Source of the DNA: a virus
Length of the DNA: 33,903 nucleotides
Direction: 5' to 3' (one strand)
Virus record (IMG/VR): IMGVR_UViG_3300021185_000291
Coordinates: 1-33,903 of that record
Shown: positions 1 to 33,903 of the stretch, in pieces
Layout of the letters: each line of letters starts with the position of its first letter
Numbering within the stretch: position 1 is the first letter of the stretch
Notes under the pieces: model-generated
Told to the model about the DNA's origin: nothing
What the model saw: the letters and a program-made list of their open reading frames with translations, nothing else
Databases searched by the model: none
Program-made: the position numbers and the translations under genes

Positions 1-2
1 AG

Positions 3-92
3 GCTGGATATGCGACAATCATTATAGAAGTATCGCGTGACCCAGAAGGTAACGGCGGTGGCTTTTTATTCATAGGAGAGAGCGATGACTAG
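3..92 (+). CDS. 3' end of an unidentified early gene (partial)
   Basis: The frame beginning at base 3 is open from the window edge and stops at TAG 90-92, giving 29 residues that end GFLFIGESDD. The next gene starts at 85 inside it, an overlap of 8 bases that is typical of this genome, and its ribosome site (AGGAGAG, 74-80) lies within this tail. The start and most of the protein are outside the window, so no function can be given. Confidence 0.5.
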   Translation, partial: AGYATIIIEVSRDPEGNGGGFLFIGESDD

Positions 93-321
93 GTACGTCC
101 TTGATACACACACATACATAGAACTCTATAGCTCACTAGCTGAGGCATTCGTAGATGATAACGAAATCATTGCCAAGGATGGTGACATAGGCAGGACAGA
201 GGCAGGTGATGACCAGTTTATAGACAACTGCAATATCGTAGAGTCCATCCTGCTTGAGTGTGGGATTGTTAAAGAAGGCGAGACAAGGTTCAGCATTACA
301 GGAGATGACGATGACAGTTGA
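85..321 (+). CDS. Small acidic early protein, unknown function
   Basis: A 78-residue protein, strongly acidic, ending in a run of aspartates (GDDDDS). ATG 85 follows AGGAGAG at 74-80. I do not recognise the family and see no membrane segment or cysteine motif. It sits among short leftward-end genes where T7-like phages usually keep host-takeover proteins, but that role is only inferred from position. The next small gene starts inside its 3' end. Confidence 0.6.
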   Translation: MTRYVLDTHTYIELYSSLAEAFVDDNEIIAKDGDIGRTEAGDDQFIDNCNIVESILLECGIVKEGETRFSITGDDDDS

Positions 322-424
322 GGATATTATAGATGCTTATATGTACACTAGTGTAAGCATGACAGAACTATCACTACGTTCTGGTTGGACTACTTACGAA
401 CTCAAAACCTTATTGTGGAACTAA
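311..424 (+). CDS. 37-residue microprotein, possible helix-turn-helix
   Basis: ATG 311 lies 6 bases after GGAG (301-304) and the frame runs to TAA 422-424, overlapping the end of the previous gene in another frame. An ATG at 305 is in the same frame but too close to the ribosome site. The segment MTELSLRSGWTTYELKTLLWN (21 residues minus the initial M gives the core) reads like a short helix-turn-helix, with a small-residue turn between two helices; this is weak evidence from a short peptide. The palindrome TACACTAGTGTA (344-355) lies within the gene. Confidence 0.4.
   Translation: MTVEDIIDAYMYTSVSMTELSLRSGWTTYELKTLLWN
344..355. repeat. Palindrome TACAC-TA-GTGTA, candidate repressor site
   Basis: A perfect inverted repeat (five-base arms, two-base spacer) of the pattern TACAC-NN-GTGTA. 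The pattern occurs four times in the window (344, 1363, 4690, 11665). The other three copies have GA as spacer. This copy lies inside a small coding sequence. A role as operator is inferred from symmetry and recurrence. Confidence 0.35.
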
Positions 425-458
425 TGTATCCACTCATGCAAATATACAGGAGGCTGTT

Positions 459-1427
459 ATGAATGTACTAAGTTTGTTTGACGGTATGTCATGTGGACGT
501 ATCGCGTTAGATAAAGCAGGTATCAAGGTAGATAAGTACTATGCCAGTGAGATAGATAAGTATGCTATCCAAGTTGCAAAGGCTAACTACCCTGACACAA
601 TACACCTTGGCGATGTACGGGAAATCCAGGCTGCATCACTAGGGTCAATAGATTTACTCATCGGAGGCTCACCGTGTCAGGGATTTTCGTTTGCTGGGAA
701 AAGATTAAATTTCAGCGACCCTCGTAGCCAACTGTTCTTTGAATATGTGCGACTGCTCAAGGAACTCAAGCCCACCTATTTTCTGCTTGAGAATGTACGC
801 ATGACCAAGGAGTGTGAGGCTGTCATTACTGACATCTTAGGTGTCGAGCCTGTTGCTATCAACAGCAACCTAGTGTCAGCGCAAAACCGCTATCGTTTAT
901 ACTGGACTAACATTCCATTCGATGTACCTGCCGACAAGGGCATCATGCTCAAGGACATTCTTGAGGATGGTATTGTAGACCGTGACAAGGCTCACTGCAT
1001 TGACGCTAACTATTTCAAGGGTGGTAATCTCAAGTCATACTTTGAGAAGCACAGGCGACAGCTTGTCTTTAGTGAGGATGGCCTATGCCATGTCGGAGAT
1101 GCTGACCTCAGTGGTCACGCTTACCTCAAGCGTGTGTACCATGCAGATGGCAAGGCACCTACTCTATGCGCTAGTCGAGGTGGTAACCAAGAACCCAAGG
1201 TGTACTTACAACCTCACTCATGGCGCAAGCTTACACCCTTAGAATGCGAGAGGCTCCAGACTGTACCCGAAGGCTACACCAACCACGTTAGCAACACGCA
1301 ACGCTATCGTATGTTAGGCAACGGCTGGACTGTCGATGTTGTCTCTCACATATTCAAATCTATACACGAGTGTAACTCATTCGACCACGATTGGAATGAC
1401 ACATCAATCATGCAGGAGGTAGCGTAA
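459..1427 (+). CDS. DNA (cytosine-5) methyltransferase, DNMT3-like phage type
   Basis: Transfers a methyl group from S-adenosylmethionine to carbon 5 of cytosine in DNA. All core motifs are visible in 322 residues: motif I FDGMSCG (7-13) for cofactor binding, motif IV GGSPCQGFS with catalytic Cys73, motif VI ENV (111-113), motif VIII QNR (142-144), and the C-terminal RYRMLGNGWTVDVV motif. The opening (LSLFDGMSCGRIALDKAGI followed by ASEID) resembles the DNMT3-like phage branch. The region between motif VIII and the last motif is short, so the target-recognition domain is small. Start ATG 459 follows AGGAGG (448-453). No restriction endonuclease is adjacent, so it is probably a lone enzyme protecting phage DNA from host restriction or marking it. 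Its stop overlaps the start of the next gene (TAATG). Confidence 0.93.
   Translation: MNVLSLFDGMSCGRIALDKAGIKVDKYYASEIDKYAIQVAKANYPDTIHLGDVREIQAASLGSIDLLIGGSPCQGFSFAGKRLNFSDPRSQLFFEYVRLLKELKPTYFLLENVRMTKECEAVITDILGVEPVAINSNLVSAQNRYRLYWTNIPFDVPADKGIMLKDILEDGIVDRDKAHCIDANYFKGGNLKSYFEKHRRQLVFSEDGLCHVGDADLSGHAYLKRVYHADGKAPTLCASRGGNQEPKVYLQPHSWRKLTPLECERLQTVPEGYTNHVSNTQRYRMLGNGWTVDVVSHIFKSIHECNSFDHDWNDTSIMQEVA
1363..1374. repeat. Palindrome TACAC-GA-GTGTA, candidate repressor site
   Basis: Exact 12-base copy of the palindrome also found at 4690-4701 and 11665-11676; it shares 14 bases (TACACGAGTGTAAC) with the promoter-associated copy at 4690. It lies near the 3' end of the methyltransferase gene, in a reading frame that encodes different residues from the other coding copies, so shared protein sequence does not explain it. 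Confidence 0.35.
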
Positions 1428-2188
1428 TGCAGAACGCTATACTTCACAACAAGATAGCTGTTTGGTTCTCATGTGGTGCGGCTAGTGCTGTGGCAGCCAA
1501 GCTGACATTGGAGAAGTACGGCTCCACTAATGATGTTCGTATCATTAACAACCCAATAGCTGAAGAGGATAAAGACAACCACAGATTTCTATTAGATGTA
1601 CAGCAGTGGTTGGGTGTCGAAGTAGAGATAGCAACAAACAAGGACTACCCTAATGCCTCGTGTGTAGAGGTGTGGGACAAGCGAAAGTTTATGTCAGGTG
1701 TAGCAGGTGCGCCATGTACATTAGAGTTAAAGAAGAGAGCTAGACAACAATGGGAGGAGAGACATAGACCAGACTGGCATGTGCTTGGATTCACATTAGA
1801 GGAACAGAAGAGACACGATAGGTTCACCTTAACAGAGAGGGCTAACGTAATACCTATTCTCATTGAGGCAGGTGTCACAAAGAATGACTGTTACTCCATA
1901 CTGCATAACAACGGTATCGAACTGCCTAACATATATAAACGTGGGTATCCCAACGCTAACTGTATCGGGTGTGTGAAGGCTACCTCTCCCACCTATTGGA
2001 ACTTAGTACGCGAGAAAGACCCTGATGTATTCCAGGATAGAGCAGAACAAAGCCGTAGGATTGGGGCTAAGTTAGTTAGACATAAGGGGGAGCGTATCTT
2101 TCTTGACGAGCTACCATCAGATGCTAAAGGCAGACCCTTAAAGAGTTTAGATTTTGAATGTGGAATATTTTGTGAGGAGGTAGCGTGA
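1427..2188 (+). CDS. PP-loop ATP pyrophosphatase family protein (PAPS reductase-like)
   Basis: A 253-residue protein of the adenine nucleotide alpha-hydrolase superfamily, which adenylates or reduces sulfur-containing substrates (PAPS reductase, DndC and related enzymes). The nucleotide loop is FSCGAASAV (14-22), a variant of the SGGxDS PP-loop. Paired cysteines CIGC and CGIFC in the C-terminal third could bind an iron-sulfur cluster or take part in sulfur transfer. It starts at ATG 1427, sharing one base with the methyltransferase stop, so the two are translationally coupled. Such proteins are common in phages, often annotated as phosphoadenosine phosphosulfate reductase, with unproven substrate. 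A role in DNA modification together with the methyltransferase is inference from the pairing; sulfur assimilation is the alternative. Confidence 0.8.
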   Translation: MQNAILHNKIAVWFSCGAASAVAAKLTLEKYGSTNDVRIINNPIAEEDKDNHRFLLDVQQWLGVEVEIATNKDYPNASCVEVWDKRKFMSGVAGAPCTLELKKRARQQWEERHRPDWHVLGFTLEEQKRHDRFTLTERANVIPILIEAGVTKNDCYSILHNNGIELPNIYKRGYPNANCIGCVKATSPTYWNLVREKDPDVFQDRAEQSRRIGAKLVRHKGERIFLDELPSDAKGRPLKSLDFECGIFCEEVA

Positions 2189-2391
2189 TGAGTAAAGATA
2201 AAACCGTTAAGCTAGAACTAACACCGATAGAGGCTAACGCCCTGATGGTGATGATAGAGAGTGAGATGGAAACAACATTTACATACGGTGTCATTGACCC
2301 GATTAACGAGTGGGAAAGTATACACCTGTATGCATACCAGCTACTAGCCTATCAAAAATTCAAGACATGGTATCAGGAGAATAATGTGTAA
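2188..2391 (+). CDS. Small hypothetical protein
   Basis: A 67-residue protein starting MSKDKTVKLELTPIEANALM. ATG 2188 is chosen over GTG 2185 because GAGGAGG (2174-2180) is 7 bases upstream of it. The start overlaps the TGA of the previous gene and the stop overlaps the next start (TAATG), so it is the third gene of a coupled run. I do not recognise the family; the sequence looks soluble and helical. Confidence 0.6.
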   Translation: MSKDKTVKLELTPIEANALMVMIESEMETTFTYGVIDPINEWESIHLYAYQLLAYQKFKTWYQENNV

Positions 2392-2609
2392 TGACTAAAA
2401 CGGTAGCACCATACATCACCATGATGAGAGAATCAGGATGGCGTGACGTAACATTTAAGCAGGCTCATCGTGCGCTGCGTATGAAATTAGAGGATGCTCA
2501 CTGGGAGGAGCAGGTTGTAAACCCCAACCTACATACGATGTACGCCTATTATAATGAGCGTATTGCTAATGGCGCAGAAAATTCTATTGCTTATTGGACA
2601 AATAAATGA
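2391..2609 (+). CDS. Small hypothetical protein
   Basis: A 72-residue protein coupled to the previous gene by a one-base overlap. It contains several Trp and Tyr residues and ends IANGAENSIAYWTNK. The ending loosely resembles the end of the 85-residue protein at 20107 (IAKGETSAAYWAKK), which may be chance or a shared short fold. Function unknown. It closes the left gene run; a strong promoter begins at its stop codon. Confidence 0.6.
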   Translation: MTKTVAPYITMMRESGWRDVTFKQAHRALRMKLEDAHWEEQVVNPNLHTMYAYYNERIANGAENSIAYWTNK

Positions 2610-2638
2610 TTGACTATATCTCGCCGCCAGTGTATAAT
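2610..2638 (+). promoter_or_regulatory. Near-consensus sigma70 promoter
   Basis: TTGACT (2610-2615), a 17-base spacer, then TATAAT (2633-2638): five of six and six of six matches to the bacterial consensus with ideal spacing. The -35 element overlaps the stop of the preceding gene. The expected start near 2645 lies in the palindrome GTGTACAC (2639-2646). It faces two microproteins, a winged-helix gene and the integrase, so host polymerase could express the lysogeny genes from it. Confidence 0.75.
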
Positions 2639-2671
2639 GTGTACACCTTGAAATAATTAAGAGGAGATTTT

Positions 2672-2776
2672 GTGCAATCTACAGAACTATTAATATTATA
2701 TGTAGAATTACTGGCACTACTGCCAGCCTTGCTGGTAGTATTCGTAATCATATCATCACTAATTTATAGGAGATAG
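2672..2776 (+). CDS. 34-residue single-span membrane microprotein
   Basis: Starts at GTG 2672, 5 bases after GAGGAG (2661-2666), and ends at TAG 2774-2776. About two thirds of the peptide is a continuous hydrophobic stretch of Leu, Val, Ile and Ala, followed by a short YRR tail, as expected for a single inner-membrane helix with a cytoplasmic positive end. It is the first gene after the strong sigma70 promoter. It could be a toxin-like or holin-like peptide, or a superinfection-exclusion protein; nothing in the sequence decides between these. Confidence 0.5.
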   Translation: MQSTELLILYVELLALLPALLVVFVIISSLIYRR

Positions 2777-2780
2777 TTAA

Positions 2781-2906
2781 ATGCTGCAGGATAATCAGAT
2801 TCTAGCCAGTTATTTATTTAAAAGTAAAACGCCTGTCTACCTCGCAGAGGATAACAACTGGGAGAACCTTGAGACAGGCCCGCCTTCTAAAGTTACAACC
2901 CTTTAG
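2781..2906 (+). CDS. 41-residue microprotein, unknown function
   Basis: ATG 2781 lies 8 bases after AGGAG (2768-2772), which sits at the end of the preceding microprotein gene. The frame ends at TAG 2904-2906. The peptide begins MLQDNQILASYLFKSKTPVY and is soluble in character, with one Trp. It is the second gene behind the strong promoter. No family recognised; support is the ribosome site and tight spacing. Confidence 0.45.
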   Translation: MLQDNQILASYLFKSKTPVYLAEDNNWENLETGPPSKVTTL

Positions 2907-3122
2907 AGAGCAAGCTTCGTCGAGGAAACCGACGTTAAAACTTAAACCCACCTAACTTAACATTTAATACAGGGGGTAGGGCATTGCTCTTCACGTTTTT
3001 TAACTATGAGATTTGTATACACACATGCACTTTATTTACTAGCCAAGATAAAAGATGGGGTGTAAGTATGCACCATAAAAACCCAGACACTTGGCTACAC
3101 ATTGGAAGAGGAGTAACAATAG
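2907..3122 (+). other. Non-coding gap with one small hairpin
   Basis: About 216 bases before the winged-helix gene. A hairpin CGTCG-AGGAAAC-CGACG (2918-2934) lies just after the second microprotein; no T run follows, so it is not a convincing terminator. Open frames here are short and lack good ribosome sites. The last bases hold AGAGGAG (3107-3113), the ribosome site of the next gene. I see no clear second promoter. Confidence 0.4.
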
Positions 3123-3458
3123 TTGTCTCTAAAATTATCGAATCTAGCCAGAGTAATGGAAGAGTTTCGAAAATTTGATAGCGAGATGCAATCGCAAACA
3201 ATACTTGCTTTTATAATCGTTGCTAACAAACGTAGTCAGAACTCAACTGTTTCAATAGGAGAAGTAGGTGCCTTACTAGGTATCACCTCAGCATCTGCAA
3301 GCAGAAACATAGCAGCCTTGACTGCCTTTTCCAGGCATCGGAGAAAAGGGCATGACCTTATCACCACCTATGAGAACCCTGAGTTTCGGGTAGAAAAATT
3401 CATAGAGTTAACTGAGAAGGGTAAGGCTTTAGTAACTAGGTTAGAGGATATCATATGA
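3123..3458 (+). CDS. Winged helix-turn-helix regulator (MarR-like)
   Basis: A 111-residue DNA-binding protein. The recognition region SIGEVGALLGITSASASRNI (about residues 41-60) is a good helix-turn-helix, and ELTEKGKAL near the end resembles the wing-plus-helix close of MarR-type proteins. The start is TTG 3123, 9 bases after AGAGGAG (3107-3113); ATG 3156 is an alternative that would remove 11 residues. Its stop overlaps the integrase start (ATGA), so the two are coupled. By position it is a candidate regulator of lysogeny or of integrase direction, perhaps acting at the TACAC-NN-GTGTA palindromes; that link is inference. Confidence 0.7.
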   Translation: MSLKLSNLARVMEEFRKFDSEMQSQTILAFIIVANKRSQNSTVSIGEVGALLGITSASASRNIAALTAFSRHRRKGHDLITTYENPEFRVEKFIELTEKGKALVTRLEDII

Positions 3459-4438
3459 GTATCACACCAAGGGGTAACGGCTTTCAAGTTTATGTAGCTG
3501 TTAACGGTAGTAAGTTTCGCCGTACTGTATCCACTCGCGGCGAAGCTACATCACTGGAGCAATCAGCAAGGCAGGCCTTAATGTTAGGCAAGCCTGTCCC
3601 AAGCGAAGGCATTACTGTCTCTCACACTTGGGGTCTGAAGGAAGCTGCAGACAAATGTTATAAGATGAATTGGGTAGGTACTAAGTCAGAGTCCAAGCTC
3701 ATCTTAGTAATGAACGAGGTAGTCAAGTGGTTCGGTAAGGATAGAAGTATATCCGACATAACAACTGAGCTAGTTGATGAGTTCATTATGGAACAGAAGA
3801 CAAAGCGCAGGGCTAACGCGACTATCAATAGAAAGCTTGCCTGTCTTTCTAAGATACTACGCTTCTCAAAAGAGAGAGGTAAACTACCAAACGGTATGCC
3901 CACCCTGTCACGCCAGAAGGAAGGCATGAATAGGATACGCTTTCTTTCAACGCAAGAAGAACAGCAGTGCTTAGACACATTAGAAAGCTGGGGCTTCACA
4001 GAACTTTATGATGCTTTCGTTGTATCAATAGACGTAGGCATGAGAGCAGGTGAGATGGCTAAGCTAGATGCAAAGTGTATTGACAAACATGGCGTGTACC
4101 TGGTGGACAGGAAGAATGGTATGCATGGGCTAGTGCCTCTCACTACTCGCGCACGTCAATCCCTTGAACGTAGGGTTGCAGTGGCTGGCGGTGGCAAACT
4201 CTTTGGTACTTTCCCACGCTCAAAGTGGCATCGGGTTATTAACCATCTAGAACTAGAAGATGTTGTCTGGCATACCCTAAGACATACTACTTGCAGTCGC
4301 CTTGTGCAGCGTGGTATGCCCCTTGTGCATGTCAAAGAATGGATGGGTCACAAGGCTATCCAGACTACAATGAGATACGCACACCTCGCCCCAAAAAATC
4401 TAGAGGTTGGTGTATCTTTACTAGAGCAGGTAGATTAA
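3455..4438 (+). CDS. int: Tyrosine site-specific integrase
   Basis: Recombines phage and host attachment sites. The 327 residues carry the full catalytic set: Arg197 in GMRAGEM, His273 and Arg276 in HTLRHT, His299 in MGHK and the nucleophile Tyr308 in TMRYAHL. The N-terminal third contains a core-binding SAM-like helical domain, preceded by an arm-binding-type segment. ATG 3455 overlaps the stop of the winged-helix gene. The attP region follows directly (tRNA-Leu fragment at 4560), the usual arrangement for tRNA-targeting integrases. It shows the phage is temperate or recently was; integrases of this kind occur in some marine T7-like phages. Confidence 0.95.
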   Translation: MSITPRGNGFQVYVAVNGSKFRRTVSTRGEATSLEQSARQALMLGKPVPSEGITVSHTWGLKEAADKCYKMNWVGTKSESKLILVMNEVVKWFGKDRSISDITTELVDEFIMEQKTKRRANATINRKLACLSKILRFSKERGKLPNGMPTLSRQKEGMNRIRFLSTQEEQQCLDTLESWGFTELYDAFVVSIDVGMRAGEMAKLDAKCIDKHGVYLVDRKNGMHGLVPLTTRARQSLERRVAVAGGGKLFGTFPRSKWHRVINHLELEDVVWHTLRHTTCSRLVQRGMPLVHVKEWMGHKAIQTTMRYAHLAPKNLEVGVSLLEQVD

Positions 4439-4457
4439 TTATACCTGTTTAAACTTT

Positions 4458-4486
4458 GTGTCCTTAGCAGTGTCCTAAGTGGCGTA
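4458..4486 (+). repeat. Tandem GTGTCCT sites left of attP
   Basis: Two copies in tandem: GTGTCCTTAG (4458-4467) and GTGTCCTAAG (4470-4479). The second belongs to the 17-base repeat GTGTCCTAAGTGGCGTA (4470-4486), which recurs exactly at 4730-4746, on the other side of the tRNA fragment. The placement on both sides of the attachment core fits arm-type integrase or excisionase sites. Confidence 0.55.
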
Positions 4487-4559
4487 AATAGAGAGAGATA
4501 AATAGAATAGAAAATATATAGGATTTAATTTCCTTAGCTTTTTCAGATACTTATACGAT

Positions 4560-4600
4560 GGGGGCATGGTGAAATTGGTATACACAACAGACTTAAAATC
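4560..4600 (+). other. attP: attP core: 5' half of tRNA-Leu(UAA)
   Basis: From 4560 the sequence reads as the first half of a bacterial tRNA-Leu: a seven-base acceptor strand GGGGGCA, TG, D-arm GTGAAATTGGTATACAC, then ACAGA and the anticodon loop CTTAAAA (anticodon TAA). After TC at 4599-4600 it departs: the stem partner of ACAGA would be TCTGT but the phage has TCCCT, and no variable or T arm follows. So this is not a functional tRNA but a region of identity with the host gene. Crossover near the anticodon loop would join the phage 5' half to the host 3' half and keep the tRNA intact. The exact edges need the host sequence. Confidence 0.8.
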
Positions 4601-4685
4601 CCTGCCTCCCTTTCTCCACTTCTGTAAATACTACATAAACATATAGCCACCAACGGCTGTAACCCCCAAGGGTAGACATTATATA

Positions 4686-4714
4686 TTGTTACACGAGTGT
4701 AACGGACTTACTAT
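4686..4714 (+). promoter_or_regulatory. Promoter-like sequence overlapping a palindrome (RNA polymerase gene)
   Basis: TTGTTA (4686-4691), 17 bases, TACTAT (4709-4714): four of six matches in each box with ideal spacing. The perfect inverted repeat GTTACAC-GA-GTGTAAC (4688-4703) covers the -35 box and spacer, where a bound repressor would block polymerase. It contains the TACACGAGTGTA element seen elsewhere. It stands 42 bases upstream of the first RNA polymerase gene, so it could be the lysis-lysogeny switch. Confidence 0.45.
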
Positions 4715-4715
4715 A

Positions 4716-4746
4716 TAGGACACAATCTGGTGTCCTAAGTGGCGTA
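4716..4746 (+). repeat. Inverted and direct GTGTCCT sites right of attP
   Basis: TAGGACAC (4716-4723), six bases, GTGTCCTA (4730-4737) form a perfect inverted repeat. The right arm is the start of the 17-base direct repeat GTGTCCTAAGTGGCGTA (4730-4746), identical to 4470-4486. Together with the left pair this gives four GTGTCCT half-sites flanking the tRNA fragment. The last repeat merges with the ribosome site of the polymerase gene (AGGAG, 4746-4750). Confidence 0.55.
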
Positions 4747-4755
4747 GGAGATAAC

Positions 4756-5526
4756 ATGCCGACATTAGAAGAGCAGTTAGAACTAGAAGAGCAGATGCTT
4801 AGTGATGGTGTCAGTCGATACCAAAGCAACACAAACAAACTAATAGAGAAGGGTATCGAATCTAATACACAGCATGGCCGGGCTATGATTGCTGCCATCG
4901 TCAATGCTGTAGCTGATGGGGTATCTGATATTCAAAGAGACGTTACAAGTAATCGGGATATTACTAGAAAAAATTTACAGGGAATGGATGCCCACCAAGT
5001 TGCATACCTATCCCTTATCACAGTAGTCGATGAAGTATCCAAGAGGTTTACCTTAATGAAGGTAGCCAAGAGCCTTGGGTCTAACATCGAACTACAGAAG
5101 AGGCTTAGCCTTTGGGTTGAGGCTGAGGGTAAGTCAGCAATCAACGTAATCAAGAAGGCCAACGAGAAATCTAGCAAGCTACATAAGAGACAAGGCCTAG
5201 TCCATAAGATGAACAAGGATGGTTACAACCATACTGAATGGACTAACGAAGAACGTATCCATGTAGGTATGAGGTTGGTAGATAAGATTATTATAAAGAC
5301 AGGGTTGGTCAGGCTAACCAAGTCAGTGAAGAAGAATAAAACTATTACCTATCTGGAAGCTACCCCCGAAACTCTGGCTTGGGTTCAGAAGTTTAACACA
5401 CATCAAGAAGTTATGAAGCCACGTTATGCTCCATCACTCATACCCCCTAGAGATTGGGACGATGTAATTGGTGGGGGATACCACAGTCAAGTCATCAATC
5501 AACTACCAATCGTGAGGGTACACTGA
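4756..5526 (+). CDS. T7-like RNA polymerase, N-terminal-domain subunit (split gene, part 1)
   Basis: A 256-residue protein matching the N-terminal domain of single-subunit phage RNA polymerases, the part that in T7 contacts and opens the promoter. It includes the helical MDAHQVAYLSLITVVDE segment and ends PPRDWDDVIGGGYHSQ then PIVRVH, which aligns with T7 PPKPWTGITGGGYW through LVRTH, about residue 300 of 883. There the frame stops (TGA 5524-5526) and the rest of the polymerase is encoded by the next gene in the -1 frame. Start ATG 4756 follows AGGAG (4746-4750). Both halves together (about 809 residues) approach a whole enzyme, so the likely product is a two-chain polymerase; a frameshift joining them is an alternative. 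Confidence 0.85.
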   Translation: MPTLEEQLELEEQMLSDGVSRYQSNTNKLIEKGIESNTQHGRAMIAAIVNAVADGVSDIQRDVTSNRDITRKNLQGMDAHQVAYLSLITVVDEVSKRFTLMKVAKSLGSNIELQKRLSLWVEAEGKSAINVIKKANEKSSKLHKRQGLVHKMNKDGYNHTEWTNEERIHVGMRLVDKIIIKTGLVRLTKSVKKNKTITYLEATPETLAWVQKFNTHQEVMKPRYAPSLIPPRDWDDVIGGGYHSQVINQLPIVRVH

Positions 5527-7187
5527 TGAAGAAAAAATCTAGAGAGTATCTTGATAGGCTACGCCAGCAAGACATGAGTGTGGAGTATCGCTGCATCAAT
5601 GGACTCCAGCGCACCCCTTGGTCAATCAATAAGCCTGTGCTTGAGGTAATGAGAACAGCATGGGACAGCGGTGAAGAGTGGGCTGGCCTCCCTCCTCGTG
5701 AAGACTTACCCTTACCTGTGTACCCATTCGATAAAGACCCGCAGGAAATGAGCGAGGCAGAGAAGTTACTGTTCAGAGATTGGTCGAGCAAACGCAACCG
5801 TGTGTACCAAGCGAATGGTAAGTCAATGTCACGGCGTATCCAGGTGGAGCGTACACTACAGCTTGCCAACCACTACGCCAAGTACGATGAGTTTTACTTT
5901 GTGTGGCAACTGGACTTCCGTTCACGCAAGTATCCTGTCGAGTCCTTCATGTCACCGCAGGTTGCCGATTGGGGTAAGGCTCTTATTGGATTTACATACG
6001 GCTTCCCTATCAACGATGCAGGAGATGCTGATTGGCTCGCCATTCACGGTGCTAACCTGTTCGGTAATGACAAGGTATCCTTTGCTGAGCGTATCCAGTG
6101 GGCATGGGATAGCGAGGATGACATAGTAAAGGTAGCTGAGAACCCACTTGATTACATGTGGTGGACGCAGGCCGACAAGCCTTGGCAGTTCCTTGGCTGG
6201 TGTATGGAATGGTACGGCCTACTACGACAGGGCTGGGGATACTACACCCACCTACCCTGCGCTGCTGATGGTAGCTGTAATGGACTACAGCATCTAAGTG
6301 CAATCCTGCTTGATGAGCAGGGTGGTAGGGCTACTAACTTAATACCATCAGATGCACCGTCAGATATATACACTGATGTAGCAATTAGGGCTGAGACTTT
6401 AGTAAAGCAAGATGCCCAAGATGGTAATGAGATGGCTAAGAAATGCTTAGAGTTTGGCATCACTCGCAGTCTAACCAAGAGGCCTGTGATGATTACTCCT
6501 TACAGTGGCACACAACACGCTTGCCGTGAGTACATCCAAGACGCTATCGCTGATAGGATTGAGAAGAAGGGAGACAGTAACCCCTTTGGTGATGACTACT
6601 TTGAAGCCTCGCTCTACCTCAGCCGACATATTTGGCAGGGTATTAACGAGACTATCTCATCAGCCCGGCAGGTAATGGACTACGTTAAGACCATCGGCTC
6701 ACACTACGCTGATGCTAACAAACATATGGAATGGATAACGCCTACTAATTTTCTAGTTGTCCAGCCCTACCTCAATACTAAGAAGCGGAGGATAGAAACA
6801 CACATTGATGGTAGTATTGTACGACTAAGCTATCAACAAGAACTAGAAGATGTGAACAGGTCACGCATAACTTCTGGTAGCTCCCCTAACTTTATCCATT
6901 CACTGGATGCAGCAGCCCTGACTGAGACAGTGGTGCGTTGTATGGATGGGGGGATGACTGACTTTGCTATGGTTCACGACAGCTATGGTACACATAGCCC
7001 TAACATGCCAGTGCTTAGTCAGGTTTTAAGAGAAGCCTTTGTTGAAATGTATCAGGAGAATGATGTATTACAACAGCTTCGTGACCATGCTTGTTACACT
7101 ATAGGAGATAATACACTACCCCAACCACCAACAAAAGGTGGCCTAGATTTGAGCAAGATACTGGAATCACAGTACTTCTTTGCTTGA
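5526..7187 (+). CDS. T7-like RNA polymerase, catalytic subunit (split gene, part 2)
   Basis: A 553-residue polymerase body starting MKKKSREYLDRL at ATG 5526, which overlaps the stop of part 1 (TGATG) and has its own ribosome site GAGGG (5514-5518) 7 bases upstream. Catalytic motifs are complete: DFRSR (Asp130, Arg134; T7 D421/R425), motif A ADGSCNG with Asp248 (T7 D537), motif B Arg314, Lys318, Tyr326 (T7 R627, K631, Y639) and motif C HDS with Asp485 (T7 D812). It ends QYFFA, like the conserved FAFA foot of T7. Spacing of motifs agrees with T7, so nothing essential is missing from the catalytic part. The frame is open back to 5454, which means a -1 frameshift could also fuse the halves. Confidence 0.93.
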   Translation: MKKKSREYLDRLRQQDMSVEYRCINGLQRTPWSINKPVLEVMRTAWDSGEEWAGLPPREDLPLPVYPFDKDPQEMSEAEKLLFRDWSSKRNRVYQANGKSMSRRIQVERTLQLANHYAKYDEFYFVWQLDFRSRKYPVESFMSPQVADWGKALIGFTYGFPINDAGDADWLAIHGANLFGNDKVSFAERIQWAWDSEDDIVKVAENPLDYMWWTQADKPWQFLGWCMEWYGLLRQGWGYYTHLPCAADGSCNGLQHLSAILLDEQGGRATNLIPSDAPSDIYTDVAIRAETLVKQDAQDGNEMAKKCLEFGITRSLTKRPVMITPYSGTQHACREYIQDAIADRIEKKGDSNPFGDDYFEASLYLSRHIWQGINETISSARQVMDYVKTIGSHYADANKHMEWITPTNFLVVQPYLNTKKRRIETHIDGSIVRLSYQQELEDVNRSRITSGSSPNFIHSLDAAALTETVVRCMDGGMTDFAMVHDSYGTHSPNMPVLSQVLREAFVEMYQENDVLQQLRDHACYTIGDNTLPQPPTKGGLDLSKILESQYFFA

Positions 7188-7188
7188 G

Positions 7189-7207
7189 TTCTAACCTTCC
7201 CCTATAG
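7189..7207 (+). promoter_or_regulatory. Candidate phage RNA polymerase promoter (copy 1)
   Basis: AACCTTCCCCTATAG at 7193-7207 is repeated exactly at 15397-15411; extended by four bases (TTCT here, TTCA there) the match is 18 of 19. Both copies lie in intergenic gaps directly before functional modules. The CTATAG end resembles the initiating end of T7-type promoters (CTATAG with G at +1). This copy precedes the replication block. Confidence 0.65.
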
Positions 7208-7234
7208 CCTATTAGTTACACTCAAGGAGACATT

Positions 7235-7858
7235 ATGAGTAAGTATAAAATTGCAGAAGGTAAAGGTATCTGGGCTAAGGTCTTTGAACCAGATACAAAG
7301 TTTAATCCTGATGGTGTCTACTCAGTAGACCTATTAAAACCAGAGACAGATGCTGTAAAGATGAGTGAGTATCTTGAAGGCCTTGTGAACGAGCGCATGG
7401 CTGAAGAGATTAAGGCTAGTCCTAAGTACAAGGATAACCTGTCCACTCACCTCCCCTTTGAAAAAGATTTTGATAGGGATGGTAATGAAACTGGAAACAT
7501 CAAGTTTAAGTTCAAGCTTGATGCCGTAGTCAAAGGACGTAACGGTGAGTTCAGCCAGAAGCCAGCAGTCATGGATGCCAAGCGTACACCAATGTCAGGT
7601 GATAATCTTATTGGTAATGGCAGTGACCTAAAGGTAGCCTTTGAACCTCGTACATACTTTATACCTGCATCTAAAACAGTAGGTGTAAAGCTCCATCTCC
7701 GTGGCGTACAAGTAATCAACCTCGTGTCTTATGGAGACAGTGCCTCAATGTTTGAGGATGAGGATGGATACACTGAAGCGGCTGTCGAAAAAGATGACCG
7801 ACAGGACGTTCCCTTTGATACAGCAAGCGAGACAGTGAATGCCGAAGGGGACTTTTGA
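7235..7858 (+). CDS. Single-stranded DNA-binding protein (T7 gp2.5-like)
   Basis: Coats single-stranded DNA and coordinates helicase and polymerase at the fork. The 207-residue protein begins with the family-typical YKIAEGKGIWAKVFEPDTKF segment, contains a beta-rich OB-fold-like middle, and ends in a long acidic tail finishing AEGDF; an acidic tail with a terminal aromatic residue is what gp2.5 uses to bind partners. ATG 7235 follows AAGGAG. It is first behind the candidate phage promoter, as in T7 order (after RNA polymerase, before endonuclease I). Its last 20 bases overlap the next gene. Confidence 0.85.
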   Translation: MSKYKIAEGKGIWAKVFEPDTKFNPDGVYSVDLLKPETDAVKMSEYLEGLVNERMAEEIKASPKYKDNLSTHLPFEKDFDRDGNETGNIKFKFKLDAVVKGRNGEFSQKPAVMDAKRTPMSGDNLIGNGSDLKVAFEPRTYFIPASKTVGVKLHLRGVQVINLVSYGDSASMFEDEDGYTEAAVEKDDRQDVPFDTASETVNAEGDF

Positions 7859-8198
7859 GCAGTACGTTATCTCTGACCTAGAAAGTAGGGGCGTTCCGTT
7901 TGCTTATGAACCACATAGCATACCCTATCGGGTGGAACGCCTCTACAATCCTGACCTCCTCATCAATGAAATTTACATAGAGATGAAGGGATACTTTCGA
8001 CAGGATGCACAACGAAAGATGAAGGCAGTCAAGGCACAGAACCCTGAGCTAGACATACGCTTCATCTTTCAGAAGGCAACCTCGCCAGTTCAAGGCGCGA
8101 AGGTACGCAAGGATGGGACAAAGATGACGTGCGCTGAGTGGGCAGACCGTAATGGTTTTGTCTGGAGTGAAGGAACTTTGCCAGAGGAGTGGGCATAA
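7839..8198 (+). CDS. Endonuclease I, Holliday-junction resolvase (T7 gp3-like)
   Basis: Cuts branched DNA and helps break down host DNA and resolve replication intermediates. In 119 residues (T7: 149) the catalytic residues line up as Glu7 (FEQYV), Asp39 (NPDLLI) and Glu48 with Lys50 (IEMKG), equivalent to T7 E20, D55, E65 and K67. The LESRGVPFAYE segment matches T7 LESKGIKFEYE. The basic T7 C-terminal extension is absent. ATG 7839 lies inside the end of the ssDNA-binding protein gene in another frame; the protein start (MPKGTFEQ) fits the family. Confidence 0.9.
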   Translation: MPKGTFEQYVISDLESRGVPFAYEPHSIPYRVERLYNPDLLINEIYIEMKGYFRQDAQRKMKAVKAQNPELDIRFIFQKATSPVQGAKVRKDGTKMTCAEWADRNGFVWSEGTLPEEWA

Positions 8199-8383
8199 TG
8201 AAAAATGTTAAGTCAATCACAGTTAACCTACCAGTTACCATCAACGCTAACATCATTGATTGGGAGCTACTAGCTTATGAGATAGTAGAAGACCAGAACA
8301 TTGAGAATGATGAGTTACGTTCCATAGCTAAGAATATGCGGTACGCTGCACAGATTGTGGAGGAAGGCATTGGAGGAGAGTAA
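8198..8383 (+). CDS. Small hypothetical protein in the lysozyme position
   Basis: A 61-residue acidic protein beginning MKNVKSITVNLPVTINANII. ATG 8198 follows AGAGGAG (8183-8189) and overlaps the endonuclease stop. It occupies the place where T7 has gene 3.5 (amidase, also an RNA polymerase inhibitor), but it has no zinc-binding amidase motif and is far too short. Its 3' end overlaps the primase-helicase start. Function unknown. Confidence 0.6.
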   Translation: MKNVKSITVNLPVTINANIIDWELLAYEIVEDQNIENDELRSIAKNMRYAAQIVEEGIGGE

Positions 8384-9965
8384 CTACATCCGAAAGGAAG
8401 CTTGCACTCACTGTGGTAGCTCTGATGCTAACGCTATCTACACTGACCACAGCTACTGCTTTTCCTGTGAGACATACGCCTTGCTTGGAGAGCCAGTAGA
8501 ACCTACACCAGCCAACACTAATCTAGTTGATGGTCAGGTATGTTCGCTAAGTAAGCGTGGCATATCTAATGATACCTGCAAATTCTGGGACTACCGCATC
8601 GGTCAATACAAAGGACAGGCAGTTCAGATTGCTAACTACAAGAATGACAGAGGTAGAACCATTGGGCAGAAGCTACGCTTTGCCAACAAGGACTTCTTAT
8701 ATCTTGGAGATAGTAAAGACATTGGGCTGTATGGTCAGCACCTATGGCGTAGCACAGGTAAGATGGTGGTTATCACAGAAGGTGAAGTCGATGCCCTCTC
8801 TGTTAGCCAGTGCTTCAACAACCGTTGGCCTGTGGTCAGCCTACCTCAAGGCTGTGCGTCTGCTAAGAAGGCTATCAGTAAATCTATTGAATGGCTTGAG
8901 CAGTTTGAAACTGTAGTACTGTGCTTCGACATGGACGAACAAGGACGCAAGGCAGCTCACGAGGCAGCCCTACTCCTCAGCCCAGGCCGCGCCAAGATTG
9001 CTTCCCTACCTGCTGGGCATAAGGATGCAAACGATATGCTCAAGGCTAACCAGCAGAAGGCATTGCTTGATGCTATCTGGGGAGCCAAGAGTTTCAGACC
9101 TGACGGTATCGTAGATGGCGCAGACTTATGGGATGTGGTATCATCAACAGAAGATAAGGAAAGCGTAAGCTATCCCTATCAAGGCATAACAGATAAGACG
9201 ATGGGTCTTCGCGTTGGTGAGATTGTCACTATCACAGCAGGTAGTGGCACTGGCAAGAGTCAGTTCACTAAGGAGATAGCACACCACCTGATACGCCAAG
9301 GCGAAACGCTGGGCTACATTGCCCTTGAAGAGAACGTCAAACGCACAGCCCAAGGCCTTATGTCCTTGTCAATCAACAAGCCTATTCATTTGGGTAACGA
9401 TGGAGTCACAGAGGATGAACTTAAACTTGCCTTTAGCGACACTCTTGGCACTGGTAGGGTCTATCTCTATGACCATTGGGGTAGCACTGACTCTGATAAT
9501 TTACTTCAGAAGGTACGCTACTTGGCTAGAGGCTGTGACTGTAAGTGGATTGTACTTGACCATCTCTCTATTGTAGTTTCGGGCATGGAAGGTGGTGACG
9601 AAAGACGTACCATCGACACACTTATGACCCAACTTCGTACACTCGTGGAGGAATTGCAGATAGGGCTGATACTAGTCAGTCACTTGAAGCGCCCATCTGG
9701 AGATAGAGGACACGAGGATGGAGCGCAAACCTCCATGTCTCAACTGCGTGGCTCTGCTGCAATCGGACAGCTAAGCGACATGGTGATTGGGCTGGAGAGA
9801 AACCAGCAGGATAAAGACAACCTTCACATAACAACCGCAAGGCTGCTCAAGAATAGATGGTGCGGCGTAACAGGAATCTGTTGCCACCTCGCCTACTCCT
9901 CAGATAGCGGCCGCATGACAGAAACGGTAATCGAAGATGACCAGCAAGAAACCCCTGACTTCTAA
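8370..9965 (+). CDS. Primase-helicase (T7 gp4-like)
   Basis: Makes primers and unwinds DNA at the fork. Domains in order over 531 residues: zinc ribbon with CTHC and CFSC pairs (first 35 residues); TOPRIM primase with EGEVDA (Glu137) and CFDMDEQGRKA; RecA-type helicase with Walker A GSGTGKSQ (Lys296), ALEEN, Walker B WIVLDHLS and the LRGSAAIGQLSDMV motif. The length is close to T7 (566). No ATG is available near the zinc ribbon: TTG 8370 (MEESNYIRKEAC) is preferred, with AGGA at 8361-8364; TTG 8355 would add five residues. The start overlaps the preceding small gene by 14 bases. Confidence 0.92.
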   Translation: MEESNYIRKEACTHCGSSDANAIYTDHSYCFSCETYALLGEPVEPTPANTNLVDGQVCSLSKRGISNDTCKFWDYRIGQYKGQAVQIANYKNDRGRTIGQKLRFANKDFLYLGDSKDIGLYGQHLWRSTGKMVVITEGEVDALSVSQCFNNRWPVVSLPQGCASAKKAISKSIEWLEQFETVVLCFDMDEQGRKAAHEAALLLSPGRAKIASLPAGHKDANDMLKANQQKALLDAIWGAKSFRPDGIVDGADLWDVVSSTEDKESVSYPYQGITDKTMGLRVGEIVTITAGSGTGKSQFTKEIAHHLIRQGETLGYIALEENVKRTAQGLMSLSINKPIHLGNDGVTEDELKLAFSDTLGTGRVYLYDHWGSTDSDNLLQKVRYLARGCDCKWIVLDHLSIVVSGMEGGDERRTIDTLMTQLRTLVEELQIGLILVSHLKRPSGDRGHEDGAQTSMSQLRGSAAIGQLSDMVIGLERNQQDKDNLHITTARLLKNRWCGVTGICCHLAYSSDSGRMTETVIEDDQQETPDF

Positions 9966-10125
9966 GAACGTACTTGTTCTCTACACAGAAGAACAACTCA
10001 CCAAGGCATACCAAGATTTTCTAGAAGAGGTAGCCAGCCTAATGATTGAAGGCCATGACATGGGCAACGTGCCTACGCTTGAGGAGTTCCGTGTCATCTA
10101 TGAGGAAGAGCAAGCAAGTTTATAA
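9937..10125 (+). CDS. Small hypothetical protein
   Basis: A 62-residue protein with an amphipathic helical, acidic C-terminal half (ends IYEEEQASL). ATG 9937 lies 29 bases inside the end of the helicase gene in another frame. It sits between helicase and DNA polymerase where T7 has small genes 4.3-4.7. No family recognised. Confidence 0.55.
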   Translation: MTSKKPLTSKNVLVLYTEEQLTKAYQDFLEEVASLMIEGHDMGNVPTLEEFRVIYEEEQASL

Positions 10126-10146
10126 TCACTCCAGCGAGAGGATACT

Positions 10147-11856
10147 ATGACTACATATATAATGGACATCGAAGCCAACCACCTACTTCAAGACGTAACA
10201 AAAGTCTGGTGTGTTGTAATGAGAAACGCAGACACGGATGAGGTACATACCTTTAACCCTGATGAGATTGAAGCAAGCCTAGAGTTTATGAATAAGGCTG
10301 AGTATCTCGTTGGTCACAACCTAATAGACTACGACTTGAGAGTACTCAAGAAGCTGTACGGTTGGGACTACAAGGGTAAAGTGATTGATACATTAGTCTG
10401 CACTCGTACCATCTGGCCTCACATTGGAGAGCTAGATAGTAAGAGCAGAAACTTACCACAAAAATTAAGAGGCAGTCACAGCTTAAAGGCTTGGGGCTTT
10501 AGACTAGGGGAGTTGAAAGGTGATTTCAATACTGGCGGCGAGAGCTTTGAGATATACACCCCAGAGATGCTCACCTACTGCATACAAGATACTGCCTGTA
10601 CCAAAGTACTCTACGATAAAATCAAAGCTAAGAACTTTAGCCAAGACGCTCTGGACTTAGAGCATAGACTGCACACCCTGCTCGTTAGACAGCAGGAGGC
10701 AGGCTTCCCCTTCCACGTTGAGAAGGCACAGAAGCTACATGCTACCCTAGAAGGTAGACGCTCTGAGATACACACACAGCTAGTGGATACCTTTGAGCCT
10801 ACCATTATTGAGATGAAGACTAAGACAAAGGTTCTTCCTTTCAACCCAGCATCACGCCCTCAGATAGCTGACCGCCTGATGAAACGGGGATGGGTTCCTA
10901 CCTCATTCACTCCTACGAATGAACCCAAGGTAGATGAGAAGATACTAAAAGAAATAGATATACCAGAGGCACAGCTTGTCTCCGAATATCTAATGTTGAA
11001 CAAGCGCATTGCTCAGTTAGCTACAGGCAACCAAGCGTGGCTCAAACTAGAAAAGGATGGACGGATACATGGACGTGTCAATCATATGGGTGCAGTTACA
11101 TCACGTTGCACAGCGAACAATCCAAACATGCAACAGGTGCCAAGCCAGTCTGCTCCCTTTGGTAAAGAGTGCCGTGAGTTATTCTATGCGCCTAGCGGGT
11201 ACAGTCTCCTTGGTGCTGATGCGTCAGGCTTGGAGCTTCGCTGTCTGGCTCACTACATGGCTAACTACGATGACGGTGCGTATGCACAAGAAGTTGTCAA
11301 TGGTGATGTACACTCTAAGACACAGGAACTCGCAGGGTTACCTTCCCGGGCTACAGCCAAGACTTTCATTTATGGATTTCTTTACGGTTCGGGCGATGAG
11401 AAGACAGGCCAGATTATTGGCAAGGGTGCTACGGAAGGTAAGAAGATAAAGGCTAAGTTTCTTCGGAAGCTACCTGCCCTCAAGAAACTAAGAGATGCTG
11501 CCTCCTCTGCTGCTAGTGACAGAGGCTGGGTCAAGGGATTGGATGGACGTATCATACCTATACGCCACGCCCACGCCAGCTTGAACACTATCCTTCAGAG
11601 TTGTGGAGCTATTATATGTAAGCGTTGGTACGTCACGATTGAAGCACTGCTACGCCTTAAAGGGTACACGAGTGTAGATGTTACGGTTGTAGCATTCATT
11701 CACGATGAAGTCCAAGTCCTTGTTCGCAACGGACTAGAGGATGAAGTCGGTAAACTAATTCAACAAGCGATGAAGGATACCGAAGCTTACTACAAGTTTC
11801 GATGCACCTTGGACAGTGAGTACTCATATGGAAATGACTGGTCTTCAACCCACTAA
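10147..11856 (+). CDS. Family A DNA polymerase with proofreading exonuclease (T7 gp5-like)
   Basis: Replicates the phage genome. N-terminal 3'-5' exonuclease motifs: DIEANHL (Asp7, Glu9), VGHNLIDYDL and YCIQDTACTK. Polymerase motifs: A with Asp358 in LLGADASGLELR, B in RATAKTFIYGFLYGSG, and C with Asp520 in FIHDEV. The 569 residues are shorter than T7 (704), mostly between the exonuclease and motif A, so the thioredoxin-binding insert of T7 is probably reduced or absent. ATG 10147 follows GAGAGGA. Its last bases overlap the next gene. A copy of the TACACGAGTGTA palindrome lies within the gene (11665-11676). Confidence 0.95.
   Translation: MTTYIMDIEANHLLQDVTKVWCVVMRNADTDEVHTFNPDEIEASLEFMNKAEYLVGHNLIDYDLRVLKKLYGWDYKGKVIDTLVCTRTIWPHIGELDSKSRNLPQKLRGSHSLKAWGFRLGELKGDFNTGGESFEIYTPEMLTYCIQDTACTKVLYDKIKAKNFSQDALDLEHRLHTLLVRQQEAGFPFHVEKAQKLHATLEGRRSEIHTQLVDTFEPTIIEMKTKTKVLPFNPASRPQIADRLMKRGWVPTSFTPTNEPKVDEKILKEIDIPEAQLVSEYLMLNKRIAQLATGNQAWLKLEKDGRIHGRVNHMGAVTSRCTANNPNMQQVPSQSAPFGKECRELFYAPSGYSLLGADASGLELRCLAHYMANYDDGAYAQEVVNGDVHSKTQELAGLPSRATAKTFIYGFLYGSGDEKTGQIIGKGATEGKKIKAKFLRKLPALKKLRDAASSAASDRGWVKGLDGRIIPIRHAHASLNTILQSCGAIICKRWYVTIEALLRLKGYTSVDVTVVAFIHDEVQVLVRNGLEDEVGKLIQQAMKDTEAYYKFRCTLDSEYSYGNDWSSTH
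11665..11676. repeat. Palindrome TACAC-GA-GTGTA, candidate repressor site
   Basis: Exact copy of the 12-base palindrome at 1363 and 4690, here inside the DNA polymerase gene (encoding YTSV). Its position within a lytic gene recalls repressor stop sites scattered in some temperate phages, but chance or codon use cannot be excluded for this single copy. Confidence 0.3.
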
Positions 11857-12250
11857 AGCTAACCGTAAGAAGTTTGATATTGATTTGGCATACGGCAAGG
11901 TTCGTGAGCAAGAGGTAGCTGACATGCTACAGGATAAAAAGATTGAGGTGAAGAGTGAGCGAGGTGTTTGGTACAACTCAGGAAACATTGCCATCGAGTA
12001 TGAAAGCTACGGCAAACCCTCTGGCATAGCAGCCACTGAGTCTGACTACTGGTTTCACAACCTGTGCCTTGGTGACACTACCTTCGCCACCCTTGTATTT
12101 AAGACAGACGTACTCAGAAACATCATCAATCAACTAGACCATATTCGTAGCGTCAATGGTGGTGATGGGTACAAGTCTAAGATGTACCTCCTTAACCTTG
12201 AGAAGCTTTTCTCCACTGATGTAATAAAGGCACTGAAGAATGGACTTTGA
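11828..12250 (+). CDS. Probable PD-(D/E)XK nuclease-like protein
   Basis: A 140-residue protein with an early acidic helix (GKVREQEVADML, Glu27 and Glu29), followed by IEVKSE (Glu40, Lys42), the E-x-K arrangement of PD-(D/E)XK nucleases, then IEYESYGKPSGIAATESDYW, a pattern I know from phage proteins assigned to that fold. ATG 11828 lies 29 bases inside the end of the DNA polymerase gene; ATG 11834 is an alternative and neither has a strong ribosome site. It sits between the DNA polymerase and 5'-3' exonuclease genes, consistent with recombination or host DNA breakdown. The nuclease call is inferred from motifs only. Confidence 0.6.
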   Translation: MEMTGLQPTKANRKKFDIDLAYGKVREQEVADMLQDKKIEVKSERGVWYNSGNIAIEYESYGKPSGIAATESDYWFHNLCLGDTTFATLVFKTDVLRNIINQLDHIRSVNGGDGYKSKMYLLNLEKLFSTDVIKALKNGL

Positions 12251-12428
12251 TTTTATCTTTAAACTAATCGTAACCGTTTGTTTCTTTGGTGTCAGTACAG
12301 CACTTGTCTTGAAGTGGGCTGTTGGAGCGTACCTAGATTACGTCCAAGTCATGGAAGGCATACGCATTATCACTATGGAAGAACATAAAGAACGAGACAT
12401 GAGAGGGGACAGTGATGCTAATTATTGA
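12240..12428 (+). CDS. Small single-span membrane protein
   Basis: A 62-residue protein with one hydrophobic helix (about residues 6-30, KLIVTVCFFGVSTALVLKW) followed by a charged soluble tail. ATG 12240 overlaps the end of the nuclease-like gene, and its end overlaps the exonuclease start. Its place inside the replication block is unusual for a holin; it could tether replication proteins to the membrane or disturb the host envelope. Function unknown. Confidence 0.6.
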   Translation: MDFDFIFKLIVTVCFFGVSTALVLKWAVGAYLDYVQVMEGIRIITMEEHKERDMRGDSDANY

Positions 12429-13131
12429 TGCTGACATTGTAGCATATAGAGCAGCTACGTCCTGTGAACATCCTATTCATTGGGGTGATGGGCTATGGAC
12501 ATTACATGCCTTTGAGCAAGACGTGGGTACATACATTAGTATGTTCATAGATAACTTAGTAAAGGAATCTGGTGCTACTAAAATACTATGTTGCCTTTCT
12601 GATAAGGAAAACTTCCGTAAAGAAATAGCCTCTTTCTACAAAGCTAACAGGGCTGACACTCGTAAGCCTATGCTTCTTGGCTACGGTAGACAGTACATCC
12701 AAGACAACTGGGATACCACAATCATAGAGAAGCTTGAGGCTGACGATGTTATTGGCATCACAGCTACAGCGCAGGACAACTGCATCATCTGGTCAGAAGA
12801 TAAAGACCTTATGACTGTACCCGGCACTCACCTAGTCAAGGGTGAGATAGTTGAGGTGACTATTGATGAGGCAGACCACCTATTCTACACGCAGATTTTA
12901 ACAGGTGATACAGCCGACAACTATAAGGGTTGCCCCGGTATTGGAGCCGTGAAAGCTGAGCGTCTACTAACCCCACCAGAGGGAGAGACAGCTACTAATG
13001 TGTGGCGTTGGTCACAAGTTGTTAAGGCTTTTGAGAAGGCTGGTCTTAATCAAGATGAAGCCCTCCTCCAAGCAAGACTTGCATACATCAAGAGAGAGTT
13101 AGGAACTGAGCTATGGCAACCACCCAGCTAA
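12415..13131 (+). CDS. 5'-3' exonuclease (T7 gp6-like, FEN family)
   Basis: Degrades DNA from 5' ends, removing primers and host DNA. The 238-residue protein starts MLIIDADIVAYRAA, the first acidic site of the family, and carries EADDVIG, WSEDKDLM and the helix-three-turn segment TGDTADNYKGCPGIGAVKAE with two conserved aspartates. ATG 12415 is chosen over GTG 12412; AGAGGGG lies just upstream. It overlaps the preceding membrane protein and the following DUF3310 gene. Position and length match T7 gene 6. Confidence 0.88.
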   Translation: MLIIDADIVAYRAATSCEHPIHWGDGLWTLHAFEQDVGTYISMFIDNLVKESGATKILCCLSDKENFRKEIASFYKANRADTRKPMLLGYGRQYIQDNWDTTIIEKLEADDVIGITATAQDNCIIWSEDKDLMTVPGTHLVKGEIVEVTIDEADHLFYTQILTGDTADNYKGCPGIGAVKAERLLTPPEGETATNVWRWSQVVKAFEKAGLNQDEALLQARLAYIKRELGTELWQPPS

Positions 13132-13376
13132 GGCATGAAGCATACATGAAGAAAATGGCAGAGGAGATGGACGTTGTTAATAAACCGAAACACTACAACC
13201 AGAGCGGTGTCGAGTGCATTGACGCAATCGAAGCGGCGACAGGTACAGGCTTTGAGTCCTACCTCCAAGGTAACATTATCAAATACCTCTGGAGATACAA
13301 ATACAAAAACGGAGTTGAAGACCTCAAAAAAGCACAGTGGTACTTAAACAAATTAATAGAGGTAACAGATGATTAA
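13113..13376 (+). CDS. DUF3310 protein
   Basis: An 87-residue protein with the clear family signature: NKPKHYNQSGVECIDAIEA, then LQGNIIKYLWRYKYKNGVED and LKKAQWYLNKLI. DUF3310 proteins are common in phages, often near nucleotide metabolism genes, and some annotations call them nucleotide kinase-like; the activity is not established. It lies between the exonuclease and the MazG-like gene and overlaps both, which supports a part in nucleotide supply. ATG 13113 is inside the end of the exonuclease gene; ATG 13140 or 13149 would shorten an unconserved N-terminus. Confidence 0.85.
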   Translation: MATTQLRHEAYMKKMAEEMDVVNKPKHYNQSGVECIDAIEAATGTGFESYLQGNIIKYLWRYKYKNGVEDLKKAQWYLNKLIEVTDD

Positions 13377-13692
13377 CTTCCAAGAATACCAAAGCAAAGC
13401 TTTAACAACTGCAGTCTACCCCAAAGTATATAACATATCTTATCCCGCCTTGGGATTAGCTGAAGAGGCTGGGGAGGTAGCTGGCAAGATTGCCAAAATG
13501 ATGCGCGATAAAATTAGCATTGCTGACCAGAAAGATAAGATTGAAGCAGAGATGGGGGATGTCCTTTGGATGTTAGCCGCCCTCGCCCATGACTGTGGGC
13601 TTAGCTTACAGACAGTCGCAGAAAAGAACGTAGATAAATTACAAGCACGCCAGAAGGCAGGGACACTGCATGGTGAGGGAGATAATAGATGA
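13369..13692 (+). CDS. MazG-like nucleotide pyrophosphohydrolase
   Basis: Hydrolyses nucleoside triphosphates to monophosphates and pyrophosphate. The 107-residue protein has the metal-binding pattern EE-x2-E ... E-x2-D: Glu32, Glu33, Glu36 (GLAEEAGEVAG) and Glu61, Asp64 (EMGDVLWML). It is a single-domain form. It overlaps the DUF3310 gene upstream and the ribonucleotide reductase gene downstream, forming a nucleotide cluster. In marine phages such proteins are thought to recycle host nucleotides or alter stress nucleotides; which one applies here is not visible. Confidence 0.88.
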   Translation: MINFQEYQSKALTTAVYPKVYNISYPALGLAEEAGEVAGKIAKMMRDKISIADQKDKIEAEMGDVLWMLAALAHDCGLSLQTVAEKNVDKLQARQKAGTLHGEGDNR

Positions 13693-15392
13693 GCATACCA
13701 AACCAACACTATGGCATGAGCCTACCCCTGTCTGAGGAAATTGACACAGTTAAGTACAGACAAACAGGGGAAAGCTTTTACGATAAGATTGTCCGTATCG
13801 CAGCCTCACTCAAGGATAGCCCAGACCACTTTGAAACATTTAAAGATGCACTACGCCACCTTCGGTTCCTCCCTGCAGGTAGAGTACAGAACGCAATGGG
13901 TGCTGCCCGACAGACTACAGCTTATAACTGCTTTGTGTCAGGACATATCGAGGATTCAATGGAGTCCATCATGGAGAAGGCTACTGAATCTGCCTTCACT
14001 ATGAAGAAGGGTGGAGGTATCGGGTATGACTTCAGCCGACTACGCCCTCGTGGTGACAGGATTGTTACCTTAGACAGCCGTTCTAGTGGGGCTGTAAGCT
14101 TCATGGGTATCTTCGATGCCGTGTGCCAGACTATTGCCTCATCAGGCCACCGCCGTGGCGCACAAATGGGTGTCCTCCGCATTGACCACCCAGACATCGA
14201 ACAGTTCATTGCGGCAAAGCATAACTCAGACCAACTTACAGGGTTTAATATCTCAGTAGGTGTGACTGATAAGTTTATGGAATGTCTGAAAAACGACACC
14301 CCATTCCCACTAGTGTTTGAAGGTAAAGTCTACAAAGAGATAGACCCCAAAGCTTTATGGGATAGGATTATGAACAGCACATGGGACTGGGCTGAACCTG
14401 GTGTGTTGTTCATTGATACTATTAACAACAAAAACAACCTAAAGTACTGTGAAACAATAGAAGCTACTAACCCATGCGGTGAGCAGCCCTTGCCCCCGTA
14501 TGGTGCATGTCTTCTTGGTTCGTTTAACTTAACTAAGTATGTAACAGATGGTACATTTGACTTTGGTTTATTCACTGGTGACATTCACACTGTAGTTCGT
14601 GCGATGGATAATGTCGTTGATAGAACAATTTATCCTCTACCTCAGCAGGAAAGAGAAGCTAAGAATAAACGCAGGATGGGACTAGGTGTTACTGGTCTTG
14701 CTAACGCTGCTGAGATGTGTGGTTTACCTTATGCTTCAGCACAGTTTATGGCGTTTACTGAAGAGGTGATGACTGTCCTTCGTGACCATTGCTACTCAGC
14801 ATCGGCTGACCTTGCAGAAGAGAAGGGTTCTTTTCCCCTATATGATGAGTATCATTACCTGCAGTCTGAGTTTATCCAGACCTTATCTCCTTGGGTTATT
14901 GAGAAGATAAAGGAAAAGGGAATTAGAAACAGTCACTTAACTAGCATTGCTCCCACAGGAACAATCTCTTTGACAGCAGACAATGTATCGTCAGGCATCG
15001 AACCTCCCTTTAGTAACTTCTATGACCGTACAATCCAGCAGTTTGACGGGCATACCATTGAACGTGTTGAGGATTATGCTTTTGCACAAGGCTATAAGGG
15101 ACGCACAGCCAATGAGATTACAGCACAAGAACACCTAGCTGTGCTTGCACTTGTCTCAAAGTATGTGGACTCAGCCGTATCCAAGACCTGTAATGTTGGT
15201 GACCAAGTTACCTATGACGAGTTCAAGAAACTATATGAAGACGCATGGAAGCTTGGCTGTAAAGGAATTACGACATTCCGTGCCAGCGGTAAAAGATATG
15301 GAATTTTGAATGAGGTGAAGGATAGTGACAACGATAATAAAGCTGAAGCTTGTTTCATTGACCCCAGCACAGGACAAAAAGAATGCGGTTAA
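13689..15392 (+). CDS. Ribonucleotide reductase, class II (B12-dependent)
   Basis: Makes deoxyribonucleotides for phage DNA. The 567-residue protein holds the active-site set: Cys81 (AYNCFV), the finger loop NPCGEQ with Cys263 and Glu265 (the radical cysteine and general base) and the partner cysteine SKTCNVGD. The PPYGACLLGSFNLTKYV segment after NPCGEQ is typical of the adenosylcobalamin-dependent class, and no small (radical-generating) subunit gene is nearby. Two C-terminal cysteines (555 and 566) provide the redox tail for thioredoxin or glutaredoxin. Placement between the exonuclease and the portal gene matches other marine T7-like phages. It depends on host cobalamin. Confidence 0.9.
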   Translation: MSIPNQHYGMSLPLSEEIDTVKYRQTGESFYDKIVRIAASLKDSPDHFETFKDALRHLRFLPAGRVQNAMGAARQTTAYNCFVSGHIEDSMESIMEKATESAFTMKKGGGIGYDFSRLRPRGDRIVTLDSRSSGAVSFMGIFDAVCQTIASSGHRRGAQMGVLRIDHPDIEQFIAAKHNSDQLTGFNISVGVTDKFMECLKNDTPFPLVFEGKVYKEIDPKALWDRIMNSTWDWAEPGVLFIDTINNKNNLKYCETIEATNPCGEQPLPPYGACLLGSFNLTKYVTDGTFDFGLFTGDIHTVVRAMDNVVDRTIYPLPQQEREAKNKRRMGLGVTGLANAAEMCGLPYASAQFMAFTEEVMTVLRDHCYSASADLAEEKGSFPLYDEYHYLQSEFIQTLSPWVIEKIKEKGIRNSHLTSIAPTGTISLTADNVSSGIEPPFSNFYDRTIQQFDGHTIERVEDYAFAQGYKGRTANEITAQEHLAVLALVSKYVDSAVSKTCNVGDQVTYDEFKKLYEDAWKLGCKGITTFRASGKRYGILNEVKDSDNDNKAEACFIDPSTGQKECG

Positions 15393-15411
15393 TTCAAACC
15401 TTCCCCTATAG
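15393..15411 (+). promoter_or_regulatory. Candidate phage RNA polymerase promoter (copy 2)
   Basis: Second exact copy of AACCTTCCCCTATAG (15397-15411), in the gap just after the reductase and before the virion genes. If transcription starts at G15411 as in T7-type promoters, the leader of the next gene is only 12 bases. It would drive the late structural block. Confidence 0.65.
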
Positions 15412-15422
15412 GTACTATCATT

Positions 15423-15602
15423 ATGAAAATATTCAATGATGCCCCTACTTTATCTGGGGAACTTCTTAATCACATTAAAGATTTGTTCCCTAACCAACTT
15501 CCAGCAAACGAGATTTCTATAGAGGAACTCCGTTACCTGCAAGGCCAGCAGTCTGTAATGAATAAGCTGGAAGAGTTGTACAACCAAAATTTTGAGGAAT
15601 AA
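15423..15602 (+). CDS. Small hypothetical protein before the connector gene
   Basis: A 59-residue acidic protein from ATG 15423 to TAA 15600-15602, beginning MKIFNDAPTLSGELLNHIKD and ending NKLEELYNQNFEE; the C-terminal half looks like a coiled coil. There is no clear ribosome site, because the candidate promoter ends 11 bases upstream. It is the first gene of the late block. Codon use and packing fit a real gene; function unknown. Confidence 0.55.
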   Translation: MKIFNDAPTLSGELLNHIKDLFPNQLPANEISIEELRYLQGQQSVMNKLEELYNQNFEE

Positions 15603-15606
15603 ACCA

Positions 15607-15843
15607 ATGTGTATGTCTAGACCTAGTTCACCCAAGCCTGTTGTGCAGGCACAAGCAGCCCCCCTTACCTCTGAACGTCCAGAGTTTGAAACAGAGATGG
15701 CTGAAATGGAAACCCAATCTGATGTCAATGCCAAGAAGAAGAAAGGCAAAGACAAGTTAAAGATTGCCAAAGACCCTTCAATAGCCATGAACACTGTATC
15801 AGGTACAGGAAGTTCTGCTGGCTCAGGCGTTAACATAGGATAG
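15607..15843 (+). CDS. Small hypothetical protein, MCM-type N-terminus
   Basis: A 78-residue protein from ATG 15607 (MCMSRPSSPKPVVQAQAAP), low in complexity with Pro, Glu and Lys stretches (KKKKGKDKLKIAKD) and a Gly/Ser-rich end GSSAGSGVNIG. Short proteins with an MCM start and a GSG-N-I-like end commonly precede the portal gene in marine T7-like phages; their function is unknown. It is followed within 4 bases by the portal gene, so a virion or assembly role is plausible. Confidence 0.65.
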   Translation: MCMSRPSSPKPVVQAQAAPLTSERPEFETEMAEMETQSDVNAKKKKGKDKLKIAKDPSIAMNTVSGTGSSAGSGVNIG

Positions 15844-15847
15844 TAAA

Positions 15848-17407
15848 ATGGCTTTAGAGATTAGCGAAGGCACTGCCGCAAAACGCTATGCTATGTGTGA
15901 AGCATCAAGAGATGTCTTCCTACAGCGTGGACGAGATGCCGCAGAATTGACCATCCCTACTCTCCTGCCCCCTGATGGACATTCGGGTAGCACAGTGTAC
16001 ACAACCCCCTATCAAGGGGTGGGAGCAAGAGGTACTAACAACCTAGCCTCGAAGCTCCTCCTTACACTACTACCTCCTAACAGTCCGTTCTTTCGCCTAA
16101 CCATTGATGACTTTGACCTTGCTGAACTAGCAGGCTCTGATGCTCGTGGTGCAGTTGAAGAGGCCTTGTCTCGTATTGAACGTGCAGGGATGCAGGAGAT
16201 AGAGTCCAAAGCAATGCGTGTACCTGTGTTTGAAGCACTCAAACAACTCATCGTTACAGGTAACGCCTTACTCTACATGCCAAAGAATGGTGGTATGAAG
16301 GTATTCAAGCTTGACCGTTATGTTGTTAAGCGTGATTCAATGGGCAATGTTTTGGAAATTTTGACGAAGGAGAGTGTTAACGCACTTATGCTCCCTCAAG
16401 AAATTCGTGAGGTATTAGAAACCTCTGATACAGAAATGAAAAACCTTGAGCTTTACACACACACCATTCGTGTGAACAAAGGCTGGGAAGTTTACCAAGA
16501 GGTAAAGGGAATAGAAATTCCTGGTACTCGTGGTAAATTCAAAGAAGAAGAATGCCCCTTCATACCCCTACGTTTCACTCGTGTAGATGGCGAAGATTAT
16601 GGAAGAGGTTACGTTGAAGAATACATTGGTGACTTGAGAAGCCTTGAGGCTTTGACAAAGGCTATTGTTGAGGGGGCTGCGGCCTCATCTAAGATACTGT
16701 TCCTTGTCAAACCAAACGGCACAACCAAGACCAGAACCCTAGCGGAAAGCCCCAACGGTGCTATCGTTAGTGGGGATGCCGCTGATGTTTCTACCTTGCA
16801 AGTACAAAAGGGCGGCGACTTTAGGGTTGCGCTTGAAACAGCACGGACAATCAACGAGAGAATATCCTACGCCTTCCTTATGAATAGTAGCGTACAGCGT
16901 CAAGCTGAGCGTGTTACTGCAGAGGAAGTACGTTTCATGGCTCAGGAGTTAGAGTCTGCCCTTGGTGGCGTGTACTCAATCCTGTCTCAAGAACTACAGA
17001 TGCCTTTGATTAAGACTATCATGGCTACCCTTGAACGCTCAGGTAAAATGCCCAAGCTTCCCAAGGGTGCAGTCAAGCCTACGATTGTCACAGGTATTGA
17101 AGCTCTAGGTAGAGGACAAGACCTTAATAAACTTGCTACATTCCTGCAATATTTACAGCCTTTAGGGGCGCAGGTAATAGCGTCTGAAATGAATATCTCA
17201 GATTACATTGACCGACTTGGCGCAAGTCTGGGGATTGATACCAACGGTCTTATTAAGTCTGAAGAGCAGAAGGCACAAGAGAAAGCCCAAGCTATGCAAA
17301 TGCAACAACAACAGCAGCAGATGCAGATGATGCAACAGATGGCTGTTAAAGGCACACCTGAGATGATTAAGCAAGGCGCGGCTCAAATGCCAGCAGGAGA
17401 AGAATAA
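15848..17407 (+). CDS. Portal / head-tail connector protein (T7 gp8-like)
   Basis: Forms the twelve-subunit ring at the capsid vertex through which DNA is packaged and ejected. The 519-residue length is close to T7 gp8 (536). Recognised by the opening region (FLQRGRDAAELTIPTLLPP, YQGVGARGTNNLASKLLLTL) and by NSSVQRQAERVTAEEVRFMA, both characteristic of the podovirus portal family. The C-terminus is a Gln/Met-rich stretch (about residues 480-500), a likely coiled or flexible tail. The stop overlaps the start of the next gene (TAATG). Confidence 0.93.
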   Translation: MALEISEGTAAKRYAMCEASRDVFLQRGRDAAELTIPTLLPPDGHSGSTVYTTPYQGVGARGTNNLASKLLLTLLPPNSPFFRLTIDDFDLAELAGSDARGAVEEALSRIERAGMQEIESKAMRVPVFEALKQLIVTGNALLYMPKNGGMKVFKLDRYVVKRDSMGNVLEILTKESVNALMLPQEIREVLETSDTEMKNLELYTHTIRVNKGWEVYQEVKGIEIPGTRGKFKEEECPFIPLRFTRVDGEDYGRGYVEEYIGDLRSLEALTKAIVEGAAASSKILFLVKPNGTTKTRTLAESPNGAIVSGDAADVSTLQVQKGGDFRVALETARTINERISYAFLMNSSVQRQAERVTAEEVRFMAQELESALGGVYSILSQELQMPLIKTIMATLERSGKMPKLPKGAVKPTIVTGIEALGRGQDLNKLATFLQYLQPLGAQVIASEMNISDYIDRLGASLGIDTNGLIKSEEQKAQEKAQAMQMQQQQQQMQMMQQMAVKGTPEMIKQGAAQMPAGEE

Positions 17408-17829
17408 TGATACCGTTACTAGTACAAGCAGCTCGTGTTGTAGGCATGGCAGCAGCTAAAAAACTTATGAAAAGTGGGGGAGTAAAGGCTCTACAAAAAT
17501 TACTCACTAGGACAGCAGGACAAAAGAAGGTTCAAAAGGCTGCCCAAAGTACAAGTGAGTATGCAAAAGGTAAAGCAAAGGGAGCGGCGGTTGGGGCTAC
17601 TGTAGCTACTGCAGCTACTGCTGGTAAAAAAGCTACCGAAACTCCTAAAGCAAAAGCAACTAATCCATCCAGTGCAGATTCACGCACTAACCCCAAGGAT
17701 TATCCTACTTACAAATCCCCCACCAAATCAGCCAAATCTTTTAGAGAGGCGTTTGCTAAGGCAAGTAAGGAAGGTAAGAAAACTTTTACTTGGGAAGGGC
17801 GTAAGTACACTACTGAGAAAAAGAAATAG
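17407..17829 (+). CDS. Small basic virion-region protein
   Basis: A 140-residue, strongly basic protein. The N-terminal third is an amphipathic, partly hydrophobic helix, the middle is Ala/Lys/Thr-rich low-complexity sequence (GAAVGATVATAATAGKKAT), and the end holds SFREAFAKASKEGKKTFTW followed by EGRKYTT, a short module widespread in phage structural regions. The module suggests a virion or assembly protein, but the function is not known. It is coupled to the portal gene by a one-base overlap and precedes the scaffold gene. Confidence 0.65.
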   Translation: MIPLLVQAARVVGMAAAKKLMKSGGVKALQKLLTRTAGQKKVQKAAQSTSEYAKGKAKGAAVGATVATAATAGKKATETPKAKATNPSSADSRTNPKDYPTYKSPTKSAKSFREAFAKASKEGKKTFTWEGRKYTTEKKK

Positions 17830-17835
17830 GTAAAC

Positions 17836-18621
17836 ATGGCAGACAGTTTAAACACACATGATTTAGATGCAGGGGCTGAGCCTGCAGAGCATACTTTAGC
17901 TATGCTAGAAAAAGCAGAACAAATAGAAAAGAACAATAACCCTGACCGTCCTGATTGGCTTCCTGAGAAGTTTGCTTCTGTTGAAGCTATGGCTCAAGCC
18001 TATACTGCTCTTGAGCAAAAGATGGGTAAGCCAGAACAAGAGGCTCCTCCTATCGAAGAGCCACAGGAAGAACTACCAGAAGCCGCCTCCTCTGATGGAG
18101 GTGATGTAGCTGAGGTATTAGATGGGGTAGGCCTTGACTTCGATGTATTTCAACAGGAATACAATGAGAATGGCTCTTTAAGTGCGGAGGCATACCAAGC
18201 TCTAGATGAAGCTGGGTTCCCCCGTAGTCTTGTCGAAACTTATATCCAAGGACAAGAAGCACTAGCGTCCTCTGCTACTGGCGAAATGTATGACATTGCT
18301 GGTGGAGAAGAAGGTTACACTAGTATGATGGGATGGGCAGCTGACAATCTGTCTCCATCAGAAATAGACGCATATAATGCTACCGTAGATAGTGGAGACT
18401 CAGGCATCACACGCCTAGCAATACAGGGTCTGGTAGCAAGGTATCGTTCCGAAGTAGGCACAGAGCCTAACTTAGTTGAAGGCACTACTGGTGCTACTTC
18501 GGGTGGGAGATTTGAAAGCGCGGCAGAGGTAACTGCTGCCATGCGTGACCCCAGATACCAAAATGACCCCGCCTACCGACAGAGAGTGGCTCAAATGATG
18601 GCACGTTCTTCGGTATTCTAA
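17836..18621 (+). CDS. Capsid assembly scaffolding protein (T7 gp9-like)
   Basis: Guides coat protein assembly and leaves the shell afterwards. Identified by its place directly before the major capsid gene and by composition: 261 residues, acidic, helical, with an early RPDWLPEKFASVEAMAQAYT segment that is characteristic of podovirus scaffolds, and a basic, helical C-terminus (DPRYQNDPAYRQRVAQMMAR) that would bind the coat protein. ATG 17836 is 6 bases after the previous stop, with AGG nearby. Confidence 0.88.
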   Translation: MADSLNTHDLDAGAEPAEHTLAMLEKAEQIEKNNNPDRPDWLPEKFASVEAMAQAYTALEQKMGKPEQEAPPIEEPQEELPEAASSDGGDVAEVLDGVGLDFDVFQQEYNENGSLSAEAYQALDEAGFPRSLVETYIQGQEALASSATGEMYDIAGGEEGYTSMMGWAADNLSPSEIDAYNATVDSGDSGITRLAIQGLVARYRSEVGTEPNLVEGTTGATSGGRFESAAEVTAAMRDPRYQNDPAYRQRVAQMMARSSVF

Positions 18622-18824
18622 CTGTCTCCATGTGGGATTGGGGGTTTCGTACCCCCTCTCCTTCTAAGCGCATCATATTGGTGTTCTTAGAAGGGGAAAC
18701 CCTAACACACAGCCAACATAACAAACGATTACCCCTGACCTGCTGCGGCAGACAATCTTGGCGAAAGGATGTGATGATTGCTGAGTGTACTTTAACTCAA
18801 CAACATTACTAAGAGGTAATTAAA
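18622..18824 (+). other. Structured leader before the capsid gene
   Basis: 203 bases between scaffold and capsid genes. Hairpin 1: GGGGGT (18640-18645), loop TTCGT, ACCCCC (18651-18656). Hairpin 2: an 11-pair stem, 18658-18668 with 18686-18696 (core CCTTCTAAG/CTTAGAAGG, one G-U pair), loop 17 bases. A small third one, CTGC-TGCG-GCAG, lies around 18740-18751. None is followed by a T run, so these are not typical terminators; RNA processing sites or stabilising structures for capsid mRNA are possible. The 60-codon frame at 18630 spans these structures and is probably not a gene. No copy of the AACCTTCCCCTATAG motif is here. Confidence 0.5.
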
Positions 18825-19946
18825 ATGGCATCAGCCGCTTCAAACCCAGCTTACTCCGTAAGTTTCCAGGGTCAAAACAATCTGTCAGGTGACGTAAGAG
18901 ATTTATTTCTCAAGCTTTACGCTGGCGAAGTTCTAACTGCTTTTGAAGAGAAGAAAATCATCTCTGATAAAGTTCGTACTCGTACAATCTCAAAAGGTAA
19001 GTCTGCTTCATTCCCAATGACAGGCCGTGCCTCTGCCGAATATCTCACACCAGGAAATGAAATCACTGGTGGGTCTATCCGTGCAGGTGAGCGTATCGTA
19101 ACTATTGATGACTTGCTCATCTCTAGCCAGTTCATTGCTAACATTGATGAAGCAATCAACCACTACGATGTACGTTCAATCTACTCTAAGGAAGCTGGTA
19201 TTGCATTGGCTAATGAAGCTGACCGTAACGTAGCTCGTATGCTCGTTAAGGCCGCTTTGTCTACCAACGCTACTCGTGCCGCTGGCCTAGTCCAAGACTA
19301 CAAGGCGTTCTCAGAGGAAGACTTTACAGATAACGTCACTATTGGGTCTACGAATGCCCACGATATTGACGCATCGCACATTGCTCAGGCAATCTTCAAT
19401 GCTCGTAAAGAGATGGAGAAGAAGAACGTACCAATGGATGGTGCATGTGTTCTCCTTCCACCTGACCAGTACTACGCATTGCTAGATGTTACTGATGGCA
19501 ACAAGCTTGTGTACATGAACCGCGACTTCGGTGGTAATGGTTCTATTGCAGCCGCTAATGTTCCAAACATTGCTGGTATGCCTGTGTACATGTCAAACCA
19601 TGCTGACGTTACGAACCTGTACCACGCAAATGCGTTTACTGGCGGTAACGCTAACGAAGGTAAGACAGGCGACAACGCCCCACTTGCAAACACTGCAGGC
19701 TCAGGACGTACAACAGCTTACGACTTGCCTACTGCTAACGTGGATAGCGTGGACATCGTGGCAATCGCTGCGAAAATCCGTGGTTTCGTCTTCACCCCAG
19801 ACGCTGTAGCTACTGTTAAGTTACTCGACTTGGGCATGGAGTCTGAGTACCAGATTAACCGTCAAGGCACTTTGATGGTTGCTAAGTATGCGATGGGACA
19901 CAACGTCCTACGCCCTGCTTCTGCAATCGCACTCTTAGAAGCCTAA
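18825..19946 (+). CDS. Major capsid protein (T7 gp10-like)
   Basis: Main shell protein with the HK97-type fold. The 373 residues open with SVSFQGQNNLSGDVRDLFLK and FSGEVLTAF-like LYAGEVLTAFEEK, followed by TISKGKSASFPMTGRASAEY and the GNEI...ITIDDLL-type segment, all characteristic of T7-like capsids. The length is close to T7 10A (345). ATG 18825 follows AGAGGT. Codon use is the most biased in the window, as expected for the most abundant product. I see no frameshift extension like T7 10B: the frame ends LLEA and an intrinsic terminator follows 8 bases later. Confidence 0.95.
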   Translation: MASAASNPAYSVSFQGQNNLSGDVRDLFLKLYAGEVLTAFEEKKIISDKVRTRTISKGKSASFPMTGRASAEYLTPGNEITGGSIRAGERIVTIDDLLISSQFIANIDEAINHYDVRSIYSKEAGIALANEADRNVARMLVKAALSTNATRAAGLVQDYKAFSEEDFTDNVTIGSTNAHDIDASHIAQAIFNARKEMEKKNVPMDGACVLLPPDQYYALLDVTDGNKLVYMNRDFGGNGSIAAANVPNIAGMPVYMSNHADVTNLYHANAFTGGNANEGKTGDNAPLANTAGSGRTTAYDLPTANVDSVDIVAIAAKIRGFVFTPDAVATVKLLDLGMESEYQINRQGTLMVAKYAMGHNVLRPASAIALLEA

Positions 19947-19953
19947 GTTTAAC

Positions 19954-19985
19954 GGAGGGGGAGCTTAACGGCTCCTCCTTTTTTT
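19954..19985 (+). terminator. Intrinsic terminator after the capsid gene
   Basis: GGGGGAGC (19957-19964), loop TTAACG, GCTCCTCC (19971-19978), one G-U pair, followed by seven T (19979-19985). It takes the position of the T7 late terminator behind gene 10 and would reduce transcription of the tail genes relative to capsid. Confidence 0.9.
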
Positions 19986-19996
19986 GAGGATACACG

Positions 19997-20107
19997 ATGT
20001 CGATTTTTGATAAAAATAAATACTCAAACGCTTCCACACCACCACCAGTTTCACCTGATAAACTAGACAAATATAAAAAAGATAAGAAAAAGAAGAAGAA
20101 AAAATAA
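19997..20107 (+). CDS. 36-residue lysine-tail microprotein
   Basis: ATG 19997 follows GAGGA (19986-19990) directly after the terminator and ends at TAA 20105-20107, which overlaps the next start. The peptide begins MSIFDKNKYSNASTPPPVSP and ends in seven consecutive lysines after an Asp, giving a very high charge. It may bind nucleic acid or be a small virion component; no family recognised. Ribosome site and coupling to the next gene support translation. Confidence 0.55.
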   Translation: MSIFDKNKYSNASTPPPVSPDKLDKYKKDKKKKKKK

Positions 20108-20364
20108 TGGGTATAGAACGAGGCGGTCATAACTTTAAGGGATTGCGTATACCTATTAGCACCCCCAATCACAAAACTAAATCACATGCTGTCCTTATTG
20201 GTACAACTAAAAAGCCTAAGCTTATTAGGTATGGTGAACAGGGTGCGGAGACAAACAAATCTGACAAACAACGTAAAGCTTTTGAAGACAGACATAAAAA
20301 GAACATAGCCAAAGGCGAAACCAGCGCAGCTTATTGGGCTAAAAAAACTAAATGGCAAGCATAG
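20107..20364 (+). CDS. Small basic protein of marine phages, unknown function
   Basis: An 85-residue basic protein. Its C-terminal half, KSDKQRKAFEDRHKKNIAKG then TSAAYWAKKTKW, is a recurring module in marine phage genomes, usually near capsid or tail genes, with no established function. The start overlaps the stop of the lysine-tail microprotein. Basic charge and location between capsid and tail tube suggest a virion or DNA-binding protein. Confidence 0.7.
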   Translation: MGIERGGHNFKGLRIPISTPNHKTKSHAVLIGTTKKPKLIRYGEQGAETNKSDKQRKAFEDRHKKNIAKGETSAAYWAKKTKWQA

Positions 20365-20373
20365 GAGGTTAGC

Positions 20374-20961
20374 ATGGCGCAGACAACCAAGCTAGAAGCA
20401 GTCAACACAATGCTATCGGCTATCGGAGAAGCTCCTGTTACTGCATTGAACTTAGGTCTAGTCGAAGCTGACATTGCTGAAACCATTCTTGGCTCAGTTA
20501 GTAAAGAAGTACAGTCGCAAGGCTACTCCTTTAACCGACAGTTATCAGTAACATTCAACCCTGATACCGACGGTAACATTGTACTACCAGCAGATATATT
20601 GAGAGCAGATAGCACTCAAAAAACAGATAACCTAGACCTCGTACAACGTGGCCTAAAGATGTTTGATAGAGTGAACAATACATTCACAGTAGCTCAAACA
20701 GTATATTTAGATATTGTAACTGAATTAGAATTTATTGACCTACCCGAAGTAGTTAAACGCTACATCACAATACGAGCAGGACGTATCTTCCTTGACCGTG
20801 TTGTAGGCTCTTCCACACTACACGGTTTCTCAGAAAAAGACGAAGCACGGGCTTTATCTGAAATCAGGGACATGGAGGGAGAAGGTCAAGACTTCAATAT
20901 CTTCAACAACTTTGACACATACAGCATCGTCAACAGGGTAGCACAGAGGACTGTCACATGA
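20374..20961 (+). CDS. Tail tubular protein A (T7 gp11-like)
   Basis: Gatekeeper ring of the short tail, between portal and nozzle. The 195 residues (T7: 196) begin with the family pattern LEAVNTMLSAIGEAPVTAL, followed by ILGSVSKEVQSQGYSFNRQ and LPADILRAD. ATG 20374 follows AGGAGG. Its stop overlaps the start of the tube B gene (ACATGACA), the usual pairing. Confidence 0.93.
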   Translation: MAQTTKLEAVNTMLSAIGEAPVTALNLGLVEADIAETILGSVSKEVQSQGYSFNRQLSVTFNPDTDGNIVLPADILRADSTQKTDNLDLVQRGLKMFDRVNNTFTVAQTVYLDIVTELEFIDLPEVVKRYITIRAGRIFLDRVVGSSTLHGFSEKDEARALSEIRDMEGEGQDFNIFNNFDTYSIVNRVAQRTVT

Positions 20962-23327
20962 CATTAATTAGTACGTCCATTCCAAACCTTATTAATGGTG
21001 TATCTCAGCAACCGCCTTCAGTAAGATTGGTGACACAGGCAGAGAAACAAGAGAATGGATTGTCTAGTGTCGTAGATGGCTTAACCAAAAGACCCCCAAC
21101 AGAGCATAAAAACTTCTTCATCTCCAACTTGAACAGTCAACAACAGACTGACTTTGCTAATGCTTTCATCCACCCTATTCGGAACTCTGACAACTCGTTA
21201 CACTTTCTAACGATACAGAAGGATGGTACGGTAACTATATGTAATAGCGAAGGCATAGTTCAGTCTCTAACAAATAATGGCTCTTCGTATTTATCAGGTC
21301 TTACCAACCCCTCTACAGAACTGACAGCTACTACGGTGGCTGACTTTACGTTTCTAGTTAACAAGACAAGAACAGTTACAAAGACTTCTGACGTATCTCC
21401 AGTCAGAAACCCAGAAGCTTTAGTTCATGTAGCAAAAGCTGATTACGCAGTTACATACACCCTAAAAATTAAAAAAGGGGGTACGACTTATTCACGGTCA
21501 ATCACAACGATGGCTTCAGTACAGGATAGTACTTCATTGTCAGGTAATGCTGAAAAATCCATACAAACTAACCGTATAGCTCAGAACCTAAGATATAGTG
21601 CCTCAACTCAATCAACTTATTATGGTTCAACTGCAGGGGCAACAATTCCCGGTATCAGCTTTAGCCTATATGGAAACGTAATTCATATTAAGGGTGCTAC
21701 CTCTAGCGATGATTTTACTGTTGAAGTAACGGACAGTCGAGGTGGTGAGCATCTTAGAGCCTTCAAGGGAGAAACCCCTGACTTTAAGAAACTACCTACA
21801 CAAGGGCCAAATAACTTTGTTATCTTGGTATCTGGTGATAACCAAAAAGGCCAAGATGATTACTATGTTAAGTTTAGTAGTAACACAGCAAACGGTAATC
21901 CAGTATGGAAAGAAACACTAAAGGGCGGCATAGAAACAACCATTGATTCTGCCACCATGCCTCACACTCTAACCTATAACGGTACTGCTTATACACTAGG
22001 CACTCAGACTTATGAGGATAGGAAAGTAGGGGATGATGGTACTAACTCGTTTCCATCATTTGTAGGCGAGAAAATCAATGATGTATTCTTTCACAGAAAT
22101 AGACTTGGCTTCCTAGCAGATGAGAATGTTATCTTTAGTGAAGCTGGAGAGTACTTCAACTTCTTTAACAAAACAGTATTAACGCTTGTAGATAGTGCGC
22201 CTATTGATGTTGCGGTATCTAATAATCAAGTTTCTATCCTTAGACATGCTGTACCGTTCAATGAAAGCCTTGTGTTATTCTCTGACTTCTCTCAGTTTCG
22301 TTTATCAGCAGAACAGTTACTTACCCCTGAGACAGTCTCTATTGATGTTACAACACGCTTTGAAGCCAGCCTAGTAGCTAAGCCTACTGGCGCAGGTAAG
22401 TATGTGTACTTCCCAACTAAGAAGGGTGCGTTCTCAGGACTCCGTGAGTACTATGTAGATGTAGACACTGAGACTAATGATGCCTCAGAGATAACAGCAC
22501 ACATTCCTAACTATATTGCAGGGACTGTTAAGAGTATGGCCTCATCTTCTAACGAAGACATGGTTATCCTTATAACTGACGATGACCCTACTGTAGTCTA
22601 TCCTTACAAGTTCTTCTATCAAGGTAACGAAAAACTACAGTCTGCTTGGTCACAGTGGAAATTCTCTGGAAGTGTACGCTTCATGGAGTTTGACCAATCT
22701 GATATATTCTTTGTCACACAGTATGGGCCAGTGGTAGCTCTAGAGCGCATGAACCTATCTTTGGATGATGCTCTAGCAGACACTTCCACATTCCCTGTGT
22801 TGTTAGATAGAAGAGTTAAGCTGACAGGCAGTAACACCCTTCCCTACACAGACGCTACAGCAATATATGTTACATCAGCAGGTGCTATAGTATCTGCTTC
22901 GGCTGCAGCAACCTTCCAGTCAGGAGGGGGTACAGTGTATGCAGGTGTCCCTTATAACCTAACGTATCGTTTCTCACAGCAAGTGTTCCGTAACCAGAAG
23001 CAACCTATTACTACTGGCAGGCTTCAACTAAGAAACATGGCTGTGGTTTATGCTGATACAGGCTTCTTTAATATAATCACAGTTCCTCATAAAAACTTAC
23101 CAGTTGCTTCGCGTACTACTTACACTCGTGCATTTACTGGTAGGGTAGTAGGAAGCGGAACAAACATCTTAGGTACTGTTCCTTTAGACACAGGAACCTA
23201 TCGCTTTGGCCTACAAGCAAGCGCACAGAATGCACAGATTGAAATCCAGAGTAATAGCCACCTACCCTGCTCTTTCCAGAGTGCAGAGGTAGAAGCTGAA
23301 TTTGTACTAAGGTCACGGAGAATGTAA
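20958..23327 (+). CDS. Tail tubular protein B, nozzle (T7 gp12-like)
   Basis: Forms the nozzle of the tail. The 789 residues (T7: 794) open with the diagnostic ISTSIPNLINGVSQQPPSVR and the VDGLTKRPPTEH segment, and contain GEKINDVFFHRNRLGFLADE, the NVIFSEAGEYFNFF region and a beta-rich end. Coupled to tube A by a 4-base overlap; the next gene begins directly after its stop. Confidence 0.95.
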   Translation: MTLISTSIPNLINGVSQQPPSVRLVTQAEKQENGLSSVVDGLTKRPPTEHKNFFISNLNSQQQTDFANAFIHPIRNSDNSLHFLTIQKDGTVTICNSEGIVQSLTNNGSSYLSGLTNPSTELTATTVADFTFLVNKTRTVTKTSDVSPVRNPEALVHVAKADYAVTYTLKIKKGGTTYSRSITTMASVQDSTSLSGNAEKSIQTNRIAQNLRYSASTQSTYYGSTAGATIPGISFSLYGNVIHIKGATSSDDFTVEVTDSRGGEHLRAFKGETPDFKKLPTQGPNNFVILVSGDNQKGQDDYYVKFSSNTANGNPVWKETLKGGIETTIDSATMPHTLTYNGTAYTLGTQTYEDRKVGDDGTNSFPSFVGEKINDVFFHRNRLGFLADENVIFSEAGEYFNFFNKTVLTLVDSAPIDVAVSNNQVSILRHAVPFNESLVLFSDFSQFRLSAEQLLTPETVSIDVTTRFEASLVAKPTGAGKYVYFPTKKGAFSGLREYYVDVDTETNDASEITAHIPNYIAGTVKSMASSSNEDMVILITDDDPTVVYPYKFFYQGNEKLQSAWSQWKFSGSVRFMEFDQSDIFFVTQYGPVVALERMNLSLDDALADTSTFPVLLDRRVKLTGSNTLPYTDATAIYVTSAGAIVSASAAATFQSGGGTVYAGVPYNLTYRFSQQVFRNQKQPITTGRLQLRNMAVVYADTGFFNIITVPHKNLPVASRTTYTRAFTGRVVGSGTNILGTVPLDTGTYRFGLQASAQNAQIEIQSNSHLPCSFQSAEVEAEFVLRSRRM

Positions 23328-23783
23328 ATGGAAGGCCATTATAGACCGTTCAATGACGAAGATATTACTAGCGTAGCTTCAAACATGTGTGAGGCTGATA
23401 TATTAGAGTTACAGTTGTCTGATGGCCTTTCCCCTTTTGACGCACTAACTAGAGCCTGCAAAGAGTCTACAGAGGCTTACACTATTGTAGGCTCAGATGG
23501 TGAGTTACTAGGTATGTTTGGTCTAAGCTATGTAGATGACCTTGTAGGAAGCCCTTGGATGCTCTCTACAGGCAAGCTTTCTAATTACTATGTAAAGTTC
23601 CTACGCCAGAGCAGGCAGTGGGTAGAGGACGCTAACAACCGTAGGGGCGTGTTAGTTAATTATGTCCATGCTGAGAACGATAACGCCATTAAATGGCTTC
23701 GCTTTCTAGGATTTAGCTTCATTCGTAAAGTCGGGTATGGAGCAAGTAACGCTCCCTTTTACGAATTTGTGAGGATTAAATAA
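23328..23783 (+). CDS. T7 gp13-like protein (DUF2833)
   Basis: A 151-residue protein resembling T7 gp13, which is needed for assembly of infectious particles but is not a clear virion component. It has an acetyltransferase-like (GNAT-fold) layout: DGELLGMFGLSYVDD as central strands and NDNAIKWLRFLGFSFIRKV near the end, a typical GNAT helix-turn-strand. Whether it acetylates anything is unknown. It lies exactly where gene 13 belongs, between the nozzle and the first internal core protein, and its stop overlaps the next start. Confidence 0.8.
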   Translation: MEGHYRPFNDEDITSVASNMCEADILELQLSDGLSPFDALTRACKESTEAYTIVGSDGELLGMFGLSYVDDLVGSPWMLSTGKLSNYYVKFLRQSRQWVEDANNRRGVLVNYVHAENDNAIKWLRFLGFSFIRKVGYGASNAPFYEFVRIK

Positions 23784-24331
23784 TGTGTGAACCAGCAACC
23801 GCTATGGCTATTGCCTCTGCAGGTCAGAAGTACATGGAACACGAGACTGCTGTAGATAACTACGAAGCAACTATTAATACTAACTATAACAATCGTGTTA
23901 GTGCTGTCACTTCCAGAGACTTATCTATCAGCCAAGCTCAAGTAAAAAATGAGCAAGAGCAGGGTGCAATAACGGATAGGAAGTTCGATAACGTAATAGC
24001 TGCCCTCAGAAACTCTGAGACATTTAAGACTGCCTCCGGGGAAGATAATATCCTTGGACGGTCTGTTGACCAAGCATTGGGTTCTCGCGTGGCTGAGGGT
24101 CTTCGTAACGACACCAAGCTAACTGTGCAGGGCAACATGATAAACCAACAAGCTAGAATGGATGCTTTAGAAATTGAAGCACGTCTTAATGGACGCTTAG
24201 CACAGATTGTAGACCCTAATCCTCCAAGTGTTGAAGAAGCTGTTATCGGTATGGCTACGTCTGCTTACTCAGGTAAAGCGTCAGTTGATGCAGTAAATCC
24301 AAATATGACATGGGGCGATGTATTCGCATAG
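23783..24331 (+). CDS. Internal virion protein (T7 gp14-like)
   Basis: A 182-residue protein in the gene 14 position. In T7 this protein leaves the particle and forms the outer-membrane pore at DNA entry. It starts MCEPATAMAIASAGQKYMEH, the MC...A-rich opening seen in the family, followed by a long helical, Gln/Asn/Ala-rich body. Assignment rests on this opening, length (T7: 196) and position. Confidence 0.8.
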   Translation: MCEPATAMAIASAGQKYMEHETAVDNYEATINTNYNNRVSAVTSRDLSISQAQVKNEQEQGAITDRKFDNVIAALRNSETFKTASGEDNILGRSVDQALGSRVAEGLRNDTKLTVQGNMINQQARMDALEIEARLNGRLAQIVDPNPPSVEEAVIGMATSAYSGKASVDAVNPNMTWGDVFA

Positions 24332-24343
24332 TTAGGAAAAGTT

Positions 24344-25912
24344 ATGGCATCTAAAAGAAGTCAGGTTCAGAGTAACCTACAAACAATAACAGCCAACCAG
24401 CCTGTAGCTAGAGTAATAGATACATTCGCACCAGCGGCGGCACCAGCTAAAGTAACCACAACTAAGATGAATATCGTAGAAGACTTAGTAGGGTTCTTTG
24501 AAACAAAAGCTAAATCTGCTGAAGCAAAACGTAAGAAAGAGCTTGAGGCTCTGGAGAAGCAACAGTCAGATGAAGTGACTACAGCTTTTATGGAAAACCC
24601 TGATGAGTTTGCAGAAAACTTACGTCTAGGAAAGTACCAAAACCTTACTTCCACTGCCCAGCTTTTAGCCGCCGAGCATATGGGAACAAGGTTAGCTCGT
24701 CAGTATAATGTTTATCTTAGTGAAGAATATGCAAAAGCAGGTCTTGATAAGAGTGATGATGCTGGAGCTTTCTTTGAGTTTGAAAACAAAATGCGTACTC
24801 AGTTCATCCAAAATAATGGAGATGCCTTTACTAAACCGGGTGTATCTGCAGGATTTGCTGGTAAGTTCAGACAGTATATACAAAGCTTAGACTCAACCCA
24901 CACTTCAACAGCTAACAGTAATCTTAAAACAAAACACGAATTAGGTTTTAAGGATGAGATAACAGCCAACATTGATGGTGTGTTAAGCGGTAACATTAAA
25001 GCTACAGATTTTGGAAGTAGTATCAGGCTTGCACAGGATGATGCAAAGCTTGGTTACAGCTTCGATAACAATACAGCTAACTCTCTAACCACAGATGCAC
25101 TAATTGCATACTCTGAAAACAGTACTAACTTAACGTATGAGCAAAGACGTGAAGTACTAAGGTTAGGACAGTTTATTCAGACAAGTCCGGGCAGTAGTCT
25201 AAGTGGTACTAGAGAAGCAGGTTTTAAAATAGGTAAGGCACTAGTCGCTATTGATACAGAAGAAGAGAGAGCAGTCGATAGGGAAACTAAGGTATACAGA
25301 GACAAGAAGCTTATAGTCACTGATAATATAACTACCAAGTTCCAAGCAGCCTTAGTAGCAAATGCAGATGTAGATTTATCTACTGTATTAACTGCAGATG
25401 ACCTTGCATCTGCAAAAGAGTTTTACCCTAGTTACTTAAAAGACTTCGCAGTTTTACAGAATTTTTTCCAGACAGAATCTACTGAATCTTTAAAGGGTAT
25501 GGAAATTATTTCACTAAGGCAGGAGCTATCGGGTGCTACAAGCCGCGAAGACGGCATGAAAAAGCTAAATTCTATGGTTAGTTCAGATAAATTAAAAGGT
25601 GATGCAACTGTCTTTGGTACATTGTTTGCCCAAGTACAATCAATCCCACTTAGTAAAGATGCAAAAGCTCCAAAGCCTTTCTCTACTGATGCTTATTTCA
25701 GACTTAGGTATAGCCAGCTTGGGGGTGTTGTAACCGATACAGGTAGTATTGTAACAACTGCACAACTTCCAGAACCAGTGAACAGAAGGTTAGTTAGCTT
25801 TTCTAACGAATTTATTAATCTATACCTATCCCCAGAGTACGCAACAATGTCTGAGGCAGATAAAAATAAAGAGGTATTAGAGTTATTTAACACTGCACGA
25901 GATTTACAATAG
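24344..25912 (+). CDS. Internal virion protein (T7 gp15-like)
   Basis: A 522-residue, mainly helical and soluble protein in the gene 15 position (T7: 747), which in T7 helps form the periplasmic part of the ejection channel. It begins with a Lys/Glu-rich helical region after an Ala/Pro linker (FAPAAAPAKV) and shows no enzyme motif. The call depends on order, size and composition, as these proteins are poorly conserved. ATG 24344 follows AGGA. Confidence 0.7.
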   Translation: MASKRSQVQSNLQTITANQPVARVIDTFAPAAAPAKVTTTKMNIVEDLVGFFETKAKSAEAKRKKELEALEKQQSDEVTTAFMENPDEFAENLRLGKYQNLTSTAQLLAAEHMGTRLARQYNVYLSEEYAKAGLDKSDDAGAFFEFENKMRTQFIQNNGDAFTKPGVSAGFAGKFRQYIQSLDSTHTSTANSNLKTKHELGFKDEITANIDGVLSGNIKATDFGSSIRLAQDDAKLGYSFDNNTANSLTTDALIAYSENSTNLTYEQRREVLRLGQFIQTSPGSSLSGTREAGFKIGKALVAIDTEEERAVDRETKVYRDKKLIVTDNITTKFQAALVANADVDLSTVLTADDLASAKEFYPSYLKDFAVLQNFFQTESTESLKGMEIISLRQELSGATSREDGMKKLNSMVSSDKLKGDATVFGTLFAQVQSIPLSKDAKAPKPFSTDAYFRLRYSQLGGVVTDTGSIVTTAQLPEPVNRRLVSFSNEFINLYLSPEYATMSEADKNKEVLELFNTARDLQ

Positions 25913-25921
25913 GAGTCACGA

Positions 25922-28900
25922 ATGGCTGAGCCAGATATTGCTACATCTGCGGATGAAGAGCAAAACCTTGGTATTATAGATACAGTTGCCTCCAACATTG
26001 CAGAGATACCCGAAGCTGTGGCTCAAGGGGCTGTAAAAGGTATTGCTGAAATTGATGATAAAGTTAATGCCGTTACTGGCGATGCATTAAATACTGTTAA
26101 TGAATGGGTAAACGAAAACCTATTTGACTTTGGCAACATAGGTACAGATGAAGATGGCGGTATTGTCTACTATCGTGTAGCTGAAGCCATGAAGCAGGCA
26201 AAAGAACTTGGATTAGAGAATGAAGAGTTTGATGCCTACGTTAAAGACAAGGCACAGAAGGTAAACCTTACTGACGGTGTTAAGACATTCACAGGAAACA
26301 TGACAGCAGGTCTTGCTCAGTTTGCTATGGGTTGGATACCAGCTAATCGCGTCTTGAGTGTAGTAAATACATCTACAAGGGTAGGTAAAACAACGAAGCT
26401 TATGGCTGAGGGTGCTGGCGCAGAGCTGCTTGCTTTTGATAAACATGAAGAACGGTTATCTAACCTTATTCAAGAGTATCCTACATTAGAAAACCCAATC
26501 ACAGAGTTTCTAGCCGCTGACCCAGATGATGGAACAGCTTTGGCAATACTCAAACAAGCAACAGAAGGTGTACTTACTGAGGTTGCTTTCTTACCATTGA
26601 TAGCAGGATTAAAAGCTATCAGAGCTAACCGTAGAAACTTTGACGAGACAGATGAGCTAGTTGCAGAAGCTGTTGCAGAGGCTGAGACATTAGTTCCACA
26701 ATTAGGAAACGATGTTGATGAAGCTATGGCAGCTTGGGAGGAAGCAAACCAAGCCATCGTTAAATCGCACGATGAAGCGGCTACACTGCCCAGCCCAGAC
26801 AAACAGAAGAAACGTGCAGAAGGACGAAGCGAAGCTGTTGTCGCAATGACTGATGACCAAGTTTCCGACTTGCAGTCTAGAGGCGGTGCTATCACACAGA
26901 CTAATGAACAGATGATAGCATCAGCTAAAATCTCTATTGGTCAGCACTTAACTAAGTATGGCGATAACACAGAACAGGGTATTCAAGATTGGATTACACG
27001 GTTTGGTGGTGATGTAGTAAGAGCAAGAAAGACTCTAGCTCGTGCTGTGGTACTTGCTGATGTTGCAGATGTTAATTTTGGGACTGTGCTTAGTAAGTAT
27101 GAGGCAGGCGATGCGTCTTACGCAGAGCTAACTAATGCTTTTAAGCAAGTTGTAGCCTCAGTTAACGTGGCTCGTGGAGGTTTCTCTGAAGCTGGTCGTA
27201 TGCTTGAATTTTCTAAAGTTGTTGATGGTTGGAATATAAACACCCTAGACACTGCTATCAAAGCAGGGACAGCTTTGAAAAGTAATCTCAAGGGACGTAA
27301 GAAATTTTACGCTGAGATGGCTAAGTACGGTATCCAAATACAGAACGCTGGGTCTGCTGGCATCGGTATGATTAACGAGTTGTTCATCAACTCTATTCTA
27401 TCAGGCTTTAAAACTCACGCTGTTAACGTAGGCTCTAACACCTACACCATGCTGACCATGCCTATGGAAAAAGCTATTGGTGCAGCCATCAAAGGCAATC
27501 GTACTGACATGATGAAAGCCTTGAGGATGTATCAGGGCTTTGCATATGGAAGTTTAGCATCTGCAAAGGGAGCGTTTGGCGCACTTAAAAGTGGACAGAC
27601 TAAACTAGATGCTGACTACTCCATCATGGAAGATGGTAAAATGGTCAAGGAAGGGTACATCCCTCTTTGGGCTGGTGGTGGTATCATCCGCGCACCTACA
27701 CGCCTACTTGCTGCTGAAGACGAGTTCTTCAAGCAGGTTAACTTTCGTGCCTTTGTTTACTCAGAAGCAGTAACAGCAGGACGTGCGCTTATCAAGCGAG
27801 GTGAGATTAATCCTCTCACAGATGCTCCTTACACAAAAGCTGACCTAGCCAAGTATGTGGATGTTGAAGTCGAAAAGGCTGTCAACATCCAGATGGACCA
27901 GGCAATGAACGGCACAAGAAGTGATGATGTTTTAGCTCCTACTGCAGACGAGGCCATCCAATATGGACGTACTGTTACCTTTACTCAGGGATTAGATGGA
28001 AAAGTATCTCAGGGTATTAGTAAGGCTGTCACAGACTTTCCTATCCTGCGTCAGATTAACCCATTCGTTAGAACCCCTCTTAACCTACTATCATACACAA
28101 TACAGAGAAGTCCTTTGTTTTTGTTATCAGGCCGCTGGCGTAGGGACTTTATGGCTGGTGGTACACGTCAAGGTGAGGCTATTACACGAGCAAGTGTAGG
28201 CGGTGGATTAGCTTATTATTTCTACAACCTAGCAGTTGAAGATAAGATAACTGGCTCAGGCGAAACGCTTTCTACAGACCAACTAAAAGGTCTGCAGGAC
28301 ATTGCAGGATACGATAAGAACTCTGTCATTACTGAAGAAGGCTACGCTAATGTACAGCGTCTGTCCCCTGCCCTAGACCTTATGACCATTATGGCATCCA
28401 TACATGAACTTAATAAGTTTGGTAATAAAGATGCTGCTGATGAGATGGCTATGGGAGTAACTATGGTCATCACAGAGATGATGCGTGATAAGTCATTCAT
28501 GCAGGGTATTGATGATTTCTTCAATGCTATTGATGACCCTGAGCGTTACGGTACGTCTTACATGGCTAACCGCGCAGGTGCTTTAATACCTTACTCTGGA
28601 CTACTAAAGTCTATTAACCAAGAGCTTAATGACCCTAAGAATAGAAAGATACGCACAGTTCTTGATGGGTTCTATCGTAACACTCCGGGACTGTCTGACG
28701 AGCTTGACCCTCACTACAATATTCTTGGTGAAGAAAAGTTTATCCCTGAGTTCTATGGGGCAGATATGGCATCTCCTGTTGGTTGGTCTGAATTAAAAGA
28801 TAACCCATTAGCTGATGAGTGGATGTCTGCTTTAGAAAACGGACTACCCTACAACGTAGGGATGCCCCCTCTTAACAAAGATGGTATTGACCTGACTGAT

Positions 28901-29443
28901 AGAGCGTTTGCCACAGATAGAGAGGGTAACCCTCTAGACCCTGAGCTTAGCCGTGGCACAGCCTATGGAGAGTGGATGCGGAGAACTGGTCTTATTAAAG
29001 TAGGCTATGTAATCAATGGTAAAGTTATCAGTAAAACCCCAGTAAGTCTGCGGGATGCTCTTACACTCCTAGTTCAAGACCCTAGCTTTCAAAACGATGG
29101 CACAGGTAATATACGAATTGGGGATAGGGTTTACGAGGGTAGTAAACAAGAACTCGTCAAACAAACCATCAAAGATTACCGCAAAGTCTCATGGGATTTA
29201 ATGGTTGGGCAAGACCCTTATTCCACAAGAGCAGGTGTATTTGGAGAGGATGATGTTCTTTACGAGGTAAAGGGCAAGCCACCCAAGCAATTTAAGGATT
29301 TTCCTGTCTACCAGAAATTAGCGATAGCCTATTGGACAAATAATAGAGCTAAGGGCTACTTCGCCAAAACACAAGAAGGCCAAGACTTTATGAAAAGTCG
29401 TGCGACACAACTTAATAGCGTACTCACAGGAGGCACTAACTAA
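25922..29443 (+). CDS. Large internal virion / DNA ejection protein (T7 gp16-like)
   Basis: A 1173-residue protein in the gene 16 position (T7: 1318). In T7 it spans the inner membrane during DNA entry and carries an N-terminal transglycosylase. Here the N-terminus is acidic and I see no lytic transglycosylase motif. The central part (NELFINSILSGFKTHAVNVG, then INPFVRTPLNLLSYTIQRSP) is typical of the large ejection proteins of marine podoviruses and has amphipathic, mildly hydrophobic helices. ATG 25922 follows AGGAG, and the stop overlaps the tail fibre start (TAATG). Confidence 0.8.
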   Translation: MAEPDIATSADEEQNLGIIDTVASNIAEIPEAVAQGAVKGIAEIDDKVNAVTGDALNTVNEWVNENLFDFGNIGTDEDGGIVYYRVAEAMKQAKELGLENEEFDAYVKDKAQKVNLTDGVKTFTGNMTAGLAQFAMGWIPANRVLSVVNTSTRVGKTTKLMAEGAGAELLAFDKHEERLSNLIQEYPTLENPITEFLAADPDDGTALAILKQATEGVLTEVAFLPLIAGLKAIRANRRNFDETDELVAEAVAEAETLVPQLGNDVDEAMAAWEEANQAIVKSHDEAATLPSPDKQKKRAEGRSEAVVAMTDDQVSDLQSRGGAITQTNEQMIASAKISIGQHLTKYGDNTEQGIQDWITRFGGDVVRARKTLARAVVLADVADVNFGTVLSKYEAGDASYAELTNAFKQVVASVNVARGGFSEAGRMLEFSKVVDGWNINTLDTAIKAGTALKSNLKGRKKFYAEMAKYGIQIQNAGSAGIGMINELFINSILSGFKTHAVNVGSNTYTMLTMPMEKAIGAAIKGNRTDMMKALRMYQGFAYGSLASAKGAFGALKSGQTKLDADYSIMEDGKMVKEGYIPLWAGGGIIRAPTRLLAAEDEFFKQVNFRAFVYSEAVTAGRALIKRGEINPLTDAPYTKADLAKYVDVEVEKAVNIQMDQAMNGTRSDDVLAPTADEAIQYGRTVTFTQGLDGKVSQGISKAVTDFPILRQINPFVRTPLNLLSYTIQRSPLFLLSGRWRRDFMAGGTRQGEAITRASVGGGLAYYFYNLAVEDKITGSGETLSTDQLKGLQDIAGYDKNSVITEEGYANVQRLSPALDLMTIMASIHELNKFGNKDAADEMAMGVTMVITEMMRDKSFMQGIDDFFNAIDDPERYGTSYMANRAGALIPYSGLLKSINQELNDPKNRKIRTVLDGFYRNTPGLSDELDPHYNILGEEKFIPEFYGADMASPVGWSELKDNPLADEWMSALENGLPYNVGMPPLNKDGIDLTDRAFATDREGNPLDPELSRGTAYGEWMRRTGLIKVGYVINGKVISKTPVSLRDALTLLVQDPSFQNDGTGNIRIGDRVYEGSKQELVKQTIKDYRKVSWDLMVGQDPYSTRAGVFGEDDVLYEVKGKPPKQFKDFPVYQKLAIAYWTNNRAKGYFAKTQEGQDFMKSRATQLNSVLTGGTN

Positions 29444-30702
29444 TGGCTGAATCCATAGTCACCTTCCCAAATATAGGCTCATCACAATCAAGCTTTTCAT
29501 TCTCATTCGACTACATAGCAGCGACTGATATTGATGCTTTTGTTGAAGGTGTCTCTGTATTTGCAAACAATGCCTCCACAGGTACAGCAGTTGGAGGAAA
29601 CACCTACACAGTAGCATTTAGCTCTGGTGGGTCTAAGACACTTACATTCTCCCCGGCTGTACCGCAGGGAAGTACAGTACGAATTGAGAGAAACACTGCT
29701 CTTACAACAAAGGCAGTGGACTTCTCTGATGGTGCTGTTCTTACTGAGGTAGCATTGGATTCCGCTATTGACCAGTTGTTCTTCGCTACTCAGGAATCTA
29801 ACGATAAAACTAACGAGTCAGTTAAAGTAACCGCAGATGGTAAGTTTGATGCGCTGTCTAAGGTTATTAAGAATGTACCTAACCCAACTAATGCACAGGA
29901 TGCAGCTACAAAAAGTTATGTAGATACAGCAGATGCAGCACTAGTTAGTACAGCAGTCAACCAAGCGACATCAGCCGCTAACACCGCCGTTGCTAATGCA
30001 ACAGGTGCAATCATTCCTGATGCTACTAAGCTGGCTATTCATCCAGTTAACTCACAGTACACACTGTCTGATGGCACAACTGTAGACTACTCAGCAAAGC
30101 ATTACCAAAGTGTAGCTTCAGCTTCAGCAACAACTGCTGGTGATAGTGAGACTGCGGCTGGATTGTCAGAAACCAATGCTCAAAACTGGGCAGTTAAGAC
30201 TGACGGTTATGCTGAAGGAAGTCTAGGTTATTCATCTAAAGCATGGGCAATAGGTGATACTGGCGGTGTAAGTAACACTACTGGTGCTGGCCCTGCTAAA
30301 GATTGGGCTACTGAAACAACCACTACTGTAGACAATAATGAATATTCAGCAAAAGAATATGCTATTGGCGCACAGCGTAGAGGACAGGCTAACGGTGGTT
30401 CTGCGAAAGACTGGGCTACCTACGTCAATGGTGAGGACACTGTTGATGGTACTAGCAAGTCAGCTAGGTATTGGGCGCAAAAGGCACAGGACTCTAAGAC
30501 AGAGTTTTCCAACATATACCACGGTGAAGCTGCCAACGCTCCTACTGGTTCTCAGGTAGGTGCTGGCGACCTTTGGTTCGACTCAGGTAATAACGTCTTA
30601 AAATACTATAACAACGCTGGTGAATGGGTAGCGATTGCGGCTGTAGATACATCCAACTTTGCATCAACATCCTTTTCATTGGCTATGGCAATCGCGCTTT
30701 AA
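29443..30702 (+). CDS. Tail fibre protein with T7 gp17-like N-terminal domain
   Basis: 419 residues. The first 130 or so match the T7 fibre tail-attachment domain (FSFSFDYIAATDIDAFVEGV, TVRIERNTALTTKAVDFSDG). The middle is Ala/Thr-rich and helical, and residues about 240-360 hold degenerate repeats with AKDWAT, SKAWAIG, SAKEYAIG and SARYWAQKA, typical of phage fibre shafts. The end (GDLWFDSGNNVLKYYNNAGEW) resembles a small cap domain. With no receptor-binding head of its own, it probably serves as the adaptor to which the following fibre proteins attach. Confidence 0.9.
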   Translation: MAESIVTFPNIGSSQSSFSFSFDYIAATDIDAFVEGVSVFANNASTGTAVGGNTYTVAFSSGGSKTLTFSPAVPQGSTVRIERNTALTTKAVDFSDGAVLTEVALDSAIDQLFFATQESNDKTNESVKVTADGKFDALSKVIKNVPNPTNAQDAATKSYVDTADAALVSTAVNQATSAANTAVANATGAIIPDATKLAIHPVNSQYTLSDGTTVDYSAKHYQSVASASATTAGDSETAAGLSETNAQNWAVKTDGYAEGSLGYSSKAWAIGDTGGVSNTTGAGPAKDWATETTTTVDNNEYSAKEYAIGAQRRGQANGGSAKDWATYVNGEDTVDGTSKSARYWAQKAQDSKTEFSNIYHGEAANAPTGSQVGAGDLWFDSGNNVLKYYNNAGEWVAIAAVDTSNFASTSFSLAMAIAL

Positions 30703-30712
30703 GGAGTAACAA

Positions 30713-31087
30713 ATGGCTAACACTAAATTTACAAGATACGCCATGTCTGGTGTAGGCACTGCTGATGCGTCTGCTCCTAATGGTGTTGATTTCAATACTA
30801 CAGATACCGTTGTAGGTATCCACCTTGCTAACAGAGTAACTAACTCAATCCTAGTTGATGTCTACATAACAGACTACAACGATGACAACGATGACGACCC
30901 TTCAAACAACACTAAGTACTACCTTGTAAAGGGTGCGCCTATTGCCGCTGGCGGTGCGTTGCAAATCTTAGATGGTGGAGCAAAGTTAGTCGTTAAAGAC
31001 GGTGACCGTTTATGGGTCAAGTCAGATACTGCAAGTTCATTAGACGCATGGGTGTCTGTTGTTGATGACATCAGTGACCCTGTATAG
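30713..31087 (+). CDS. Small tail-region structural protein, unknown
   Basis: A 124-residue beta-rich protein, acidic in the middle (DYNDDNDDDPSNN). The stretch APIAAGGALQILDGGAKLV then GDRLWVKSDTASSLDAWVSV is a small jelly-roll-like pattern found in many marine phage tail regions without known function. ATG 30713 follows AAGGAG. Its position between fibre genes suggests a fibre or host-recognition part. Confidence 0.65.
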   Translation: MANTKFTRYAMSGVGTADASAPNGVDFNTTDTVVGIHLANRVTNSILVDVYITDYNDDNDDDPSNNTKYYLVKGAPIAAGGALQILDGGAKLVVKDGDRLWVKSDTASSLDAWVSVVDDISDPV

Positions 31088-31098
31088 AGGAGTAGACA

Positions 31099-31953
31099 AT
31101 GGGATATGTAGGTAATCAAACTACAACTGCGTTTACTTCAATGGATAAGCAGGACATCACAGGTGATGGCACACCAAACTATACGCTCTCTCATTCTGTA
31201 GCCAATGCTAACGAGATTGAAGTATTCGTGAATAACGTCCGTCAGGAGCCTACAGTGGCTTATAGTGCCTCTGGTACTACGCTGACGATGACAGGCAACG
31301 TAGCAAGCACAGATGACTTCTACGTTGTGTATCAAGGTAAAGCGGTGGGTACGATTGTGCCGCCAGATGGCAGTGTTACATCAGCCAAACTAGACACAAA
31401 CATTGAAGTTTCTGGAATATTAACAGAGCCTAACAAAGAATACTTCCAAGTTAATCTAACAACTTCCCAAGCTGGTATTGCAGATGCAACACAAGCCACT
31501 GTTGATTTTGGTGGTAGCGGTACAGTTCAATATGACACTAAATCTAACTTTGATTCAAGCAACGATGCTTATTTGTTAGATAGTTCTTCTGGTGTTTATT
31601 TAATTTCTTTTTCTGTGGGTATATCCTCAGATGCCATCAATACAGAAGTTCTTGAAGATGCTGGCGCACAAGTTGAAGTAGCAACAGATGGCTCAACATT
31701 TACTGGTTTGTTTGGCGCAAGTTATCGCCCTAATGATGATGATGGTGGTGCGGGTGGTTCAGTACATCTTTCAGGAACATCTATTTACAAAGCTACAACA
31801 GCTACAACAAAACTTAGGCTCGCTGTGATAGCTGATACGAATGGTGGTGCTACCTATGAGGTAAGGCGTGGTGTAAACGCAAATATGCAAAGTTTAACAT
31901 TTTCAACTGATACAGGACACATTTGTTATTTATCAGTAGTGAGGATAGCGTAA
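31099..31953 (+). CDS. Tail fibre protein with C1q-like C-terminal domain
   Basis: 284 residues. The N-terminal module (YTLSHSVANANEIEVFVNNV then PDGSVTSAKLDTNI) is an immunoglobulin-like attachment unit common in marine phage fibres; the protein encoded at 32842 has a related one. The C-terminal half is a beta-sandwich of the C1q/TNF kind: SGVYLISFSVGIS, ATTKLRLAVIADT and a final CYLSVVRIA strand. Such domains form trimers at fibre tips. ATG 31099 follows GAGGAG; the stop overlaps the next start. Confidence 0.75.
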   Translation: MGYVGNQTTTAFTSMDKQDITGDGTPNYTLSHSVANANEIEVFVNNVRQEPTVAYSASGTTLTMTGNVASTDDFYVVYQGKAVGTIVPPDGSVTSAKLDTNIEVSGILTEPNKEYFQVNLTTSQAGIADATQATVDFGGSGTVQYDTKSNFDSSNDAYLLDSSSGVYLISFSVGISSDAINTEVLEDAGAQVEVATDGSTFTGLFGASYRPNDDDGGAGGSVHLSGTSIYKATTATTKLRLAVIADTNGGATYEVRRGVNANMQSLTFSTDTGHICYLSVVRIA

Positions 31954-32552
31954 TGGCATTAAGTAAAATACAATCAGAGTCCGTCAACCTAGCCGATAAC
32001 TTTGCGTTTAGTGGAACTGTTAGTGGGGCTGGTGGTTTAATACCGCTAAGTACAGTTACAATATCTTCTCCAACACCAAATATAACCTTTGATAATCTTA
32101 GCACTGATTACGACACCTATATGTTCTTTATAGAGGCACACCCATCTAATAATAATGTTTCTTTGTACTCAAGATTTCTTAATAGTTCTGGTGTAGAAAT
32201 AAACGGTAGTAGCGACTATGGTTATTATCTTGACCAAGATGGAACTGCGCTTAGTTCAGACGGCACGTTTTCAATGCGTCTATCTAATTCAACGGGTAAT
32301 AATTCTTACGAAGGTTATCGTGGTGTCTTAACTTTGCAAGGTAGAAACTACGCTGTGGACACCTCAGTAAAACCGCCGCAAGTTAGCGGCACTTATTCTA
32401 TTACAAATGGCAGTACTTTGTTAAGTGGCGGCGCATTTTATGGTGGTTTAAATGCCTCAGCGGTAGCTACCATTCGAGGCTATAGGTTTTTCTTTAGTGG
32501 TGGCAATATTGAAAAAGGTAAAATATCAATCTATGGAGTGACACAACCATGA
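31953..32552 (+). CDS. Tail fibre protein, MALSKIQ-type N-terminus
   Basis: 199 residues. ATG 31953 (MALSKIQSESVNLADNFAFS) is chosen over the upstream frame start at 31923 because this opening is a standard short fibre module and the ATG overlaps the preceding stop. The remainder is beta-rich with many Ser, Gly, Asn and Tyr residues, as in receptor-binding heads, and ends KISIYGVTQP. A host-recognition role is inferred from composition and position. Confidence 0.75.
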   Translation: MALSKIQSESVNLADNFAFSGTVSGAGGLIPLSTVTISSPTPNITFDNLSTDYDTYMFFIEAHPSNNNVSLYSRFLNSSGVEINGSSDYGYYLDQDGTALSSDGTFSMRLSNSTGNNSYEGYRGVLTLQGRNYAVDTSVKPPQVSGTYSITNGSTLLSGGAFYGGLNASAVATIRGYRFFFSGGNIEKGKISIYGVTQP

Positions 32553-32842
32553 ATAAAATAGTTGTTGATTTTGCGGTAAGTTCATCTCCACAAATCGTTG
32601 AGTTAAGCACAGAAGAAGTTGCCTCTCGACAAGCAGAAGAACAAGCATGGGCAGACGGACAAGCAGACCGTGACATTGCGGAACTACGCACAGAGCGTAA
32701 CCGCCTGTTAGCTGAGACAGATTACTTTGGTAACTCAGACGTAACAATGAGCGAGGCTATGACTACATATCGTCAAGCTCTCAGAGATATAACAAACAGT
32801 GCTACATCGCTTGATGATGTCACTTGGCCGGAGAAACCGTAA
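32549..32842 (+). CDS. Tail fibre assembly protein-like chaperone
   Basis: 97 residues. The end part RTERNRLLAETDYF, then TYRQALRDITN and VTWPEKP, matches the C-terminal motif of small phage tail assembly chaperones that help fold neighbouring fibres. The middle is an acidic coiled coil. ATG 32549 overlaps the upstream stop and the TAA overlaps the next start, so it is coupled to fibre genes on both sides, as expected for a fibre chaperone. Confidence 0.75.
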   Translation: MNKIVVDFAVSSSPQIVELSTEEVASRQAEEQAWADGQADRDIAELRTERNRLLAETDYFGNSDVTMSEAMTTYRQALRDITNSATSLDDVTWPEKP

Positions 32843-33312
32843 TGCCCTATATAGGTAAAGCCCCTCTTGCGGGTAAGTTCCAAATCGTTTCTACATCTGC
32901 TGTTAGTGGTGAACCTGCTAAGTTTTCTATGACTGTAAACAGTGCGGCCTTCAAGCCAGCAACAGCGGAGCAGTTAATTGTATCAGTCAACGGTGTGACA
33001 CAAGCACCTGTTAGTGCCTATAGTGTATCAGGAAGTAACATCATCTTCTCTGAGGCACTTAGCGCATCTGACAACATCGACTACATACTAGCCCTTGGCG
33101 AAGTAGCTAACACAGTAACCCCAACAGACGGTTCAGTAGATGCTAACAAACTCTCGTCAACAATAAGCCGTGGTGGTGCAGCACACATCAGGGTCAACCC
33201 TAACAGCCTTACAGTAGACACAACGATTGCAAGTGGTGAGAACGCTTTAGTAGCAGGACCATTTACACTGAGTGCAGAGTTGACTGTTAATGGCACATTC
33301 ACGGTGGCTTGA
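32842..33312 (+). CDS. Tail fibre protein, immunoglobulin-like module
   Basis: 156 residues from ATG 32842 (MPYIGKAPLAGKFQIVS), chosen because it overlaps the stop of the chaperone gene and because this MPYIG-P opening is a recurring marine phage fibre start; the frame reaches back to 32824. It contains the module LIVSVNGVTQAPVSAYSVSG and EVANTVTPTDGSVDANKL, related to the one in the 284-residue fibre, then a short beta region. It ends without a large head domain, so it may be a connector between fibres. Confidence 0.7.
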   Translation: MPYIGKAPLAGKFQIVSTSAVSGEPAKFSMTVNSAAFKPATAEQLIVSVNGVTQAPVSAYSVSGSNIIFSEALSASDNIDYILALGEVANTVTPTDGSVDANKLSSTISRGGAAHIRVNPNSLTVDTTIASGENALVAGPFTLSAELTVNGTFTVA

Positions 33313-33313
33313 T

Positions 33314-33814
33314 ATGAGTAAACTTTATGTAAATGAAATAGCCAGTAAAACTGGTTCAACTACAGCCATGACGATTGATAGTTCGGGGCGTGTGTTACAG
33401 CCAGCACTGCCAGCCTTTCGTGCGTACGGACAAGATGCTTCGTGGACCGATTATACGGATGGTCAAATACTTACATTTAAAAACGCAAGTACAGGTGATT
33501 ACTTTAACCAAGGCGGTCACTTCAATGAAAGCACATACAAGTTCACTTGCCCTGTTAATGGTGTGTACCTCTTTGGGTTTAGTTTGTATGTGATGGAAAA
33601 CGATAGTAACGGTTCGTTTACTTTGTACAGAAATGGAACTGAATTGAGTAATGGGTTCAAAATCCAAACTGGCGATAACAGCACTACAGATAGAACATTC
33701 AGCGCAACGTGGACATTATTGTGTTCTAGCGGAGATACGATTGCGGTTCATTGTAAAAGCGCAATGGATGTCTATGGACAGTTCTCGCAATTTCACGGTC
33801 ACTTAGTAGGATAG
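33314..33814 (+). CDS. Tail fibre protein with C1q-like domain
   Basis: 166 residues from ATG 33314 (MSKLYVNEIASKTGSTTAMT), the start of a conserved fibre anchor module ending IDSSGRVLQP. The rest is a C1q/TNF-like sandwich: NGVYLFGFSLYVMEN, FTLYRNGTELSNG, SSGDTIAVHCKS and final FSQFHGHLVG, a classical layout for such domains. It probably forms a trimeric receptor-binding tip. The next fibre gene starts with the same anchor module. Confidence 0.8.
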   Translation: MSKLYVNEIASKTGSTTAMTIDSSGRVLQPALPAFRAYGQDASWTDYTDGQILTFKNASTGDYFNQGGHFNESTYKFTCPVNGVYLFGFSLYVMENDSNGSFTLYRNGTELSNGFKIQTGDNSTTDRTFSATWTLLCSSGDTIAVHCKSAMDVYGQFSQFHGHLVG

Positions 33815-33823
33815 GAGGATAGC

Positions 33824-33903
33824 ATGGCTTCAATTATCGGAGTGAATGAACTCCAACATACTAACGGTACAACAGCGGCTACGATTGATAGCAGTGGGCG
33901 TAT
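33824..33903 (+). CDS. Tail fibre gene, 5' end only
   Basis: ATG 33824 after AGGAGG (33814-33819 region) opens a frame cut by the window edge after 26 codons. The peptide MASIIGVNELQHTNGTTAAT followed by IDSSGR repeats the anchor module of the preceding fibre gene (NEIASKTGSTTAMTIDSSGR), so it is another fibre of the same tandem set. The remainder is outside the window. Confidence 0.75.
   Translation, partial: MASIIGVNELQHTNGTTAATIDSSGR

Follow-up and report, generated by a model that had tools for sequence, protein, structure and literature searches.

The canonical tRNA attachment site of a phage holds the 3' part of the tRNA gene. The T7-like cyanophages P-SSP7 and S-TIP37 carry the first half of tRNA-Leu, and integration into tRNA-Leu has been shown (PMC8776855); tRNA fragments of this kind had earlier been used for host prediction (PMC3861242), and the general idea of a 5'-half attP that rebuilds the host tRNA is already published. 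In tRNA replacement by T7-like Fonsiphage/pelagiphages (PMC6811365) and in actinophage tRNA-dependent lysogeny (PMC10865867), a complete cognate tRNA is combined with a short core. In the T7-like Pseudomonas phage LUZ100, a complete tRNA-Leu(UAA) stands next to the integrase gene and a short core behind it; its authors read the complete tRNA as a leftover of imprecise excision (PMC10134795).

Here we report the analysis of a half tRNA-Leu(UAA) in a linear IMG/VR viral record of 33.9 kb (the whole stretch of DNA analysed, hereafter the window). We consider it likely that this element serves a marine T7-like phage as attP for integration into a host tRNA-Leu(UAA) gene, with a rebuilding design that was reached secondarily. 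As in P-SSP7 and S-TIP37 (PMC8776855), a regulator gene, an integrase gene, a leader, the first half of tRNA-Leu and an RNA polymerase gene follow each other, and the predicted crossover lies toward the anticodon loop, but the window integrase is only distantly related to theirs and falls in a separate clade, and the terminator-like hairpin seen behind the half tRNA in seven of eight cyanophages read was not found in the window. The replacement systems (PMC6811365, PMC10865867) share the complete cognate tRNA and short core with relatives L002-L005 and L034 of the window; unlike them, the window has no complete tRNA and no short isolated core, and the host gene would be restored through the 41-nt identity region. 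LUZ100 (PMC10134795) resembles the window in its T7-like regulator-integrase-RNA polymerase module with tRNA-Leu(UAA) sequence next to the integrase gene, complete in LUZ100 and only a half in the window. Two observations are new here, an isolated member of the rebuilding type, with a foreign-looking leader, inside a clade of the replacement type, and a complete-looking T7-like prophage that shows the replacement type in place.

Anatomy of the half tRNA and its host match

The features of the locus, all on the plus strand, are as follows.

3123-3458, +, small transcriptional regulator gene (phrog_9665; PHROGs 8e-23)
3455-4438, +, tyrosine integrase gene (PF00589, E 1.5e-17; alignment with 16 relatives)
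4456-4486, +, candidate P-arm integrase sites, TTGTGTCCT at 4456-4464 and GTGTCCTAAGTGGCGTA at 4470-4486 (repeats)
4492-4559, +, AT-rich leader, candidate promoter region for the rebuilt tRNA (absent in relatives; composition)
4560-4600, +, probable attP identity region, 5' half of tRNA-Leu(UAA) (sequence; 40/41 to host tRNAs; ARAGORN hybrid)
4560-4566, +, acceptor strand GGGGGCA (sequence)
after 4566 and before 4587, +, D-arm, GTG...CAC (sequence)
4587-4591, +, 5' strand of the anticodon stem, ACAGA (sequence)
4592-4598, +, anticodon loop CTTAAAA, with anticodon TAA at 4594-4596 (sequence)
4599-4600, +, T-C, the first two bases of the 3' stem strand (sequence)
4590-4600, +, minimal core GACTTAAAATC in the anticodon loop, likely crossover region (second lone copy in relatives)
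4601-4755, +, P' side of attP, flank common to relatives (alignment, repeats, pattern)
4689-4702, +, palindrome TTACACGAGTGTAA (pattern search)
4717-4725 and 4730-4746, +, P' arm repeats AGGACACAA and GTGTCCTAAGTGGCGTA (repeat search)
4756-5526, +, N-terminal part of a T7-like RNA polymerase in its own ORF (PF14700, 1e-12; split conserved in the clade)
5526-7187, +, catalytic part of the T7-like RNA polymerase (PF00940, 2e-108)

The tyrosine integrase gene thus lies upstream of a T7-like RNA polymerase gene (PF00589, PF00940/PF14700), and the order between them is arm repeats, leader, 5' half, core and arm repeats. The half tRNA starts 121 nt after the integrase stop codon, and its 41 nt compare with the about 39-44 nt of tRNA-Leu first half found downstream of the integrase gene in the described type. 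The candidate P-arm motifs recur on the other side of the core, and in relatives the two sides carry matching changes of the motif (for example, to GTGGCGTA in L034). The integrase-polymerase gap holds either tRNA-Leu sequence or an anticodon-loop core in nearly all integrase relatives. The regulator gene stands where integrase-positive T7-like phages have a MarR-type regulator (gene order in P-SSP7, HTVC200P, CRP-403 and LUZ100).

Several further observations concern the surrounding genes. The palindrome TTACACGAGTGTAA is also found at 343-356 and 1362-1375, with nine matches in the window (up to two mismatches) against 2.2 expected and similar motifs in relatives, and is a candidate operator of the regulator encoded at 3123-3458. 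A C-5 cytosine methylase gene (459-1427) adjoins a phosphoadenosine phosphosulfate reductase-like gene (1427-2188; phrog_424). The RNA polymerase is split into two ORFs, nearly always in different frames, across the integrase clade of the window (the window, L002-L005, L007-L009, L011-L013, L015, L016, L018, L021, L023, L034, L037, L038 and L042), and is a single ORF in L049-L065, LUZ100, HTVC200P, P-SSP7 and the G787 prophage described below; a split RNA polymerase has been reported in another pelagiphage group (PMC6811365).

The identity to tRNA is lost from 4601, where CCTG stands in place of TGT and phage sequence runs on; since the tRNA of matching hosts continues TGTCGG, it ends exactly at 4600. 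Blastn aligns 42 bases with a host tRNA-Leu(UAA) locus at 97.6% identity (E 3e-14), so the tRNA likeness, as judged by alignment, is beyond chance. The window carries the 5' part only, not the 3' part of a canonical attP. The segment TGCCTCC (4604-4610 region) can pair with the acceptor strand GGGGGCA and was considered as a designed 3' end; it is not conserved in relatives, and its pairing is therefore treated as chance. ARAGORN called no complete tRNA in the window, and a search of the window against Rfam gave nothing above threshold. The contig is probably incomplete, since the record is linear and the right-end ORFs checked included no terminase; a complete tRNA-Leu(UAA) may lie in the missing part, and relatives keep theirs next to the integrase gene.

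The preliminary description had taken the 41 bases for the 5' half of tRNA-Leu(UAA), diverging inside the 3' anticodon stem, and for part of an attP with its crossover near the anticodon loop. Direct reading bears out the former, and the latter agrees with the integrase-proximal attP position of the half, with the 11-bp core GACTTAAAATC common to relatives and with the crossover point in a related prophage. Its implication that the design is unusual among T7-like phages does not hold, as T7-like cyanophages with the first half of tRNA-Leu were already known.

An exact host copy of the 41-mer, for which the same description proposed a search, was absent from 84,980 bacterial genomes; the best host match, at 40/41 (A instead of T at 4581), was found with one mismatch allowed in 11 of 136 genomes of one order. 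When three mismatches were allowed in a class sample, one of 385 genomes matched, at 40/41, and up to two mismatches gave matches in 11 of the 61 genomes of its family. The bacteria with the best tRNA match to the window are not cyanobacteria. Joining the 5' half of the window to the 3' half of a matching host gave a sequence that ARAGORN calls tRNA-Leu(taa), as foreseen in the proposal that the tRNA is rebuilt from phage 5' and host 3' sequence, whereas the reciprocal junction (host 5' half and phage) was not called a tRNA. No integrase relatives were found in the 61 genomes of the best-matching family, and no lysogen of the window phage in the genomes searched.

On the preferred reading, the integrase would cross over in the anticodon loop, within the core at 4590-4600. 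At the integrase-side junction, the phage 5' half and the host 3' half would form a complete tRNA gene, whose upstream sequence would be phage DNA, the leader at 4492-4559. The other junction would leave the host promoter and the host 5' half as a fragment reading toward the phage RNA polymerase gene.

Relatives with a complete tRNA and an integrated example

Among the integrase relatives, the nearest (78-89% identity) without exception combine a complete tRNA-Leu(UAA) with a separate short core. Wherever the downstream region was read in relatives at 47-89% identity, a complete tRNA-Leu(UAA) with encoded CCA lies directly behind the integrase gene, followed in most of them, after 0-23 nt, by a lone anticodon-loop core copy of 7-14 bp and then the RNA polymerase gene; in L015, L017 and L049-L052, the nearest repeat, at a distance of 72-102 nt, is only a possible core. 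L002-L005 and others hold the 11-bp core GACTTAAAATC itself a second time, on its own. A different layout, with the complete tRNA-Leu(UAA) on the other strand just upstream of the integrase gene and an isolated core downstream of that gene, is seen in the pelagiphages HTVC200P and HTVC119P, the Mediterranean fosmid phage S28-C10 and LUZ100. A full-type order of integrase, tRNA-Leu(UAA) and core also occurs in L030 (Rhodobiaceae MAG MED766, PAHC01000007.1), in a contig that is binned to a bacterial genome but is phage-sized, and possibly a binned phage rather than a prophage.

Alignment shows that the 5' half of the window runs into the flank that follows the isolated core in L002. Compared with L034, the replaced block starts where the tRNA gene starts and ends at GACTTAAAATC, and the 5' half differs in tRNA allele from the copies of the relatives. 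The complete phage tRNA of the same isotype that marks replacement is present in the relatives and in the G787 prophage, and ARAGORN finds none in the incomplete contig of the window; in place of a short core with no rebuilding at either junction, the window has a 41-nt region that rebuilds the tRNA in silico.

A 5' half without a complete tRNA nearby (the half type) is found in the cyanophages P-SSP7, P-SSP3, S-TIP37, S-CBP1, S-CBP2, S-SRP01, S-TIP28 and SS120-1 and in the contigs L062, L063, L065 and L066. The feature of the window is therefore of a known kind. In a scan with a 24-mer from the D-arm and anticodon region, at least 120 stretches were obtained, and all 80 that were read hold complete tRNAs, so half copies of this tRNA sequence are rare.

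A phylum-wide search with the LUZ100 integrase led to G787, a 4.8-Mb genome from the same phylum as the genome of L030. It contains a complete-looking T7-like prophage at about C7:120,000-162,670 (L101-L104), with genes for RNA polymerase, primase-helicase, DNA polymerase, portal, capsid, tail and integrase. At the left junction (attL), the host leader and the 5' half of tRNA-Leu(UAG) end in CTGGATTTAGGTT, where phage sequence begins; at the right junction (attR), phage sequence is followed by the same 13 bp and the host 3' half. The core thus lies in the anticodon loop, and the host flanks joined in silico give an intact tRNA-Leu(UAG). Neither junction holds a complete tRNA, and the prophage carries its own tRNA-Leu(UAG); in G787, the 5'-half pattern had no matches other than the broken host gene and the gene of the phage. 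This prophage has the replacement design.

Leader, integrase tree and origin of the half tRNA

The leader at 4492-4559 is absent in relatives and occupies the place of their tRNA gene. The GC content of 4486-4559 (0.23) is among the lowest 0.015% of the 74-nt windows of the contig. No clear match to the sigma-70 consensus was found in the window leader, and P-SSP7 and P-SSP3 have a perfect TATAAT in theirs. Among the half types, which represent three lineages rather than twelve independent observations, so that both comparisons are only suggestive, the distance from the integrase stop to the tRNA start is 82-121 nt (12 half types), against 29-69 nt in the 31 full types with the tRNA behind the integrase gene, and a perfect TATAAT occurs in 6/12 leaders, with a mean of 0.6 and a maximum of 4/12 in shuffles. 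From the geometry of the proposed junctions, we infer that the rebuilt tRNA would be transcribed from phage DNA, with the leader as candidate promoter. A terminator-like hairpin stands directly behind the core, before the RNA polymerase gene, in 7/8 cyanophages, LUZ100, L063 and the G787 prophage, and was found neither in the window nor in its close relatives; such a hairpin would, once the phage has integrated, protect its RNA polymerase gene from transcription started at the host tRNA promoter.

In the integrase tree (50 rows, root not inferred), starred sets of 6, 8 and 22 rows contain the window and no other half-type row, and the remaining half types form two separate clades. The half and full labels require five changes on the tree, against about 13.6 with shuffled labels. 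Given the nested position of the window in full-type sets, a switch to the half type on its branch is the simplest reading of these sequences. A cited paper on tRNA replacement likewise describes close relatives, some of which rebuild the tRNA while others carry one with them.

The likely attP reading draws on the anatomy, the comparison with relatives, the place in the tree, the foldable hybrid and the related prophage in which the host tRNA is split; the integration of the window phage, its exact host and the promoter activity of the leader are inferred. Against this reading count the searches that gave no exact 41-mer and no lysogen, the leader with no clear promoter match, the incomplete contig, and a junction found in no second contig, which would also fit an aberrant particle or a misassembly. 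The lineage would have come to rebuilding secondarily, its closest relatives being predicted to replace, with a complete phage tRNA-Leu(UAA), a short core and the host tRNA left broken.

Aberrant excision, which we hold possible but less probable, would mean that the sequence arose by a recent accident and need not be an attP design that is maintained: a replacement-type relative would have taken the host leader and 5' half from its left junction in place of its own tRNA gene. The replaced block, spanning the start of the tRNA gene of L034 to exactly the core, would fit such an event, as would the foreign composition of the leader, the different tRNA allele and the junction itself, since no second viral contig with the exact 5'-half/phage junction was found, nor any viral contig with the exact leader sequence, in scans that may omit the window's own record and near copies. 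The window leader, however, bears no resemblance to the leaders of the 11 candidate host loci examined. The product of such an excision would still function as a rebuilding attP, so this alternative concerns origin more than function.

An assembly chimera of a host tRNA-Leu upstream region and a phage is improbable: the feature comes from a single metagenomic contig and is unique in its clade, but it sits between phage-specific arm repeats, no long sequence is shared at the junctions that could have caused a misjoin, and the same design is real in cyanophages (PMC8776855). Slightly less probable still is a relic tRNA fragment without a role in integration, which would accord with the lack of an observed integration event for the window phage but not with a position at the core of nearly all relatives, between arm repeats, and an end at the anticodon loop as in known attP sites.

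Two ways of integrating into tRNA-Leu

Rebuilding the tRNA and carrying a spare are two ways to avoid killing the host by breaking tRNA-Leu, and within a single integrase clade of T7-like phages the two appear to be interchangeable. The rebuilding state is accompanied by extra leader DNA, which fits a phage that supplies the promoter too. As a tentative scenario, the switch may have taken one step, in which a replacing phage took up the promoter and 5' half of the host tRNA gene at its own left junction, gave up its spare tRNA gene and became a rebuilder; if true, an essential tRNA of the host would then be controlled from the phage. That the host tRNA is split in a complete-looking T7-like prophage speaks for a function of such phage tRNA genes and against their being leftovers of excision. 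It is predicted that T7 phages of the LUZ100-like and pelagiphage-like kinds need the spare tRNA for lysogeny, and that half-type phages need the leader.
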